64,000 nt of DNA from Nitrospira lenta (GTDB lineage: Bacteria > Nitrospirota > Nitrospiria > Nitrospirales > Nitrospiraceae), in the NCBI RefSeq assembly GCF_900403705.1, contig NZ_OUNR01000001.1, positions 682,001 through 746,000 of the forward strand, in the 5' to 3' direction. The translations under genes were made by a program, and so were the position numbers. The notes beneath the pieces are model-generated. The model ran no database searches. It was not told the origin of the DNA and saw only the letters and a program-made list of their open reading frames with translations. Shown here piece after piece: positions 1 through 64,000 of the stretch. The number at the start of each line of letters is the position of its first letter. Positions within the stretch are counted from its first letter, which is position 1.

Positions 1-43
1 GTTCCATCCAACAGGTGTCGACCGGACGGTGGCGCGGTCGGGC

Positions 44-1066
44 TCACTGCGTAAATCCCGGTTGGTGCTGCACATAGTCCGCCAATGCTTCCCCGATGCG
101 ATGATGAACCACAGCGGATGGATGCGGGTCGAATCGGCTGGCCCTGTACTGCTCATCTGTAAACTCATTCTTCAAGCTCGACAGATCAATGTACGCGATG
201 CGATCGCGTGTCAGTTGGTCCGACATAGCCCCCCAATCTGTTGTCCGCAGCCTGGGAAGCAACACAACCACGTAGGGAAGCCCGCGTTCTTCTGCCACCT
301 TTCTAAATTGCCGGACATACTCATATGTTTCTGGACTTTCGCCCCGCGCAATCATTTGGCCGACGTCCGGGGAGGAAACGAACCAACGCACACCGATGCC
401 TCTGAGAACATAAAGCAGATGAATGTGACGAAGCGCGTGCCCGATCATCGACCCGGACGGGCTGAAGCGATATAATTTCTGATCGATTAAATAGCCCTCC
501 TCATCAACCCTAGGGGTTCGAGCCAGATTGAAATCAGACGGGATGATGGCCATCACGACCAGGTCCGGCTGGATATCCGGTGTGCGGGACTGAAACGTGG
601 AGACCATCTCTTTGACGCTATAGGCAGATGCGCCGAAGTTAAATGTTCTGACGGTCACTGCCTGCTGGCGCCGATTGAGCGTGTCTTCCAACACCTGGGC
701 GAACGTATCCTCCGTTCGTGTGACGCCCTCACCGAAGGTGCAGGAATCTCCGATCAGAGCGATGCGATACTCATTCGGCTGTTTGGCTCCATACAATGCC
801 CCGGCAATCTTCGCCCTGAGTCCCAGGCTATCGGTATTGATCACTGCAAGACCGCGCGCCTGCGCGTCCACGAGATTGGGCTTATGGATATAGGGAATGT
901 CGCCGGTACGGTCATACGGCCTGTAAATAGGATCATACAGGTGCGGTTGTGCGTACCCCCATATCCTGACCGCGACTTCGAGCAGAGTCAGGGTGATGAG
1001 CAGAATGGACACGCCGCCAAGCAGTTTGCGGAGAAGTCTTCTCGTCATAGTGAGGCGTCCGCTCAT
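44..1066 (-). CDS. membrane-anchored SGNH/GDSL-like hydrolase
   Basis: Probably a membrane-tethered esterase or acyl-transfer enzyme acting on the surface polysaccharide. From the chosen ATG (340 aa) there is one hydrophobic segment at about residues 12-34, so most of the protein should lie in the periplasm. A block-I motif IALIGDSCTFGEG at about 103-115 supplies the nucleophile Ser, and a C-terminal DPHPS segment near residue 313 supplies the Asp-His pair typical of SGNH enzymes. The reading frame is open further upstream, but ATG 1066 overlaps the stop of the upstream glycosyltransferase as ATGA, which suggests translational coupling and decides the start. The substrate is not evident; acetyl ester removal or transfer is an inference from context. 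The 43 bases before the stop contain no recognisable gene. Confidence 0.75.
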   Translation of the reverse strand: MSGRLTMTRRLLRKLLGGVSILLITLTLLEVAVRIWGYAQPHLYDPIYRPYDRTGDIPYIHKPNLVDAQARGLAVINTDSLGLRAKIAGALYGAKQPNEYRIALIGDSCTFGEGVTRTEDTFAQVLEDTLNRRQQAVTVRTFNFGASAYSVKEMVSTFQSRTPDIQPDLVVMAIIPSDFNLARTPRVDEEGYLIDQKLYRFSPSGSMIGHALRHIHLLYVLRGIGVRWFVSSPDVGQMIARGESPETYEYVRQFRKVAEERGLPYVVVLLPRLRTTDWGAMSDQLTRDRIAYIDLSSLKNEFTDEQYRASRFDPHPSAVVHHRIGEALADYVQHQPGFTQ

Positions 1067-1983
1067 ATGGCCGGATACTGCAAACCGGTCATACGCTTCT
1101 TCCCCCTTGCGCGTTCCCAGAAGAAACCCACCGCATTGACAGCCTGCGCGACAACGAGCAACGGCACAACCAGCATCGCCTTCCCGAACGGGATCTTTCC
1201 GAACGGATAGGCGAGCATCTTGACGTAGAAACCGGGCGACTCGACTTTCATCGGTTGCTGTCGTTGACGTGCTCGAAGCCGATGGTAATAATAGGCGCCG
1301 CCCCCATAATGAAAATGCTGACGGAGGAAGGTCTTCGCCGTCAGGTGATGCGCATGATAGACCACCGCTTCCGGCGCATACATCAGCCGATAGCCCCGGT
1401 GCTGCCAGCGATCGCACAACTCGCGATCTTCGCCCGCGGATCGAGGGAACGAGAGGTCAAACCCTCCGATGTCGCGGAACGGCTTGGCCGGAAACGCCAG
1501 GTTGCAGGAGGGGAAAAATCGCACCCTTTCAGGGGCACCGCTATAGTACGCGAGGAGATATGAGACCAGCAGTTGGCTTGCGGCCGAGTACAGATTCTGT
1601 GTGAGCGCATTGTACGTTTCCCCGCCGACCGCGCTATCCGGCGATGCGGCAAATCGTACCGCCAAGGTCTCCAGCCAGTTCGGCGCGGGAGCACAGTCGT
1701 CATCGGTAAAGATGAGAAAATCGCCTGAGGCCTCAATGGCTCCCTTATTTCGCGCCGTCGCCGGGCCGGCATTTTCCTGCCGCAGGAGCGTGAGCGTAAG
1801 CACGCCCTGGAACGGCTTCACCACTTCATCCAACGGCGTGAGTCCCCCGTCGTCCACCACGATCACTTCAAAGCGATCATGCGGGTAGTCAAGACGGCTA
1901 CAAGCTCGTAGACAAACCGCGAGTTGGTCAGGCCGGTTGTAGGTCGGAATCACAATTGAAATGAACGGACGCTCTTTCTTCAT
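1063..1983 (-). CDS. family 2 glycosyltransferase
   Basis: A GT-A fold glycosyltransferase of 306 aa, predicted to add a sugar from a nucleotide-sugar donor during polysaccharide assembly. The N-terminus has the GT2 start ISIVIPTYNRPDQL, then VIVVDDGG, the NAGPATARNKG segment and a DDD metal-binding motif (FTDDDCAPAP) near residue 95. A C-terminal hydrophobic stretch (MLVVPLLVVAQAVNAVGFF) at about 270-288 suggests membrane association. It begins six bases after the stop of the phosphatase-like gene and its stop overlaps the start of the SGNH gene, so the three appear to form one transcript. Donor and acceptor cannot be read from the sequence. Confidence 0.85.
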   Translation of the reverse strand: MKKERPFISIVIPTYNRPDQLAVCLRACSRLDYPHDRFEVIVVDDGGLTPLDEVVKPFQGVLTLTLLRQENAGPATARNKGAIEASGDFLIFTDDDCAPAPNWLETLAVRFAASPDSAVGGETYNALTQNLYSAASQLLVSYLLAYYSGAPERVRFFPSCNLAFPAKPFRDIGGFDLSFPRSAGEDRELCDRWQHRGYRLMYAPEAVVYHAHHLTAKTFLRQHFHYGGGAYYYHRLRARQRQQPMKVESPGFYVKMLAYPFGKIPFGKAMLVVPLLVVAQAVNAVGFFWERARGKKRMTGLQYPAI

Positions 1984-1989
1984 AATGCC

Positions 1990-3579
1990 TCACCCGGCTA
2001 TCGTCGTCGATCCGATATTCAACGATGGACGACGGACACACTGAGTCAGAATCCGGTTCGTCACACTCTGAGGCCATGGATTGCCCATGAGAGATTGGAA
2101 CGCCGGAGCAAAATCCAGCGGTGAGACTTCACCGAGATCCCTGCCGGCCTCGATAGCAGGACCGGCGGCGGCCACGAAGCCGCTGAAGGTATGGTAACTG
2201 CTCCGGTTGTAGTGCGGCCTGACCTGAACGAGTTCGGCCTTGGGGTGACTCACCCTGTCCATCAAATACGGGGCGCTCGTCCACTCAACGGTCAGATCGG
2301 GAAGGACTGAGGGAGGGCCGCACCGAAAGGCCTCGGCTGTTCTGATCACGCTCTCGACGGCCGGTTTCCCGCTGCGCACATCCACCAGCTGCCTGAGATC
2401 AGCGTCGATCTGGGTCAGAAGACGTTCGTACTCAAGACCCGGTTCGACAATGCCGTGAGGTTCGCGCCCGCGAAGATTCACTCGCACGAAGCTGGTATTG
2501 AGAGCCGGAATGGAGAATGCTCTGGTTTGCGCCCAATTCGTTTCCGTCTGGAATCGGTCGGTCTCTAACCGGGTTTGCACACCTCGCGGAAGCCACTGGC
2601 TCATTCTCGCGCGCACGTCAGGCGGGATGGCTCGACGAAGCCATGTGAGCACGCTGAGACTGCGATGATCCCCATATGAGGGAATCTGATACCCTAATTT
2701 CCTGCAAAACTCCTCAATGAGACCCGTCGTAGGATAGAGATCTTTGATTCCGAACAGCGATATGATGAAGACGTTTGACTCGTCCGGTAATTGTTTCAAC
2801 AACAGACCCATTTCGCGATCGATGGCCCGATAGACATCTCGTATGGCCGTGTCCAAGCCGCTCTTCTCACTCAGCCCTTCGGTGTGTCGGCTCCCTCCAG
2901 GGCGATAGTCCCAGAACCGATGGGCCGCCGTGTGAGCCTCCACAAACATCGTCACCACCAAATCATAGCGATCTTGCGCCAGAAGGCAGCGGCACAGCGC
3001 CCCTTTCTCCTCTATGCGTTTGAGGATGAGATGGTATGCCGCCACATCCTCGTGGACAGAGCTGCCGGGCTTGAACACATCGATGTGTATCGGCGGACCG
3101 ACATGCCGGCGGATATCGCTCAACAGACTTGCGGGCTCAGCCGTGGGAGGGACGCTTGCATGGTTATGCTGCTGCTGGACGGCCCAATTCGCAAGTTGAA
3201 CACCTGCCAGGCCTGGCAGAATTTCTGCTTCGAGTGCATCAATGATCGCAACTTTCTTCGAAGCCCCGCGCAAATGAGACCAGAACGGCAAGGCCTGAAC
3301 ATCCTGTGCGGCAATGTTTCGAATCTCATACGTGCCAGGCACAAGCTGGCGGTTGTAATACTGTCCGTGCGAACTTCTCGAGACTCCGCTAAAGAAGGAC
3401 ACCCACGCACCTTGCGTCGACAGCAGCTCAGGGCCGCCGACCGCTCCCTGGCAGCCGCGTTGCATGATCGAGGCAATGGTCGGAAGATATCCCTCTTCGG
3501 CCCAACGCCGGATGAATCCGGCATCGCCCCCATCCAGCCCAAAGATGATGAGCGGCGGAGTTGTGTTGCCCTTTGCCAT
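1990..3579 (-). CDS. alkaline phosphatase superfamily protein (type I phosphodiesterase/nucleotide pyrophosphatase-like)
   Basis: A 529-aa member of the alkaline phosphatase superfamily. The first metal-binding segment IIFGLDGGDAGF lies at about residues 11-22, and a candidate Thr/Ser nucleophile region (STQGAWVSFFSG) at about 60. A later segment VVTMFVEAHTAAHRFWD carries further candidate metal-ligand Asp/His residues, and HYNRSSYHTFSGF lies near the C-terminus. Members in polysaccharide loci may act on phospho-linked substituents or nucleotide-linked intermediates; which one applies here is not known. The frame is open to 3627, but ATG 3579 puts the metal motif at the usual distance from the N-terminus and avoids overlap with the epimerase ending at 3600. 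No signal peptide is evident, so it may be cytoplasmic. Confidence 0.7.
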   Translation of the reverse strand: MAKGNTTPPLIIFGLDGGDAGFIRRWAEEGYLPTIASIMQRGCQGAVGGPELLSTQGAWVSFFSGVSRSSHGQYYNRQLVPGTYEIRNIAAQDVQALPFWSHLRGASKKVAIIDALEAEILPGLAGVQLANWAVQQQHNHASVPPTAEPASLLSDIRRHVGPPIHIDVFKPGSSVHEDVAAYHLILKRIEEKGALCRCLLAQDRYDLVVTMFVEAHTAAHRFWDYRPGGSRHTEGLSEKSGLDTAIRDVYRAIDREMGLLLKQLPDESNVFIISLFGIKDLYPTTGLIEEFCRKLGYQIPSYGDHRSLSVLTWLRRAIPPDVRARMSQWLPRGVQTRLETDRFQTETNWAQTRAFSIPALNTSFVRVNLRGREPHGIVEPGLEYERLLTQIDADLRQLVDVRSGKPAVESVIRTAEAFRCGPPSVLPDLTVEWTSAPYLMDRVSHPKAELVQVRPHYNRSSYHTFSGFVAAAGPAIEAGRDLGEVSPLDFAPAFQSLMGNPWPQSVTNRILTQCVRRPSLNIGSTTIAG

Positions 3580-3599
3580 ATGCTTAGCTTTCGAGAAAT

Positions 3600-4580
3600 C
3601 TAAATATAGCCATGTTCCTTGAACCATGCAGCCGTGCGAAAAACTGCTTCTTTCGTACTCACCGTCGGCCGGTAGCCGAGTTCGCGACGACTTTGAGACA
3701 GGTCGAACGCTCTGTCTCCGAGATAGAGATCAATGCGGTCCGCCCGAGGAAGTCGGCAGCCAAGCCATGAATACAGATGCCGGCTCGCCGCCTCATACAA
3801 TCGGAATGGCCCTGCCGGGAGATTCGTTGGCAATGCAGGCGCTCCAACCGCTTCCCCAATTGTTTGGACGAGATCCCGCAGACGTATCGATTCCGCACCC
3901 GCAAGAATGTACGTTCGTCCCTCAATGCCGGCGGCAGATCCGCAGCGAACCAAGCCGTCCACGATATCCGCAATATCTGCAACGTGGTGATGGTTATCGC
4001 CCTCTCCGATTAAACGAAACTGTCCGGCAGCAATGGTTCGGAACAAGTTCAACCAGCTCATGGCTCCCGGACCAAGGACGGCGGAGGTCCGTGCCAGCAC
4101 CACCGACAGGCCATCGCGTCGGTGGTTGGAGAGGAGAGCCTGTTCGGCTATAAATTTAGATTGGCCATAGGGTGAGTCCGGAATCGGTGTCGTAGCTTCA
4201 CTGATTGAACGGTTCTTAATCGCGCGGCCAAAGACCGCCCCACTGGTACAGAAGACAAGTCGACTGGCTCCGGCAACCAATGCGGCTCGTGCCACGTTCA
4301 CGGTTCCTTGAACATTGACCTCTTCTAAGTCTTTTCTGGACGGTCCGGAAGCTTCAGTTCTTGCTGCAAGGTGAAAAATCCTCTGGCAATTCGAGGCGGC
4401 TTGTTGCACGCTTCCGTAATCGAGCACATCCCCACGAAATACCTCGACGCCCAGGCGGTCGAACATTGAGGTATCCTCTTTCGGCCAAGCAAGGATGCGA
4501 ACGTGAACGCTTTCGGCAATCAGCCGCTCGATGAGATGGTGGCCGATAAAACCCGTGGCGCCTGTGACGAGAACGTTCAT
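3600..4580 (-). CDS. NAD-dependent epimerase/dehydratase (extended SDR)
   Basis: A 326-aa extended short-chain dehydrogenase/reductase, likely making or converting a nucleotide sugar. It shows the nucleotide-binding motif TGATGFIG at residues 6-13, the catalytic-type Ser in FCTSGAVFG and YGQSK (YxxxK) near 150. The chosen ATG is preceded by an AAGGAGAG ribosome-binding site about nine bases away; the longer open frame upstream lacks this. It is a clear paralogue of the epimerase at 5746-6741: both share the RTIAAGQFRLIGEG-type segment and the LPRADR segment near the C-terminus. The two flank a Gfo/Idh/MocA oxidoreductase, so all three probably serve one sugar pathway. Confidence 0.8.
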   Translation of the reverse strand: MNVLVTGATGFIGHHLIERLIAESVHVRILAWPKEDTSMFDRLGVEVFRGDVLDYGSVQQAASNCQRIFHLAARTEASGPSRKDLEEVNVQGTVNVARAALVAGASRLVFCTSGAVFGRAIKNRSISEATTPIPDSPYGQSKFIAEQALLSNHRRDGLSVVLARTSAVLGPGAMSWLNLFRTIAAGQFRLIGEGDNHHHVADIADIVDGLVRCGSAAGIEGRTYILAGAESIRLRDLVQTIGEAVGAPALPTNLPAGPFRLYEAASRHLYSWLGCRLPRADRIDLYLGDRAFDLSQSRRELGYRPTVSTKEAVFRTAAWFKEHGYI

Positions 4581-4663
4581 CCCATACTCTCCTTCTTCCA
4601 AGCGAAACACATCCCTGTACACGCCCCACTCTGCATCTCAACACGAGGTCGATCGTGAAACAT

Positions 4664-5716
4664 CTACTCGACGTTCACCGGCCGCCCGAGCGCCAATGAC
4701 TCCTTCGCGGCAAGCACCACCTGCAAAGCTCGACGGCCCTCCTCCAGCGTGCAGTCCGGTCGAGTATCGTGACGGATGGCATCCACGCAATGCTGCCACC
4801 CCACCCGATAAGAATCGATGAAGTCACCGCCTTGGCGCATCCGCACCAGCCCTTGAGGCAATTCCTTCAGCGTCTGGGCAGCGAGTTGCAGACGAGTTTT
4901 CATATCCCCGGGATGGACTTCCGGCGGAAAATACTCGAAGCCATCGAAGCGGTAACAGGAGACTTTCAGACGGCCGGTCTGCCCATAAATCTCGATCTCA
5001 TCGTTCCGACTCTCGCCTTCCGAGAATGTGGAAGACGCAAGCACGCCGTTAGCGAATCGTGCGGTCACAATCACCGTCGATTCATCGGCATTGCTCGAAG
5101 CAAGGATGTCATCGACCTCGCTTCGGAGTAACGCATGCAACACATCGAAGTGGTGCACGCCAAACTGATAGAGAATGCCCTTCACCGCATGCCGATCGCC
5201 TTCTTCGTGAAAGCTCCGGCGCTCCGGATTCCTGCCGGTCAAAACTGTGCGGATCAGCTCAATCTTTCCTAAGCTCCCCTGCCGAAGCACTTCCCGTGCG
5301 CGGCCTATGAGACGATGCCAGCGACGTGGCAATCCCACCACCATGATGAGCCTATTGGCCCGCGCAGCTTGCGCCATCAGCTCGTCCCAGACCTTCAGGT
5401 TGAAGACCAAGGGTTTGTCGATGAACAGATGCTTCCCTGCTGCGAGGACAGCCTGTGCGACTTCAACCTGACGGTCGGCCGGTAGCCAGACTCCGACCGC
5501 CTCTATCGCAGGGTCGTCAAGTATTGCCCGCGGGTCAGCATGCTGCCGTTGAACCTGAAAGAGATCGCCCACCCGCTTCAACCGCTCAGGGTCTCCGTCG
5601 GCCACAGCCACGACGTTCGCGTGTTTTACTCTACGGAGAGCAGGCAGATGCAGGGTCTCTGTCACCCAACCGCAACCGATAATTCCCAATTTCACCGGAC
5701 TGTTCCCCTTGCCCAT
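4664..5716 (-). CDS. Gfo/Idh/MocA family oxidoreductase
   Basis: A 350-aa NAD(P)-dependent oxidoreductase of the glucose-fructose oxidoreductase family. The N-terminal Rossmann motif VKLGIIGCGWVTETLHLPAL (residues 8-27) is followed by the typical DKPL segment (HLFIDKPLVFNLK) near residue 97 and by the conserved QFGVHHFDVLHALL region in the C-terminal domain. Members in polysaccharide loci often oxidise or reduce nucleotide-linked sugars, for example at C3 or C4. It sits between two paralogous epimerases in the same direction, with short gaps on both sides, which suggests a sugar-donor pathway. The specific sugar cannot be assigned. Confidence 0.85.
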   Translation of the reverse strand: MGKGNSPVKLGIIGCGWVTETLHLPALRRVKHANVVAVADGDPERLKRVGDLFQVQRQHADPRAILDDPAIEAVGVWLPADRQVEVAQAVLAAGKHLFIDKPLVFNLKVWDELMAQAARANRLIMVVGLPRRWHRLIGRAREVLRQGSLGKIELIRTVLTGRNPERRSFHEEGDRHAVKGILYQFGVHHFDVLHALLRSEVDDILASSNADESTVIVTARFANGVLASSTFSEGESRNDEIEIYGQTGRLKVSCYRFDGFEYFPPEVHPGDMKTRLQLAAQTLKELPQGLVRMRQGGDFIDSYRVGWQHCVDAIRHDTRPDCTLEEGRRALQVVLAAKESLALGRPVNVE

Positions 5717-5745
5717 AATGTACCTTCCTGCCTACGGCATGACCC

Positions 5746-6741
5746 TCAGCCAAGCCGAGAAAGATGTCCCTCCGCCAGAAACCACTCAACCATGCGATGA
5801 ATCGTATCTTTCGTGGCGATCTCAGGAACATATCCCAGTTCTTGCCGCGCTCGCCCGCTGTCAAACCTGCGGTCGCCGAGGAACAGAGCCAGACGGTCGG
5901 CCCGAGGCAGTTGGCGTCCGATCACGGCAACGGCCATCCTGTCGAGCGCCCTGTACACATGCAACGGAGCGGCCGGAAGGTTTGCCGGGAAACGGGTCGT
6001 TCCCACTTCCTCCCCGATCATCTCAACCAGTCTTCTCAGTTGCACCGGCTCGTTTCCGGCAAGCAGGTACGTCCGTCCCTCCACTCCCTTCACGGAGCCG
6101 CAAAGAAGCAGTCCTTCAACGACATCGGAAACGTCGGCAATATGATGATAGTTCCTCCCTTCGCCGATCAGGCGGAACTGCCCTGCTGCAATACTTCGAA
6201 ACAGGCCCAACCAGCTGGTCGTTCCCGGGCCCCATACAGTCGAGATACGGGCCACGACGACCGGCAAGCCGTGACTCCGCCGAGCAGACAAAACAATCTG
6301 TTCACCTAACACCTTCGACTCGCCGTAGGGGGAATCCGGATCGGTCTCTGTGCTCTCATCGATCAACCGATTTTTGGCGATGCGGCCATACACGGCGACG
6401 CTGCTGCAGAAGACCAGTCGTTCAATGCCCGCCTGCAGGGCCGCACGCGTGACGTTCTCGGCCCCTTGAATATTGGCCACCTGCACATCGTGCCGCGACA
6501 AGAGACCGGAAGACTCAGTTGTCGCTGCCAAATGAAACATGACCTTGCACGTGTCCGCTGCTCGCGCCACGGCATCGGCGTCGCCGATGTCGCCCCGCAC
6601 GATCTCGACACCGAGAGCATCGAGCCATACAGCATTCGCCGACGGCCGCACAAAAGCCTTCACGTGCTCTCCCGCCGTAATCAGCCGCTTGACCAAATGA
6701 CGGCCGATGAATCCTGTCGCCCCAGTAACAAGAATGGTCAT
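5746..6741 (-). CDS. NAD-dependent epimerase/dehydratase (extended SDR), paralogue of 3600-4580
   Basis: A 331-aa extended SDR enzyme with TGATGFIG at residues 6-13, FCSSVAVYG for the catalytic Ser and YGESK (YxxxK) at about 150. Similarity to the 3600-4580 product runs the whole length, including GPGTTSWLGLFRSIAAGQFR, HHIADVSDVVEGL, LPANLPAAP-like and LPRADRLALFLGDR segments. They look like an old duplication that has diverged, perhaps to different sugars or successive steps. The ATG at 6741 places the Rossmann motif at the extreme N-terminus as usual. The gene lies 47 bases after the upstream glycosyltransferase. Confidence 0.8.
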   Translation of the reverse strand: MTILVTGATGFIGRHLVKRLITAGEHVKAFVRPSANAVWLDALGVEIVRGDIGDADAVARAADTCKVMFHLAATTESSGLLSRHDVQVANIQGAENVTRAALQAGIERLVFCSSVAVYGRIAKNRLIDESTETDPDSPYGESKVLGEQIVLSARRSHGLPVVVARISTVWGPGTTSWLGLFRSIAAGQFRLIGEGRNYHHIADVSDVVEGLLLCGSVKGVEGRTYLLAGNEPVQLRRLVEMIGEEVGTTRFPANLPAAPLHVYRALDRMAVAVIGRQLPRADRLALFLGDRRFDSGRARQELGYVPEIATKDTIHRMVEWFLAEGHLSRLG

Positions 6742-6788
6742 CTCGGTCTCTCTTCACTTTACGCGGCCCGCTCACCGTCTATGCCTTG

Positions 6789-7796
6789 TCAGACCGACTC
6801 TGCCCAACGCCTCATGGCTTCGGGAGACACCATCGTGCAATACATCCCCGCCATCTCCATCGTGCGCGCCAGACAGGACATACCTACGACCAATGGCAGT
6901 AGCACCACTCGCCGAACAGGATGAACCTCCAGCAACCGGCTGACTCTAAACCAGCGCGGAATGTCCAACAGGATATGCCAGATCATCGTCATCACGGGTT
7001 CAAAGATGGTCATGTGCGCAATCCATTGATTCGGATAGTGCTTGTTCAAGCGCCGTAACATGAACACTTCATAGCCATACCGAAAATGCAGGCCCTTCAA
7101 CCAATAGAACCACGAAAAATAGTGCGTGACCCGTTGATGCGGCTGGAGCACCAGCCTCTCCCCGCCATCCAGGAACGACTGCGTGAGCAGGGGTGCGCCG
7201 CACAGCCGGCCAAATTTCGTATTGTACCGGTGCCGGCGGAAGGTCTCGGCACGGAGGCCGAAATTGTGGTCCATAAAGCCGACCGGCATCGGCAGATTGC
7301 GCTGAGGATCGACGGCATTGCCGACCACCCACCCCCAGGTGATCGAAGCGGCCGCCAGCCTGGTCGCCCGATTCCATTCCCAATCAGTAGCACGCTTGAA
7401 CAGGCTGAGTCCGATCGATACATCGCCGCCCCCGCGGATGCCCTCCACCAGCGACGATAACCATGTGCGATGCGGGTAGACGTCGGAGTCGGTAAAGGCC
7501 AGAATCTCGGCGGACGCAAACTCAGCCCCTCGATTCTTCAGATGCAGGTATGAGAGCCCTTCGGCTTCAACCGCTTGAACGCCCCAAAACGGCGTATGCT
7601 GCCCATAGATCGCCCGCCACTCTTTAACCTGGTCGGCGCTGCCCATCAGAATAATCTCAACCTGATCCGTGGGAAAATCCTGCCGTTGCAGCGCCTCAAT
7701 CGTATTCACCGCTTTCCCGAGATCGCGTGATTCGTTATAGCCCTCCACAATCACGGAGACGACAGGCTTCTCTATCCGCGATGCGCTCATATCCAC
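6789..7796 (-). CDS. family 2-like glycosyltransferase
   Basis: A GT-A type glycosyltransferase of 335 aa (333 if the second start is used). It has VVSVIVEGYNESRDLGKAV at about residues 9-27, LKNRGAEFASAEILAFTDSD with a DSD metal-binding triad near residue 120, and a C-terminal hydrophobic tail. It resembles the 18784-19740 product: both have a LKNR segment, a D-x-D before PHR(T/S)WL, and an EM(A/P)GM tail. Two starts compete: GTG at 7796, directly after the TAA of the upstream gene, and ATG at 7790. The AAGGAG site is four bases from the first and ten from the second, so the choice is open. Substrate unknown. Confidence 0.75.
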   Translation of the reverse strand: MDMSASRIEKPVVSVIVEGYNESRDLGKAVNTIEALQRQDFPTDQVEIILMGSADQVKEWRAIYGQHTPFWGVQAVEAEGLSYLHLKNRGAEFASAEILAFTDSDVYPHRTWLSSLVEGIRGGGDVSIGLSLFKRATDWEWNRATRLAAASITWGWVVGNAVDPQRNLPMPVGFMDHNFGLRAETFRRHRYNTKFGRLCGAPLLTQSFLDGGERLVLQPHQRVTHYFSWFYWLKGLHFRYGYEVFMLRRLNKHYPNQWIAHMTIFEPVMTMIWHILLDIPRWFRVSRLLEVHPVRRVVLLPLVVGMSCLARTMEMAGMYCTMVSPEAMRRWAESV

Positions 7797-9029
7797 TTAT
7801 CTCCTTGCTGCCTGCATCGGCGTTCCTGCCTTGGCAGAAAGGACGACCGGCCTATCGGACACCATCTGCTGATACAGGGACACGAACTGCTCACATTGAC
7901 GAGCCAAGCTAAACCGCGCTTCAGCAACCTGCCGCCCCGACCGTCCCATCGCGTCCGCCTTCGATCGATCGCGCAACAACGTTTCCAGTCTCTTCGCTAG
8001 CTGATGGGGATCGTTCGGCGGAACCAGATACCCTGTTTCCCCGTCATGCAAAATTTCTTCTAGCCCGCCCATTCTGCTCGCGATGACGGCGGTTGCCCGC
8101 ATCATGGCTTCGACCGCCACCAACCCGAACGGCTCGGCCCATCGAGAGGGCACCACCTGCACCCAGGCTTGGGAAAACGCGCGCTCCATGTCCCCCTTGG
8201 AAAGATGACCGAGAAACGTCACCTGCTTGGATATGTTCAATTGTTCAGCCAACGCTGCAAGCTTGGCGCGTTCAGGCCCCTCGCCGGCGAGGAGGAGCTG
8301 TGCTTCAGGAAGATCCCGTACGACGCGAGCAAACGCATGGAGCAACACATCGACGCCCTTCTCGGAAACCAACCGGCCAGCAAACACGGCAACGGGCGTA
8401 GCGGATAACACTCGCGTGAGAGATTCAACCATCACCCCATTGTGAATCACCTCAACCGGCTCGATCCCGTCGGCGACCAAGCTTTCTTGCACCGCGCGAC
8501 TATTTGCAACGATTCGTCTAAAGGCATGTCGCCACTTCCTCCAGAGCCACATTTGAAATTGCAGCGGGATCCAGTCTCGCAACGGCACACAGGCATTCCG
8601 GTAACAGACATGTCCGGCCGGGCTCTGACAAGGCGCCCCCGTCGGCAAGAGCTTCGTGCCTGTCAGGCAGATAGGCCGATACCACACCACATGATAGAGG
8701 GCGGGAATCCGGCGGATGAGCGGAAGGATCAGCGGAGAGAGTTGCGTGAGAAACATTCGGACATGCACGACGTCCGGCTGAAATTCTCGTATCACCCGAC
8801 GCAAACGGACAAAGGCCCACGGATTCAGCGTCTGCAACAGCGTCCTGAACCTGGAAAGCGTACCGTAGCAGAGGTAATCGGCTTCCGGTGAAGCCGACGA
8901 TGCGCCGGCAGAGCTGGCAAACAGCCGCACGTCGTGTCCCAGTCGCCGCAACTCGTCTCGCAGCGCAAACGTCAGTACCTCTGCCCCGCCGATCGGCGAT
9001 CCATAATCATTGATCAGGAGAATCTTCAT
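7797..9029 (-). CDS. family 4 glycosyltransferase (GT-B)
   Basis: A 410-aa GT-B glycosyltransferase. The N-terminal half opens with KILLINDYGSPIGGAEVLTF (acceptor domain). The C-terminal half has VFAGRLVSEKGVDVLLHAFARV and, near residue 310, PSRWAEPFGLVAVEAMMRATAVIASRMGG-type sequence with the conserved E-x7-E nucleotide-sugar-binding pattern. The enzyme probably transfers a sugar to a lipid-linked or growing glycan at the inner membrane. Its TAA is immediately followed by the start of the next glycosyltransferase. It is the first gene of this minus-strand run; the 323 bases upstream lead to a divergent PilZ gene. Confidence 0.88.
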   Translation of the reverse strand: MKILLINDYGSPIGGAEVLTFALRDELRRLGHDVRLFASSAGASSASPEADYLCYGTLSRFRTLLQTLNPWAFVRLRRVIREFQPDVVHVRMFLTQLSPLILPLIRRIPALYHVVWYRPICLTGTKLLPTGAPCQSPAGHVCYRNACVPLRDWIPLQFQMWLWRKWRHAFRRIVANSRAVQESLVADGIEPVEVIHNGVMVESLTRVLSATPVAVFAGRLVSEKGVDVLLHAFARVVRDLPEAQLLLAGEGPERAKLAALAEQLNISKQVTFLGHLSKGDMERAFSQAWVQVVPSRWAEPFGLVAVEAMMRATAVIASRMGGLEEILHDGETGYLVPPNDPHQLAKRLETLLRDRSKADAMGRSGRQVAEARFSLARQCEQFVSLYQQMVSDRPVVLSAKAGTPMQAARR

Positions 9030-9352
9030 GCCACCCGACGCCCTGACGGCTCATCGCGCATCATCGTGTCCACAACCTACCTCCCTGACGACACCGCACA
9101 CAGGTCGCGCTCCGTGCTTTCATCCTACGGAGAGCCGCACAGGACCACAACCCACATTATGAGGGGATACAGACCCTGCCCCTAAAAAGATGGGAGCCAT
9201 TCTTGCCGCAAGACGCCGGTTTGATTTTCAGAACCAGCAAAGCCCGGCCGCCCGCACCAGCCACTACCCGCACGGATTTTCTCACGCCGACATCCGCAGC
9301 CCCTCCAAGGAGGAATACTTTTCCCGCCTCACGCCACGCTATACTGCAACCT
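9030..9352. other. divergent intergenic region
   Basis: About 320 bases between the minus-strand GT4 gene (start 9029) and the plus-strand PilZ gene (start 9353). It should hold promoters for both directions. The only element I can point to is a TATACT hexamer at 9340-9345, seven bases before the PilZ ATG. An AAGGAGG run near 9306 is too far (over 40 bases) from the ATG to be its ribosome-binding site. No convincing small gene is seen. Confidence 0.4.
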
Positions 9353-9715
9353 ATGATGGAACAGCCCAAGCCCTACAAACGCGAGCATTACCGGCTCCCG
9401 CTGCCTATCTCCTATCCGGTGATGTTTGCAGGCAGCACGGCGATCGGCGAAGGCACGCTCACCAATCTTTCCGTACTCGGCTGCACGATCGAATGCGAGA
9501 CGATTCCGCCCCATACGCCCAATCTATTGCTCAGATTGATTCTGCCGGATCAGAAGGAGTCACTCCCGATTGAAGAAGCGGAAGTGCGGTGGGTCGATGA
9601 GCGACGGATCGGAGTGCAGTTCAACAAGGTCGAGCGTGCGGCCAATCTGCGGCTACACGGATTTGTGTGGGACCGGATGGTCGAGCGCCTGCAGACCATC
9701 AAGCAGCAACGCTAG
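9353..9715 (+). CDS. PilZ domain protein (candidate c-di-GMP receptor)
   Basis: A 120-aa single PilZ domain. The c-di-GMP-binding signature is present: RxxxR (REHYR at about residues 10-14) followed by an N/DxSxxG motif (NLSVLG, about 40-45), with the later LILPDQKE...VRWVDERRIGVQF strands typical of the fold. It lies alone on the plus strand inside the minus-strand polysaccharide locus, so it may link c-di-GMP to exopolysaccharide production; this is inferred from position. The frame is open upstream to 9203, but those residues do not look like a PilZ protein. No Shine-Dalgarno site is seen before the ATG pair at 9353/9356, and a TATACT box ends seven bases upstream, so the message may be leaderless. 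Confidence 0.8.
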   Translation: MMEQPKPYKREHYRLPLPISYPVMFAGSTAIGEGTLTNLSVLGCTIECETIPPHTPNLLLRLILPDQKESLPIEEAEVRWVDERRIGVQFNKVERAANLRLHGFVWDRMVERLQTIKQQR

Positions 9716-9758
9716 ATACTAGCGGTCTTCGACTTCGTCGCCTTCCTGCGTTGTCATG

Positions 9759-9777
9759 GCCGAGCAAGTGGCTCGGT
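9759..9777. terminator. possible weak hairpin between convergent genes
   Basis: A short inverted repeat CCGAGC / GCTCGG separated by five bases lies between the plus-strand PilZ gene and the convergent minus-strand gene ending at 9806. It has no clear T-run, so a terminator role is only a suggestion from its position. Confidence 0.2.
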
Positions 9778-9805
9778 TACAGCTCTCAGCCGCACTTGCA
9801 ACACG

Positions 9806-11416
9806 TCAGAACCGCATGGCAACCGTCTGCCACACCTGCTCCAGAAGTTGTGTGCCGAACAAGACCGGAGGGCTTTCCCGCCAGCACCAGACACGTTCGG
9901 GATGCGTATCGAAGTCGAGTACCTTTGAGCCCCAATCACCGGAATAGGCAAACCCTATGGCATGCATCCCGATTGAAAATCCAGCCAGCCCTACGACCAT
10001 ATACTTCATCCAGGCCCGCTGTCCAATTCGGTCGAAGATGGGTACCATCAAGTAGCAGAGGACCGGGGCGCTATCCGCCAAAAGCCTCGGACCATACCCA
10101 TGTCCTCCCCACCAGCTTCCGAGCGTCGCTACCGGAATAACCAACAACAGCGGCGCCACGCTGAGATATCTTAGAAATACCTGTCCAGGCTCTCTCCACG
10201 CCACGACCATGCCGGCCAGCGAACAGAGAAAGATCGGAGAGTAGATAAACAGTCCACGCGCAGGAGAAAACAGCACGCCCACAAGCCCTTCGAAGAAGGG
10301 TGTACTGAACCATGAAAGATGGCGCCCCACGAGGGAAGCCGGAGTGACAACAGTCGCTCCGAATCCTGTCTGGACAGGCGAACCAAAGTACGCGTCGTTG
10401 TACCACAGAAACAACAGCAGGGGAGGAACACCGGCAAGCAAGAACCCAATGCATTGACCGCGATGTTTGTGAAGAACATACAGTGCAATTGGAAGCGCCA
10501 TGAGAAGGTTCACTGGGCGACAGATCACTGCCCACCCAAGCGCCAGCCCGGCCCATGCAACGTAGATGGGAGTTTCCCTGCTCCTTACCAGGCAGTACAG
10601 AGTGAGCGAGAGAAAGAGCTGGCTTGGGCCATGTTGCCACGCGGCTTGACTGATGAGGCTCAAGCTGCTTGTGCCAAAAGCATAGACGACGGCAATACAC
10701 CACGCCACGCGCGGCCTTGCGACGCGTCGCAACCCGGCAAATAGGGCAAACACCGACAACGCGACCGTGAGCATACTGGCCCGCTTTTCCAAGTCGAAGA
10801 GCATTTCAGCAGAAAGCCTCGCTCCCACTTTGAGAACGGGAATAACATACGCCGGAAGTGAAAGGACGGCTCCCCACGGAGGATAGGTTGATACCAGATG
10901 ACCATTGAGGGACCGTGCAAAATACGGGTCATCATAGGCCTCGATAGTTGAGGCCCACCTATCGAGATAAAAGTCGTGATCGATGAGGAGACTGACCGGA
11001 AGAACACGCGCAGGCAACGTATCGCCTGTTTCGAAGGTATGTCCATTGGCGTAATACACCGTCAACGTCCCGATGAAGAGCAGCCAGGGAGACTGCAATC
11101 CTTCATACACCGATCTGGCGCCTAGCCTCTCTTCCAGCCAGGCCTTGCTTAACGAGAGCGCCAAGCAGAGGGCCAACCAGTTCCTCAGGGAAGAGGCGTG
11201 CAGATGAACAGGACCGACTTCAATGTCATACCCCCCCTGAACGAAAAACAAGACGAGGGCGTTGGCGCAGGCCAAAAACCAAAGCCCCTTGATCACGGCC
11301 TTGAGACGAGACGCCGCCTTGGCGTCAGCGGGAACGACCAACTGCAGTAGGTGATGAAACGTCACGCCCCCCCCTTCAGGCTCATGTGGCCCTCGCCCTT
11401 TCAGCAAATGCGGCAT
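9806..11416 (-). CDS. polytopic membrane protein, GT-C/GT39-like
   Basis: A 536-aa integral membrane protein with about ten or more hydrophobic segments, for example WFLACANALVLFFVQ, LLFIGTLTVYYANG and IPIALYVLHKH-like stretches. An extracytoplasmic loop holds a charged DHDFYLDRWASTIEAYDD segment near residue 150, in the place where GT-C enzymes carry catalytic Asp/Glu. Such proteins use polyprenyl-phosphate sugars as donors in the periplasm. A Wzy-like polymerase role cannot be excluded, and I see no diagnostic motif. ATG 11416, four bases after the TGA of the upstream GT2 gene, is preferred to the TTG at 11419. Overlapping frames here are shadows. Confidence 0.65.
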   Translation of the reverse strand: MPHLLKGRGPHEPEGGGVTFHHLLQLVVPADAKAASRLKAVIKGLWFLACANALVLFFVQGGYDIEVGPVHLHASSLRNWLALCLALSLSKAWLEERLGARSVYEGLQSPWLLFIGTLTVYYANGHTFETGDTLPARVLPVSLLIDHDFYLDRWASTIEAYDDPYFARSLNGHLVSTYPPWGAVLSLPAYVIPVLKVGARLSAEMLFDLEKRASMLTVALSVFALFAGLRRVARPRVAWCIAVVYAFGTSSLSLISQAAWQHGPSQLFLSLTLYCLVRSRETPIYVAWAGLALGWAVICRPVNLLMALPIALYVLHKHRGQCIGFLLAGVPPLLLFLWYNDAYFGSPVQTGFGATVVTPASLVGRHLSWFSTPFFEGLVGVLFSPARGLFIYSPIFLCSLAGMVVAWREPGQVFLRYLSVAPLLLVIPVATLGSWWGGHGYGPRLLADSAPVLCYLMVPIFDRIGQRAWMKYMVVGLAGFSIGMHAIGFAYSGDWGSKVLDFDTHPERVWCWRESPPVLFGTQLLEQVWQTVAMRF

Positions 11417-11420
11417 CAAT

Positions 11421-12371
11421 TCAGTTCCGCGCAGCGGTCAAGCAGCTGACTGTCCGCCGTCGCCACGCTTGAGGAATCAACCAAATCCCTGCGAATACAA
11501 TTCCATCGAGGATTCCAGGAGTCCCATGGCGAAACGCCTCCTTCAGTATCGGCCAGAACGCCGATCGATCCCCTTGCTCAATCGCGTTGGCGCTGACCCA
11601 GGTCAACAGGAATGAGGCGTAGGCTCGTGAGGTCACGAGATGACGGTTCTGCTGTATCCACGAAAACGAAAACCACCAGTCCTTCCGGCTGCTAATTGTT
11701 TCCAGATGCTCTGGCCTGTGCCAAATAGCAAGTGGCTCACCAGTCGCAACAAACTGGACGGTGGTATCGTGACGCAGGCTGGCCCGCAGGAGCCAGTCAA
11801 GGTCATCATGCCTCCCGGTCTCTTGACGAAACGGACATTGCTGCAACAGCGTTCTGGACGTAAAGATCGTCGAGGTTTGTATCAGCTCTCCGCCGCCGAA
11901 GAAACCCGTGCGGCGAAAAAGATAGTCGCTCATGAGCTCGCCGGGCGCCGGCAATCTGTGGGGCAACAGGACATCGGCCGTTGCACTCCGTTTGATGAAG
12001 CTGCACGAGATGATGGGGTGCTGCAATGCCGACTGCTGGGCGAGGCACAACTGGAGGTCGAGCTTGCTCGGAAACCATTCGTCATCGTGATCGAGAAAGG
12101 CAATCCATCGTCCTTGGGCGGCGTCGACTCCCGCGTTGCGAGCTCCTGCAGGTCCTAGATGACGAGATAGGACCTTGACTAGTAATCTGGAGTCCTCTAC
12201 TTCGCCGAGCGCCGCGACGGTCGCGTCATCGGGACCATCGACAATAACGACAACCTCAATGGTCTCTAGCGTTTGACGCAGGGCGCTACGGACTGCCTGG
12301 ATGACCAACTGTGGCCTATTCCGAGTCGGAATGATCACCGTTACTAGAGGGGCACTAGATTTCATGTTCAT
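11421..12371 (-). CDS. family 2 glycosyltransferase
   Basis: A 316-aa GT-A glycosyltransferase with VTVIIPTRNRPQLVIQAVRS at about residues 10-29, VVVIVDGPDD, then LGPAGARNAGVDAAQGRWIAFLDHDDEW containing the DHDD metal-binding segment at about 95-100. A positively charged C-terminal tail may contact the membrane. It is followed four bases later by the GT-C-like gene, suggesting joint translation and perhaps successive steps. Substrates are not evident. Confidence 0.85.
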   Translation of the reverse strand: MNMKSSAPLVTVIIPTRNRPQLVIQAVRSALRQTLETIEVVVIVDGPDDATVAALGEVEDSRLLVKVLSRHLGPAGARNAGVDAAQGRWIAFLDHDDEWFPSKLDLQLCLAQQSALQHPIISCSFIKRSATADVLLPHRLPAPGELMSDYLFRRTGFFGGGELIQTSTIFTSRTLLQQCPFRQETGRHDDLDWLLRASLRHDTTVQFVATGEPLAIWHRPEHLETISSRKDWWFSFSWIQQNRHLVTSRAYASFLLTWVSANAIEQGDRSAFWPILKEAFRHGTPGILDGIVFAGIWLIPQAWRRRTVSCLTAARN

Positions 12372-12431
12372 CTCCGACTCGGGCCTCGTGCTCGAGGAGG
12401 GTCCCCCCCGTCAATGACCGTCGCGATCACC

Positions 12432-13421
12432 TTATGCCGGCAATCCGAGCGCTTGCAGCGACTCGCGCGGAGTACAGAACACGAGCCGTCTCGATCGGGC
12501 TTGCTGCAGCAACCACTTCAGATTCCTGCGACAGTTTGCGCCCCACCACGGGTTCAGCAACACATCTGAACGAATCGCGAACGCGAGGTACGGCCGCGCC
12601 AGCCGCTGCAATGTCTCTTCGATCGCCGGCTGCACAAGCTCAGGCGGCTCCCACAGGCGCAGCGTTCCATATCCCGCCGGAATTGCCCCCATTGAACTCC
12701 ACCGCCTCCTCAAGTACCGTCGCCATCTCAGTCCCTGCTCAGACATCACACCCGACGCGAGGGGAATAATCCACGTCCCCTCCGACCGATCCGCAGCCCT
12801 CTCTCGAAAACACCCCACACGCGGCCGGTAAGGTCCCATCTCCACCGACTGATAATCCGGGACCAATCCTGTATACCCTTCACTGGCGGCCAGCGCCCTC
12901 ATCGGCTTCTCCCCCGGCTCAATCGTCATATCGAACCGGCACCCTAGCCGATCCAGGGTGGCCCTCACTTGATCGTCGAAATAGCGATCTCCCAGCCGTA
13001 CTGATTCGCACTCCTTCCCGAATACAGACCGGAACGTCGTAAAGGACGTCACTATGCAATGCTCCACCCACGATGGGTTCCCGTAATCAGGCACCCATCG
13101 GTGAAGCGCCTCATCCCATCGCCAGGCATGAGGATGCACTCCATGCTCGTCGCCTGCCGCGACCATCTCCGCGACCTCCGCTTCGTATCGTCTCAACGCC
13201 CACTCCGCAGCCCCATACATCTTCTCAACCTGGGGATCCACGCGCCAGAACCAGTTCAGCCGAGCCACCTCTCCTGACGCATCCGCCATCCGTAGGCGGA
13301 GATCGCGCAGGTACGGATAGAGTCGTTCGAAGCCCCACCAGGGCTCGGCCTTCGTGGGATCCGGACGACGGAGATCAGGCTCGACGTCGATACACAAGAT
13401 CACCGGAATACATTCACCCAT
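12432..13421 (-). CDS. polysaccharide-deacetylase-like protein
   Basis: A 329-aa protein that resembles the NodB/polysaccharide deacetylase fold but is not a standard member. The N-terminus reads PVILCIDVEPDLR (residues 6-18), with the Asp of the first motif. A histidine-rich segment DEHGVHPHAWRWDE near residue 90 is in the place of the HxxxH metal site. The C-terminal AFAIRSDVLLNPWW segment may correspond to the last motif. Deacetylation of a hexosamine in the exopolysaccharide is a plausible role. The start is set by an AAGGAG site eight bases before ATG 13421; the ATG at 13427 would be only two bases from it. No signal peptide is evident, so action would be cytoplasmic or on a lipid-linked intermediate. 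Confidence 0.6.
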   Translation of the reverse strand: MGECIPVILCIDVEPDLRRPDPTKAEPWWGFERLYPYLRDLRLRMADASGEVARLNWFWRVDPQVEKMYGAAEWALRRYEAEVAEMVAAGDEHGVHPHAWRWDEALHRWVPDYGNPSWVEHCIVTSFTTFRSVFGKECESVRLGDRYFDDQVRATLDRLGCRFDMTIEPGEKPMRALAASEGYTGLVPDYQSVEMGPYRPRVGCFRERAADRSEGTWIIPLASGVMSEQGLRWRRYLRRRWSSMGAIPAGYGTLRLWEPPELVQPAIEETLQRLARPYLAFAIRSDVLLNPWWGANCRRNLKWLLQQARSRRLVFCTPRESLQALGLPA

Positions 13422-13530
13422 GGACATGACTCCTTGGAAGCCTTTGAATACAGGCGCTACGGCAATCCTCGAAACACCACTATGGAGGAGCACTCCGTTC
13501 CCAAAATGCCTCCGGCGCTGAGCGGAGCCA

Positions 13531-14877
13531 TTACCGTTGTTCGACGCGCATCCTGATCCCGTTCCTCGGGTGCAAGGTCATCGTCGGCTCAGGCACGATG
13601 GTCTGCCCCGGCACGAGCGACAATCTGAATCGCTGCGCGAGGGACGCGAGAATCAGCGTGGCCTCCATCTTGGCAAAATGCTCCCCGATACAGACGCGGG
13701 AACCGCCGCCGAATGGGAAATAGGCAAACTGGGGACGTTCTTTTTTTGCGGTGTCCGTAAATCGTTCCGGGTCGAATCGCTCAGGATCCGGGAAATAGCG
13801 GGGATGGCGTTGCATGACATACTGGCACAAGTAGATTTTCGACCCCGCGGGAATGACCGCGCCGCTCGGCAAGGTGTCCTCCTCCTGTGCGATCCGGATA
13901 AAAATCCACGTGGGCGGGTACAACCGCATCGATTCGGCAAGGACCATCCCCAGATACGGCAGCTTAGGGAGATCCTCCACGCCGGGAGGACGACCACCGA
14001 TCGCGGCATCCACCTCCGCAAAACATTTGGCTGCGATCGCCGGGTGTTGGGACAAGAGATACGAGGTCCAGGTCAACGCCTCCCCGATCGTTTCATAGCC
14101 TGTCACCAAGAGCGTCACGACTTCATCGCGGACCTGGTGGTCTGTCATGGCTGTCCCGTCGTCATATTTCGCGCACAGCAGCAGCGAGAGCAGGTCCTTC
14201 GTGTCCGCGGGACGCGCACGCCGCGCCTGAATCGCTCCCATCACGATGGCATCAATACGGTGCATGGCCCGGCGGTAGCGCCAGCCAATCCGGCTGGGCA
14301 CCCATTCAGGGAGGGGAGAAAAGAACACATGTTCCATGTACTGCCGCCGGATCGTAACCGCATCGAGCAACGCCGGCAGATCATGGTCGGCGTCCACGCC
14401 CAACAAGGTCTTCACGATATTCCGCTGGACAAGCCCCATCATCTCGCCTTCAAGGTCCAGTTCCATCCCGTCGGCCCACCGGGCCAACATCTCCTCGACC
14501 CCCTCGGTGATGATGCGGGAGAAGGACTCCACGGTCTTCCGGTAAAACACCGGCTGCATCATCCTCCGCTGCCTCAAATGTTCGGGCCCTACACTGGTGA
14601 GCAGGCCTGCCCCGGACAACTTCCGTCCTCTCGCGCTGGTCATGCGCGGCGATTTGCCATAGTTGTCCGGATTGAGCACCAACACATGCTTGATGTCGTC
14701 CGGATGATTCAACAGGAAGGTCGGCTCCCCGATCTTCAACTTGATCACATCCCCATACGTGGCGACGCAGCGCGAGAGAAAGCCAAGCTTGTCGCACAAA
14801 AACTCCGGCAGATTTCCCACCAGTGGATATCCCGCCGGTCCCCGCGCCACACACTTCGCCTTAGTCCTCTCATCCAT
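13531..14877 (-). CDS. cytochrome P450
   Basis: A 448-aa cytochrome P450 monooxygenase. Visible landmarks are the I-helix LLVTGYETIGEAL with Glu-Thr near residue 245, the K-helix ExxR (ESMR) at about 300, the FDPERF meander, and the heme-binding loop FPFGGGSRVCIG with the Cys ligand near residue 396. No membrane anchor is seen, so it should be soluble and need separate redox partners, none of which is in the window. It lies 16 bases after a GT4 gene and before the deacetylase-like gene, inside a polysaccharide locus, which is unusual. A fatty acid, lipid carrier, hopanoid or carotenoid could be the substrate; nothing in the sequence decides. The start at 14877 has an AAGGGAG site ten bases upstream. 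Confidence 0.92.
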   Translation of the reverse strand: MDERTKAKCVARGPAGYPLVGNLPEFLCDKLGFLSRCVATYGDVIKLKIGEPTFLLNHPDDIKHVLVLNPDNYGKSPRMTSARGRKLSGAGLLTSVGPEHLRQRRMMQPVFYRKTVESFSRIITEGVEEMLARWADGMELDLEGEMMGLVQRNIVKTLLGVDADHDLPALLDAVTIRRQYMEHVFFSPLPEWVPSRIGWRYRRAMHRIDAIVMGAIQARRARPADTKDLLSLLLCAKYDDGTAMTDHQVRDEVVTLLVTGYETIGEALTWTSYLLSQHPAIAAKCFAEVDAAIGGRPPGVEDLPKLPYLGMVLAESMRLYPPTWIFIRIAQEEDTLPSGAVIPAGSKIYLCQYVMQRHPRYFPDPERFDPERFTDTAKKERPQFAYFPFGGGSRVCIGEHFAKMEATLILASLAQRFRLSLVPGQTIVPEPTMTLHPRNGIRMRVEQR

Positions 14878-14893
14878 ACGGATTGCGCTCCCT

Positions 14894-16111
14894 TCAGGCC
14901 CCAACCGCCAGCCCCTTCGATTTTCCAATGGTATCGATCACGCGAAGATAGCGAGCCAGGTATTGCGCTCGCGTATAGAATCGCTCGTACCCGCTACGCG
15001 CCCGCTGCGCCAGCGTCTCTCGTAAGCGCGCGTCCTGCGTGAGCGCCGAGAGAATCTGCCGGAGTTCCTCTCCGGATCGATACACAAATCCCCCGCCGGT
15101 CTTCTCAACCGCTTCCCGGCTCCCGCCGGCGTCATGCACCACTGCCGGCGTCCCGCAGGCCAGCGCTTCCAGCACGGTCAACGGGAACACTTCCGGCGCC
15201 AGCGACGGAAGGATCAGGGCCGTGGCCTTTTGATAAGCATCAATCAACTCCCGCTGAGGCACCGATCCCAAGAAACGAATATGGCGATGCCTCGCATACT
15301 GCGCTTGGAGCCTGTGCCGCAAGTCTCCGTCGCCGATGACATCAAGATCAAAGTTCGGCAATCGCGCAAACTCTTCCAGAAGGACGCCGATGCCCTTGGA
15401 GGCCGTGATGCGGCCGACAAACACAAAGCGCGGCTTTCCTTCGTCCGCAGGCCGTTCTGAAGAGCCCGGTTCAAGACTCGAGAACGTCGGTAAGACCTCG
15501 ATCGGCGCCGTCACCCCCGCGGCGCGATGCTGCCGCGAGGTGTACTCGCTTGGGGCTAAGAGGGTGTCCACCTTCGCCAAGCTACGCTGAATCAAATTCG
15601 TATACCGCCACAATTGAGGTGGCACGCCTGACCGGAGGCAGCACGTAAAACACTCCCGGCGATCGCAAGCCTGCACTTGATTCTTCCAAAAAATATGTGT
15701 CGGACAGAGCAGCCAGTGTTCGTGCAGGGTATACAGCGTCACCGGCGCGCGACTCAGGTGAAGAACACCCGGGCCCCCGATCAACGAGATGTTGTGGAAA
15801 TTGACCACATCGAACTCGCGGTCGAGCACCGCTCGTAGTTGTGTCGCCTTGACTCCCGGCTGACCGGTTTGTTGGGTAATCAGCGGCGACAGCATGCCGA
15901 AGGGGTTGCGCAGACGCTGCACCACCACCCCGTCCTGCTCGGTCTGCGCAGCCGGTCGCTCTCTACCTCGCACGCGATAGGCATCTTCGCAGTGCACGAC
16001 TTCGACATGATGCCCTTCAGTGACCAAGGCACGAGCGAGTCCCTGCACAAACGTCGCATCCCCGCCAAAATGATAGGGCGGATAGAATGTGGTCACCATG
16101 CAGAAACGCAT
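14894..16111 (-). CDS. family 4 glycosyltransferase (GT-B)
   Basis: A 405-aa GT-B enzyme: the N-terminal MRFCMVTTFYPPYHFGGDATF is a typical GT4 opening with a glycine-rich loop, and the C-terminal domain has RFVFVGRITASKGIGVLLEEF near residue 225 and LPSLAPEVFPLTVLEALACG near 305 with the E-x7-E-like donor-binding motif. A Cys-rich segment in the middle (CDRRECFTCC) is conserved in a GT4 subgroup that I recall as found in exopolysaccharide loci. An AGAAGGA site lies about 10 bases before the ATG. It probably heads a transcript with the P450 and deacetylase-like genes. Confidence 0.87.
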   Translation of the reverse strand: MRFCMVTTFYPPYHFGGDATFVQGLARALVTEGHHVEVVHCEDAYRVRGRERPAAQTEQDGVVVQRLRNPFGMLSPLITQQTGQPGVKATQLRAVLDREFDVVNFHNISLIGGPGVLHLSRAPVTLYTLHEHWLLCPTHIFWKNQVQACDRRECFTCCLRSGVPPQLWRYTNLIQRSLAKVDTLLAPSEYTSRQHRAAGVTAPIEVLPTFSSLEPGSSERPADEGKPRFVFVGRITASKGIGVLLEEFARLPNFDLDVIGDGDLRHRLQAQYARHRHIRFLGSVPQRELIDAYQKATALILPSLAPEVFPLTVLEALACGTPAVVHDAGGSREAVEKTGGGFVYRSGEELRQILSALTQDARLRETLAQRARSGYERFYTRAQYLARYLRVIDTIGKSKGLAVGA

Positions 16112-16192
16112 GCAGGCGGTCCTTCTAGTACAGGCAGGTTACAACCCAACCGATCGGTACGATCACACACACCTCCATGTCGGACAACCCGT

Positions 16193-16306
16193 TCATGGCA
16201 TTCCCGCCCCCACAAACCTGCCCACCATCTCGCCGGTGCCATCCGCGACCAGCCCAGCAAACAGCAGAGGCAACACTCTGAACAACAGATGCCCGGCCCG
16301 GCTGCC
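16193..16306 (-). pseudogene. remnant of a GT2 C-terminus (degenerate)
   Basis: A minus-strand frame ending at 16193 encodes a hydrophobic tail with LPL, ten residues, GE, two residues, G, three residues, G, one residue, G. The neighbouring intact GT2 gene (16687-17622) ends with the same spacing: LPL, ten residues, GE, xx, G, xxx, G, x, G. The upstream part of this region no longer forms one continuous frame. I read it as the 3' end of a decayed duplicate of that gene. The match is short, so chance remains possible. Confidence 0.35.
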
Positions 16307-16686
16307 GTCCACACGTAATGGAGTCCATGGGACCGGGGTCGACACATTCTGATGACAGGGCTTCGCCGCCGGTTTCAAATACATTGGCATTGACCACTAT
16401 AGGACCGACTGCGGCCCAGAGGTTTCCGATGCGCCAGGCCCGTTTTCAGTTGCTGACAGGCATCCTGGAGATCACTCTGACCGACATCGCAGGAGCTTAT
16501 TGAACCACCCTGCTGAGCTCTTCCCGTTGTTTCACTCAAATTTTTACCATTGATTCCTGGCGACACCAAGAAAACGGTCAAACCCCGCGTTCCGCTCAAT
16601 TGGGCTGATCCTGACTGCTTTTCAATTGGCTACGTCCATTGATGCCGCCAATTCTCAGAGGGGCTCGCACAAACGGCATGACTTCT
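16307..16686. other. non-coding or decayed region
   Basis: About 380 bases between the candidate GT2 remnant and the intact GT2 gene. The base composition around 16500-16600 is less GC-rich than the neighbourhood. Open frames here overlap one another and show no family motif. It may hold more of the decayed gene. Confidence 0.3.
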
Positions 16687-17622
16687 CTACGCCAGCTGTT
16701 GCGGGCTGTTGCCTGGACCGAAGATATAGCCGATGAACTCGCCGACGGCATGGCAGGTCACTACCAGCGCCGTCAGGGGCAAACTTGCCAGCGCGGGTTT
16801 CAGCAGTCGCCTTTTTCTCAGCACCGGGCCTTGAGTGACCCACAAGAGATACACCGGCAAAATGGCGCAGCCTCCGAGCCGCACCAGACGCTCGACCCAG
16901 GACATGTGCTGGAGGCGAAATCCAGCAATCGACCGGCCATTGTGAAAATGCGCCGCAAACGTTCCCCAGAATCCCCAGCTCTGGTTATGCGAGACGATCA
17001 GCCGATCGTCCGCAATCAGGGTCTCTCCCTGTTCGTGCAATTGGCGATTGAATAAGAATTCCATCATGCCGAGTTGAGACATCGTCCGTGGAACAACCCG
17101 CCGCTTGTACGAGACGTTGGCTTGCAAAGAAATGGCCGGTTGTCTGCCCGTCTCAATCGGCGCGGTAAACGGTCCGAACACAATCAGAAAATTGGCCCAG
17201 TCGATGAGCCGGTCGGTCGCCCCGTTTTCGACAACTCCGCCGATCGCCGCGGCTTCGGGGTGATGTCGATGCGCCATCAGCATGCGTTCACACCACTCGG
17301 GGGCTACCGTGCAATGGTCCTCGGTCACCGCCACCACGGCGCCGATGGCCTGGGTCATCGCCAGTTCGCGCAGGAAAAATACCGATCCGCCTGGCCGCGC
17401 GATCCACCTCACTTCCGGATAGCGCTCAGCCACATCAGGCGGCAACCCTTGTCCATGCCCATCGGCCACCAACACTTCCGCACCGACCGCCTGAGCCTGC
17501 TCGTGAAGCGAATCGAGGCACGGCTTGATCTCGGGCCACGCCTTGGTGGTCGCAATGACAACGGACAGGGGAGCCTCGGCGGCATGATCCCCTTCAGTCG
17601 CCGCACGCATTCGTGGCCTCAT
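16687..17622 (-). CDS. GT2-like glycosyltransferase with membrane tail
   Basis: A 311-aa GT-A type protein. The start LSVVIATTKAWPEIKPCLDSL is followed by VLVADGHG and a metal-site region AVVAVTEDHCTVAPEWCERM, where the usual DxD is replaced by TEDH. The C-terminus has two hydrophobic segments (LVRLGGCAILPVYLLWV and LPLTALVVTCHAVGEFIGYIF). The altered DxD suggests either a divergent enzyme or altered metal use. The start ATG 17622 overlaps the TGA of the upstream GT4 gene as ATGA; the frame is open further upstream but inside that gene. A decayed copy of its C-terminus appears to lie about 400 bases downstream. Confidence 0.75.
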   Translation of the reverse strand: MRPRMRAATEGDHAAEAPLSVVIATTKAWPEIKPCLDSLHEQAQAVGAEVLVADGHGQGLPPDVAERYPEVRWIARPGGSVFFLRELAMTQAIGAVVAVTEDHCTVAPEWCERMLMAHRHHPEAAAIGGVVENGATDRLIDWANFLIVFGPFTAPIETGRQPAISLQANVSYKRRVVPRTMSQLGMMEFLFNRQLHEQGETLIADDRLIVSHNQSWGFWGTFAAHFHNGRSIAGFRLQHMSWVERLVRLGGCAILPVYLLWVTQGPVLRKRRLLKPALASLPLTALVVTCHAVGEFIGYIFGPGNSPQQLA

Positions 17623-18761
17623 CCTCGCGCCATGTCCATAGCCATGTGATAGCTTTTCATCGTCTCCCTCGCGGTGTGCTCCCACCGGTATTGGCGGGCC
17701 TGTTCTAAGCCATGCTCTTGCCGTTTGGCTCGCAGCGCATCGTCTGTCAGCAGGCGTTGCATCGCATCGGCCAGCCCCGCGAGATCGTCCGGGGCAACGA
17801 GTTCAGCCGCGCACGCGAGATTCTCAGCCAACGAGGAAGACTTGGTGCTGACCACCGGCACCCCGCACGCCATGGCTTCCAGCGGAGGAAACCCGAACCC
17901 TTCGTGGAAGGACGGATAAACAAAGAGTCTGGCACCCGCATACAAAGCGGGAAGATCCTGCTGGTTCACATAGCCGGCGAGGTGCACTCTCCCGCGCAAC
18001 GCCGGCACTTGGATTTGCTTCAACAGGGACTCATACCCCCAGCCCAACTTGCCGGCCAGCACCAGATGTTCCGTTATCACTCCCGCCTGAACAAGCCTCC
18101 GATACGCCTCGACCAATGCCGGAAGATTCTTGCGCGGTTCCACCGTACCGACATAGAGGATATACGGTTCTGGAAGCGTCAATCGTGTGACGACTTCCCG
18201 GACAGAAGCCGGATCACAACGTCGAAACTCTTCTCCGATCCCCAGCACCGTCACATGAATGCGATCCGGCTGAAGATCAGGAAGAAATTCCAAGACTGCG
18301 CGCCGTGTGGCCTGCGAGGGAACCACCACCACGTCCGCTCTCATGATACTGGCCAACACCGCACGCTGATACAACCAGCTTCGACGCAAGGCGATATGAC
18401 AATGCGGATGCGAAAACGACGTCATGTCATGGACCGTCACCACATGTCGGGCCGCTCCCCGAAGATAGGGGATGATGAACGACGGAGAATGCACCACGTC
18501 TGCGCCCCAACTGGACACCGCCACGGGCAGCAACATTTGTTGCGCGATCAGGCGAGTCGATCGTGGCCGCGCACTCAGAGGGCAGTGCGATACGTTGGGC
18601 GGAAGCCCCTCCGCAAACAATCGCCGGTCCTCGTAGTTATGGTAGATCCTGTACTGATTGATTCGATCGACCTTCGCGAGGTTCCACACCAGCTGTTTCA
18701 GATACGTATCGACCCCGGTCATCTGAGGGATGAACGAGGTAAAATCGATCGCGATTCTCAT
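17619..18761 (-). CDS. family 4 glycosyltransferase (GT-B)
   Basis: A 380-aa GT-B glycosyltransferase beginning MRIAIDFTSFIPQMTGVDTY. The donor domain shows YILYVGTVEPRKNLPALVEAY near residue 200, VHLAGYVNQQDLPALYAGA near 275, and FVYPSFHEGFGFPPLEAMAC near 295 with the conserved E-x7-E motif. This arrangement is typical of mannosyl- or rhamnosyltransferase-like GT4 proteins, but the donor cannot be assigned. The frame is open to 18863; ATG 18761 is chosen because it starts at the first strand of the fold and does not run into the upstream gene ending at 18784. Confidence 0.88.
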   Translation of the reverse strand: MRIAIDFTSFIPQMTGVDTYLKQLVWNLAKVDRINQYRIYHNYEDRRLFAEGLPPNVSHCPLSARPRSTRLIAQQMLLPVAVSSWGADVVHSPSFIIPYLRGAARHVVTVHDMTSFSHPHCHIALRRSWLYQRAVLASIMRADVVVVPSQATRRAVLEFLPDLQPDRIHVTVLGIGEEFRRCDPASVREVVTRLTLPEPYILYVGTVEPRKNLPALVEAYRRLVQAGVITEHLVLAGKLGWGYESLLKQIQVPALRGRVHLAGYVNQQDLPALYAGARLFVYPSFHEGFGFPPLEAMACGVPVVSTKSSSLAENLACAAELVAPDDLAGLADAMQRLLTDDALRAKRQEHGLEQARQYRWEHTARETMKSYHMAMDMARG

Positions 18762-18783
18762 GGAGAGACCTGCCTTATTGCAC

Positions 18784-19740
18784 TCAACGATACTGAGTGG
18801 CCTGGATCGGTTTTCGTCGAAACGCCCGCCACATGCCAGGCATTTCGAGCACGTGCGTGACAACCGCCATCGCCAACGCCAGCGGCAACTCGTATATCCT
18901 CACGTTGTAGTGGCGAAAGCACCGAAAACAATCGCGGACACTGTCGAGGGTCTTCCCGGCCGCGATCAGGGGGATCACAATGACGCCCATGCGAATCAGG
19001 CCCGCATACGGCAGCCGGTCATCGTGCAGCCGTGTGATGACGGTGCTGTATCCGTGATTCCTCCGTATGTCCTGTTCCATCGCCCACCCTTCAAAATCGT
19101 GCACGACCACGAGGGCCTGGTCGAACCACAGGGTCGCCCCTTCACGGAGAAAGGCCTCCGACTGTATCCGAGACGCAAACGCTCCCATCCCGACCGGCAG
19201 GGGATGGCGCCGATAGACATCGCGCCTGAATGCCGCCGCGTTGCCGGAGATGAACCGGCTAGGACCGCTACGACCAGGATCGAGATACGACCGCGACAAC
19301 AAGCCCAGTATCCGCTCCAGGCGTGACCGGCCCGGGTACAAGGTCCTAGCGCTGACAGCCGCAGCCTCGGGGTGCCCGGCAATGGCTGCGCGGAGCACCC
19401 GCAGCCACGACCGATGGGGAATGCAGTCGGCATCGACGATGGCCACCCAGTCGCCGGCGGCTGCCTCCACGGCCCGGTTCTTCAATTCATACGAAGACTC
19501 GGCATCGACATGCAGCACCTTCAGGTTGGCGACCATCCCCACTACGTCGCCCGGAATCCGCCCCCCGAATCGCGACGACTCGACGAGAATGAATTCCTCA
19601 GCCGGCGCTCCTTCCTGCTCCGCCCATGCCCGCAATGCGCGCCGAAGGTCCTCCCACGACTTTTCTTCTCCCGCTGCATAGTCGGACGTAACGATGACGG
19701 AAATTTTCGCCGTCGCCGCGGCCGCTGTCTGTCCTACCAT
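18784..19740 (-). CDS. family 2-like glycosyltransferase
   Basis: A 318-aa GT-A protein with ISVIVTSDYAAGEEKSWEDL at about residues 13-32, FILVESSRFGG, then SSYELKNRAVEAAAGDWVAIVDADC with a DAD metal motif near residue 118 and PHRSWLRVL after it. A C-terminal hydrophobic segment (YELPLALAMAVVTHVLEMPGMW) suggests membrane contact. It resembles the product of 6789-7796. It directly follows a stretch that looks like the truncated start of a GT4 gene, and precedes an intact GT4 gene by 22 bases. Confidence 0.78.
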   Translation of the reverse strand: MVGQTAAAATAKISVIVTSDYAAGEEKSWEDLRRALRAWAEQEGAPAEEFILVESSRFGGRIPGDVVGMVANLKVLHVDAESSYELKNRAVEAAAGDWVAIVDADCIPHRSWLRVLRAAIAGHPEAAAVSARTLYPGRSRLERILGLLSRSYLDPGRSGPSRFISGNAAAFRRDVYRRHPLPVGMGAFASRIQSEAFLREGATLWFDQALVVVHDFEGWAMEQDIRRNHGYSTVITRLHDDRLPYAGLIRMGVIVIPLIAAGKTLDSVRDCFRCFRHYNVRIYELPLALAMAVVTHVLEMPGMWRAFRRKPIQATQYR

Positions 19741-19958
19741 GCACTCGTCTCCTTCGAATACTTCGGCCCTCTGCGTAACGGCCGCTCCAGACTCTCAACC
19801 CAACGGTGCGTCGGACAAACCGACCGACGCCATGCGCGGCCATGACATGGCGGCGGATGCCGGGGCGCTGCCACGAGGCCACGGGGAGAGGCTCCCGCCC
19901 CACCTGGGTGCGAAGCCGGGTCAACCAGCGAGGCAATAAGAATCTTTTTGCCAGCCAT
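19741..19958 (-). pseudogene. possible truncated GT4 glycosyltransferase start
   Basis: From ATG 19958 the frame reads MAGKKILIASLVDPASHPGG followed by AGA and RGLVAA, which is how many GT4 glycosyltransferases begin (a first beta strand, then a Gly-rich loop). After about 30 residues the sequence becomes Arg/Pro-rich with no GT4 character, and the frame ends at 19734 inside the start of the next gene. No donor-binding domain follows. I read it as the 5' stub of a lost gene. It starts 48 bases after the flippase stop. Confidence 0.35.
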
Positions 19959-20005
19959 CAGCGCGCGCGCTCGTCATCAAGAGAATTGCCTCTCTCCCGT
20001 TCGCC

Positions 20006-21472
20006 CTATCCAACCTGGGCGGGCTGTGCCTTCCGACCGAGGAACGACCTCACAGCGGCAATTTCCCTATGACGGAATTCCCCGATCCACCAATAGCCGA
20101 CCACGCTGATAATCCCGAGCAGCACCAGCTTGGCAAATACGAGAACACCGGGAGTCGGCCACCACAACGAGACGGTCCCGACAACGAGTCCGACCGCCAG
20201 ACTGCGGATCACCGTTCCGACCGGTGGCCACACCGTCCACAAGGCATAGACACCCGCTCCCGCCGCAAGCGCCCCGAGAGAGGAGACCGCGACAGTCACC
20301 AGCGCAGCGCCCTGCTGCCCCAGCCGGGGGATCAGAACAAGATGTCCCACCAACCCCAATAGCACCAACGGAGCTGTAAACATGACCGTTCGTGCGGGCA
20401 ATCCCGCGGCGGTCATAATGGTGATCGACACCATCAACATCACATTTGAGACCGCTCCGACAATCAGCAACGCCAACAGCGGCCCGGCGGGAAGAAACGC
20501 GGCGCCGAACACGATTTGGACGATCTCCGGCGCCGCACCCGCAATGATCGCCGCGACCGGAATGAGAAACATCGTGACCCGCATCCCATCACGCGCAAGC
20601 TCTCTCGCCTGATCCAGCTGGCGGTCCGCCAGCTGACGGCTCAACGTAGCGAGCAGCAGCGATGAAAATGTCCAGGAAAACAGTCCGGGCAAGAGGGAGA
20701 GGCTTTGAGCGGCGCTATAGATACCGGCCTGCGTGGCCGTTCCTCCGAGGATCTTGAGCAAAAACAGATCCATTCCGTTGAAAACAATGAGGCAGATCGA
20801 GGACAGGAACAACAGCGCGCCGTACCGCTGCATCGGGAAAGACACCGGAGCCGGCTTGACGAACATTCCTTCTCCGAGGTACCAGCGGCTAAGCAGCAGC
20901 TCTGCCAGCGACGAACCGATCACCCCCAACAATGCGCCCGTAATGGAGAACCCCGCCTGCACAAGCCCCACCACGAGCCCCATCCTGAACAGCCAGCGGC
21001 CGGCTCTGGCGACCGCTCCAGCCCGATAATTGCCCATGCCGATCAGCACATTGCGATAGGATTGTCCGACACATAGGAGAGGAATATCGAGGGCACACAG
21101 CCGGAGATAGAACGCTAGATCCGGCTCTTTAAGCAGTGCGCTGAGCGGTCCGGCTACCATCCATACCAAGACCATCGCCGCGACACCCATCTTCAGGCTG
21201 AGCCGAATCACCATGGCACCGACCGGTTTCCAATTATCCGTTTCCCCGACAAACTTAATCGTCGCTTTTGTAAAGAACGAACTGATCGCGCTTTCGATCC
21301 AAATGATCGTGGTCAGTGTCAGGGCCAGTAACCCATAACCCTGGGGCCCAAGCTGCCGCGTCAAGTAACCCGTCGTGATCAGAGCCGTGAGCGGGAACAG
21401 CATCTCCGCCAGAAATATCCTGGCAGTCCCGTCCATCAGACGACGCCCCACTGTCGTTGTCAGTAAACTCAT
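20006..21472 (-). CDS. polysaccharide flippase (Wzx-like, MATE/MVF superfamily)
   Basis: A 488-aa membrane protein with roughly 12-14 hydrophobic segments. It begins with the typical flippase opening (ARIFLAEMLFPLTALITTGYLTRQLGPQGYGLLAL, residues 17-51), with the LGPxGYG signature common to Wzx-like exporters. It should flip an undecaprenyl-linked oligosaccharide across the inner membrane, and so is the export component of this locus. The only other export-related candidate nearby is the flippase-like protein at 33303-34304. No polymerase or outer-membrane export gene is adjacent. Confidence 0.85.
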   Translation of the reverse strand: MSLLTTTVGRRLMDGTARIFLAEMLFPLTALITTGYLTRQLGPQGYGLLALTLTTIIWIESAISSFFTKATIKFVGETDNWKPVGAMVIRLSLKMGVAAMVLVWMVAGPLSALLKEPDLAFYLRLCALDIPLLCVGQSYRNVLIGMGNYRAGAVARAGRWLFRMGLVVGLVQAGFSITGALLGVIGSSLAELLLSRWYLGEGMFVKPAPVSFPMQRYGALLFLSSICLIVFNGMDLFLLKILGGTATQAGIYSAAQSLSLLPGLFSWTFSSLLLATLSRQLADRQLDQARELARDGMRVTMFLIPVAAIIAGAAPEIVQIVFGAAFLPAGPLLALLIVGAVSNVMLMVSITIMTAAGLPARTVMFTAPLVLLGLVGHLVLIPRLGQQGAALVTVAVSSLGALAAGAGVYALWTVWPPVGTVIRSLAVGLVVGTVSLWWPTPGVLVFAKLVLLGIISVVGYWWIGEFRHREIAAVRSFLGRKAQPAQVG

Positions 21473-21871
21473 TCCACCCTTTCAATCATCACGTACGCAG
21501 AACGCTCTTGCGCCTCAACTGGTTCCGCTCAATGTGCTGATACCGGCAGCCCTCTCTCGGTCCAATCAGCCGACCTGGCCACGCCACCGGTCACACCGGA
21601 ATCGAAGAACCGCATGAGGCCCTGGGTCAGTATAGAAACCAGGTGCCGGGTAGCCAATACCTCTTCCCTCATCTCCCCCTACAAAAACAGTGCGACGGGC
21701 ATGAGGAATTTTGACTGCATCAATACGATCAAGCACAACCGCGTTCATGTTGCCCCAGAGGGTCCGGCTATTTTCGGCGCCGTGGAACGCGATACGAGAA
21801 GTTATGATGGGCGCGAAGGCGATACCTGCAGCACCGGGCCAACCAGATGGGGCGGCCCCTGGAAAGAACCG
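21473..21871. other. intergenic region without recognisable gene
   Basis: About 400 bases between the membrane glycosyltransferase ending at 21872 and the flippase start. Short open frames on both strands lack family motifs. A promoter for the flippase group would be expected here, but I cannot point to clear boxes. Confidence 0.3.
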
Positions 21872-23482
21872 TTACCGATCGGCGCGGCGTCTCACGACCC
21901 CACTCCACTCTGTCCCCATCAGGCCCACCGTAAGGATCACAATCCCCATCGCGCACAACTGGGTTACGAACGGAAGAGTGCCATGCAAGACCAGCCCAAG
22001 TCCCCATGCGGCACTCAGCACTCCTAGAGTGATGACGTGCGGCCACAGTACAAAAGATGCACGAGGAGACGACTTCATTTTGGGAGTCGTAATAAAGGGA
22101 AACTGGCGGTTGACCAATACATCGGCAACGGCCGCTAATTGATATGGCCATTTCGCGAAGCGCAGGAGGCCGGCGCGCCAATGAATCCCCTGCTCCGATT
22201 CCTTCTTCAAATAGAACCGCTGTCGATATCGTTCCCAGACCCGCAACATAAGCACCACTAACCCGCCGCTGATCAGCGCTTCGGTGGTTGCCATCGCGGG
22301 ACTTTTCCCGGAGACCAGCATAAACGCCACCAGCATCATGGCAATCGGCAGCATAATGCTCCGATGCACATAGTTTAGTCCGTGCAAGGCGTTCAACAAC
22401 GCGGAAGTCGGCGAGAGGTTCCGGGCCACCGCTGGCCCGATCCGCAACTTCACGTCGAGGACCGAACGGGTCCACCGCCGTTGCTGATTGAGATACGCCG
22501 GCCAATTGTCGGGAGCCAACCCTTGCGCCAGAGCCTGAGGCGCATACACACCTTCCCACCCGCGACTCTGATACAACAACGTCAGCAGCAGATCATCGGC
22601 ATCGTGCGCCGCGAACCCGCCGCACTCGCGCAAGGCGCTGAGACGATGCGTGTTATGACAGCCGATGATGAGCGGGACCCCTTTCCCATGACAAGCCATT
22701 TGTACCAGCGAGTAGAACTCATAGGTTTCTTCGGCTGCGCCCCTGGCAATGAAACTCTCCCCTTGATTGCCATAGACCTGCGGGGCCTGTACATAGCCGA
22801 CTCGTGCATCGTCTAAAAACCCAAGCACGTTGGTGAGGTACGACCGATCCGGCACATGATCGGGATCAAAGGCCGTCAGGATCTCGTAGCGGTCGAAGCC
22901 GATCTCCTGGAGCCAGGCATTATAGTTTCCGTGCTTGGAAGCCTTTCGAAACAGGCCGGCGTCGGCCTGATAGCGAGGAAACGACTTGCGGCTGAAATGA
23001 TGGACGCCTCGTGCGGCACAGACTTGCTTGACCCCCTCGTCATCTCCCTCATCGAGGACCCACGTGTCGTGAGGGTAATCGAGGTTCACCAAGGCCGTCA
23101 GGGTCTGCTCCAGCAACTCCAACGGCTCAATCCCAGGCACATACGTGGTGACGACCGCAACCTTCCAGCCCGGTCTCGGCACCACCGTTCTTGGCCGCTT
23201 CATGCTGAGCAGGATCAGCCATCGCCCGAGATTGTTGAGCAGCAGTACCGCGAGGAGTCCGGAGCAGACCGCCATGATGAAGGGATATTCTCCCCACGCC
23301 TGGAGTCGGAACCAGAAAAAGAGAAACACCGCGATGGCCGCCATTCCCGCCACCGTCAACAGCCAGTAGATCAACCGGTCTCTCGGCTGGAGAACGGGAT
23401 CATTGACCACTCTGGTCGGAATGTTGCGTTCGGTAGACGGCTCCACTCGTTTCGCCCCTCCGCTGACGTTAGGCCACACCAT
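21872..23482 (-). CDS. membrane glycosyltransferase, cellulose-synthase-like GT2
   Basis: A 536-aa processive-type glycosyltransferase. Two N-terminal membrane segments (about residues 37-58 and 66-92) precede the GT-A domain, which shows VAVVTTYVPG, WVLDEGDDEG, FDPDHVP (DxD) and the acceptor motif QQRRW (QxxRW). Several C-terminal membrane helices follow from about residue 365. This layout matches BcsA/CelA-like synthases, which polymerise and extrude a glycan. No BcsB, BcsC or PilZ domain is fused or adjacent, so cellulose itself is not implied. It could be the synthase or a large-residue transferase of the locus. Confidence 0.85.
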   Translation of the reverse strand: MVWPNVSGGAKRVEPSTERNIPTRVVNDPVLQPRDRLIYWLLTVAGMAAIAVFLFFWFRLQAWGEYPFIMAVCSGLLAVLLLNNLGRWLILLSMKRPRTVVPRPGWKVAVVTTYVPGIEPLELLEQTLTALVNLDYPHDTWVLDEGDDEGVKQVCAARGVHHFSRKSFPRYQADAGLFRKASKHGNYNAWLQEIGFDRYEILTAFDPDHVPDRSYLTNVLGFLDDARVGYVQAPQVYGNQGESFIARGAAEETYEFYSLVQMACHGKGVPLIIGCHNTHRLSALRECGGFAAHDADDLLLTLLYQSRGWEGVYAPQALAQGLAPDNWPAYLNQQRRWTRSVLDVKLRIGPAVARNLSPTSALLNALHGLNYVHRSIMLPIAMMLVAFMLVSGKSPAMATTEALISGGLVVLMLRVWERYRQRFYLKKESEQGIHWRAGLLRFAKWPYQLAAVADVLVNRQFPFITTPKMKSSPRASFVLWPHVITLGVLSAAWGLGLVLHGTLPFVTQLCAMGIVILTVGLMGTEWSGVVRRRADR

Positions 23483-23494
23483 GGACTCTCCACC

Positions 23495-25069
23495 TCACTC
23501 GCGTTTACCTAACGCACGGAGCTGTTCGGCATCGGTGCTCCGCCAGGTCTTTCGCGCTCCCGTCCGAACCGCAAGCCCGCGATAGGCCCCCGCGCCACAC
23601 ACGCTGCGCAGCCACAGACGGCCCAGGACCCGCCAATATCCCCATCCCACCTGGGCCAGCTTGAACGAGGACATGCCCATATCCGGCGTGCGATTGATCC
23701 AGGAAATCGGAACTTCCTTCACCTGATAGCCCATCAACAGCGGTTGCAACCCCGTCTCCGCATTCACCGCGAACCACGGCTCCACAAGGCACAGCTGCTC
23801 CACGACTTCCCGGCGAAGCAGCTTCAGATTATTGGTAAGGTCCCGGAAGCGGCGGAGCAAGAGAATCTGCGCGATCAGATGGAAGCCGCGATTCGCAACG
23901 ATTTTTCCGAACGGATAGTTCAGCAAGACACTATGCCGGGAGAAGCGGCTTCCGACCACCACGTCATACCCTTTCACGGCCTCGTCGAACAGATCCGCGA
24001 TCTCCGGCAACAGATGTTGAAAATCGCAATCCATAGTGAGGACATAGCGTCCTGTCACCGCCCGATAGCCGTCGGATAAGGCGCGGCCGACTCCGTTAGG
24101 CCCGGTGCGCGAGACCAGCCGAATCCGGCTGTCGGTTGCCGCCATATTCCTGATGACCGCCGCAGTCTCGTCGGTGCTGTTGTCGTCGACCAAAATAATC
24201 TCGTGCAGATAATCGTCATAGAGCCGGCGCAAGCCCTCCACCAAGGGCCCGACATTCATCTGTTCGTTGTAGCACGGCACGACAACCGAGATCGCATGCT
24301 TGAGTCCCTCATGTTCGGCCAGCGACACCGCCGGTCGCGCCACCACGCGCGGCGGCTTTTGAGCATGGACCAGAATAGATCCCGCCAACGTCCGAATCCC
24401 CGGCGCATTCTCTAGGACGATCGAGAGATTGCGAAACAACCCTATCAACCGCCGGGAGAGCGGCGCGAAGACGAAATCGTTGTAGACGGCAAAGACTCGG
24501 ACAAAGCCCACTTCCGACATCAACTCATACAATTGTTCCCGGCTCAGAAGGGACCGGGGGTCGGCCTTCCCGAAGATCCGCGCCAGCAGCCGGCGAAGCT
24601 TGAGGACCACGTTCCAGGGATTACTTTCATAGAACACGACCTGCCCGCCAGGCTTCAAACGTTCCAGCACCTGTTGGAGCAACATCGCGCAGTTGTGCTT
24701 GTCGAGCAGGTCAATCGCGACAACGAAATCAAATTGCCGCCCGCTCAGAATGTCCGAATCCGAACCGGCGGCGACAAACTCGACGGCATCTTGGATTTGG
24801 CTCGGCTGGCGGGCCGGGCCATCGAAGGTCACGGCGGTAATGGGGTTCCTCCCGTGAGTCACCTGTACGAGCTGCCGTGTGAAGAGCCCCTGTCCGCACC
24901 CGACTTCAAGAATGGTTTGCCCGGGCAAGAGATGCACCAGATGCCGGAAAGACTGGGCGCGCCAACGAAGCCGATCGTCCGCAATAGGGTCCCGCTGCAG
25001 CAGATACTCGTCTCGCGTCTTCTCTCGAAGCGCTAGGGTTTTGAGCATTGATCGGTCAGAGATACTCAT
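23495..25069 (-). CDS. fused SAM-dependent methyltransferase and DPM1-like GT2
   Basis: A 524-aa two-domain protein. Residues about 45-230 form a class I methyltransferase with TILEVGCGQGLFTRQL (motif I) and FDFVVAIDLLDKHN. Residues about 265-500 form a dolichol-phosphate-mannose-synthase-like GT2 domain with ISVVVPCYNEQMNVGPLVEGL, IILVDDNSTDET, RALSDGYRAVTGRYVLTMDCDFQH (DxD) and VVVGSRFS. The GT2 part may make a polyprenyl-phosphate sugar for the GT-C proteins encoded upstream. The methyltransferase could methylate the same sugar or cap the chain. ATG 25069 is chosen over the open extension to 25111; the ribosome-binding site is weak. Confidence 0.8.
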   Translation of the reverse strand: MSISDRSMLKTLALREKTRDEYLLQRDPIADDRLRWRAQSFRHLVHLLPGQTILEVGCGQGLFTRQLVQVTHGRNPITAVTFDGPARQPSQIQDAVEFVAAGSDSDILSGRQFDFVVAIDLLDKHNCAMLLQQVLERLKPGGQVVFYESNPWNVVLKLRRLLARIFGKADPRSLLSREQLYELMSEVGFVRVFAVYNDFVFAPLSRRLIGLFRNLSIVLENAPGIRTLAGSILVHAQKPPRVVARPAVSLAEHEGLKHAISVVVPCYNEQMNVGPLVEGLRRLYDDYLHEIILVDDNSTDETAAVIRNMAATDSRIRLVSRTGPNGVGRALSDGYRAVTGRYVLTMDCDFQHLLPEIADLFDEAVKGYDVVVGSRFSRHSVLLNYPFGKIVANRGFHLIAQILLLRRFRDLTNNLKLLRREVVEQLCLVEPWFAVNAETGLQPLLMGYQVKEVPISWINRTPDMGMSSFKLAQVGWGYWRVLGRLWLRSVCGAGAYRGLAVRTGARKTWRSTDAEQLRALGKRE

Positions 25070-25079
25070 ACCACCGCTC

Positions 25080-25196
25080 TCACCCCTGCAAACGAACATT
25101 CCAGGCGGCAATCATCTCCCGAAACACGTCATCCAGCGATGTGCTTACAGACCACTTCCCACTCAATAGTGCGGCATTCCTTCTCACGGTCGTCAT
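25080..25196 (-). pseudogene. short ORF, probable remnant of an NAD-dependent sugar epimerase
   Basis: A 38-aa frame starts with an ATGA overlap on the stop of the upstream GT2 gene and ends ten bases before the methyltransferase fusion, exactly where an operon gene would sit. Its second half (KWSVSTSLDDVFREMIAAWN) resembles the extreme C-terminus of extended SDR epimerases, where a 'GW-P-S-DD-FRE-W' type helix ends the protein. I infer that an internal deletion joined the start of the gene to its last codons. It may still be translated as a small peptide and preserve coupling. Confidence 0.4.
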
Positions 25197-26347
25197 ATTT
25201 TCTTCATCGACATAGCGGAGATGAACAGCGAAGAAAAAATGGTCCCTCCGCCGACAATCACCAGTGTCGCGCCCAGCGAGGCCCACTCAGGATGTGAGAG
25301 CGGCGCAAATCCAGACTCCACCCACTCCCAGACCAGGAAGCCCAGGAGCGCCACCCCGATGAACAGAACGCCCCCGCCGAGCAGCAGACCGGTCTCAAGC
25401 CGAAACCAGTCGTAGAACGTTCCCAGCCCTTTATTGTTCTTGTCAAAGCGCCGGCTCCAGGAATAGGTCTTGGCATGCAACCCTACGCTCATAATCTGAA
25501 ACCCCACCACGCTGAAGATCGTGCCGAAGATCCCCGTCGCGGTTCCAAGGGGCTTCTCATTGAACTGGATGAGACCGGCCAGCGAGACCAAATGCGCGGC
25601 ACATCCAAGCGCCAGTGACACGGCACCCGGCAAGAAGAACACCTTATTGGGACAGTAGATCAACATCATGCGCAGGCTTCGCCACCCATCGCGAAACGTG
25701 CGCAGCTTCGACTCGCCTTTTCGCTCGGCCAGTTGGATCGGCAACTCGGCGATCTTCAAACCGGCCAAGCCCGCATTGATGGCCAGTTCGAGATTAAACT
25801 CCATGCCGGGGCTGACCGGCTGGATCAGGTCGTACGCCCGCCGACTAAATGCGCGATACCCACAATACACATCCGTATAGGCGGTCCTGAACAGCACGTT
25901 CAAAATTTTTGTCAGCACGGGGTTGCCGAAGAATCGATGAAGAAAGGGAATCCGGGCGTGCCCCCCTTCCAGGTACCGGCTCCCGGTCACAAAATCGTCC
26001 CCCTCTCGCAGCTTGTCGAGAAAGGCCGGAATCATCGTAAAGTCATAGGTGTCGTCGGCATCGCCCATGACCAGATACCTGCCCTTGGCGCTCGCAAACC
26101 CCTTCAAGTACGCATTCCCATATCCGCGTTCCGGCTGATGCACGACTCGGGCGCCCATCTTCTCGGCAATCGCCACAGAGCGGTCCGTCGATCCATTGTC
26201 ACACACCACAATTTCGCCATCGAGCCGCGCCCTGTCGAACGTGTCCAGGATTTTCTGGAGACAGGCGCCGATAGCGGCCTCCTCATTGAGGCAGGGGAGC
26301 ACGACGGAGACCATTGGCCGCGTTGAGGCCAAACATCCGTCACTCAT
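25193..26347 (-). CDS. DPM1/DPG-synthase-like GT2 with C-terminal membrane helices
   Basis: A 384-aa glycosyltransferase. The GT-A domain has VSVVLPCLNEEAAIGACLQK, IVVCDNGSTDRS, GYGNAYLKGFASAKGRYLVMGDADDTYDF (DADD metal site near residue 100) and VTGSRYLEG, and is followed from about residue 235 by several hydrophobic segments. Family members make polyprenyl-phosphate-linked sugars, which GT-C transferases use on the outer face of the membrane. The gene overlaps the stop of a GT-C-like gene by ATGA, which fits a donor-plus-user pair. Confidence 0.85.
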   Translation of the reverse strand: MSDGCLASTRPMVSVVLPCLNEEAAIGACLQKILDTFDRARLDGEIVVCDNGSTDRSVAIAEKMGARVVHQPERGYGNAYLKGFASAKGRYLVMGDADDTYDFTMIPAFLDKLREGDDFVTGSRYLEGGHARIPFLHRFFGNPVLTKILNVLFRTAYTDVYCGYRAFSRRAYDLIQPVSPGMEFNLELAINAGLAGLKIAELPIQLAERKGESKLRTFRDGWRSLRMMLIYCPNKVFFLPGAVSLALGCAAHLVSLAGLIQFNEKPLGTATGIFGTIFSVVGFQIMSVGLHAKTYSWSRRFDKNNKGLGTFYDWFRLETGLLLGGGVLFIGVALLGFLVWEWVESGFAPLSHPEWASLGATLVIVGGGTIFSSLFISAMSMKKI

Positions 26348-28002
26348 GGCTGCACCATCCCTCCGACTTTCGGTGCGTCATCGCGAGCTCGGGTAACAAG
26401 AAAGAGCAGATGATTCTCCTGCCTGCGTAACAATTCCAAGTGCCATTCTCCCAGTATCAGGTCAGAAAGAAGCCAGTTGAAATCTGGCACGGAGAGTCCG
26501 TTGGCCAACGGCCCGCCCAGAAATCCACCGTGCACATACAGAAAAAATCGTCCGCACGATTGCTGGAACGCTCGCGATTCTTTCACATTCATGCGAAACC
26601 AGGGATTGAGGTCTACCATGCCTCGATCCATCGTGTCGTGCCCCATGTGCCTCAAGGATGCTTCCGGATCGGCTAGATACACAAGTCGTGAAGACAAGTC
26701 TCCCGGTGCATAGTGTGCCAGCATCATGAAGTTGTGAGGGTCGGAAACCACGATAGGAAGTTCCTCTGTTGTCGTGACAGTCAAGAACTCGGCCACAGGG
26801 CCCACAGCTGAAGCCGCCGTGTACGGGAAGGCCCGCACCGTTAACATCACGAACCCCACTACAGCAATAGCGATTCCCACGACACCTAGCAGCGCTCGGC
26901 CATTGCAGAGCCGGAACAATGTCAACGCGACCAAGGCACTGATCCCTAGCACAGTTGGCAACACATAGCGCGGCGTGAACGCGCCGGTCGTACACAGCGT
27001 GACCGCCACACCGATCACCGGTAAGGCGGCGAATGCCAGGGCGGCCGCCCATTCATGATCGGGAATCACCGGTAAGGCCGGAGCCGGAGTCCGAGCCCTT
27101 CCTCCCTGCTGCAGATAGGCGACCACACCGGCGGTGATCAGTAGCAGCATGAAGAGCAGTGGCGCAGGCATCAGCAACATCGAATAGGTGTCCGGAATCC
27201 CTTTCCAACTCGGAGTCGCCCAGAAACCTCGGGAATAGCCGCGGGCTTGTTGGATCAGAGGCCATAAGAATGCCAGCGGGAGCAGCCCGCCAACAATCGC
27301 CGCCCACAAGGGCCAATCAAGCCGTCGATTGCGATACAGCCTCACGCACTCGGCGATCCCAAGGGGAACAAACACAAATACCGCGTAGTAGTGAGACCCC
27401 ACCGCTGCACCCAGGCTTCCCCACAGGCCGATGAGAGACCAGGGGCGTCCCTTCCCTTCAGCTGCGGCGGCCCAACAGGCCCACGCCATCGCCGCAAACC
27501 CAAGCACCAGCCCGTAGGGCCTAGCTTCATAACTATAGAACTGTGCGTTGGTGACAAGGAGACCCATCATCGCCGTGAATCCATAGAGCGCTGAACTGCG
27601 GCTCTTCACGAGAAAGAACAGGCAGACAGCCGCCATCCACACCCCAACCATTTCTGGAAACCGAAGGGCCCACTCACTCACTCCAAACACCGCCAGTGAG
27701 AGCCGAGTCAAAAGATAAAAGGGGTAGGGGTTTTGGTCTGCCCCTGTGTACAGGGCATCCCAGATACTCGCCGGTGTCGTAGCCTGTGCGATAAAATAAG
27801 TAAATAATTCATCATTCCACAGGGGCTTGCGCATGGCCAACACGCTGGTCGCCACAAAGTAGACGATCGCGAGCACGCCCAACAGCAATACCCAGTGTCT
27901 CTCGCACACCTCGCTCAATGCCTCCGCACGACCGTCAAGCCAGCGCACGGCTCGATCGAGCATCCCGGCACTCTCCACCGCCGTCACGTCACCGGGCTTC
28001 AT
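26344..28002 (-). CDS. GT39/ArnT-like membrane glycosyltransferase (GT-C)
   Basis: A 552-aa polytopic membrane protein. After the first membrane helix (WVLLLGVLAIVYFVATSVLA) the loop carries WNDELFTYF near residue 63, the acidic motif typical of GT-C enzymes. More than ten hydrophobic segments follow, then a soluble C-terminal part from about residue 405. GT-C enzymes transfer a sugar from a polyprenyl-phosphate donor to a glycan or protein in the periplasm. It overlaps both neighbours (14 bases with the next GT-C gene, ATGA with the DPM-like gene). Confidence 0.8.
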   Translation of the reverse strand: MKPGDVTAVESAGMLDRAVRWLDGRAEALSEVCERHWVLLLGVLAIVYFVATSVLAMRKPLWNDELFTYFIAQATTPASIWDALYTGADQNPYPFYLLTRLSLAVFGVSEWALRFPEMVGVWMAAVCLFFLVKSRSSALYGFTAMMGLLVTNAQFYSYEARPYGLVLGFAAMAWACWAAAAEGKGRPWSLIGLWGSLGAAVGSHYYAVFVFVPLGIAECVRLYRNRRLDWPLWAAIVGGLLPLAFLWPLIQQARGYSRGFWATPSWKGIPDTYSMLLMPAPLLFMLLLITAGVVAYLQQGGRARTPAPALPVIPDHEWAAALAFAALPVIGVAVTLCTTGAFTPRYVLPTVLGISALVALTLFRLCNGRALLGVVGIAIAVVGFVMLTVRAFPYTAASAVGPVAEFLTVTTTEELPIVVSDPHNFMMLAHYAPGDLSSRLVYLADPEASLRHMGHDTMDRGMVDLNPWFRMNVKESRAFQQSCGRFFLYVHGGFLGGPLANGLSVPDFNWLLSDLILGEWHLELLRRQENHLLFLVTRARDDAPKVGGMVQP

Positions 28003-29818
28003 GAGGCCTCGCTGCCGTGAGGATATGTTGAGGAGTCCGGTGCGTCATCGTATCCCGTTCAGACTGAACCGCAGCCGGCTCCGGATGGATTCGTTCGTAA
28101 ATGGCGAAGGCCCCCTCATGTCGTACTCCCGTTTCCGTTGTGACGTCATCACTGTATACACGTTTCCAGCGTTCCGGAAATCGTTCGACGACACCCTTCG
28201 TGAACCGCTGGCTATCAATCGCGAGCCCTTCGTCCAGAATGAGATAGGTCACCGGAACGGATTCCAAGAGTTGTTGGGCCTTGAGCGGGTCGGATTCGAA
28301 CGGCGGCATGACCACCTTATTTCCTGTTCGGAGATAGACCCAGTGAGGCATCGACGAGGCAATGACGTCACCTGACTTGACATGCGCCAGCAACCAATCC
28401 ACGCCCGCATCAAGCGCGCGAGATGAATCCATATAGAAAAACAAGCGATAGCCGATCGTTTCGCCAGAGCGGCTGTGATACCGAACTTCAAGATGCCGCT
28501 TCGCATACACGGCCACGGTCGCCGCGACCTGTTGCAAACAGATCCCGACCACTACCAAACCGGCTACAATTCGAAGCACGCCGCCCCAACGCACCCGAGA
28601 ATATTGCTGGGATCGTTTCACGATCCAGCCAACCGTCGTACAAAGAGACAGGGCTAACAAAGGAACGGTTGGGCACAGATATCGATTGAATTGCTCAGGC
28701 CATGGAGTGAGACAAACCAGCCCGACGGAGAACAGGATGCACAAGGGGATCAGCCGTTGCCCGTTCGCGGCCATCACGGCTGTACCGAATACGACAAGGC
28801 ATCCCAACGCATAGAGCGGAACATTGACGATCCATGGGGGCCCCGCATCGGTCCCGATCTGCGCCGAGATCTGTTCCCGCTCCACTTCCCATGCCCGCTT
28901 TGACGCGCTCACAGACTCGCCGATATAGCGCGGAACCACGGAGACGTTGCTTAAGAAACGTCCTACTCGATCACCGACAGTGGAGTAGCCCAGGGTTGGA
29001 TCAAAAGGGTCGATCAACGACACGTTCTTCGCATAGCTGACGTTGTAGAACATATAGTCGGCCCGCTGGTAGGCATATGCGGGATGCTGATACCCCGCAC
29101 TCGTTTCGACAGACTGCACATACGAGAACCATCCGAGGACCGGAAGCGCCGCCATTAGGCTCCGGATGAACGCGGTCTTCCATTGTCTTCGTACCAGCCC
29201 TTCGCCGATCCACGCCACAAGCAGGGCAATCCCCGCCGTACGCAAGGCAACCGCGGCAATCGCAACGGCGCCGGCCCATGCGGACGAAGATGTTCGCACG
29301 TCACGATCATAGACGAGCAGAAATCCGACCGTGAGAAAGCCATAGAGCATATCCGGGAAGCAGAGATCGGACAAAAAATACGTATACACACTCAGCAAGG
29401 TCACAACGGTCCCCCAAAATGCCAAGGGGATCGAAAGATGCCTCCGCATGAGTGTATAGATCGCGAAGATATAGGCCGTGAACGCCAGGAATGAGGAAAA
29501 TCGAAGCAGGCGGCCAACGACCAAGGGGTCGCTCGTTCCCAGGACGAGTTGATGCGCAGCAATGATCAGCGGAAATAGCGGAGGGTATTGATTTGCCTGG
29601 ATCTCGCCGGGCTCATTCAGCAGTCGATATCCCTTCCCTTCGGCGAGCGACGTTCCAAGCACGTAGTACACGCCGCCATCCCAGCGGAAGTCGATTGGGC
29701 CCTGCATGCGAGGCAGCCAGAGCGCGACGATCAGCAATCCAAGGATTACATACACCGTCCGTTCTTTACTAGTCTCACCCCGCCACATCGCCCACATAGT
29801 CGGCACGCATCGGTTCAA
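27989..29818 (-). CDS. GT39-like membrane glycosyltransferase (GT-C), second copy
   Basis: A 609-aa polytopic membrane protein with a first helix at about residues 21-36, then an acidic loop motif FRWDGGVYYVLG near residue 45, ten or so further helices and a soluble C-terminal domain from about residue 480 (LLAHVKSGDVIASSMPHW region). The arrangement is that of GT-C glycosyltransferases; sequence similarity to the neighbouring GT-C gene is limited to the layout. Alternative starts a few codons downstream (MWAMWRGETSK) are possible. Donor and acceptor are unknown. Confidence 0.75.
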   Translation of the reverse strand: MNRCVPTMWAMWRGETSKERTVYVILGLLIVALWLPRMQGPIDFRWDGGVYYVLGTSLAEGKGYRLLNEPGEIQANQYPPLFPLIIAAHQLVLGTSDPLVVGRLLRFSSFLAFTAYIFAIYTLMRRHLSIPLAFWGTVVTLLSVYTYFLSDLCFPDMLYGFLTVGFLLVYDRDVRTSSSAWAGAVAIAAVALRTAGIALLVAWIGEGLVRRQWKTAFIRSLMAALPVLGWFSYVQSVETSAGYQHPAYAYQRADYMFYNVSYAKNVSLIDPFDPTLGYSTVGDRVGRFLSNVSVVPRYIGESVSASKRAWEVEREQISAQIGTDAGPPWIVNVPLYALGCLVVFGTAVMAANGQRLIPLCILFSVGLVCLTPWPEQFNRYLCPTVPLLALSLCTTVGWIVKRSQQYSRVRWGGVLRIVAGLVVVGICLQQVAATVAVYAKRHLEVRYHSRSGETIGYRLFFYMDSSRALDAGVDWLLAHVKSGDVIASSMPHWVYLRTGNKVVMPPFESDPLKAQQLLESVPVTYLILDEGLAIDSQRFTKGVVERFPERWKRVYSDDVTTETGVRHEGAFAIYERIHPEPAAVQSERDTMTHRTPQHILTAARPHEAR

Positions 29819-29836
29819 GCAGCACTCACTTCGCCG

Positions 29837-30145
29837 CTACTTCTGGCGGGCATTCACAACACCGTTGTAAATTCTTCCTACGACCCACCCGATGAGCCCT
29901 CCCGTGACGGCGCCGTAGATGAGTCCTACAAACGCCCCCATCCACGTCACCGAGTATCCGATGAAGAAGTTCGCTAAGAGCTGAAGATGCTGCCCCGCAC
30001 TCGGCCCGCCCTTGATGACCAACCACACCGTCATCATGAACAGGCCGCCCCCTCCGATCACTCCGCAGACAAGCGCCAATGCGTCCGCCTTGATCCTGGC
30101 AAGAGTGTGACTGACTTCGTCTGTCTGCATGGCCTGCGGTTTCAT
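29837..30145 (-). CDS. small membrane protein, homologous to the C-terminus of the adjacent oxidoreductase
   Basis: A 102-aa protein with two or three hydrophobic segments: ALALVCGVIGGGGLFMMTVWLVI, then KGGP, LLANFFIGYSVTWMGAFVGLIYG, and GGLIGWVVGRIYNGVV. The same pattern (KGGP, then G, LL, N, G, VTWxGAFxG, VG) forms the last 100 residues of the upstream FAD oxidoreductase. From memory, small proteins of this type are often labelled 'bacteriophage holin' in annotations without phage context. The frame is open further upstream but the extension is inside the neighbouring gene; ATG 30145 follows an AAAGG site. Function unknown. Confidence 0.65.
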   Translation of the reverse strand: MKPQAMQTDEVSHTLARIKADALALVCGVIGGGGLFMMTVWLVIKGGPSAGQHLQLLANFFIGYSVTWMGAFVGLIYGAVTGGLIGWVVGRIYNGVVNARQK

Positions 30146-30173
30146 CGCGGGCACCGCCTTTCTTCCATGTGAA

Positions 30174-32015
30174 TTACATTTTATCGAGGAGATGGCGCCG
30201 ATCGTCCCGCTCGGCGCGCCGCCGAACGAACTGTGCGTAGCCCACGAGCGTCCAATTTCTGAGTCCGGCCGCAAGTGCCCCCACCGCGAACCCCACCAGC
30301 CCGGCTTCACCCATGCCGATGAACGCGCCCAACCAGGTGACTTCAAATCCGAACAGATAGTTCCCGAGCAACGACAAGGTTGGGCCGGGCGCAGGTCCGC
30401 CTTTGAGTAACAGACCAGCCGACGCCATGAATATTCCAATGCCACTCACCGCGCCGACGGCTATCCCCAACGCGACCGGATCGATTTTCGCAAACGCAAC
30501 TTCGATCATTGCATCTTCAGCCGCTGCGATCGTCTCATCGACTGAGACGGAGACGCGCGCCGGCACCAGCCGATCCCCGGCGTTCGGCTGAGAGGTCTGG
30601 CCCTCTTCGTGATATTCCTTCTCTGTGTTGACCGACCAGACATCGCGCTTGTCTCCGAGAATGTTTCCCGCCGCATACACACCGGTCAACATAGAGTGGT
30701 CTTGATTGTTATAGCGATGCAATCCGTTTCGCCCGATGGTCTGTAGATTCGAGAAAGTTTCCAGATAGCCACGGATCGTGGCGACACTGTCTTGATACGT
30801 TTGGTCATAGACCGGATAGGCCTTCTCCATCCGCACGACCGTTCCGTCTTTGACTTCCCGCGGATCGATCAGGCCGATTTGAGCGCACTCTCGAATGCCC
30901 AGCTCAATAAGGCGCTCATCCGACCACGTCCACATATCATCCGTGTCCCACAAGAAGTATTCCAATCCCAGCGAGGTCCGCGAGGGATCCGGCACCATAT
31001 AGGGACTCCAATTTTTGTAATTCTGAATCCGTCCGAGCTTCACCTCCGGTGAATGGACATAGAGCCAGTTATCAGGGAAGACCGCCTCGCGATCAATGAC
31101 CAGCACGACCGTCAGATAATCCCGATAGCGGAGCGACTGTGCGGCCTTGAGCACATCGTCAGGCGGCAAAGGATCCAGGGCCTGCACCAGTTCACGCAGC
31201 GGCATCGTCGACACGAAATGCTGGCCGGCGTACTCCAGCGACTCGCCGGCTGCGCCTCGGCCCTGAACGCAATCGACCTGACCGTGACGATGCCGGACAC
31301 GCTCCACGTGCACACCTTGGATCGTTTGCGAACCCTGCGTTTCGATCAAACCGCGGCACCGTTCCCACATCAATCCCGGACCAAAGCGGGGATAGTGAAA
31401 TTGCTCGATCAAAGAGGTCAGTGTCGAGCCGTCCATTCCCTGCTTGGCGCCAAAGAGCGCATTCCGCACGGCTTGCTTCAAGGAGAGGTTCTTAATGCGT
31501 TGCGCCGCCCAGTCTGCTGAGATCTCGTGGCACGGAATCCCCCAGACCTTCTCCGTGTAGGTCTTGAAGAAAATGTTGTAGAGCCGATACCCGAATCGGT
31601 TGGAGACCCATTGCTCAAATGTTTTTTCGTCCTGAATGTGGAAGAACTTAGCCTTAATGTAACTGAGGCCGATCAGAAACGATTCCAGCGGACCGAGGCC
31701 AGCCAGCGCATTCATCGGCTTCAGGGGATAGTCGAAGAAATGTTGATTATAGTAAATGCGTGAAATCCGCGGACGAAGCAGAAACTCTTCTCCCAGAATT
31801 TCATGCCACAACTCATTGATGAGGGGGACTTTCGAAAAGAACCGATGTCCGCCGATATCAAATCGATACCCGCGGTAATTGACGGTCTTTGAGATGCCTC
31901 CGACCTGATCGCTCGCCTCAAGCACGGTGGACGTCATCCCGCGCTTCCCCAACTCGTAGGCGGTCGTGAGTCCTGCCGGTCCTGCCCCGATAATGACAGA
32001 AGATTCTTTGCTCAC
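30174..32015 (-). CDS. NAD(P)/FAD-dependent oxidoreductase (UGM/amine-oxidase-like) fused to a small membrane domain
   Basis: A 613-aa protein. Residues 6-35 form the FAD-binding Rossmann motif (VIIGAGPAGLTTAYELGKRG...VLEAS), followed by GGHRFFSK and the central domain seen in UDP-galactopyranose-mutase-like and protoporphyrinogen-oxidase-like flavoproteins. A second FAD segment with GVYAAGNILGD lies near residue 450. From about residue 510 there is a separate hydrophobic module (ALGIAVGAVSGIGIFMASAG, KGGPAPG, VTWLGAFIG) homologous to the neighbouring 102-aa protein. The flavin part may rearrange or oxidise a nucleotide or lipid-linked sugar, and the module would hold it at the membrane. The start overlaps the upstream GT2 stop (ATGA). 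Confidence 0.82.
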   Translation of the reverse strand: MSKESSVIIGAGPAGLTTAYELGKRGMTSTVLEASDQVGGISKTVNYRGYRFDIGGHRFFSKVPLINELWHEILGEEFLLRPRISRIYYNQHFFDYPLKPMNALAGLGPLESFLIGLSYIKAKFFHIQDEKTFEQWVSNRFGYRLYNIFFKTYTEKVWGIPCHEISADWAAQRIKNLSLKQAVRNALFGAKQGMDGSTLTSLIEQFHYPRFGPGLMWERCRGLIETQGSQTIQGVHVERVRHRHGQVDCVQGRGAAGESLEYAGQHFVSTMPLRELVQALDPLPPDDVLKAAQSLRYRDYLTVVLVIDREAVFPDNWLYVHSPEVKLGRIQNYKNWSPYMVPDPSRTSLGLEYFLWDTDDMWTWSDERLIELGIRECAQIGLIDPREVKDGTVVRMEKAYPVYDQTYQDSVATIRGYLETFSNLQTIGRNGLHRYNNQDHSMLTGVYAAGNILGDKRDVWSVNTEKEYHEEGQTSQPNAGDRLVPARVSVSVDETIAAAEDAMIEVAFAKIDPVALGIAVGAVSGIGIFMASAGLLLKGGPAPGPTLSLLGNYLFGFEVTWLGAFIGMGEAGLVGFAVGALAAGLRNWTLVGYAQFVRRRAERDDRRHLLDKM

Positions 32016-33088
32016 CCGTGTTTCTCCACCTGTGATTTTGGTTGCACCGACTCAGACGGAAGGAGCGAGGCTGGCTTTTCGCCGACCCAATGACGGTCGA
32101 CAAGATGGCGTGCCGTCCCAACAATGAAGGCGACTCCGCTATACAAAAAATACAACCAGTGCCATGGGATGGCCTGTGCTGCGAAGCCGAACCCGCGCTT
32201 CTCCAGGAAAAATCGGTAAAGCCGGACATTGAGCATAAACAGCAGCAGCCCCATAGTCGCCGCAGCGGCCACGCCCAGAGGTTGCCAGAACGCCAGCACC
32301 AGCGCCCCGAGAAATCCGAAAACCAACATGACACTCACACGCCCGGAGATGCCGATATTCAAATCGTTCACAAAACCCCGGTGCCGATGGATCAGCTGCG
32401 TCCAGGGCACGGCCCGTTGAAAGAAGTCCGCTTGAAGCATCGATCCAATCATCCAACGCTTCCAATGCTTGACTTGAATCGATTTACAAAGCCGAATCGT
32501 ATGGCCGGCGCGGGTGAGACGGTAGCCCAATTCAATATCCTCGATGGAGGGCTTGAGATACGTTTCATCAAATCCGCCCATGGCAAGAAAGACATCCCGC
32601 CGGATCGCCCCGCAAGCGCCCCAAAACGTGGAAGCTTCCTCCCGACCGTTCTGATGGACATAGTGATGGAGCAGGTTGCGGTACTGAGACAGAAAATTCG
32701 ACTCTCCCGGTTGATCGTCATACGATCCGATCATTGCCGCCACCTCGGAATCTCGCTCAAAGATCTCCTTGGCCCGGCGAATAACATTCTCCGGAACGGT
32801 CACATCGGCATCAATGAAAAAGAGCAGATCCGATTTCGCCTTCGATGCGCCAAGATTTCTGGCGCGGCCGGGCCCTCCCGGCTGGGGGAAACGATAGAGC
32901 GTCACGCCGGCCGCCTCTGCGTACTGCGAGGAGCCGTCCGTATCCCCGTCGCCGATGACGATAATTTCATCCGGCTGAGGATCCGTGCGCTTGATCGAGT
33001 CCAAGCTCGCGCGAAATCGTTCGCCCCCGTTGTAGACCGGAACGATGACCGCAAGCGTTACAGGCCGAACCGATGCTCTGGCATTCAT
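32012..33088 (-). CDS. family 2 glycosyltransferase with membrane tail
   Basis: A 358-aa GT-A glycosyltransferase: LAVIVPVYNGGERFRASLDS at about residues 12-31, IIVIGDGDTDGSSQ, GGPGRARNLGASKAKSDLLFFIDADV with a DAD metal site near 95, and ED in FDETYLKPSIEDIELGYRL. Three C-terminal hydrophobic segments from about residue 250 suggest membrane attachment. It overlaps the FAD oxidoreductase gene by ATGA, so the two are likely co-translated and may act on the same intermediate. It would be the first gene of the long minus-strand group that continues to 20 kb; 214 bases separate it from the phosphonate module. Confidence 0.86.
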   Translation of the reverse strand: MNARASVRPVTLAVIVPVYNGGERFRASLDSIKRTDPQPDEIIVIGDGDTDGSSQYAEAAGVTLYRFPQPGGPGRARNLGASKAKSDLLFFIDADVTVPENVIRRAKEIFERDSEVAAMIGSYDDQPGESNFLSQYRNLLHHYVHQNGREEASTFWGACGAIRRDVFLAMGGFDETYLKPSIEDIELGYRLTRAGHTIRLCKSIQVKHWKRWMIGSMLQADFFQRAVPWTQLIHRHRGFVNDLNIGISGRVSVMLVFGFLGALVLAFWQPLGVAAAATMGLLLFMLNVRLYRFFLEKRGFGFAAQAIPWHWLYFLYSGVAFIVGTARHLVDRHWVGEKPASLLPSESVQPKSQVEKHG

Positions 33089-33302
33089 GATCCTGGTGGC
33101 CCCTTAAGCTCAACACGCAGCGATAAACGTGCAGTGGCGCACTCGGAGGCTTGCCATTCCGCAGACAAGCCCCCCGCTAAGAATTTCGGTAGAAACGTAG
33201 AGGAAGAAGACCTCGGCAATAAGCCCATACCCCTCTTCACAGCCTCAGGAGACGGGAATACGATCGCGTATGTATCGTCCTGATGGACTGCCCTCACGAA
33301 GC

Positions 33303-34304
33303 TTACTGGAGAGAACCTTTCTGAGCAACGTCAGATTGATTTCCCGTCAGTGCGAGACACCCCAACCCGATCCCGATCCAGACCAACTCGCGGAATCGCC
33401 GTAGCAGGGCGAAGGTAATCCCCGTCACATCCGAATAGCCGAAGGCTTGGAGCAACAGCAGATTGCCGCCGTCCTGCGCACCCAGGCTGCCGGGGATGAA
33501 GAACGTCCCGCCTTTGATGAAGACGGAGAGGGCTCCGATCGAGATTGCCGACCAGACATCGGCCGGACCACCGAGATAGTAGATGATCACGAACACTTCC
33601 AGCGCCTCAGCCAACCACCCCAGGAAATACAAACCAGTGGACGCATAGAACGCCCCCTGATGGCGAGTATAGAAATTCAGAATCGTCTGATCGAGCGCCC
33701 GCAGCTTGTCTTCCCGTGCTTCGAGAAAGCCGATCCGCATACCGAACTTCCGCAGCGTCTCCAGGGTCCAGGTAAAGAGGCCGCGCCGCTGCACGAACAC
33801 AAAGGCCATGGTCCCGAAGGCCAACAGCCCGATGCTCAGCAACCCTGCCGCCACGATTTGTCCCGACGAACCCTGCGCACCCAAAATCCAGAAGCCCAAC
33901 GCGATTCCTAAAAGAATAAACAGCACCTGAGCAATGGTCATGGTGGTCTTGGCAATGACGACGGAGGCCAACCCTTCCACCAACGGCACGCCGGACTTCT
34001 GCAACAGATACGCTTTCAGCGGTTCGCCGCCGACATACGCGGTCGGAGTCGTCATATTCACCACTTCACCGGCCGTGCGAACAGCCAAGACCCGCAGGAA
34101 CGAGACCGACTGTCCGGCCGGACCAAGCGTGATCTTCCACCCATAGGCCTCGACGGCATACATGACGAGGGAAGGAATGAGGATAACGCACAATGCCACC
34201 GGCCCGAGTCTGGTCGCAGCGTCATAAATATTCCCAGGACCGATGTGCCAGACAATGAGACCGAGCGTGAGGAAGCCGACGAGGAGGAGGATGACTCTCA
34301 GCAC
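33303..34304 (-). CDS. flippase-like integral membrane protein (LPG-synthase TM region / YbhN / HpnL-like)
   Basis: A 333-aa protein with about eight hydrophobic segments. It matches the lysylphosphatidylglycerol synthase transmembrane-region family: LRVILLLVGFLTLGLIVW at the N-terminus, TPTAYVGGEPLKAYLLQKSG near residue 90, and the late FIPGSLGAQDGGNLLLLQAFG segment near residue 275. Members without the synthase domain are thought to translocate lipids or polyprenyl intermediates. It begins with GTG, with an AGGA site about 11 bases upstream. It follows the CDP-alcohol phosphotransferase fusion across a palindromic repeat, so moving the product of that enzyme across the membrane is a fair guess. 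Confidence 0.8.
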   Translation of the reverse strand: MLRVILLLVGFLTLGLIVWHIGPGNIYDAATRLGPVALCVILIPSLVMYAVEAYGWKITLGPAGQSVSFLRVLAVRTAGEVVNMTTPTAYVGGEPLKAYLLQKSGVPLVEGLASVVIAKTTMTIAQVLFILLGIALGFWILGAQGSSGQIVAAGLLSIGLLAFGTMAFVFVQRRGLFTWTLETLRKFGMRIGFLEAREDKLRALDQTILNFYTRHQGAFYASTGLYFLGWLAEALEVFVIIYYLGGPADVWSAISIGALSVFIKGGTFFIPGSLGAQDGGNLLLLQAFGYSDVTGITFALLRRFRELVWIGIGLGCLALTGNQSDVAQKGSLQ

Positions 34305-34324
34305 GCGGATCGAGTCCTATCTCC

Positions 34325-34447
34325 GGGATGCTCAAAACTGTCATCCAGCGAGGCCGCAGGGTACGTAGCCCCCGAAGCGCACTGTGACTGGTACGTTGAG
34401 GGGGATGAGTAACCGAGAACGAAGCTGGGGGCAGTTTTCAGCATCCC
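34325..34447. repeat. intergenic palindromic repeat, copy 1
   Basis: A 123-base element with complementary ends: the left end GGATGCTCAAAACTG pairs with the right end CAGTTTTCAGCATCC, and an inner CCAGC pairs with GCTGG. Its layout (outer stem, CCAGC, then GAGGCCGCA, then GAGAACG, then GCTGG and outer stem) is the same as in the 54044-54165 copy, though stem bases differ. It ends one base from the stop codon of the minus-strand gene at 34449, so it may act as that gene's terminator or a processing site. Confidence 0.8.
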
Positions 34448-34448
34448 G

Positions 34449-35873
34449 CTATGCACGAGATCTTGCTGACGGACGAATCACCCACAACATCAGCGCAGTG
34501 AAGACCAGAGAGCCGGCTGACGCCATCCAGAGAAACCAATCCAACTTGCCGACCACCGCCGCGATCAGGACGATCACGGAAAAATCACGGCTGGCGACAT
34601 TCTTCAGCATGAACTCAGACCAGGCCGCATGGATCGGCGTCTTCCACCCACTCGCCGCCTTGATCTTCTGGGCCCGAGTCACCAAGACGAAAGACGCGGC
34701 GTTGCCGAGCACGGCAGCCGCACCCAACGCGAGCGGAATCCAGGCATCGGCCTGCCCGGCTGCTTGCTGGTACGCCCCCACGGCAATTCCGGCGAAGATG
34801 GCCATATGCACGACGTTGTCCATCGCGATATCGAGCCAGGCGCCGAACGCCGACTCCGTGAATGTGAGCCGGGCCACTTCCCCATCACAACAATCGATCA
34901 CCGCCGCAAATTGGAACAACAGCGCCGCCACAATAGCCGCTTCATACGTCCCAAGCCCAAATCCCACGGCGGCCAAGAGCCCAAGGACGGTCGCCACCAT
35001 CGTAATGGCGTTGGGGGAAGCCCCTATGGCCAGGAAGATTCGGGTGAACCAGCGAGAGACCTTGCGATTGAAGTAGCGATCGACGAATCCCTCGAACTCA
35101 CCTTTGAGCGAAGAGAATAACTTCCGTTCAGCGGCCGGAACCTCGGCCTGCGTCCGCACATCCTGATACCACTGCGAGGGATGCCCGTCCGTCCGCAGCA
35201 CCCGAACCCGTCCGTCGATTGCGGCCTGCTCAATCCATCGCCGAATCGGCATGGTTCCTGGAGGGGTGTGAGTCTCCTGCGCCGCGGCCATAAGACCGGC
35301 CGGCAGAACCAGAACATCCGCCGCAACCAGCAGCGCATCTTCGGCCCGGGACGATCCGAGGGCGAGAAGCCGTTCGGCCTGCACTTTGACCGAAACCCGC
35401 CAATCTCCTGCTGCCCGCTGCATGACCGGCTGCGCCACCAGAATCGCCTGTCCCTCTTGCACTCCGCGGCGCAGACTTTCGATCAGGCCGCGCGAGAACA
35501 CGCCGCGCACGCTCGCGACCAGGCAGAATCCATGAACTTCCGCCGCCATCGCTTCCCAGGTGCGCGGATCATCGAGCGGGAACTCCCGAATCGGCATCCA
35601 CCGCACAGGGATCGTCACGCGCGGCCCACGGCCTAACGCCTGCTTGAGTTGGTCTTCTTCAGGACCGGCGAGCACGATCAATTGCCGGATGCCGGCCCGC
35701 TGCAACGTGAGCACGGCGCGTTGAAACAGCCCGATCCCCACGACCTGCGTCAGAGGACCGGCACTGCCGGGGACACGTTCTAGGGATTCGCCGAAGACAC
35801 TGACCGACGGCAGCAGAATGGCGGTCGCCAGTCCCTGAACTTCCGCGCGATGTTGGATGAGACTTTCACTCAT
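34449..35873 (-). CDS. nucleotidyltransferase-like domain fused to CDP-alcohol phosphotransferase
   Basis: A 474-aa fusion. The C-terminal half (from about residue 255) is a CDP-alcohol phosphatidyltransferase with the full signature DGx2ARx8Gx3Dx3D, read as DGEVAR ... G ... D ... D in the VIDCCDGEVAR / FGAWLDIAMDN region, plus several membrane helices. The N-terminal half has the fold pattern of NTP transferases (LFQRAVLTLQRAGIRQLIVL) but lacks the GxGxRL...K signature. The architecture resembles inositol-phosphate cytidylyltransferase/DIPP synthase fusions. Here, next to a PntC-like gene, it probably moves a phosphonate or phospho group from a CDP/CMP donor to a lipid or glycan alcohol. The start is uncertain: ATG 35873 or GTG 35906. 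Confidence 0.8.
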   Translation of the reverse strand: MSESLIQHRAEVQGLATAILLPSVSVFGESLERVPGSAGPLTQVVGIGLFQRAVLTLQRAGIRQLIVLAGPEEDQLKQALGRGPRVTIPVRWMPIREFPLDDPRTWEAMAAEVHGFCLVASVRGVFSRGLIESLRRGVQEGQAILVAQPVMQRAAGDWRVSVKVQAERLLALGSSRAEDALLVAADVLVLPAGLMAAAQETHTPPGTMPIRRWIEQAAIDGRVRVLRTDGHPSQWYQDVRTQAEVPAAERKLFSSLKGEFEGFVDRYFNRKVSRWFTRIFLAIGASPNAITMVATVLGLLAAVGFGLGTYEAAIVAALLFQFAAVIDCCDGEVARLTFTESAFGAWLDIAMDNVVHMAIFAGIAVGAYQQAAGQADAWIPLALGAAAVLGNAASFVLVTRAQKIKAASGWKTPIHAAWSEFMLKNVASRDFSVIVLIAAVVGKLDWFLWMASAGSLVFTALMLWVIRPSARSRA

Positions 35874-35940
35874 TGGATAACTCGGCGCTCGCTGTGCGTC
35901 ATGCACAGAACCGATGAAACATCACACACACATCAATGTC

Positions 35941-36660
35941 CTAGAACCTTGGCAGGACCTCTCGCTCCGCCTTCGTCACATCTTCCGGAAAATCGATCTC
36001 GGTCCACGGCAATCCGCCGATTTTTTCATGCCCGACCTTCACGTCGCGGAAGAAATCGATCAGCGCGTCTTCATACTCCATCTGCCAGGCTTCCCGATCG
36101 ACAAACTTCCGGAGCGAGGCGACGACATGCGGCGAGTCGGCTTGCCGGACCTTGAGAAACCCTACGCCTTCACCGGCATACTCATACCGCAGCGGCATGG
36201 TTTTCGTCAGCGCGATCACCCGCCCGCCTTCGACCACAACCATGCATTCTTCACCGGTCTGCTTGACCGATTCATCCATCAGCAGCGCATTCTCGTAGGG
36301 CGAACTCACCAGGCGCTGTAAGATTTCACGATGAAAGAGCACGTCGGCATCCATGACGATGGCATTATCGGTAAACGCCGTCTTGGCGATCCACAACGAC
36401 GAGATACTGCCTCGATGGAACTCCTCGTTGACCAGAAAATTGACCCGCACGCCGCAGGCATCGGATTCGACGGCCGCGCGAATCATCTCCTGCTTGTAGC
36501 CCACGACGATATCGGCCTGCCGAATCCCCACGCTCGCCAGCGCGGTCAGATACCGGTGCAGCAAGGTCTGGCCCCCGAGCTTGATGAGACACTTTGGATG
36601 ATGCTGAGTCACGGGCCAAAGCCGCTTACCGACGCCCGCTGCCAGAATGATCGCCTTCAT
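35941..36660 (-). CDS. pntC: CTP:phosphonate (2-aminoethylphosphonate) cytidylyltransferase, PntC/LicC-like
   Basis: A 239-aa nucleotidyltransferase with the intact signature MKAIILAAGVGKRLWPVTQHHPKC (GxGxRL, then P and K at residues 1-24), the metal Asp in IVMDADVLFHREIL near residue 105, NEEFHRGSISSLW near 80, and a C-terminal EIDFPEDVTKAE segment with a further conserved Asp. The family includes phosphocholine (LicC) and aminoethylphosphonate (PntC) cytidylyltransferases. The ATGA overlap with an AEP transaminase gene strongly favours AEP as substrate, giving CMP-AEP. The gene symbol rests on context as well as sequence. Confidence 0.78.
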   Translation of the reverse strand: MKAIILAAGVGKRLWPVTQHHPKCLIKLGGQTLLHRYLTALASVGIRQADIVVGYKQEMIRAAVESDACGVRVNFLVNEEFHRGSISSLWIAKTAFTDNAIVMDADVLFHREILQRLVSSPYENALLMDESVKQTGEECMVVVEGGRVIALTKTMPLRYEYAGEGVGFLKVRQADSPHVVASLRKFVDREAWQMEYEDALIDFFRDVKVGHEKIGGLPWTEIDFPEDVTKAEREVLPRF

Positions 36661-37739
36661 GCCGGTTTACAGGCCTGTTCGAAAGCGTCGAGAAATCCCG
36701 TCAACTGCGCTTCGGTCAACGCGCCCATATTGGCCACGCGGAAAATCTTGCTTTCCAATTGCCCCTGTCCTGCATAGATGACATAGCCCTGCGCCTTGAG
36801 GCGGTCATGCAACTGCTCGTAGGTCACGCCGTCGGGAAGCGAATAGGCCGTAATGGTGTTCGACTGGCGCTCGGGCGTCAGCATCGGCTTGACTCCGAGC
36901 TTGGCCATGCGCGCGCGAATCAAGGTCGCCGCCTTCTTATAGCGTTGAATCCGGTTGGCCACGCCTTCTTCCAGCAACTCGCTCAGCGCTTCATCAAAAC
37001 CATAGAACGCCTGCACCGCCGGCGTGAACGGAATCATGCCGCGGCCTTGGTCATCGACATAATGCGTGAGGTGAAGATACCACGACCGTTTCGGATACTG
37101 GCGCATCCGCTCCAGGAACCCCTTGCGCACCAGCACGAACGACACACCGGGGAATCCCTGAATACATTTGCCGGCCGTCCCCGCCACCATATAGATGTGC
37201 GACCCGGCGATATCGATGGTTTCTCCGCCCAACCCGCTGACGGCATCGAGAATGAACGCGCGGTTCTGACTGTCGACGACGTCAGCAATCTCTTTCACCG
37301 GATTGATCAGACCGGTAGTGGTTTCATGATGGACCATCGCGACGGCATGCACTTCGGGATGCTGCCGCAACGCGAGACGGAGACGCTCCGGATCCGGCCT
37401 GGCGGTCCACTCGTACTTGAGCTCAGACACGCCCAGCCGGTGCAGCCCGACCATCTGCGACAGCCGCTCCCCGTAGACGCCGTTATTCAGCACCAGCACC
37501 CGCTTGCCGTGAGGGATGGCGGACATCAGGGCGGACTCGACCGCAGCGGTGCCGGAGCCGGTGATGAGCACGGCGGCATACTCGGCTTCCGCCCCAGGCA
37601 CGAAAGCCTTCAGCAACTTGTCTTGAATCCGGAGCTGCAGCTCGGTGAATTCCGATTCCCGATGGCAGATATCCGGACGCAACAACGCCTGCCGGACACG
37701 CTCGGACACATTGACGGGGCCTGGATTAAGAAGAATCAT
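36657..37739 (-). CDS. phnW: 2-aminoethylphosphonate:pyruvate aminotransferase-like (PhnW/AEPT)
   Basis: A 360-aa class V PLP aminotransferase. It opens with MILLNPGPVNVSERVRQALL, has ITGSGTAAVESAL (cofactor phosphate loop) near residue 60, VHHETTTGLINPV near 140, FILDAVSGLGGE (Asp that contacts the PLP ring) near 170, and AGTAGKCIQGFPGVSFVLVR with the Schiff-base Lys near 195. The KCIQG...P segment is characteristic of PhnW. In a biosynthetic setting it aminates phosphonoacetaldehyde to 2-aminoethylphosphonate. Decarboxylase genes lie upstream and a cytidylyltransferase overlaps downstream, which fits biosynthesis rather than degradation. Confidence 0.85.
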   Translation of the reverse strand: MILLNPGPVNVSERVRQALLRPDICHRESEFTELQLRIQDKLLKAFVPGAEAEYAAVLITGSGTAAVESALMSAIPHGKRVLVLNNGVYGERLSQMVGLHRLGVSELKYEWTARPDPERLRLALRQHPEVHAVAMVHHETTTGLINPVKEIADVVDSQNRAFILDAVSGLGGETIDIAGSHIYMVAGTAGKCIQGFPGVSFVLVRKGFLERMRQYPKRSWYLHLTHYVDDQGRGMIPFTPAVQAFYGFDEALSELLEEGVANRIQRYKKAATLIRARMAKLGVKPMLTPERQSNTITAYSLPDGVTYEQLHDRLKAQGYVIYAGQGQLESKIFRVANMGALTEAQLTGFLDAFEQACKPA

Positions 37740-37817
37740 TTGTCCCTTCAGCCCTCAGTCGCCAGTTCCCGGCAATCAGTTCGTGAGCGCTGATTGCCGA
37801 CTACCGAAGTCTGATGG

Positions 37818-38396
37818 CTAGTTGATGGCCTGCATAAACCGCTTGGTGATGTCCGGCGGCTCATGGAGCACCCGCCCGGCATCTTCGGCGAACTCGTTGA
37901 CCTTAATCAGCAACATGCTCGGCCCGTCTTTCTTCAACATATCTTTGAACTCGTAGACGAGGTCCTCACGGTCAAGCACGCGCTCCACATTCACATATCC
38001 AGCCGCCTTGGCCACCTTTTCCAGCGGCACCACATTCGAAATGGTCGGTTGGTTGCCGGTCGTTCCATACACTTCGTTATCGAACACCACGTGAATGAAA
38101 TTCTTCGGCTTCAAGGCTCCGACCGTCGCGAGAGTCCCCATCCCCATCAGCACATTCCCGTCGCCGTCGAACGTGACGACCTGCTTATTCGGCTTGGCCA
38201 AGGCCACACCCAGTGCGATAGCCGGGGCATTGCCCATGGAACCGATCATATAGAAATGCGTCGGACGATCCGCAATCTTGTGCACCTCGCGCGAGGGAAA
38301 GCCGTTGCAGACGATCACCGGTTGATCGGTCAATAATTCAAGCAGTGCGGCCAATGCCTGCGCCCGACTGATCAGCGTCCCCTCTTCAGGTCTCAT
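37818..38396 (-). CDS. phosphonopyruvate decarboxylase, TPP-binding (beta/C-terminal) subunit
   Basis: A 192-aa C-terminal half of a thiamine-diphosphate decarboxylase. The ThDP motif GDG...N is visible as VVTFDGDGNVLMGMG to FDNEVYGTTG (about residues 90-125). Together with the upstream 165-aa protein it covers the length of a normal Ppd/AepY chain, or of the ComD/ComE sulfopyruvate decarboxylase pair. The start ATG 38396 overlaps the stop of the alpha subunit (ATGA), so the two should be made in equal amounts. PhnW and PntC neighbours favour phosphonopyruvate over sulfopyruvate. Confidence 0.82.
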   Translation of the reverse strand: MRPEEGTLISRAQALAALLELLTDQPVIVCNGFPSREVHKIADRPTHFYMIGSMGNAPAIALGVALAKPNKQVVTFDGDGNVLMGMGTLATVGALKPKNFIHVVFDNEVYGTTGNQPTISNVVPLEKVAKAAGYVNVERVLDREDLVYEFKDMLKKDGPSMLLIKVNEFAEDAGRVLHEPPDITKRFMQAIN

Positions 38397-38890
38397 GGAT
38401 GCAACCCTTTCACGACACCCTTGGTAATCACCAGTGCAACGGGAATGCGTTGTTTCATAAAGGTCTCGGCCACCCACTTGAAATCTTCGACCGCGGTTTT
38501 CTCGGTCAAGGTCCGGTGCGGAATCTTCATGATATCGAGGAATTGCGGCATGACCTCACCCATCACCAGATGCTCCGGTGCATCCTTGCCGCCCTGGCCC
38601 CGCCAGGACACGATCAAGATACAGGGCTGCCGGTAAATCATATTCAATGAGATCAGCGTATTGAGGGAGGTCCCGAGTCCTGAATTCTGCATCAGTACGG
38701 CAGGCACTTTCCCCGCCATATAGGCACCGGCAGCCATCCCCACTGCTTCATCTTCCCGCACGGCCGGCGTATAGAGCCGCCGCACCATCAGTTCGGCAAT
38801 AATGCCGCCCAGAATCGAATCGGGAACTCCGGTAAAGAAATCGACCCCCATATCTTGCAGTGCCTGAACGAATGCATCGCTTTCAATCAT
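38393..38890 (-). CDS. phosphonopyruvate decarboxylase, alpha/N-terminal subunit
   Basis: A 165-aa ThDP-enzyme PYR domain with FFTGVPDSILGGIIAEL near residue 18 and AVREDEAVGMAAGAYMAGK near 45, where the Glu activates the ThDP ring. SLNTLISLNMIYRQPCILIVSWRG follows. It is the first gene of the phosphonate operon: a TTGAGA-N18-TATAAT promoter lies about 70 bases upstream. It converts phosphonopyruvate to phosphonoacetaldehyde with the beta subunit, the step that pulls the unfavourable PEP mutase reaction. The mutase gene itself is not in the window. Confidence 0.82.
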   Translation of the reverse strand: MIESDAFVQALQDMGVDFFTGVPDSILGGIIAELMVRRLYTPAVREDEAVGMAAGAYMAGKVPAVLMQNSGLGTSLNTLISLNMIYRQPCILIVSWRGQGGKDAPEHLVMGEVMPQFLDIMKIPHRTLTEKTAVEDFKWVAETFMKQRIPVALVITKGVVKGLHP

Positions 38891-38962
38891 CTCGCTCCCG
38901 ATCTGTTATCGATACCGATCGCTGATCCGGCTCGCACGCGACCCGAATCCAAAATCCGGCGC

Positions 38963-38992
38963 ATTATAAGACAGGGCTGCGCGTATTCTCAA
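38963..38992 (-). promoter_or_regulatory. sigma70-like promoter of the phosphonate operon
   Basis: Read on the minus strand: TTGAGA (38992-38987), 18 bases, TATAAT (38968-38963). The predicted start of transcription is near 38956, giving a leader of about 65 bases before the decarboxylase ATG. Five of six bases match the -35 consensus and all six match the -10. Confidence 0.65.
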
Positions 38993-39051
38993 CAAACCAT
39001 CCGGTTGCGCCGGCCTCGAGGTCGTGGTAGCGTGCGAGGATGGATCGCTTT

Positions 39052-39057
39052 TAGAAT
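39052..39057 (+). promoter_or_regulatory. possible -10 element for the secreted-protein pair
   Basis: TAGAAT, 13 bases before the ATG at 39071. No good -35 box and no ribosome-binding site are seen, so the message would have a very short leader. Confidence 0.35.
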
Positions 39058-39070
39058 ACCGCGCGACACC

Positions 39071-39595
39071 ATGGCTAACCGGCTGCTCTACCATCTCCTC
39101 CTCGGGCTTATCTCTGTTTCCAGCGCGCTGTACGCATTGCCGGTCTCTGCGGTCCCCATGATCAACGACCCGAACGGGTTTCAGAACATCAGTTGGGGCA
39201 CCGCGCTGGCCGGACGTGCTGGAATGACTCCGTCGAGGACCGGCTCTCATATCACCGAATATCGCTCCACAGCCAGTCCTGCAACCTTTGCCGGGGCTGA
39301 GATGACCAGCATCCTGCTCCTCTCGATCGACGATCAATTCGCCCGCGTGACCATTCGTTACCAGGGGGAGCAGACCCATGCCCAAGTTATGCGGTTCCTC
39401 GAGACAGAATTCGGACCGCTGGAGCGTATCCCCGGGCAGATGGCACGGGGACTGAATCAGCAATATAATTGGCGTGGGCCGGAAACTGAAATCAATGTGA
39501 CCTATCAAGCCAGCACCGAACGCGGATTTATCTTCATCGACAGCCGCACACTGGCGCCGCGATTCAACGATTACATTACGGATTCCGCCGAGTAA
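39071..39595 (+). CDS. secreted hypothetical protein, tandem paralogue 1
   Basis: A 174-aa protein with a signal peptide (hydrophobic LLYHLLLGLISVSSALYA, likely cleaved after ALPVSA-type sequence near residue 24). The mature part begins VPMINDPNGFQNISWGTAL and has a core RVTIRYQGEQTHAQVMRFLETEFGPLERIPGQ followed by a strand-rich end FIFIDSRTL. I do not recognise the family. The adjacent gene encodes a clear paralogue. The start at 39071 is chosen by the signal peptide; the frame is open earlier. Divergent from the phosphonate operon. Confidence 0.7.
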   Translation: MANRLLYHLLLGLISVSSALYALPVSAVPMINDPNGFQNISWGTALAGRAGMTPSRTGSHITEYRSTASPATFAGAEMTSILLLSIDDQFARVTIRYQGEQTHAQVMRFLETEFGPLERIPGQMARGLNQQYNWRGPETEINVTYQASTERGFIFIDSRTLAPRFNDYITDSAE

Positions 39596-39611
39596 GGAAA
39601 GCTGAACCATC

Positions 39612-40127
39612 ATGAACCGCTTCCCATTGTGCGTAGCCACCCTGCTGCTCGGACTTCTACTCCCATCAGGGCTGACGCTCGCCGTCCCGATTCTCAACGA
39701 CCCCAACGGGTTTGAAGGGCTGCCCTGGGAGTCCACGCTGACGGAAGGCGATCAGTTCACCAAAGTCGAAGAGGCGGGACGGCTGCTCTCCTATGAGTTG
39801 AAAGCCGGGCACCCGACACTCGGAACGATTCCGGTCGAGGTGCTGCGCTACACCACCTTCGATGGAAAATTCGGCCGCGTGCTCGTCCGCTACCAAGGCA
39901 AAGATACGCACGAACAGATCCTAGCCTATCTGCAAACCCAATACGGTCCGCTCGATCGCACGCCGGGGCAGATTACGGTCGGCCCGATCCGCGTCTATGC
40001 CTGGCATGGGTTCGACACGGAAATTACGCTCCGGTACGAGTCTCGAATCGAGCGGGGGGTGATTTTTTTCGAAAGCCGCATCCTGCGAGAAAAACTCTCG
40101 GAAGGAAACTCAGGAACGGTATTCTGA
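39612..40127 (+). CDS. secreted hypothetical protein, tandem paralogue 2
   Basis: A 171-aa protein with signal peptide FPLCVATLLLGLLLPSGLTLA. Shared with its upstream paralogue are ILNDPNGFEGLPWESTL, RVLVRYQGKDTHEQILAYLQ, YGPLDRTPGQI and a FFESRIL end. An AAGGAAAG site lies about ten bases before the ATG, and the gene follows its paralogue by 16 bases, so they are co-transcribed. The fold may be a small periplasmic sensor or binding domain; the function is unknown. Confidence 0.72.
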   Translation: MNRFPLCVATLLLGLLLPSGLTLAVPILNDPNGFEGLPWESTLTEGDQFTKVEEAGRLLSYELKAGHPTLGTIPVEVLRYTTFDGKFGRVLVRYQGKDTHEQILAYLQTQYGPLDRTPGQITVGPIRVYAWHGFDTEITLRYESRIERGVIFFESRILREKLSEGNSGTVF

Positions 40128-40296
40128 CAACAGTTTTCCACACCCCATACAGCAGGATTCCCACCGCCCGGACGCCGATGCCCTGCCGAGAACCGTAGCT
40201 CCACCCCAGATTCACCAATCGTTGGCTTTCCAATCCATTTTCATCCATAGTCGCCGATAGCGCCGAAGCGACTGGCATCCCTCATGCCCTCTGAAA

Positions 40297-40314
40297 GAGG
40301 GGGAATGCCCCCTC
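40297..40314. other. G/C hairpin in the leader region of a PilZ gene
   Basis: GAGGGGG, four bases, CCCCCTC form a perfect seven-pair stem. It lies in the 290-base gap between the secreted pair and the PilZ gene at 40418. It could end the upstream transcript or act on the downstream one. A possible promoter (TGTCAA at 40326, TATACA at 40347) follows it, with a short spacer of 15. Confidence 0.35.
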
Positions 40315-40417
40315 CCCCTTGGGTATGTCAAATGCGCCTCGCTCGCTATACAGTCAGACAACGAAACAGCCGACAAGGGTAGACGCATCGCCACATCGAA
40401 CTTGCTTAGAGGCCTCT

Positions 40418-40834
40418 ATGAAAAATCCATTCTCTGAATCACCGAAACAGATGCGGCCGGCCTATTCCAGCCTGGACAAACGCTATACCGAACGGCTCGC
40501 GATCAGCTGTCCCGTCCGATACAAAGGCGACATCCCCAGTCAACCGCACGCCGGACAGGGACTGACCAAAGATATCTCCCTATCGGGATGCAAAATCATC
40601 AGCGATCACCCAGTCACTCGGGGCACCCTCCTCAGTCTTACAATCGACCTTCCCGACGGGGGAAGACCACTGTCCCTCACCTCCGCACATGTCGTCTGGG
40701 TATCAGGGTGCCAGTTCTCCGTTCGGTTCATGCAGGTTTCACAAGACCAACGGAAACGGCTACAAACATATATCTGGAAAAACATCTCGCATACGACTGT
40801 TCACAACCAACGGCCCCGATTCAGACTAGTCTAA
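40418..40834 (+). CDS. PilZ domain protein (array member 1)
   Basis: A 138-aa PilZ protein with RxxxR (RYTER) at about residues 22-26 and DxSxxG (DISLSG) at about 54-59, then LTIDLPDGG and a VVWVSGCQFSVRF strand. All residues expected for c-di-GMP binding are present. First of four PilZ genes in the same direction within 2.1 kb. No output domain is fused, so it must act by binding a partner. A strong hairpin 27 bases after the stop separates it from the other three. Confidence 0.8.
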   Translation: MKNPFSESPKQMRPAYSSLDKRYTERLAISCPVRYKGDIPSQPHAGQGLTKDISLSGCKIISDHPVTRGTLLSLTIDLPDGGRPLSLTSAHVVWVSGCQFSVRFMQVSQDQRKRLQTYIWKNISHTTVHNQRPRFRLV

Positions 40835-40860
40835 AAGCCCAACGATACTGCGGCTTCGCA

Positions 40861-40892
40861 AGGCCCCGGCGGTGATTTCACCGCCGGGGCCT
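40861..40892 (+). terminator. strong GC-rich terminator hairpin
   Basis: A perfect 15-base inverted repeat (AGGCCCCGGCGGTGA and its complement) separated by two bases, ending CCTTTG. It lies just after the first PilZ gene of the array. The T-run is short, but stem strength and position support an intrinsic terminator. Confidence 0.75.
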
Positions 40893-41062
40893 TTGCACAT
40901 CAGGAACGGGCAAGGCCCTGTCAAAATGACTCCTCCGGATCATGCCCAGCCGGTCAGGTTCCCCTCCATAATCTTCATATTCCGTCCATACCCGCAGATC
41001 TGATGCGAAGTAGCGCCAACCCCGACACGGCTGGCCAATATAGCCCCCCCTTCAGCATGACC

Positions 41063-41113
41063 CCATCACCCCCCGCCTAGGGGGCTGTCAAACCGCCTAC
41101 CTCGGGGTAGGGT
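41063..41113. promoter_or_regulatory. candidate regulatory region upstream of PilZ array members 2-4
   Basis: On the minus strand 41092-41076 reads TTTGACA-G-CCCCCTAGG, nearly identical to the -35 region of the promoter at 59497. On the plus strand an inverted repeat CCTACC-TCGG-GGTAGG spans 41096-41111. It sits about 110 bases before the PilZ gene at 41224. Whether it is a promoter in either direction or a binding site is open. The rest of the gap (40893-41223) holds nothing I recognise. Confidence 0.35.
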
Positions 41114-41223
41114 TACATCAACAGGATAACGCCAACGGCCCGCGAGAGGCCGGAAGGGAACCAGCCAGTGGAACAGGCAACGATAGGCACTGGGCACGGG
41201 AACAGAAAGAGAGACTTTGTACA

Positions 41224-41604
41224 ATGAGTTGGTGGAAATCAGACTCGGCAACCCTATCTTCAACACCTTCGAAAACGGCCCTTGCTGGAGCGGAGCGACG
41301 GCGGGATCCGCGGATCGGCGGGACCTTCAAGGTGCGGTATTCAGGCGCGGACGGCCAAAAGATTGTGATGGGATACGCGACCATCGTTGACCTTTGCCGC
41401 CATGGGTTCGGCCTCACGGGCGCCAGGGGACTCAAACAGGGGATGGAACTCGCCCTCTTTCTCGAACTGCCCGAGGCTGAACGCCCGCTCTGCATCCCCC
41501 AAGTTCGAGTCCTTTGGATGAATGGCCAGCGCTGCGGCATGCAGCTGCCCGCTCAGAAAATAGGAACGATGGATTGGATGGATGCCTTCCTGGACTGTCA
41601 CTAG
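41224..41604 (+). CDS. PilZ domain protein with altered DxSxxG motif (array member 2)
   Basis: A 126-aa PilZ protein. RxxxR is present (RRDPR, about residues 26-30), but the second motif reads DLCRHG, with Cys in place of the Ser of DxSxxG. The later strands (LALFLELPEAERPL, VRVLWMNGQRCGMQL) are normal. Ligand affinity could be reduced or altered. It is followed by two further PilZ genes with 36 and 14 bases between them, so the three look co-transcribed. Confidence 0.75.
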   Translation: MSWWKSDSATLSSTPSKTALAGAERRRDPRIGGTFKVRYSGADGQKIVMGYATIVDLCRHGFGLTGARGLKQGMELALFLELPEAERPLCIPQVRVLWMNGQRCGMQLPAQKIGTMDWMDAFLDCH

Positions 41605-41640
41605 ACCGAACCGCCCATCACGGCGTGAAAGGATCAGGCG

Positions 41641-42039
41641 ATGAAACCACAACCAGCTCTGAAAACACCGGGATTTTTCAATAGCCTCGCGGGGGAACGA
41701 CGGGAGATCGACCGCATTCCCCTCTCGTTTAGCCTGATGTATTCGGGGTCGCATGAAACCGACGCCATCATGGGCAATGGGACGGTCGTCGATATGTCGC
41801 GGGAAGGACTGGGAGTTCGCGGCACGCAACCGGTCACGGTCGACATGGAACTCACCCTCTTTCTCGCGCTGCCCGACAAGCAAGACCCGCTCTTTGTCAT
41901 TCAGGCCCAAGTCGCGTGGGTTACTGAACACCGGTTCGGTCTGCGGCGCAAGCAACAGAGTCCGGCCGCCTCAGAACATCGCCTACAGCGGTTTCTCCGG
42001 TCATTTTTTCACACGACTCGCCCCAGCGGGAAAGCCTAA
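41641..42039 (+). CDS. PilZ domain protein (array member 3)
   Basis: A 132-aa PilZ protein with RxxxR (REIDR near residue 21) and DxSxxG (DMSREG near 51), followed by LTLFLALPDKQDPLFVIQAQVAWV. It is most similar to array member 2 (shared 'ELxLFLxLP' strand), suggesting local duplication. It lacks any extra domain. Confidence 0.8.
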   Translation: MKPQPALKTPGFFNSLAGERREIDRIPLSFSLMYSGSHETDAIMGNGTVVDMSREGLGVRGTQPVTVDMELTLFLALPDKQDPLFVIQAQVAWVTEHRFGLRRKQQSPAASEHRLQRFLRSFFHTTRPSGKA

Positions 42040-42053
42040 CAGGAGCACCCACG

Positions 42054-42485
42054 ATGTCTTCCGTCACTGCACAACAGCCTCGCCAATCACGAGCAGATCA
42101 ACGACAAACCTATCGCATCACCGTGACCAGACGCCTTCAGTTTGCGCAGCGGCACACGACGAGCCGGATCGGCAAGGCCATTTTGCTCGATCTCTCCGAC
42201 TCCGGATGCTGTCTCGAAAGCAAAAATAGTCTCACGGTGGGAGAGAGGCTGGCCCTAATCCTCGCGCTGCCGCAGCCCGTGCTGATTACGGATGCGCAGG
42301 TCGTGTGGGGCGACGGATCCCGATACGGGCTGAGCTTTGCACGTGTGAGCCCGCTTGAACGTTCACGCCTTCGCCGGTTTCTCTGGAAACATCTCCCCGA
42401 TGCCGCCATGAGCGATCTCCTCCCGCTCTTTGCCACGGTCGAAGAACCACACCATTCGCACACACGGCTGCAAATACTCAGATAA
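42054..42485 (+). CDS. PilZ domain protein (array member 4)
   Basis: A 143-aa PilZ protein with RxxxR (RQTYR near residue 17) and DxSxxG (DLSDSG near 47), LALILALPQPVLITDAQVVWGDGSRYGLSF and a basic C-terminal helix. It ends 55 bases before the TetR gene frame. The array may give graded or partner-specific c-di-GMP responses. Confidence 0.8.
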   Translation: MSSVTAQQPRQSRADQRQTYRITVTRRLQFAQRHTTSRIGKAILLDLSDSGCCLESKNSLTVGERLALILALPQPVLITDAQVVWGDGSRYGLSFARVSPLERSRLRRFLWKHLPDAAMSDLLPLFATVEEPHHSHTRLQILR

Positions 42486-42510
42486 CGACTCCATCAATTC
42501 GAGCCATTGC

Positions 42511-42559
42511 TTGTCTTCCCTGTTCTGCCCATGCTAGCTTTTGGTGAGTATCCACTCAC
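42511..42559 (+). promoter_or_regulatory. promoter and candidate operator of the tetR-RND operon
   Basis: A weak promoter can be read as TTGTCT (42511-42516), 18 bases, TAGCTT (42535-42540). Directly downstream a perfect inverted repeat GTGAGT-ATCC-ACTCAC spans 42544-42559, a typical size and place for the operator of a self-regulating TetR repressor. It lies between the -10 box and the chosen ATG at 42571. Confidence 0.55.
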
Positions 42560-42570
42560 TCGTCGGGATT

Positions 42571-43221
42571 ATGACGCGGACCATCCAGCGATCCAGACAA
42601 TCCAGCCAGGAACGCCAGGCGAGCCTGATCCAGGCCGCCACGACACTGTTTGCCCAAAAAGGCTTCAACGGCACGACCACGAAAGAAATCGCCAGAGCCG
42701 CCGGCGTCAGCGAAGCCCTGGTCTTCAAACACTTTCCGACCAAACGCGCGCTCTATACCGCCATCCTCGCGGGAAAAGTCACGGTCAGCGAACTCCTCAG
42801 CACGATCGAAGCGGCCGCCAAGCAACAGGAAGACCGGCGCGTATTCACCTTAATCGCCGGCTACCGGATTCGCCCCAAGGCCGACGCCACCTTCCTGCGG
42901 CTCCTGCTGTTCAGCGCGCTGGAAGGGCACGAACTGTCCGACATGTTTTTCGGCAAGCACCACAAAGTCTTCTACGACCATCTAGCGGCCTACATTCACA
43001 CGCGGGTAAAGGACGGCGCCTTTCGCCGAGTCGATCCCCTCTTGGCCGCCCGCGCGTTTATCGGGATGGTCGTGCATCATCGCCTGCTGCACGAAATCTT
43101 CGGCATCCCCATGGATCGGTCCTATGATGATACGGTCTCCACGTATGTCGACCTCTTTCTCCACGGGCTCGTGGCGGCGCCTGCGCCCCGCCGCACCAAG
43201 AAGGGAAGGACCCGGGCATGA
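42571..43221 (+). CDS. TetR/AcrR family transcriptional regulator
   Basis: A 216-aa regulator. The N-terminal helix-turn-helix reads IQAATTLFAQKGFNGTTTKEIARAAGVSEALVFKHFPTKRALYTAIL (about residues 18-64), the classic TetR pattern. The C-terminal ligand domain is all-helical and unassigned. The gene overlaps the adaptor gene by ATGA, so it should repress its own operon, relieved by a pump substrate. The frame extends to TTG 42541, but that would place the operator in coding sequence; ATG 42571 is preferred. Confidence 0.88.
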   Translation: MTRTIQRSRQSSQERQASLIQAATTLFAQKGFNGTTTKEIARAAGVSEALVFKHFPTKRALYTAILAGKVTVSELLSTIEAAAKQQEDRRVFTLIAGYRIRPKADATFLRLLLFSALEGHELSDMFFGKHHKVFYDHLAAYIHTRVKDGAFRRVDPLLAARAFIGMVVHHRLLHEIFGIPMDRSYDDTVSTYVDLFLHGLVAAPAPRRTKKGRTRA

Positions 43222-44447
43222 AGTCGGTACAGCAACGCCCCTTCGTCATTCTCGGTGTGATCATTGTCTTCGCCGTCGCCGCTCTGGTGGTCTTCCGTTT
43301 GAGCAGCGGTGCCAAAACCGACAGCAAGAAGACTCGCGTCATCACGGTGGGGACTACCACCCCGTTGAAACAGGATCTCCCCATCCGTCTGGCCTACACC
43401 GCCGACATTATTCCCAACCAGGTGGTGAACCTCTTTTCCCGCGTCGATGGCTACATCGCCAAAATTCACGTGGACAAGGGGGACCATGTCAAAGCCAATC
43501 AATTGCTGATCGAGATCGACCACACGGACTATCTGCATGCCGTCAATCAGGCCAAGGCCAACCTCGCGGCGGCCAAAGCCAAGGTCGCACAACAACACGC
43601 GGCCGTTCGCAATGCGACGCTGACGCTCGACCGGATGCAGGCCCTCATTAAGGATCAGTTTGTGTCGCAACAAGACTTGGATACCGCCCAAGTCAACTTC
43701 GACGGCGCCTCCGCCGCCCTGGAATCCTTGCAGGCCCAGGTCAAGCAGATGGACGTGGCGCTCGCCCAGGCGGACACGAACCTCGCGTACTCCTATGTCC
43801 GCGCACCCTTTGCCGGCTATGTCGCCGAACGCAACCTCGACCCGGGCGCCAACGTCACCAGCGCCATCGCCAGCACCTCGACGAACTCGCGTGGCATCCT
43901 GAGCCTGCATGAGATCGAGACCGTGCGGATTTTGATCGAAGTCGTCGAAAAAGATATTCCGCTCATCCACATCGGGCAGAAAGCAGAGGTGCGCGCCGAA
44001 GCCTATCCCGATCGCGTGTTTGACGGAACCGTCACCCGCATTGTGCAGGCACTCAATCGCGCCACGCGCACCATGACCGTCGAGATCGATCTCTCCAACA
44101 AGGACCGGGCGCTGAAAGGCGGCATGTTCGCGCGCGTTGAGGCCCTGGTGGGCACCCACCCACAGGCGGTACAAATCCCGATCGACGCCGTCAGCCGATT
44201 GGAAGACGTGCAGTATGTCTACATCGTGCGGGACGGCACCGCCCAACGCGTCAATGTCGAGATCGGCGCCCGCGAGAAGAATCGCGTGGAAATCACCAAG
44301 GGCTTGAACGGCAGCGAACAGGTCATCGTCTCGGGCAAAGACCTCGTGCACGACGGCACCCCCGTTCAAGCGCAAGCCCTTGCACCCAATGTGTCGACCG
44401 AACCCCCTGCGCCAACGCCGGCTTCACCCGCCCCGGCCAAAGGATAG
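43218..44447 (+). CDS. RND efflux periplasmic adaptor (HlyD/MFP family)
   Basis: A 409-aa membrane fusion protein: N-terminal membrane anchor FVILGVIIVFAVAALVVF (about residues 10-27), barrel-sandwich half-motifs (VDGYIAKIHVDKGDHVKANQLL near 75, APFAGYVAERNLDPGANV near 197), a helical hairpin between them rich in Ala/Gln/Lys, and C-terminal beta-barrel and membrane-proximal domains. It links the inner-membrane pump to an outer-membrane channel. No TolC-like gene is in the window. Starts on the TetR stop (ATGA) and is followed 9 bases later by the pump gene. Confidence 0.92.
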   Translation: MKSVQQRPFVILGVIIVFAVAALVVFRLSSGAKTDSKKTRVITVGTTTPLKQDLPIRLAYTADIIPNQVVNLFSRVDGYIAKIHVDKGDHVKANQLLIEIDHTDYLHAVNQAKANLAAAKAKVAQQHAAVRNATLTLDRMQALIKDQFVSQQDLDTAQVNFDGASAALESLQAQVKQMDVALAQADTNLAYSYVRAPFAGYVAERNLDPGANVTSAIASTSTNSRGILSLHEIETVRILIEVVEKDIPLIHIGQKAEVRAEAYPDRVFDGTVTRIVQALNRATRTMTVEIDLSNKDRALKGGMFARVEALVGTHPQAVQIPIDAVSRLEDVQYVYIVRDGTAQRVNVEIGAREKNRVEITKGLNGSEQVIVSGKDLVHDGTPVQAQALAPNVSTEPPAPTPASPAPAKG

Positions 44448-44456
44448 ATCCGCACT

Positions 44457-47400
44457 ATGTGGCTGACGCTCCTGGCACTCAGGAATCGCATCGGCATCTT
44501 GATGTTGTCGCTCGCGATGGTGGTACTGGGCGTCACCTCGCTGGAACGGCTCCCCGTCGATCTCTTCCCCAACATCCAGGTTCCGGTTGCCTTCGTCGGG
44601 GTCATCTATAAAGGCGCCCCGCCGCTCGACATCGAGCAAAGCGTCGTCTACCCCATCGAAAAAGCCGTCAGCTCAGCCTCCAACGTGGAGCACGTCGAAT
44701 CCTTTTCGAAGCAAGGCATCGGGGCGGTCCAGATTTGGTTCAACTGGGGCGCCGACATCAACGTCGGCCAGATGGAGGTGATGCAACGCATCACCCAAAT
44801 TCTGAACAGTTTGCCGCCTGGCATCCTGCAACCTTTTATCGTGAAGTTCGACGTCTCCAATATCCCAGTGTCGTACGTCACCGTCGCCAGTGACGATCTG
44901 GACGAACGGGCGCTCTACGACCTGGCCTACAACACGATCGCGCCGCAGATCGAGCAGATCGCCAACGTCGCCGCCGCCACGGTGGAAGGCGGCAAGATCC
45001 GCCAGATCAACATCAACCTGGATCCCGCCCTGCTCAACGCGCGCGGGCTGTCGATCCTCGACGTCGTGAAATCCGTCAAAGCGGCCAATCTGATCTTGCC
45101 GTCAGGCGACTTGAAGGCCGGCAATCTCGACTACAACGTCTTCACCAACAATCAATTCAAGACCGTCGATCCGATTCAAGACGTCATCGTCAAAGTGAAT
45201 CAGCAGGGCAACCCGGTCCGCGTCCGCGATGTCGGAACCGTGACCGACTCCTCCGACATCCAGACCAATATCGTCCGCACCGACGGCACCAGAGCCGTGT
45301 ACCTGCGCGTGAACAAGCAACCCATCGCCAACACCGTGGGGGTCGTGGACGCCCTGCGCGCCGCACTTCCCAAGATGATCGGCATTCCGCCCGGCGTGAA
45401 ACTCGGCATCTCCTTCGATCAGTCGGTCTATATTCGCCAATCCATTCAGAACCTGATCGAGCAGGCCCTGCACGGATCTCTGCTCGCGGCCGCCGTCATT
45501 CTGATTTTCCTGCGCAATCTGACGAGCACCCTGATCATTTCCGTGTCGATTCCCCTGTCGATCCTGGTGACCTTCATCGTGCTCTACTTCACCGGTCAGA
45601 CGCTGAACGTCTTTACGCTGGGAGGCCTCGCCCTAGGCATCGGCCGGCTCGTCGACGACTCGATCGTGGAATTGGAAAACATTCAACGGCATCTCAATAC
45701 GACGCCGCGCCGCTGGGATGCGATCCTGGAAGCCGCCCGCGAAGTCGCCATGCCGATCTTTGCCTCGACGGTCACGACGGTCGTCGTCTTCTTGCCCATG
45801 TTCTTCGTCGTCGGCATCGCCCGGCTCTTGCTGATTCCGCTGACCGTCACCATCGCCATCGCCCTCTTCACGTCGTTCTTCATCTCACGCACCGTCACCC
45901 CGGCGCTCTGCTATAAGTTTCTGAAGCCCGAGCAGGAAGCGCACCGGTCGATGCCGGGCTGGTTCGTGCGGCTCATGGACTGGAGCCGGGAGCGGTACGA
46001 ATCCTTGGACCGGCGTTACGAAGACTCGCTGCGTTGGGTGCTCGCGCACCGGCGCCTCTTCATCGCCGCCGTCGTCTTACTCTTCATCGGGTCCCTCATG
46101 CTGCTCCCGATGATCGGCACAGAATTCCTGCCGGTCTCAGACGAAAGCCAGTTCCGCATCGTCCTGCGCGCACCGGTCGGTCAGCGAGTGGAAAAGACGG
46201 AACAGCAAGTCGCCGAAGTCGAACGGGTGCTCAGAGAAAATATTCCGCCCGACGAACTGGACACGATGGTCTCCAGCACCGGCGTCCTCGCTCAAGGCCG
46301 CTCATCCCTTTTCAATCCCAATACCGGCCCGCACACCTCCGTCATCTCCGTCTACCTCACCCCGCCGGACAAACGGAAGCGGAACCAGGTGCAAGTCATG
46401 AACGACGTGCGGCCGAAGATCATCACACTCTTCCCCGGCGTCGCCATGTTCTTCGATCCGGGTGGACTCGTGAAGCGAGTGACCAGCTTCGGCTCGCAGA
46501 AGTCGATCGACGTCGAAATTTACGGATACGATTTTGAAAAAGCGCGCGGCGTGATCCGCCAGGTCGAAGAGGCCATGCACAAGATACCGGGGATCGCCGA
46601 CATCGAAGTCAGCCGGGAAGAGAACTACCCGGAGATCAACGTGGTGGTGGACCGGGAAAAAGCCGCGCTGCTCGGCATCAGCGAGACCGACGTGGCCAAC
46701 GCCGTGTTGTTCTCTCTTAACGGAAACGGCCAGACCGATCCGATCATCTACACCGACCCACAGAACGGGAATGAGTACTACATCAGCGCCTGGCTGGCCG
46801 AAGAGCACCGCAAAGACCTGACTGACCTGGAAAATATTTTACTCACGACGAAGGCGGGAGAGCCGGTGCTGCTCAAGAACGTAGCCGCGCTGAAACTGAA
46901 TGCCGGACCGGTGAAGATCGACCGGAAATATTTCCAGCGCGTCGTCCACATAACCGCCAACCCCACCACGCGCCCGCTAGGCGCCATTGCCGAAGACCTG
47001 GAAGCGGCCTTTGCCACCTTCCAACTACCGACCGGCTTCACCATCAAGCTGGCGGGACAGATTCAGCAGCAGCGGGAGACCTTCCAAGGCCTACAGTTCG
47101 CCACCGTCCTCTCGTTGGCGCTGGTCTATATGGTGATGGCCGCGCAGTTCAAATCGTTGATCGACCCGTTCATCATCATGTTCTCGGTGCCGATGGGGTT
47201 CCCCGGCGTGATCCTGATCCTCTTCCTGACCAACACCACGCTCTCGACGACCTCGATGATGGGCATCATCATGATGCTCGGAATCGTCGTCTCGAACGGC
47301 GTGCTCCTCGTCGATTATACGAACGTCCTGCGCCGCAAAGGCCATTCGCTGGCGGATGCGGTCATCACGGCCTCGCGCACGCGATTGCGCCCAATCCTGA

Positions 47401-47645
47401 TGACCTCGCTCGCGACCGTCTTCGGCCTACTCCCGATGGCCATCGGCTGGGGCACCGGCGGAGAAACCAACGCGCCGCTCGCACGATCCGTTGTCGGAGG
47501 GCTCAGCGTCTCAACGTTGCTGACCCTCTTCCTCGTGCCGACCATGTATATGATGTTTGAAGAGTGGCACCCGAGAAAATTCGAGAAGGAGCAGCAGCCC
47601 ACGGCTCCGCTCGCACCGGCCAGCCCGCTTCCAGCGCTGGAGTAG
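44457..47645 (+). CDS. RND efflux transporter permease (AcrB-like)
   Basis: A 1062-aa pump of the usual RND length, with 12 membrane helices in two repeats and two large periplasmic loops. The helix-4 proton relay reads GLALGIGRLVDDSIVELEN near residue 400 with the paired Asp. The second half has the matching segment near residue 940 (MLGIVVSNGVLLVDY). The N-terminus has the typical PVDLFPNIQVPVAFV segment. Sequence type is HAE1-like, so it probably exports hydrophobic or amphiphilic compounds rather than metals. Regulated with the TetR gene. Confidence 0.93.
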   Translation: MWLTLLALRNRIGILMLSLAMVVLGVTSLERLPVDLFPNIQVPVAFVGVIYKGAPPLDIEQSVVYPIEKAVSSASNVEHVESFSKQGIGAVQIWFNWGADINVGQMEVMQRITQILNSLPPGILQPFIVKFDVSNIPVSYVTVASDDLDERALYDLAYNTIAPQIEQIANVAAATVEGGKIRQININLDPALLNARGLSILDVVKSVKAANLILPSGDLKAGNLDYNVFTNNQFKTVDPIQDVIVKVNQQGNPVRVRDVGTVTDSSDIQTNIVRTDGTRAVYLRVNKQPIANTVGVVDALRAALPKMIGIPPGVKLGISFDQSVYIRQSIQNLIEQALHGSLLAAAVILIFLRNLTSTLIISVSIPLSILVTFIVLYFTGQTLNVFTLGGLALGIGRLVDDSIVELENIQRHLNTTPRRWDAILEAAREVAMPIFASTVTTVVVFLPMFFVVGIARLLLIPLTVTIAIALFTSFFISRTVTPALCYKFLKPEQEAHRSMPGWFVRLMDWSRERYESLDRRYEDSLRWVLAHRRLFIAAVVLLFIGSLMLLPMIGTEFLPVSDESQFRIVLRAPVGQRVEKTEQQVAEVERVLRENIPPDELDTMVSSTGVLAQGRSSLFNPNTGPHTSVISVYLTPPDKRKRNQVQVMNDVRPKIITLFPGVAMFFDPGGLVKRVTSFGSQKSIDVEIYGYDFEKARGVIRQVEEAMHKIPGIADIEVSREENYPEINVVVDREKAALLGISETDVANAVLFSLNGNGQTDPIIYTDPQNGNEYYISAWLAEEHRKDLTDLENILLTTKAGEPVLLKNVAALKLNAGPVKIDRKYFQRVVHITANPTTRPLGAIAEDLEAAFATFQLPTGFTIKLAGQIQQQRETFQGLQFATVLSLALVYMVMAAQFKSLIDPFIIMFSVPMGFPGVILILFLTNTTLSTTSMMGIIMMLGIVVSNGVLLVDYTNVLRRKGHSLADAVITASRTRLRPILMTSLATVFGLLPMAIGWGTGGETNAPLARSVVGGLSVSTLLTLFLVPTMYMMFEEWHPRKFEKEQQPTAPLAPASPLPALE

Positions 47646-47660
47646 CATCCACACGGCCCC

Positions 47661-47681
47661 CTCAGGCTGGTTCAGCCTGAG
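47661..47681 (+). terminator. hairpin between convergent RND and GTPase genes
   Basis: CTCAGGCT, five bases, AGCCTGAG form a perfect eight-pair stem 16 bases after the pump gene, overlapping the last codons of the convergent GTPase gene. It could serve both directions. The following bases are only moderately T-rich. Confidence 0.5.
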
Positions 47682-48531
47682 CCACATCCTTTATTTCCGG
47701 AATTTCCAAACTGGCGCGGCCGAGCGTGCCGTCGCGGTAGTCGGCTAAGAGAATCCTGGCCGCCTTGTCCCGATCCAAAGCCCCGCCACTTCCGGCCAAC
47801 AGACAGCCGCGTTTTCTGGCGATGGCTTCAATCACCCTCGCGCTCGTCAGTCCTTCTACCGCAAAGCCATAACGGGCAGTCAACCTGGCGGGATAGCGCG
47901 CGAGCAATTTCCCGGCAAGAAATTCGGCGACGGTTTCATCGTCCACGACGGTGTGTCCGACGGCATTGATGGTCGCCAACAGCAACCCCACCTCAGGATC
48001 CTTGATCGTCCCCCACAACAAGCCGGGCGAGTCGATGATGGCCATCTGGTCATTCAGCTTGTGGCGCTGTTGGACTTTGGTCACCGCCGGTTCATCCCCG
48101 ACGCGGGCGATGCGCCGCTTGAGGAGCGCGTTCATTAAGGTCGACTTGCCGACATTGGGGACGCCCATGATCAGCATGCGCAGCGGCTTCACAATACTGT
48201 TGCGATGGGGCGCGATCTGCTGACACAGCCGGGGGATCTTGGCGGCGTCGCCCGCCCCCTTGCACGACAGGGCCACGGCCGTGACCCCTTCTTGTTGGTT
48301 GTACCGTTCGAGCCACGCCTTCGTCACCGCCGGATCCGCGAGATCGGCCTTGTTCAGGACCTTGAGGCACGGGCGCTGCCGGGGCAACCGCAGCTCTTCG
48401 ATCAATGGATTGCAACTGGCCTGGGGAACGCGCGCATCCAGCACCTCGACAATCACATCGATCGCTTCCATCGTCTTGGCCGCTTCTTTGCGCGCCGCAT
48501 TCATGTGACCGGGGAACCACTGTATGGACAT
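47662..48531 (-). CDS. ribosome biogenesis GTPase, YlqF/RbgA-like (circularly permuted)
   Basis: A 289-aa circularly permuted GTPase. The order of motifs is G4 (LNKADLA, about residue 63), G5-like (ALSCKG), G1 (GVPNVGKS, about 127-134) and G3 (DSPG, about 172), as in YlqF/RbgA. The N-terminus IQWFPGHMNAARKEAAKTM is the family hallmark. RbgA acts late in 50S subunit assembly. ATG 48531 is chosen because the hallmark follows directly; the frame is open to 48714 without family sequence. Confidence 0.9.
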   Translation of the reverse strand: MSIQWFPGHMNAARKEAAKTMEAIDVIVEVLDARVPQASCNPLIEELRLPRQRPCLKVLNKADLADPAVTKAWLERYNQQEGVTAVALSCKGAGDAAKIPRLCQQIAPHRNSIVKPLRMLIMGVPNVGKSTLMNALLKRRIARVGDEPAVTKVQQRHKLNDQMAIIDSPGLLWGTIKDPEVGLLLATINAVGHTVVDDETVAEFLAGKLLARYPARLTARYGFAVEGLTSARVIEAIARKRGCLLAGSGGALDRDKAARILLADYRDGTLGRASLEIPEIKDVAQAEPA

Positions 48532-48655
48532 GCGATCGTCTTTCTGACTTAGAGGATAGAGGGCCCAGCGTCGCAGAGAGGGGCAAGAGCCGTCAAGCAC
48601 CGGCTCGGTCCATCCAGTGGTCGCGGCAAAACGATGGCGAACAGCTGAAGAGGAA

Positions 48656-48991
48656 TCAGGACCCGAGGGTAGGAAACAGCGATTTGAGCTGCATCGCCAG
48701 GCCCATGTCTCCACTCACACGGAGGCGGCCGGTCATGACGCTGGCCGGAACATTGAGCTTGCCATTAAGCAGCTTCAGGCAATCCTCCCCCGCCATGGAG
48801 ATGGTCACCTGCGGATCGGCATGCGCCCCCGGCTGCACCGTACAGGCTCCATCCTTTACCTGCACGGAATACTGCCCGCCCTGGGCGCCGCTCAGATCAA
48901 ATTGATAGACGACCGTCACATCTTCGGCGGCATCCCGATCCAGCGAAGCCGGAAGCAACTGGAAAAATTCGCCGATGGTGGTGGGCTTCAT
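48656..48991 (-). CDS. SCP2-like sterol-carrier domain protein
   Basis: A 111-aa protein made of one SCP2-type lipid-binding fold: VVYQFDLSGAQGGQYSVQVKDGACTVQPG, then ADPQVTISMAGEDCLKLLNGKLNVPASVMTGRLRVSGDMGLAMQL. The GKLxxxxAxMxGxLxxxGD pattern is typical. Such stand-alone domains bind hydrophobic ligands such as acyl chains, and one is plausible in a hopanoid maker. The start at 48991 (MKPTTIGEFF) is preferred to the open extension. Confidence 0.8.
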   Translation of the reverse strand: MKPTTIGEFFQLLPASLDRDAAEDVTVVYQFDLSGAQGGQYSVQVKDGACTVQPGAHADPQVTISMAGEDCLKLLNGKLNVPASVMTGRLRVSGDMGLAMQLKSLFPTLGS

Positions 48992-49079
48992 GAAATGGAT
49001 CGACAGGATGATGGAGGTGACGGCAATGGGAGCCACCGATCGGTGGCCCCCACGCACAGGTCATTCAACAATGATCTCG

Positions 49080-49520
49080 CTAGTACCGAAGCGTGACCGT
49101 CGCCATGCTCCGGCGCGCGCCGAAGAACTCCTTCGAGAAGGATTCGACGACGGCGGGGTCATACCCCTTACAACTGAAAATATCGAGATAGGCGTTGTTG
49201 GTGTCGTTGGCAAAATGGCCGCCGATCAACGATGTCGAGATCAGCTGCACCATGGAGTAGCCGGCCACACGACCTTCGCCGAAATTCACGACCTGGCACT
49301 CGCCAAAACGCTTCATCCCGATGAGCTCACAGAGCTCAACGACGTAGCGCTTGATGTGGTCAGCATCACGGATGAGGTCGGGATTGCAATCTTGGAGATC
49401 GACGGCGGTGCAGAGGCCCCATGCCTTGCCGGGTCCTACCATGTCTTGCACGGGTAGCGAAGCGGCGACAGGGGTGCTCGTTGGTAAGATTGACGACTCG
49501 GATCCAGCCGAGATGCTCAT
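49080..49520 (-). CDS. S-adenosylmethionine decarboxylase homologue (class 1B, divergent)
   Basis: A 146-aa pyruvoyl-enzyme homologue. The catalytic Ser, His and Cys of bacterial AdoMet decarboxylase can be placed with the correct spacing: Ser in LISTSLIGGHF, His five residues on, and Cys (DIFSCKG) fifteen further. The usual Glu-Ser-His at the self-cleavage site is Thr-Ser-Leu here, so cleavage would be between Thr and Ser. AdoMet decarboxylase is usual for spermidine synthesis, but homologues with ornithine or arginine decarboxylase activity are known, and no spermidine synthase is adjacent. The start has an AAAGG site ten bases upstream. Confidence 0.75.
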   Translation of the reverse strand: MSISAGSESSILPTSTPVAASLPVQDMVGPGKAWGLCTAVDLQDCNPDLIRDADHIKRYVVELCELIGMKRFGECQVVNFGEGRVAGYSMVQLISTSLIGGHFANDTNNAYLDIFSCKGYDPAVVESFSKEFFGARRSMATVTLRY

Positions 49521-49578
49521 GGGTAGAGACCTTTCTGTTAAAGAGTAAATGGGGCCCGCGTGCGGCGTATTTTTTCGC

Positions 49579-49586
49579 ACTATACC
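49579..49586 (-). promoter_or_regulatory. extended -10 promoter of the AdoMet-decarboxylase-like gene
   Basis: On the minus strand TGGTATAGT: an extended -10 (TGn) followed by TATAGT at 49584-49579. The surroundings are A-rich. A leader of about 50 bases would precede the ATG at 49520. No good -35 box is visible, as often with extended -10 promoters. Confidence 0.45.
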
Positions 49587-49687
49587 ATGAAGTTTTTTCA
49601 GTGAGACGCGGCGCGAAAACTTTTTTTTAGCTCGGGCCACTCGGCGGTTTCCAAGCCGGTTGACAAGGTTCCCGCCCCTCGGTGACA

Positions 49688-49885
49688 ATGCGCCCCACTA
49701 TGAGCACTCCATCGACGCCGACCACCTCCGCAGCCACGCTCCCAGACCGGCTCTGCACCTGGTGCAAGGTGCCGATGAAGAAACGGTTGGTCGGCGGCGC
49801 GCAGTTCGTTCACTACACCTGCCCGAAGTGCGTCTTCCAGCACACGACCCGGTTGGGCCCGAAGATCCAAACGCCGGCGCATTAA
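49688..49885 (+). CDS. small zinc-ribbon-like protein
   Basis: A 65-aa protein (61 aa if it starts at ATG 49700). Two CxxC pairs, CTWC and CPKC, are separated by 19 residues and fit a zinc ribbon: LCTWCKVPMKK ... VHYTCPKCVFQHTTR. The rest is Thr/Ser-rich and basic. It stands alone between the AdoMet-decarboxylase-like gene (divergent) and the patatin gene. Function unknown; nucleic acid or protein binding is typical of such ribbons. Confidence 0.6.
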   Translation: MRPTMSTPSTPTTSAATLPDRLCTWCKVPMKKRLVGGAQFVHYTCPKCVFQHTTRLGPKIQTPAH

Positions 49886-49963
49886 GCTCCCTCTCGGTTG
49901 CTGCCTCCCAAAGCTTAAGCGGAATCACTCGCCCTCTTTCTTCACTTCCTGGATTCCGCTACA

Positions 49964-51943
49964 GTGCCGCCTGTGATCACCCACTCGCACCAACGGCGCC
50001 GCGCTCGGTGGCTCTTGGCAAGCCTTCTCCTCGGCCTCACGTTTTCCGCCTGCCAGACGGTTCCGACCAAGACGTATGACATCCGCCAACGGGCATTCCT
50101 CTATCAACCCGGAACACTCGTTCAGGATTATCAGGAGGAGTACGCCTACATCGAACAACGGCGGAACACCGTGGCCAAGGGCGAGTCCAACCGCGTGGCC
50201 GACCATGTGCCGACGGTGAAGACAATCCCCCCGCATCTCACCGGTCTGGCCTTCTCCGGCGGCGGCATTCGCTCCGCCACCTTCCATCTGGGGGTGCTGC
50301 AATCCCTCCATGACATGCAGCGGCTGCCGCAGATCGACTACCTGAGCACGGTCTCTGGCGGATCCTACATCGCCGGCTGGATGCTCGCGCATTTGGGCCA
50401 GGAGCAGGATGACGTCTACGGGAACCTCGTCCAGACAATGGATCAAGGGAAGCTTCTCGATCCCCATCAGGACTTCATCGCCCATCTGCGGCACCATTCC
50501 GGCTTTATAAAAGAGGGCGGATTTTGGGAAGGGCCGAAGCTCATGTGGGGCTATCTGTGGCGGCTGATCCCCTACTACATGTGGGATATGATTCTCCACA
50601 TAAAGACCCCGCCGGAGATCGGCAACGAACTGCACCTGTTTACGCCCTATGAAGACCGGATCCAACTCACGTACCTACGCGGGAAACACGAAACGCCGCT
50701 CGTTCGGCTGAATCGCAAAGACGCCGACGCACCCTACCTCATCATCAACGGCAATCTGGTCAATCGCGGCAGGCCGCGCGCCTATGAAGGCGAATCGAAC
50801 CGTCCCTACCGGGACAACTACAACTTCGAGTTCACGCGCGACTACACCGGCTCCGACGGCCTGGGCTACATCCAGACTGCCGGCTTCGGTCTGCCCGTGG
50901 TCGAAGCCCAGACCGAAGACGGGAAGCCGGCCTGGTTCAACCCACGGAAAGTCGTCGTCGAGGACCTGACCGAAGGCACCTGCCATAAGCCGCGCGCCGA
51001 ACGCATCCGCGCCGATGCCTGCATACGCCTCTCCCAAGCCATGACCGCCTCCGGTGCAGGGTTGGATCTGGACAGCCTGGTCGAAGAATGGTACCGGAAC
51101 GATGTCGCGCGCGTGCTGCTTCGGTTCGGCACCGCCCCCTTCAACATCAACAACGAATTTCAGACCTGGAACTACGCCCGCCGGTTCAATACCCCCGTCA
51201 CCACCGTCTGGGACTATTTCCTGATGATGACCGTTCAACGGATCTGGCCGGATACGAAAAGCCGGTGGATCGAGATCACCGACGGATCGTTCTATGACAA
51301 CCTCGGCGTGCAGACCCTCTTGCGCCGCCAGGTCAGCCACATCATCGTCGGCGATGCCACGCTGGACACCACCTGGCAATACGACTACCTGCACAATTTA
51401 CAGAAACGGATGAAGAGCTACTTTGGCGAAGGCGTCGAATGGTGCGGCGAGATTCCGGAGGAGCACGAGATCGTCTGGTATCGGCGCTTCTGGATCAAAC
51501 GCCCTGACGGCACCCCGACCGTCATTCACTACCTGAAGCCGTACGCCTACAACCCCACCCTGTTCAAAAAGAACCCGTCATTGGCTGCGCCAGGAAAAAT
51601 CTTCGTCAGCGCCGATCCGGAAAGCGGCCGCCCGTTGGCCGACGCGCCACTCGCAAGCCCGCCGACGAATCCAACCCACCTGGACGGAAACCGGCTGCTC
51701 GCGATGATCGGCGACAACCAGGCCCGCGAGCGGGCACACCTGGCCATGAAGAAGGTGGCGAAGATCGTCGAGGCGCCCGAGGGAAAAGAGTTTCCTCAGA
51801 CCAGTACGGTGTTTCAATGGTATGAGCTGGAAGAATTCGAAGCCTACCGGCACCTGGGCTATCTGATGGGCTGGGCCTATTTGTCGACGCTGGAATTGTC
51901 CGACACGGAACTCACCCCCGCGGCGGCCTGCCGCACGTTGTAG
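49964..51943 (+). CDS. patatin-like phospholipase, predicted lipoprotein
   Basis: A 659-aa protein. The N-terminus is a lipoprotein signal (WLLASLLLGLTFSAC, lipobox Cys near residue 31). The patatin domain starts near residue 90 with the oxyanion-hole motif FSGGGIRSATFHLGVLQSL, then the nucleophile region YLSTVSGGSYIAGWML near 125, and the Asp-Gly of the dyad in EITDGSFYDNLGVQTLL near 440. Between them are long insertions. It should hydrolyse acyl chains of lipids at the cell envelope. The start GTG 49964 (or GTG 49973) is chosen for the signal sequence. Convergent with the PilZ gene ten bases later. Confidence 0.82.
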   Translation: MPPVITHSHQRRRARWLLASLLLGLTFSACQTVPTKTYDIRQRAFLYQPGTLVQDYQEEYAYIEQRRNTVAKGESNRVADHVPTVKTIPPHLTGLAFSGGGIRSATFHLGVLQSLHDMQRLPQIDYLSTVSGGSYIAGWMLAHLGQEQDDVYGNLVQTMDQGKLLDPHQDFIAHLRHHSGFIKEGGFWEGPKLMWGYLWRLIPYYMWDMILHIKTPPEIGNELHLFTPYEDRIQLTYLRGKHETPLVRLNRKDADAPYLIINGNLVNRGRPRAYEGESNRPYRDNYNFEFTRDYTGSDGLGYIQTAGFGLPVVEAQTEDGKPAWFNPRKVVVEDLTEGTCHKPRAERIRADACIRLSQAMTASGAGLDLDSLVEEWYRNDVARVLLRFGTAPFNINNEFQTWNYARRFNTPVTTVWDYFLMMTVQRIWPDTKSRWIEITDGSFYDNLGVQTLLRRQVSHIIVGDATLDTTWQYDYLHNLQKRMKSYFGEGVEWCGEIPEEHEIVWYRRFWIKRPDGTPTVIHYLKPYAYNPTLFKKNPSLAAPGKIFVSADPESGRPLADAPLASPPTNPTHLDGNRLLAMIGDNQARERAHLAMKKVAKIVEAPEGKEFPQTSTVFQWYELEEFEAYRHLGYLMGWAYLSTLELSDTELTPAAACRTL

Positions 51944-51953
51944 GGCTTAGTCT

Positions 51954-52277
51954 CTAGCGGCGGGAAAAACTATTCTGCATATGATCGTCAAGGATATGGG
52001 CCAGGCGCTCACGATCCTCCGGGCTGATCGACGAGATCGCCGCGCCGAACTTCGGGGACCGCACATGGATAACCTGCAACCCACACGACAGCGTGTTCCC
52101 CTGCTCAAGATCGATCACGAGCTGGAGCGCATCCCCGTGCTTCACAAACAGGCGGCTCTCAATCTTCACACCGGTTTCGCTGACATCCAAAATCTTGCAC
52201 GGCACCGAGAGCGACCCTCGCTGCAAGCGCCCGGCACGGCTGACATCGACACGCGAGCCTTTTCGTTTGAATCCCAT
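51954..52277 (-). CDS. PilZ domain protein
   Basis: A 107-aa protein with RxxxR (RKGSR near residue 5) and DxSxxG (DVSETG near 37), then LQLVIDLEQGNTLSCGLQVIHVRSPKFGAAI. A sixth PilZ-type gene in this window, separate from the plus-strand array. The start ATG 52277 has a GGAGG site nine bases upstream; the open extension to 52415 is not PilZ-like. Confidence 0.7.
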   Translation of the reverse strand: MGFKRKGSRVDVSRAGRLQRGSLSVPCKILDVSETGVKIESRLFVKHGDALQLVIDLEQGNTLSCGLQVIHVRSPKFGAAISSISPEDRERLAHILDDHMQNSFSRR

Positions 52278-52347
52278 ACCTGTAGCCCTCCTGCCCTTGG
52301 AGCATAGCAAGCGGCCGGGCAACGCCCAAGAACATTTCCGAAACGCG

Positions 52348-52710
52348 CTAGAGCTTGTCGCCGACGAGCGACCGGATCTCTTCCATTCGCTTCCGGTTGA
52401 CGCCGAGATCGCCATAGCCGACGCGTGAGGCGGAGCGGAAGTGGATGGTCTTGGTCGTGTCGTCGAAGAGGAACTCTACATCATCGACAAAGCGGAGCAA
52501 CAGGCTGGTGAATTCGTAGTGCAGGTAGGACTCATCTTCCTCAACGAGCTTCGTGCGGGACATCGCCTGAACGATGGTCTTCAATGCCTCCTTCGCCTCC
52601 GCCCGCGACTTGCGATAGCGGAACGGTGCAATGGCATGGCCTTCGTCCGTAGCTTGGGTAGAAACACAGTTAGGACTTGAGGGGCAGGGAGGAAGAGCTC
52701 GAGTACTCAT
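52348..52710 (-). CDS. DUF1499 family protein
   Basis: A 120-aa protein with the family's N-terminal CPSSPNCVST motif (residues 9-18), a central EDESYLHYEFTSLLLRFVDDVEF and the C-terminal HFRSASRVGYGDLGVNRKRMEEIR. These features match DUF1499, whose function is not established. No signal peptide is seen. The 154 bases before it, up to the DUF2914 gene, hold no recognisable gene. Confidence 0.85.
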   Translation of the reverse strand: MSTRALPPCPSSPNCVSTQATDEGHAIAPFRYRKSRAEAKEALKTIVQAMSRTKLVEEDESYLHYEFTSLLLRFVDDVEFLFDDTTKTIHFRSASRVGYGDLGVNRKRMEEIRSLVGDKL

Positions 52711-52864
52711 GACATGCTGACTCTACGCTCTTGAGAAATCTCTCGCAACCGGATCTTGACAATAAGCGCAGCATTCGGAGAAACTACATTCTGGACGCCC
52801 TTCTCGGCCTGCCGGCCTTCCCCGTCCCGTTCTCCCAGTAACTTGAGCCCGCTCAGGCATTTCA

Positions 52865-53974
52865 TCAATACGACAGGGTCTTCCGTGCGGTCGGCTGTTC
52901 GCTCTGTTGTTCGACACGGACGGACACCCGGCCGACGATACGGCCGTCTTCTGTTTCTACATCCACGCGCCAGTCGCCAGGATCGAGGCGCTGTTTGAAC
53001 GAGTAGGCCCGATAGCCGCCGTCGCGTCCGCCTGAAATCTTGATGGGAATCCTGTCGGCATGAGTGAAGGAGTGGCTGCTGTCCGAACGAAAGTACCAAT
53101 GGTGATAGACCGTCGTGTTCAGCGCCACCGGCGCGAACACGGCGGTGAAGCAGTAGATCGGCTCATCGGCAGGGAACGGATTTTCTGACCGTTTCCAGAC
53201 TTCGTACCATTTCCGATCATAGGTCAAAAGAAAGTGATCGCCCTGCCGCTGCACCTCGCGATAGATGCCGCCGAACTTCATTGAGAGCGGCACCGGCGGA
53301 ATCCAGTTCAGAAAATAGAAGCCGACCAGCAGAGCGATCAGCCCGAACGCCGGAGCCGTCACGCCGACGGCTTCGCGCCTGGAGCGATCCGGATTGTTGC
53401 GATAGATCAAATGGACGACCCGAAAGGTGACCAGTACGGTCAATCCAGCGCCAGCGAGAAACACGACCAGGTTCATCAGCCCGGTCATGACCGGGAGAAA
53501 GAACGTGAAAAAAGCTAAACACACCAGGGCATAGAGACTGATCAACAGGCGCAAACTCGACAGGCGATCGCGCAGAAACTCGTTCCCGACCAGCACTAGA
53601 ATCAACAGGGCAAAGAAGATCGCGCTGCTCGTCAGGGTCGCGCTGCGGGAATAGAAGATCGCGTAGGCGCTGAACAATCCGCCCAAAAGAAACTGCACCG
53701 CCATTGGGTAATAGGGTCTGGCATGAAGCACCCAGCGGGCAAATGGCGAGAGCACGGCCAAGTGCTCTCGATCCGGCGGCGGCTCAATCCCCAACCGTCC
53801 GGTCAGCACAATGAGCACGCCCAGCAGCAACAAATAGATCAACAGCAACAAATTGTCCTGCAGCCGGTCGATGCGCGTGAGGGTGAGGGTGTCGTACGAA
53901 ACGCCGGAGAGAAAAAACACCGCCGGCATGAAGGGCTTGGTCAGGAGAGATTGGACTTTCGCGAGCGGGCTCAT
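52865..53974 (-). CDS. membrane protein with C-terminal DUF2914 domain
   Basis: A 369-aa protein with about seven or eight hydrophobic segments in the first 240 residues, and a C-terminal soluble beta-rich domain, IYCFTAVFAPVALNTTVYHHWYF to LDPGDWRVDVETEDGRIVGRVSVRV, which matches DUF2914. The domain contains Trp-His pairs and lies outside the membrane. Function is unknown. Start choice: ATG 53974 or GTG 53980. It lies after a palindromic repeat on its 5' side. Confidence 0.8.
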   Translation of the reverse strand: MSPLAKVQSLLTKPFMPAVFFLSGVSYDTLTLTRIDRLQDNLLLLIYLLLLGVLIVLTGRLGIEPPPDREHLAVLSPFARWVLHARPYYPMAVQFLLGGLFSAYAIFYSRSATLTSSAIFFALLILVLVGNEFLRDRLSSLRLLISLYALVCLAFFTFFLPVMTGLMNLVVFLAGAGLTVLVTFRVVHLIYRNNPDRSRREAVGVTAPAFGLIALLVGFYFLNWIPPVPLSMKFGGIYREVQRQGDHFLLTYDRKWYEVWKRSENPFPADEPIYCFTAVFAPVALNTTVYHHWYFRSDSSHSFTHADRIPIKISGGRDGGYRAYSFKQRLDPGDWRVDVETEDGRIVGRVSVRVEQQSEQPTARKTLSY

Positions 53975-54043
53975 GCCCACACTGTGCGAAATCAGACGGG
54001 TTTCTTCAATAGAAAATTGGTTCTTGAGGAGCAGCTTGATCGA

Positions 54044-54165
54044 GGTTGCTCAAACCGGCTGTCCAGCAAGGCCGCAACGAGCAGGACCCCGAGGCGTACT
54101 CTCCGCCGGTACGCCGCAGGGGAACTGCGAAGTGAGAACGCCGCTGGCAGCCGGTTTCAGCAACC
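54044..54165. repeat. intergenic palindromic repeat, copy 2
   Basis: A 122-base element, same layout as the one at 34325. The left end GGTTGCTCAAACCGGCTG pairs with the right end CAGCCGGTTTCAGCAACC; the inner CCAGC pairs with GCTGG. The GGCCGCA and GAGAACG boxes are conserved. It ends two bases from the stop of the minus-strand gene at 54168. Stem bases differ from copy 1 on both sides together, so pairing is preserved. Confidence 0.82.
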
Positions 54166-54167
54166 TG

Positions 54168-55229
54168 TTAGACGAAGGCGGGAAGCGGAGCATACATCAT
54201 CGGGTACCCGATCAGACGCTCCAACCATGGCCCCATGGCTTCTTCCTTGAGCGGAGCCCGGTTCAGCCGAGCCTCGATCTGGAATTGTCCGTTCAATCCG
54301 ACGATGCCGATGATCGCCGAGGCATCGTCCCCTTCGGGCAAGACCGCCTGCGTCTGAAACTCACAGAGAGTGGCATACAAGCGCCCATCCGGCTGGATCG
54401 CCTCCAAGACTTCCGGCAGCTCGTCCAAAGGACAGTGGACCGAACAGCGATAGGCAAAGCGAGCCCCCGGTTCAATCGCGGCAAAATCTGCCAGCGCCTC
54501 TTCTGAAAATCCCGTCAGGTACGTCCGCACGCCGGCCGGTTCCTGCGCAAACGTGGCTGCCAGCTTGCTGGCCGGCACCAGGAACTCAAAGGAGTCGGTC
54601 GTGTTGTACTCGAATTGGCAGGGGCCGAAGGCGTCGGGCCAGGAACAGAAAAAGGGGGTCGCAGGATCGGCCGGACGCAGGATGACCTGATCCTTCTCGA
54701 TCAATGTTTCGATGGGAAGATCCAGAATGGTGATGGCGTCGAGAAAGGCCGCCCGCCGTTCGTCCAGCCATTCCGTGCGGTCGCCGTCCGCGCGCGTTTC
54801 CCCCGGCGTGATCACTTCTGTCGTCTGCAGGCGGATGCGCAGGAAAGAATGGGCGTGACGGAACCCCAGCCAGAACATGCTGCGTGACTCATGCCGTCGC
54901 AACGGCTCGCGAATCCGCCAGGGGTGGCTCACCGAACAATAGGCGCCGACATCCTGGTAGCGTTGAAAGACGGTATGGTAGGCGCCGGCCAGCAAGAAGA
55001 AATCGCCCCGCCAGCCCTCGCGCACATGCACGAGCGTGACGTCTTCCGTGGCCCATGGGTCGAGCTGATCGAATTCGTCGGGCGCGGACACGGTCCACTC
55101 CTCGACGTAACAGATCACATCTTGCGCGGGCACCGCCGGCTTGAGGCCTAACGCCGCCAGCCGTTCTCCGACCGCCAGGACCTGGCTGAACGTCAACGGA
55201 GTCGTCGTTTCCCAGCGCCGCTCACGCAC
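54168..55229 (-). CDS. hypothetical protein
   Basis: A 353-aa soluble protein with no signal peptide or membrane segment. It is mainly mixed alpha/beta, with aromatic-rich stretches (RSMFWLGFRHAHSFLRIRL) and an acidic C-terminal half. I recognise no family. GTG 55229 has a GGGAG site ten bases upstream. It directly follows a lipoprotein gene by 30 bases. The sequence is even and gene-like throughout, so it is almost certainly expressed. Confidence 0.7.
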   Translation of the reverse strand: MRERRWETTTPLTFSQVLAVGERLAALGLKPAVPAQDVICYVEEWTVSAPDEFDQLDPWATEDVTLVHVREGWRGDFFLLAGAYHTVFQRYQDVGAYCSVSHPWRIREPLRRHESRSMFWLGFRHAHSFLRIRLQTTEVITPGETRADGDRTEWLDERRAAFLDAITILDLPIETLIEKDQVILRPADPATPFFCSWPDAFGPCQFEYNTTDSFEFLVPASKLAATFAQEPAGVRTYLTGFSEEALADFAAIEPGARFAYRCSVHCPLDELPEVLEAIQPDGRLYATLCEFQTQAVLPEGDDASAIIGIVGLNGQFQIEARLNRAPLKEEAMGPWLERLIGYPMMYAPLPAFV

Positions 55230-55259
55230 TCTTCGAAGTCTCCCGCGCCACCGCCGCGT

Positions 55260-55907
55260 TTAATGCGCCGGCCGTAACGCCCGGTCCGTAACCATCGTAT
55301 CCGCGACAAACCGGTCAATGCCGTCTTTCAAAGTCGCCGCCAATAATTCCTGCGCATCGCCCTCAGCGAACCAGAAGACCGTGGTCCGTTGCGCGCCCTC
55401 GACGCTTCGAATCGTCGTGCTGTTGTCCCCTACATTCCGCGCTCGAACACTGAACTTGTTGCTGGCATTGATCACGGTCGAAAACACCCGGCTCTTGGCC
55501 GTGACGAAGAATTCCGACACCTGGCCGCTGATAACAATGTCGGCATCCGGCACATCCGCACTCCGGCCGACTTGCACTTTCCAGGGGCGCCCGCGCCAGC
55601 CGCGATTCTTCAGACGATCCGCCAGGGCCTGGGCAATGACTTCTCCCGGACGTTCTCCCGCGACATTAAATACCGTCGCGCCGCCCCAGAGATGCGTCCG
55701 CTGTCCCACCCGCGTCTTATCGTCGCGACGATCTTCAAACGGTTCAATCACAATCTTAACTGGCTCTTGTTCGGGAGACGGCGCGGCAGCCGTCGGCGTC
55801 CGGACGTCGAGATAGCGCGTCTCTCCCTTCCCCACACATCCGGCCATCACGGCCAGGACTCCAACCAGACTCACTCCCACCACCTGTCGCAGCATCATTG
55901 ATTTCAC
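55260..55907 (-). CDS. predicted lipoprotein
   Basis: A 215-aa protein with a lipoprotein signal (VVGVSLVGVLAVMAGC, Cys near residue 24). After a Pro/Ala linker it has VKIVIEPFEDRRDDKTRVGQRT and AQALADRLKNRGW, a pattern I associate with YajG-like or related outer-membrane-associated lipoproteins that have a periplasmic alpha/beta domain. Such proteins may act in transport or envelope assembly. Function is not established. Confidence 0.68.
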   Translation of the reverse strand: MKSMMLRQVVGVSLVGVLAVMAGCVGKGETRYLDVRTPTAAAPSPEQEPVKIVIEPFEDRRDDKTRVGQRTHLWGGATVFNVAGERPGEVIAQALADRLKNRGWRGRPWKVQVGRSADVPDADIVISGQVSEFFVTAKSRVFSTVINASNKFSVRARNVGDNSTTIRSVEGAQRTTVFWFAEGDAQELLAATLKDGIDRFVADTMVTDRALRPAH

Positions 55908-55999
55908 GGATGCCTCCTCACGCTATACATATGTTGCGCCGACACTAGCCCAGTCTACCCAAGTTGGCACCCGGAGACAATTCCCGGAGCACCGGCCCC

Positions 56000-56620
56000 T
56001 CACGCGGTCACAATGGGCAGCATCGCCCGAAAGGTCTCCCGGCTCAACTCCGAAAGCAATCCGGCTTGCAGCCGGGGATCGGTCATCGGCACGAACCGCA
56101 CGATCTTGATGAACCGACGTTCGGCCAACACCGACGCGATCTGTGCCTTGCGATCGTGCGTGATCGGCAGGGTATAGCCCTCCCCCCGCTTCCACTCCCA
56201 CAATGTCGGGGCCAGTGACAGTTCCAATTCCTGCCCCGCCACCTGATGAAACCGATCGACAATGTGCTTTTTATACTGCTTGATGCCGTCCCCTTCGAGT
56301 ATCAACGCGCAAGCCAGATGATGGCCCCACCAGAACAGCGTCCGGAAGGCAAACTTGTTGCCCCCATCGAAATGTTTAGGATAATCGAGATACTGGTAGG
56401 GAAAGAATTCGAGCTGTTCGCCTTTGACAAACTGATGCGCGCGAGCATTGAACCCCGGCGGCGTGATTAGACTGATCCGGCCTAACTCTTCCGTCAGTCC
56501 TGCATAGGTCGCATCAAGCTGGGCCCGTACTTTGGCCGAGATCCGCTCTTTCTTGCGAAAGAATTGCGCATCGGCCACAAGAGCGGCCTCTTCATCGGTC
56601 AACGAGAGCGGGAGAGTCAT
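56000..56620 (-). CDS. hypothetical protein
   Basis: A 206-aa soluble protein. Central FFPYQYLDYPKHFDGGNKFAF and FWWGHHLACALILEG segments are aromatic-rich. The C-terminus FRAMLPIVTA has no membrane segment. I recognise no family. The open frame reaches 56698, but ATG 56620 (MTLPLSLTDEE) gives a more gene-like N-terminus. Followed by a small divergent-looking but same-strand gene group. Confidence 0.55.
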   Translation of the reverse strand: MTLPLSLTDEEAALVADAQFFRKKERISAKVRAQLDATYAGLTEELGRISLITPPGFNARAHQFVKGEQLEFFPYQYLDYPKHFDGGNKFAFRTLFWWGHHLACALILEGDGIKQYKKHIVDRFHQVAGQELELSLAPTLWEWKRGEGYTLPITHDRKAQIASVLAERRFIKIVRFVPMTDPRLQAGLLSELSRETFRAMLPIVTA

Positions 56621-56657
56621 GCGTAGAGATCGCGGCAGAGCGGTGAATAGTGATGGG

Positions 56658-57035
56658 TTACTTCTGACGCATTTCAAACTGCGAGACCGCCAGAGCATAG
56701 TGGCACCGGCAGTCAGCGCAACGGATCAGCACGCGGTCTTCAAAAACATCCATCTCACGCAGCGACAACGCTGGACGATGGCCGGCAATACAACTCGCCA
56801 ACTGCGTCAGCCCCTCGGGATCACCGGTCACAGGCGGAGTCGGAGCCTCACTCTGACTTTGCGAGGCCGACGCCTGAGCGATGACAGTGTCACACTGCAA
56901 ATGATGCGCGGACCGGCAGGAGCTACACAGCAGTACCACTGTGCGATCATCGGCAATCCGTTTTACCGTCAGACATAACGGATGGACCGACCAGCATTGC
57001 TGAAGAAACGCGCCGCTTCGAATGACCTGAGCCAT
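56658..57035 (-). CDS. small Cys-rich hypothetical protein
   Basis: A 125-aa protein with two metal-binding-like patterns: CSSC (with a His-Cys six to ten residues later, HHLQC) and CADCRCHY near residue 105. The middle is Ser/Pro-rich and probably flexible. Zinc binding is likely; the role is unknown. It belongs to a run of three small genes, with a membrane protein and another Cys-rich protein upstream. Confidence 0.6.
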   Translation of the reverse strand: MAQVIRSGAFLQQCWSVHPLCLTVKRIADDRTVVLLCSSCRSAHHLQCDTVIAQASASQSQSEAPTPPVTGDPEGLTQLASCIAGHRPALSLREMDVFEDRVLIRCADCRCHYALAVSQFEMRQK

Positions 57036-57061
57036 TGTCTATCCTCTGCAGAACACGCCTG

Positions 57062-57397
57062 CTAGAACTTCCACAAGACGAACATCACGAGAATACCGAC
57101 CAGATAGGGGATCACACAGGAATAGAGCAACACGGACTTCGCCCGCTCCGGTGACACCTGGCGCGCGAGCTGTTCCTTGTAGACAAACTCGTAGGAGAGA
57201 ATCAGCACAGTCAACGTCAGCGCCAGCGTCCGGCTCGTCCGCGGCCAGGTATAGGCTCCGCTGATGACGAAATTGGCGGTAAAGAACCCCGCGAAAACCA
57301 AGACCAGCGGGGCCAGTACCAACCGGATCGCTTCAGAAAAGAAAGTATGCCACTCGGGACGGGACGGCGCTTGATTCGAAGGCAAGTTGGAGGTCAC
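57062..57397 (-). CDS. small membrane protein
   Basis: A 111-aa protein with three hydrophobic segments: LVLAPLVLVFAGFFTANFVI, TLALTLTVLILSYEFVY and VLLYSCVIPYLVGILVMFVL. GTG 57397 overlaps the TGA of the upstream Cys-rich gene as GTGA, which fixes the start better than the earlier open frame. Function unknown. Confidence 0.62.
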   Translation of the reverse strand: MTSNLPSNQAPSRPEWHTFFSEAIRLVLAPLVLVFAGFFTANFVISGAYTWPRTSRTLALTLTVLILSYEFVYKEQLARQVSPERAKSVLLYSCVIPYLVGILVMFVLWKF

Positions 57398-57684
57398 GAC
57401 CCGACGGCAGCCGGAGTCTCGTCCTTCGCGGGCGAAGGAGAGGGGGTGCCCTCTTGAGCCGCGCGGCAAGTCTTACACACGCGCGGGCGGGCTTTCAAAA
57501 ACGACACTTTGCCGCTGGCGAGACAGCTGTAGTGGACAAATTCATCGCAGAGGGCGCAACGGGACCAGCCGCCGGTGAAGAAGGTCTTGTTCCGGTAGAG
57601 CCCTTCGTTACAGACCTTGCAGTTCCGGGGTTCGATCCCCAGCAACATCGGCTCCCAATCTCCGCCGCCTTTTCGAATGCTCAT
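57394..57684 (-). CDS. small protein with treble-clef-like Cys/His motifs
   Basis: A 96-aa protein whose centre reads CKVC ... CALCDEFVHYSC ... CKTC, i.e. three CxxC pairs plus His-x2-Cys, a cross-brace spacing like RING/PHD-type zinc folds. The C-terminus is Pro/Ser-rich. The start ATG 57684 begins MSIRKGGG. It overlaps the membrane-protein gene, so the two are coupled. A zinc-binding adaptor is a reasonable guess. Confidence 0.65.
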   Translation of the reverse strand: MSIRKGGGDWEPMLLGIEPRNCKVCNEGLYRNKTFFTGGWSRCALCDEFVHYSCLASGKVSFLKARPRVCKTCRAAQEGTPSPSPAKDETPAAVGS

Positions 57685-57772
57685 AGTGGTGGAAGTATAG
57701 CGAAGCGGTCCAAATAAATACAAGCAGGAGGCAATCTCTCAAACTGGCTTAGGAAATATAGAGCTTCTGCCT

Positions 57773-59317
57773 TTATCGAAACTGAAAGACATAGGCCGCG
57801 CCGCTCTGAGGGGAAGAATTATCGGCTTGATTGCCATTTATTCCGAATGCCGCACTAGCTTCGAGCGGTGCGCCAGCTACAAGAGTGTTGCCACTCAAAG
57901 CCAGAGATGAACCGAACATGTCGATTCCGGTAACAGAAGCTTTGACATATGCCTGTTGACTCCACGCCACACCATTACGTGTGAAGGTATATACAGCTCC
58001 GGTGTTAACCGCGGTATCATCGGACTGATTTCCATTTACTCCAGTCGTGGTACTGGCCTCCCCAAATGCCCCTACAACGACCCAATTGCCATCAAGTGCC
58101 ACAGTTGAACCGAATGCATCAGCTCCGCTGGAGTTAGATGCCTTCAAGTACGCCTGCTGAGCCCATACATTTCCAACTCGTGTGAACACATAAGCCGCCC
58201 CACTATTATGAGCCGTGTTGTCCGCTTGATTCGAATTTACACCATCCGCAGAACTAGCCTCAGCCGAAGCACCTACGACAAGAGTATCCCCGTTTATCCC
58301 AACCGCTCCACCAAACCCATCACCCGCGTCAGTATTCGATGCCTTTAGATAAGCCTGTTGACTCCAAATCCCAGAATTCCTTGTAAAGACATATGCAGCA
58401 CCGCTATTTGGAGCAGAATTGTCTGATTGATTTCCATTTACTCCCACAGCCGCGCTAGCTTCTCCCTGCGCACCCACCACTAACATATCTCCACTCATGG
58501 CCACGGCATGACCAAACCGACCACCCGTATTCGCATTAGAGGCCTTGATATACGCCTGCTGAGTCCAAGCACCTCCCGTTCTCGTAAATACGTACACCGC
58601 TCCACTATCGATTGCCATATTGTCGGCTTCATTCCCATTTACTCCAACCGCTGCACTATCCTCAGTCACTGCCCCAACTGCAATCGTATCCCCACTAATT
58701 GCTACATCCCAACCAAATGCATCATCCGCTTCGGTATTGAAGGCTTTTAAATAAGCCTGTTGAGTCCATGCACCATTCACTCGCGTGAACACATACACCG
58801 CACCACTCCCCGAAGCTGAATTATCTGCCTGGCCACCATTCACTCCTGTTGAAGCACTATCCTCAGCTACAGCACCAACCACCAAAGTATCCCCGCTAAG
58901 CGCGATTGAAGAACCAAAGTGATCATTTCCCTCTGTATTGGAAGCCTTAAGATAAGCCTGCTGCAACCAGCCTCCAGCCTCTCTCGTAAACACGTAAACA
59001 GCTCCACTAAGTGGCGCCGAATTATCTGTTTGATTCCCGTTGATACCAGTCGCTGAACTCCCTTCGAGAACTGCTGCCACAGCAAGGGTGTCACCGCTTA
59101 CAGCAACCTTGTATCCAAATCTATCCGCCACACCAGTATTCGACGCTTTGAGATATCCCTCTTGCACGAGCTGGGCAACAACTTGCTGGGGAGTCTGACG
59201 ATCAGGGCCTGGGCAAGCACCAACGCTAAGTCCGGCAAGGATAATGAAAATGGTTTTTAGCAGCCGGGAGACGCTAGGAATATTGACCTGCGGACTACCG
59301 TGATCAGCTTTCATCAT
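57773..59317 (-). CDS. FG-GAP-like repeat lipoprotein, seven-bladed beta-propeller
   Basis: A 514-aa lipoprotein (lipobox LSVGAC near residue 34) followed by seven tandem repeats of about 67 aa, each close to YLKASNT, D, FG, VA, SGDTLVVGA, E, S, GVNGNQ, DNSA, SGAVYVFTR, W, QQA. Seven such blades would close an integrin-alpha-like beta-propeller on the cell surface, a typical adhesion or recognition fold with Asx-rich calcium loops (DN and GD residues recur). The gene is visibly richer in A+T than its neighbours and its repeats are very uniform, so it may be acquired or recently expanded. A GGAGG site precedes ATG 59317. Confidence 0.85.
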   Translation of the reverse strand: MMKADHGSPQVNIPSVSRLLKTIFIILAGLSVGACPGPDRQTPQQVVAQLVQEGYLKASNTGVADRFGYKVAVSGDTLAVAAVLEGSSATGINGNQTDNSAPLSGAVYVFTREAGGWLQQAYLKASNTEGNDHFGSSIALSGDTLVVGAVAEDSASTGVNGGQADNSASGSGAVYVFTRVNGAWTQQAYLKAFNTEADDAFGWDVAISGDTIAVGAVTEDSAAVGVNGNEADNMAIDSGAVYVFTRTGGAWTQQAYIKASNANTGGRFGHAVAMSGDMLVVGAQGEASAAVGVNGNQSDNSAPNSGAAYVFTRNSGIWSQQAYLKASNTDAGDGFGGAVGINGDTLVVGASAEASSADGVNSNQADNTAHNSGAAYVFTRVGNVWAQQAYLKASNSSGADAFGSTVALDGNWVVVGAFGEASTTTGVNGNQSDDTAVNTGAVYTFTRNGVAWSQQAYVKASVTGIDMFGSSLALSGNTLVAGAPLEASAAFGINGNQADNSSPQSGAAYVFQFR

Positions 59318-59496
59318 TCCTCCAACACACTTTTTGCATTGCTTACTATTCTCAGTATACGAAATAGATTTCACTTCAGCACGCATTACTTGCCACGCAA
59401 GCACCGTACTCTATCCAGCTGGCTAAGCTTCCTAGAAAGCTCCCTTCATCTATCAGGCTATGACATGCCGAATCACAAAACTGTACGGCCGCCCGT

Positions 59497-59525
59497 TTGA
59501 CACCCCCTAGGCCATTTGTTACTCT
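59497..59525 (+). promoter_or_regulatory. sigma70-like promoter of the isoprenoid operon
   Basis: TTGACA (59497-59502), 17 bases, TACTCT (59520-59525): a perfect -35, ideal spacing and a fair -10. It overlaps the longest open frame of the synthase gene, which supports the later ATG at 59570. The spacer begins CCCCCTAGG, a sequence that recurs near 41.08 kb. Confidence 0.65.
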
Positions 59526-59569
59526 CCGAAAAAATCACAGCCGGTCTCGACAACCCTCTTTTTATCTCC

Positions 59570-60460
59570 ATGAACATTAAGGACTATCTCGAACAAAAGC
59601 GGATTGCAGTCGATCGCTTCTTGGATGACGTGAGCCCCCCGGCCTCGACGCCGCCGACGACGTTGCACGAGAGCATGCGCTACAGCCTCATGGCGGGAGG
59701 CAAGCGAGTGCGGCCGATCCTGACGATTGCCACAGCAGAAGCCTTAGGAACGACCCCTCCGGGATTGATGGCCGTCGCCTGCTCCCTAGAGTTCATCCAT
59801 ACCTATTCGCTCATTCATGACGACTTGCCCTCGATGGACAACGACGATTTCCGCCGCGGGAAGCCGACGAACCACAAGGTCTACGGCGAAGCCATGGCAA
59901 TCCTGGCCGGCGACGCCTTGCTGACCATGGCCTTCGATCTCTGCAGCCGGCCTGATCTGATGAAGGGCTGCGATCCGGTGCGACAAGTCCGTTTGATTCA
60001 AGAGCTGGCCTACGGGTCCGGCAACGCGGGTATGGTCGGCGGCCAAGTCTTCGACATTCAGGCGGAAAATAAAGACATCGATCTGCCAACGCTGCAAAAC
60101 ATTCACAAGCACAAGACCGGCATGTTGATGCGCGCAGCTGTGCGGATGGGTGCAATCGCCGCCGGAGCGACCGATCGGCAGCTCGACGACATGACGGGTT
60201 ACGCCGAGGATATCGGCCTGGCCTTCCAAATCGCCGACGATGTTTTGAACGTGACCGGGACGCGCGAAGAACTTGGCAAGAATCCCAACACGGACGCCGA
60301 GCGCGGCAAGAAAACCTATCCAACATTCTACGGTGTGGACGGGGCCAAGAAGCTGGCCGACGACTGCGTCACACGCGCGATCAGCCGTTTGTCGTCATTC
60401 GGTCCGTCGGCCGATCCGCTCCGCGAGATCGCGCGCTACATTACGTCCCGAAAAAACTGA
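59570..60460 (+). CDS. ispA: polyprenyl (farnesyl/geranylgeranyl) diphosphate synthase
   Basis: A 296-aa short-chain trans-prenyltransferase. The first Asp-rich motif DDLPSMDND lies near residue 86, and the second, DDVLN, near 222. GGKRVRP near residue 45 binds diphosphate. The bases around the first Asp motif fit IspA-type farnesyl synthases. It supplies C15 (or C20) units for squalene/hopanoids and carotenoids, as the next two genes suggest. The promoter at 59497 makes ATG 59570 the likely start; no strong ribosome-binding site is seen. Confidence 0.9.
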   Translation: MNIKDYLEQKRIAVDRFLDDVSPPASTPPTTLHESMRYSLMAGGKRVRPILTIATAEALGTTPPGLMAVACSLEFIHTYSLIHDDLPSMDNDDFRRGKPTNHKVYGEAMAILAGDALLTMAFDLCSRPDLMKGCDPVRQVRLIQELAYGSGNAGMVGGQVFDIQAENKDIDLPTLQNIHKHKTGMLMRAAVRMGAIAAGATDRQLDDMTGYAEDIGLAFQIADDVLNVTGTREELGKNPNTDAERGKKTYPTFYGVDGAKKLADDCVTRAISRLSSFGPSADPLREIARYITSRKN

Positions 60461-60544
60461 GAACTGATAGCCTATGGCTGATGGCACAGACATCGGGCCC
60501 GCATTCTTTGCTATTAGCACTCCGCAACCAGTTCCCTCGGCATC

Positions 60545-61528
60545 ATGAAAGCTCTCGTCACAGGCGCAACCGGGTTCGTCGGCGCGGCGGTAGTCCGCGC
60601 CTTGATCAAGGCGGGCGTCGAGGTCCGCGTGCTGGCCCGCCGCGACAGCGACTTCTCCAACCTGCAACAGTTTAAGATCGACGGCGCCTACGGCGACCTA
60701 CGTGACAAGGAGTCTCTGCGCAAAGCCCTCACTGGCTGCCAACAGCTGTACCACGTCGCCGCGCACTATGCCCTCTGGGCCCGCAATCCGGCCATCTTCT
60801 ATGATGTGAATGTGACCGGCACGAAAAATCTGCTGGAAGCCGCGCGGGATGTCGGGACCGAGCGCATCGTCTACTGTAGCACCATCGGAGCAATCGGGTT
60901 ACCACCAGATGGCGGCCTCGGCACCGAAGAAACACCGGTATCGCTCGAACAAATGGCCGGCCACTACAAGCGGTCAAAGTATCTGGCCGAGCAGGAAGTC
61001 CTGAAGCTGGCGAAACAGGGGCTGCCAGTGGTGATCGTCAATCCCAGCGCGCCCGTCGGCGAAGGTGATGTAAAACCGACCCCCACCGGGCAGATGATTG
61101 TCGAGTTTATGAAAGGCCGCATGCCGGCCTATATTGAAACGGGCATGAACATCGTCGATGTCGACGATGTGGCCGCCGGCCATCTCCTGGCCATGCAAAA
61201 AGGCCGCATCGGCGAACGCTATATCCTCGGCACGAAGAATCTGATGTTGCGGGACATCTTTGAAATCTTGAGCCGGCTCACCGGCGTCACAATGCCGTCA
61301 GTGAAGCTCCCGCGGGAACTTATCTTGCCCCTCGCCTATTTAAACTTGGCCTTTTCCTGGGTGACCGGTATTCCTCCGCGCATTCCACTGGAAGGAGTGA
61401 AGATGGCCAAGTACAAGATGCACTACGATTGCAGCAAAGCCATCCGCGAACTCGGCATCCCGCAAACACCGCCGGATGTCGCGCTCGAAAAAGCAGTGCG
61501 TTGGTTCCGCGACCACAAGTACGCTTGA
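60545..61528 (+). CDS. hpnA: hopanoid-associated sugar epimerase, HpnA-like
   Basis: A 327-aa extended SDR protein with TGATGFVGAAVVRAL at residues 6-20, STIGAIG for the catalytic Ser and YKRSK (YxxxK) near residue 140. The segments VNPSAPVGEGDVKPTPTG and the DFxxMPxYIETGMNIVDVDDVAAGH pattern are those of HpnA proteins, which are associated with hopanoid side-chain synthesis. It lies 84 bases after the prenyl synthase and 12 bases before the carotenoid gene, in the same direction. Confidence 0.85.
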   Translation: MKALVTGATGFVGAAVVRALIKAGVEVRVLARRDSDFSNLQQFKIDGAYGDLRDKESLRKALTGCQQLYHVAAHYALWARNPAIFYDVNVTGTKNLLEAARDVGTERIVYCSTIGAIGLPPDGGLGTEETPVSLEQMAGHYKRSKYLAEQEVLKLAKQGLPVVIVNPSAPVGEGDVKPTPTGQMIVEFMKGRMPAYIETGMNIVDVDDVAAGHLLAMQKGRIGERYILGTKNLMLRDIFEILSRLTGVTMPSVKLPRELILPLAYLNLAFSWVTGIPPRIPLEGVKMAKYKMHYDCSKAIRELGIPQTPPDVALEKAVRWFRDHKYA

Positions 61529-61540
61529 GGCCCCGCCACC

Positions 61541-62353
61541 GTGGAGTACATCACCCTCTTTTTCAAAACCATCCTCTTCCGCCCCTACGTCTTCGTCTTT
61601 CTGGCGGCCTTTCTTTTTACCGCAATTCAATTGATCGGCTGGCCGCGCACCTGGCGCTTCTGGTTGATCAGTTGGGCCACGGCCTTCGTCTGCGAATACT
61701 CCTCGACGCGCAACGGCATCCCCTTCGGTTGGTATCACTACAACGGCTCAACGATCGGACAGGAACTATACTTTTCCAACATCCCGTTTATGGATTCGAT
61801 CTCGTTCAGCTTTCTGCTCTACGCCGCCTATTGCGTGGCGCTCTGCCTGTTGCTGCCGATTGATCGCACCGAGACCTCCCCCCTTCCGCTCAGATCGCTC
61901 CGCTTCGATCTGACGGCGCGCACGAACTGGCGCCTGTGGCTCCTGACGGCCGGCCTGTTCGCCTTCATTGATATGGTCATCGATCCGGTTGCACTCCGCG
62001 GTGATCGCTGGTTCCTCGGCAAGATCTACTATTACCCCGACCCCGGCTGGCATTTCGGCATTCCCTTCGCCAACTATGTCGGATGGGCCGTCGTCGGGCT
62101 GATTTCTCTCGCCATCTACTTTCCGCTCGACCGCCGACTCCCCGTGCTGCAGGCCCGCCCTTCAGACGACACGACGCTCAAAATCCTACTGGGCGTCGGC
62201 CTCTACTACGGAGTCTTGCTCTTCAACCTCGCCATGACCTTCTGGATCGGCGAATCCTTCATGGCTCTGAGCGGCCTCCTCATGCATGTGCCGGTGCTCG
62301 TGCTGCTCGCCTCTCGCGTATACGTGGCGACACAGCGCCCTCTCGCGTTGTAG
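61541..62353 (+). CDS. carotenoid biosynthesis membrane protein (CruF/DUF422-like)
   Basis: A 270-aa protein with about seven membrane helices. EYSSTRNGIPFGWYHYNG near residue 50 and FIDMVIDPVALRGDRW near 145 followed by WHFGIPFANYVGW match the carotenoid 1',2'-hydratase-like family. Such proteins hydrate the end of acyclic or monocyclic carotenoids. GTG is the start. It completes an apparent prenyl-synthase/hpnA/carotenoid operon. Confidence 0.82.
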   Translation: MEYITLFFKTILFRPYVFVFLAAFLFTAIQLIGWPRTWRFWLISWATAFVCEYSSTRNGIPFGWYHYNGSTIGQELYFSNIPFMDSISFSFLLYAAYCVALCLLLPIDRTETSPLPLRSLRFDLTARTNWRLWLLTAGLFAFIDMVIDPVALRGDRWFLGKIYYYPDPGWHFGIPFANYVGWAVVGLISLAIYFPLDRRLPVLQARPSDDTTLKILLGVGLYYGVLLFNLAMTFWIGESFMALSGLLMHVPVLVLLASRVYVATQRPLAL

Positions 62354-62356
62354 CAA

Positions 62357-62386
62357 TTGGCAATTCTTCCACAATCTTTGTATAGT
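62357..62386 (+). promoter_or_regulatory. promoter of the cytochrome c gene
   Basis: TTGGCA (62357-62362), 18 bases, TATAGT (62381-62386). The ATG at 62398 is only 11 bases after the -10 box, so the leader would be about five bases. No ribosome-binding site is seen. Confidence 0.55.
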
Positions 62387-62397
62387 GATTTACGCGT

Positions 62398-63018
62398 ATG
62401 AAAGCCAAATTCATCGGGACAGTCGTTATCCTGATTGTGGGCGCACTGGCGTTACTAGGCTGGTTCGGCTATCAATCCTTCACGACCGGATTCAGCGCCA
62501 AAGCCGAACCGAATGCCCTTGAAGTGTTGATGGCCCGGCAGGTCCGCTACCTGGCGATCCCTCTTGAGCAGCGCAACAAGCCGAATCCTGTGCCGGTCAC
62601 CCCGGACGTGCTGCAAGATGGCTTGGCGCATTTTGCCGATCACTGTGCCACCTGCCACGCGAACGACGGCAGCGGCCAAACCCCCATCGGCAAGAATGTG
62701 TATCCCAAGGCGCCGGATATGCGCGAGGCACCGACCCAAACGATGTCGGATGGCGAACTCTTCTGGGTGATCCACAACGGCATTCGTTTTACCGCGATGC
62801 CGGCCTGGGGCGAAGGCGACCCGGAGCAGGATTTAGACAGCTGGAAGCTCGTGCACTTCATTCGTCATCTGCCCAAACTCACGCCCCAGGAGTTGGAAAC
62901 CATGAAGTCGCTGAATCCGAAGTCCAAACATGCGGCGGACGAGGAAGCGGCGTTCGATCAATTCCTGCAGGGCGATGACTCGGTTGCCGCACCCGCAGAA
63001 TCCGGTCATCATCATTAA
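62398..63018 (+). CDS. membrane-anchored c-type cytochrome
   Basis: A 206-aa protein with an N-terminal membrane anchor (FIGTVVILIVGALALLGWFGY) and one heme site, CATCH near residue 82. A distal Met is likely in TAMPAWGEGDPEQDLDSWKLVHFIRHLP near residue 140. This is the class I c-type pattern of small diheme/monoheme electron carriers on the outer face of the inner membrane. The C-terminal tail is His-rich (GHHH). Its electron partner is not identifiable here. Confidence 0.88.
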   Translation: MKAKFIGTVVILIVGALALLGWFGYQSFTTGFSAKAEPNALEVLMARQVRYLAIPLEQRNKPNPVPVTPDVLQDGLAHFADHCATCHANDGSGQTPIGKNVYPKAPDMREAPTQTMSDGELFWVIHNGIRFTAMPAWGEGDPEQDLDSWKLVHFIRHLPKLTPQELETMKSLNPKSKHAADEEAAFDQFLQGDDSVAAPAESGHHH

Positions 63019-63037
63019 TATCTTCGATAAGGAGCTG

Positions 63038-63382
63038 ATGCCTACCATGATTCAACACCTCGTATTGGCCTTCGCGCTCGTGTTCGCCTCCTCCGCCGCC
63101 TGGGCTCATGGCTCGGGCCAGCATGTGCTGGGCACCGTCACCGTGATCGACGGCACCCATATCGAAGTCAAGACTCCCAAGGGGAAAGTGGTCTCGGTAA
63201 CGCTGACCACGCAAACCAAGTTCAAGGCCAAGGGCAATCCGTCGTCAACCGAGCCGCCGTCTGTCGGTGACCGCGTGGTGATCGAAGCGACGAAGGATAA
63301 AAAGGCATTGACGGCCACCGAGGTGCATTACTCCGCGGCAAAGAAGGCCGCCGCCGCACCGCAAGCGCCTGCGGTGCCATAG
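63038..63382 (+). CDS. secreted protein with DUF5666-like domain
   Basis: A 114-aa protein with a signal peptide (LVLAFALVFASSAAWA, cleavage before HGSGQHV). The mature part GTVTVIDGTHIEVKTPKGKVVSVTLTTQTKF resembles DUF5666-type beta domains. An Ala/Pro-rich tail ends it. An AAGGAG site lies close to the first ATG at 63038; ATG 63047 is an alternative. It follows the cytochrome gene by 19 bases, so co-transcription is likely. Confidence 0.7.
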   Translation: MPTMIQHLVLAFALVFASSAAWAHGSGQHVLGTVTVIDGTHIEVKTPKGKVVSVTLTTQTKFKAKGNPSSTEPPSVGDRVVIEATKDKKALTATEVHYSAAKKAAAAPQAPAVP

Positions 63383-63396
63383 AGGGTCCGTCCAAC

Positions 63397-63852
63397 ATGG
63401 AGAGAGTACAGATATCTCGATTCGCTCAGGCGTCGCCGTTCCACGGAGGCCTCCGGCCCGTGCTCACACGGGTCTTCACAACCGGCATTGCGGTCTTTCT
63501 TGCCGTGGCCATCGTGCCCGGCATCGAAGCCTCAACCCTGACGGCCGGTGCGGCCGCCGTCCTGGTGCTGACATTTCTGAATCTTATCCTGCGACCGATC
63601 CTCTTGGTTCTCACCCTTCCGCTGATCGTCCTGTCGTTGGGGCTGTTCCTCGTAGTGGTGAATGCCCTGCTGCTGGAATTCACCGCTTATCTCGTGAAAG
63701 ATTTTACCGTCGCAGGCTTCTGGCCCGCCGTCGGCGGCGCGCTGGTCATCAGCATCGTCACCAGCATTCTGAACATAGGGCGACTCGAACCGCCGCCGGT
63801 TGAGCAGGTCATCGTCGAACGCCGGGCTCCGAAGATTATCAATCCGGAGTAA
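63397..63852 (+). CDS. phage holin family IV / YvlD-like membrane protein
   Basis: A 151-aa protein with four hydrophobic segments: IAVFLAVAIVPGI, AAVLVLTFLNLILRPILLVLTLP, SLGLFLVVVNALLLEFTAYLV and WPAVGGALVISIVTSILN. The LNLILRPIL and VNALLL motifs are typical of the family that is named after mycobacteriophage holins but is mostly chromosomal. Function is unknown. It starts 14 bases after the secreted protein. Confidence 0.82.
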   Translation: MERVQISRFAQASPFHGGLRPVLTRVFTTGIAVFLAVAIVPGIEASTLTAGAAAVLVLTFLNLILRPILLVLTLPLIVLSLGLFLVVVNALLLEFTAYLVKDFTVAGFWPAVGGALVISIVTSILNIGRLEPPPVEQVIVERRAPKIINPE

Positions 63853-63927
63853 AGTATCTACACGCGTGTCATTGCATCACCCCTCCATCGTTGCTAGAAT
63901 GCGATCCCTTAATCGAGAACGCTACCC

Positions 63928-64000
63928 ATGACCATGCCCGCGACGCAATCGAAACAAAACGCTGAAACACATTTGCAACGGACGTTGAACACCGCTCTGA
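63928..64000 (+). CDS. partial gene, N-terminus only
   Basis: From ATG 63928 the frame is open to the window edge (24 complete codons: MTMPATQSKQNAETHLQRTL and four more). Upstream 75 bases separate it from the holin-like gene. The sequence is too short to identify. Confidence 0.4.
   Translation, partial: MTMPATQSKQNAETHLQRTLNTAL

Follow-up and report, generated by a model that had tools for sequence, protein, structure and literature searches.

Why should two intergenic palindromes, alike in their inner boxes and different in their outer stems, each come to rest beside the stop codon of a minus-strand gene? Both lie in the window, by which we mean the whole 64,000-nucleotide stretch of Nitrospira lenta DNA analysed here (Table 1). 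The original prediction offered two answers, an RNA structure under selection, such as a terminator or an RNA-end stabiliser, or a mobile element that targets such sites.

Table 1. Features at the two window copies; genes follow the analysis's own codon-usage caller.
Feature	Position	Strand	Remarks
Solo hairpin, copy 1	34325..34447	+	~123 nt; covariance model 115.4 bits
Conserved 5' box, copy 1	34345..34358	+	CCAGCGAGGCCGCA; alignment
Conserved 3' box, copy 1	34415..34428	+	GAGAACGAAGCTGG; alignment
Possible left target duplicate, copy 1	34317..34320	.	CTAT; 4 nt from hairpin; equals the 4-mer at 34449-34452
Right-hand target, copy 1	34449..34452	.	CTAT (YTAN); minus-strand gene ends with CTA (stop TAG) at 34449-34451
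Gene with stop abutting copy 1	34449..35906	-	5' end 35873 or 35906; ORF list and codon-usage call
Gene downstream of copy 1, same direction	33303..34304	-	start 20 nt from copy 1
Solo hairpin, copy 2	54043..54166	+	~124 nt; layout as copy 1; covariance model 113.7 bits
Conserved 5' box, copy 2	54063..54076	+	CCAGCAAGGCCGCA; alignment
Conserved 3' box, copy 2	54134..54147	+	GAGAACGCCGCTGG; alignment
Right-hand target, copy 2	54168..54171	.	TTAG (YTAR); minus-strand gene ends with TTA (stop TAA) at 54168-54170
Gene with stop abutting copy 2	54168..55229	-	codon-usage call
Gene downstream of copy 2, same direction	52865..53980	-	start ~68 nt from copy 2

The layout first described holds in both copies, which share the boxes CCAGC-R-AGGCCGCA and GAGAACG..GCTGG; the second copy is better bounded as in Table 1 than at 54044-54165. 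Copy 1 is built of an outer stem, an invariant C.C mismatch, an A/T-tract stem and a CCAGC/GCTGG stem, followed by a conserved internal loop, a variable stem and an apical hairpin. The compensating stem changes were also borne out: the outer stem reads GGATGCT/AGCATCC in one copy and GGTTGCT/AGCAACC in the other, the second stem AAAACTG/CAGTTTT and AAACCGGCTG/CAGCCGGTTT, and each pairs within its own copy. Folding energies are -63.6 kcal/mol for copy 1 (z -5.7) and -76.4 kcal/mol for copy 2 (z -8.9). The adjacency to stop codons is exact, as both copies end 1 nt before the stop of the minus-strand gene. At copy 1 the right-hand tetranucleotide may have a partner on the left, a match expected by chance in ~1% of copies within 10 nt and thus only suggestive; no left duplicate was found at copy 2.

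The likeness of the two copies is not due to chance, since DNA searches of their own genome with each as query returned 35 and 42 matches, and a covariance model (R1), trained on 34 full copies, found about 50 strong ones there. Members of the family are ~121 nt long, and genomes of nitrite-oxidising Nitrospira-type bacteria carry about 50-120 of them each, with 116 matches in N. defluvii. A search of relatives found it in 37 of 39 genomes (own included). Wider sampling of the phylum gave matches in 129 of 295 genomes, among them 78 of the 79 from the same taxonomic family. Named genomes recovered by a motif scan were nearly all Nitrospira/Nitrospirae records, with a few from Desulfobacterota and one Nitrospinota bin; a match in a Desulfovibrio bin (L188) had no score with the covariance model and was treated as chance. 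Rfam gave no family at its gathering score, and only unrelated weak matches outside the hairpins or below threshold (E<=5).

Covariation, expected from the two window copies, proved strong. Among the 34 copies, 87.5% of cells pair (73% in shuffles), changes on both sides occur in 33 of 43 pairs (21 in shuffles), and sliding the stem partners abolishes the signal. These copies show little or no variation at the outer-stem C.C mismatch, in the GTAC cap and in large parts of the AGGCCGCA / GAGAACG internal loop. Long imperfect palindromes are subject to template-switch correction, which could make paired changes in the place of selection, and one copy (C12:315381) does have a perfect inner palindrome. 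We nevertheless consider this origin of the covariation very improbable, as the C.C mismatch and internal loops are kept in all or nearly all of the 34 copies, G.T pairs persist, and the conservation of loops in place, described below, would be left unexplained.

The origin of the hairpin is best seen in N. defluvii, where many near-identical copies in differing surroundings have ~80 nt in common to the left of the hairpin, and their right sides diverge straight after CCTG and the target. These full units begin with CAGGYTGCGGAAAAACTC and carry terminal inverted repeats, CAGGYTGCGGAAAAAC on the left and, read on the other strand, CAGGATGC(G/T)GAAAAA on the right. The tetranucleotide preceding the left end almost always recurs after the right end, and the two vary together (CTAG, CTAA, CTAC, CTAT, TTAG). 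About 20 loci of other Nitrospira also carry the unit, the left end lying 74-80 nt away from the hairpin; dozens of copies from many species have terminal repeats and, at a constant 76-79 nt, 4-bp YTAN duplications that match. Because the ~200-bp unit is short, non-coding and present in many copies, with terminal inverted repeats and 4-bp YTAR-type duplications, we identify it as a non-autonomous IS5-type MITE, and the origin of the hairpin as its right half is well supported. A 1.3-kb element of N. defluvii (2773271-2774592) has the same ends as the MITE (15-18 nt identical) and TTAG on both sides, and its protein matches NCBIfam IS5_4 (NF033581) at 278.9 bits, against a cut-off of 140. The target duplication of IS5 is YTAR (PMC10359306). 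We infer that an IS5-type transposase moves the MITE in trans; the window's own genome gave no match to the IS5_4 transposase. A possible autonomous element with a hairpin end at L193 was rejected, its left end being that of a truncated unit and no transposase being present. In the window's own genome, CGGAAAAA-type and CTGAAAAA-type terminal-repeat ends lie 1.5 kb apart and face outward at C22:50741-52261.

Neither window copy, and hardly any other copy in their genome, has the left end of the full unit. Among such solo hairpins, neither a left duplication at a fixed distance nor a fixed left boundary was found. Some solos keep faint remnants of the left arm at the expected offset, with none on the other side. 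In addition, a copy with a 36-nt left part in a sister species (G022:1286580) has CTAG on both sides at a site where the window's genome has a single CTAG. These remnants and this filled and empty pair indicate that solos probably derive from full units, and by inference the window copies do too, so that they are best read as old, retained solo hairpins. The empty sites of most other differences between the two genomes were unreadable, their intergenic left sides being too diverged.

The family also takes other forms. In N. defluvii (FP929003), hairpins stand head to tail ~130-165 bp apart (2715448, 2715579, 2715710), with similar rows at 423838-424186 and 1724058-1724345. The same genome has three 181-nt forms (650186-650366, 1447926-1448106, 1821010-1821190) and several of ~80 nt, derivatives by insertion or deletion that each occur more than once. 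A variant of Nitrospirales bacterium NPIRA03 with a common 24-nt insert in the 5' arm (L179, L182, L198, L207, L227) is found at many places, so the altered copy must itself have multiplied; its flanks are not YTAR. In Desulfobacterota, L201 (286-705, Olavius algarvensis Delta 4 endosymbiont) and L195 (1934-2053) have the hairpin core with different, longer outer stems, and the copies of L201 are in tandem.

Does the MITE aim for stop codons, as the second of the original answers would have it? The mobile element stands, while its proposed target does not. Full units of N. defluvii are stop-adjacent in 3 of 23 cases, against a chance expectation of 9% (from YTAR sites in sampled G022 DNA where an insertion would be viable or harmless), which points to insertion without a preference for stops beyond YTAR. 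We therefore rejected stop codons as the direct target: the duplicated bases vary together as YTAN, and the stops beside solos (65 TAG, 18 TAA and 14 TGA, in genomes where TGA is the commonest stop overall) show the excess of TAG that a CTAG-like (YTAR) target predicts. Solos behave differently from full units. Tabulation of their distances and orientations placed 40 of 71 in N. defluvii and 27 of 49 in G022 (55-56%) within 0-3 nt after a stop, far above the YTAR chance (p = 1e-23 and 4e-16, respectively) and above the full units of N. defluvii (Fisher p=2.6e-4); a random noncoding point is stop-adjacent in 0.8% of cases. Moreover, convergent gaps hold more solos than expected (26/116, where such gaps make up 9% of gene pairs) and divergent gaps fewer (7/116, where they make up 12%).

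One could speculate that this pattern is a filter of survival, the solos being old insertions of a selfish MITE at harmless places just after stops, with no function. An insertion beside a stop leaves the gene intact, the recent, intact units have no stop preference beyond YTAR, and no terminator motif was found at the window copies. We nonetheless think this reading unlikely. Other non-coding YTAR sites should be about equally harmless, yet solos at stops are six-fold over expectation, and the hairpins are conserved where they stand. Of the ten sites common to the window's genome and G022, seven have hairpins with 89-99% identity, compared with 50-72% at fourfold-degenerate sites of the neighbouring genes, and the changes in place tend to preserve pairing. 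These seven are conserved above the neutral rate, with copying between copies a residual alternative source of the likeness. The hairpins at the other three common sites, including copy 2, differ (65-71% identical), which suggests replacement or repeated insertion; copy 2 (L082) and G022:1923158 (L138) occupy one stop-adjacent site with hairpins only 66% alike.

Taken together, the excess at stops beyond the target, the enrichment in convergent gaps and the conservation above the neutral rate support selection on structure at gene 3' ends, and in this sense the first of the original answers is upheld in part. On its classical form, an intrinsic terminator, the signs are mixed: a scan for a GC-rich stem directly before a T run found none at either window copy, but in the 34-copy alignment a GC-rich inner stem is followed a few bases on by TTTT(T) on both strands. 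The hairpin has been retained, and probably recruited or selected, at gene 3' ends, where its function would lie in transcript ends.

Orientation adds a further aspect. In 136 of 154 copies the plus strand of the hairpin, antisense to the abutted gene, has the better fold of the two strands, and solos follow GC skew, hence the replication strand, in 56 of 71 cases in N. defluvii and 39 of 49 in G022 (79-80%). GC skew is largely independent of gene strand in these genomes, and solos away from stops follow it as well (24/31 and 17/22), a bias that a pure 3'-end role does not predict and that counts against our preferred explanation, as do the better fold of the antisense strand, the missing left ends and left duplications of solos, the differing hairpins at three common sites and the lack of a terminator-like pattern at the window copies. 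Full units have no such bias (13/23), although they differ from solos at a borderline level (Fisher p=0.055); the bias therefore seems to come from events after insertion. One-orientation clusters of hairpins within 15-25 kb, partly syntenic, are found at C20:138266-152655 of the window's genome and at G022:1285747-1310764.

The same features could be taken to mean that solos are a separate mobile element, inserted as single-stranded DNA in the lagging-strand template, one nucleotide to the 3' side of YTAR, in the manner of REP/RAYT or IS200/IS605-like elements, with the full MITE a secondary composite. The strand of solos follows GC skew independently of gene strand, their YTAR is one-sided with no fixed left duplication, and one strand folds better. 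We hold this quite improbable, because the recent N. defluvii units lack orientation bias and have two-sided duplications with terminal repeats, some solos retain left-arm remnants, there is no GTAG tag at the hairpin base, and the three Y1 transposase matches of the window's genome, two of them broken or partial, are far from any copy. These matches (C1:101126, 107090 and 120009; L061-L063), one of which is full-length with no internal stop, lie at 101-120 kb of contig C1, and the nearest hairpin-model match on that contig is at 257 kb. A REP/RAYT system in particular was rejected, as the hairpin has YCGC before it and GYTAR after it, with no GTAG/GTGG tag, and the Y1 transposases are remote and partly broken.

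The length, the imperfect palindrome, the place just after stops and a folding strand antisense to the gene would also suit attC-like recombination sites of a dispersed integron. We give this idea almost no credence, since base counts of the flanks reveal no RYYYAAC/GTTRRRY core pair at the hairpin ends and what moves is not a gene cassette but the hairpin together with ~77 nt, bounded by terminal repeats and 4-bp duplications. A more tentative thought, doubtful but worth keeping in mind, concerns Desulfobacterales, where the core is kept and the outer stems are unrelated. The hairpin core (the GGCCGCA / GAGAACG loop, the variable stem and the GTAC..GTAC cap) might be an ancient functional module of Nitrospirota and some Desulfobacterota, captured and spread by different transposons with entirely different outer stems; hosts would keep it at gene ends, with a fixed orientation to replication, because its folded form is recognised by a protein or by the transcription machinery.

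We favour, with somewhat better than even confidence, a non-autonomous MITE of the IS5 type; its hairpin has stayed on at the 3' ends of genes, probably under selection. An IS5-type transposase would mobilise the MITE in trans and insert it at YTAR with a 4-bp duplication. Because the hairpin side abuts YTAR, and YTAG and YTAA contain stop codons, a fraction of insertions fall 1 nt after a stop. The left half would then decay, and hairpins at gene 3' ends would be retained by selection as a bidirectional 3'-end structure, for transcription end or RNA-end protection. Loss of the copies whose stable fold lies on the exposed lagging-strand template is a suggested cause of the orientation bias.

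A transposon fragment thus appears to have been turned into genome-wide gene-end structures in a major group of nitrite oxidisers, and the stages, from intact recent insertions through decaying copies to solo hairpins that have been conserved, are open to direct comparison. The family offers a testable case of a mobile element recruited for RNA 3'-end formation or stability, and its recognition should help to annotate dozens of unexplained repeats per Nitrospira genome. No published description of it was found in the open-access literature searched.

Several known systems resemble it in part. ERIC elements (IRUs) are imperfect palindromes of ~127 bp, likewise intergenic and dispersed. At gene 3' ends they can alter mRNA levels (PMC10969869). 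No sequence relation to them was noticed, and the Nitrospira hairpin differs in its position, with a neighbouring gene's stop 1 nt away, and in its larger parent unit. Correia elements (CREE) make TA duplications and have different ends and structure. They too are dispersed and MITE-type, and their transcripts are processed at the hairpin (PMC10969869). REP/BIME sequences with RAYT are also palindromes close to stop codons, and a REP that lies no more than 15 nt from a stop can influence translation (PMC12306157). REPs, however, are 20-40 nt long with a GTAG-type tag and a Y1 transposase, in contrast to a hairpin of ~121 nt with parent-unit terminal repeats, YTAR duplications and a DDE transposase. 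IS5-family MITEs match the Nitrospira unit in being short and geneless, in the 4-bp YTAR duplications and in ends that agree, over 15-18 nt, with those of an IS5-family element of their genome; what sets the Nitrospira unit apart from them is its one-sided, large, deeply conserved and asymmetric hairpin module, which outlives the rest of the unit and has spread through a phylum.
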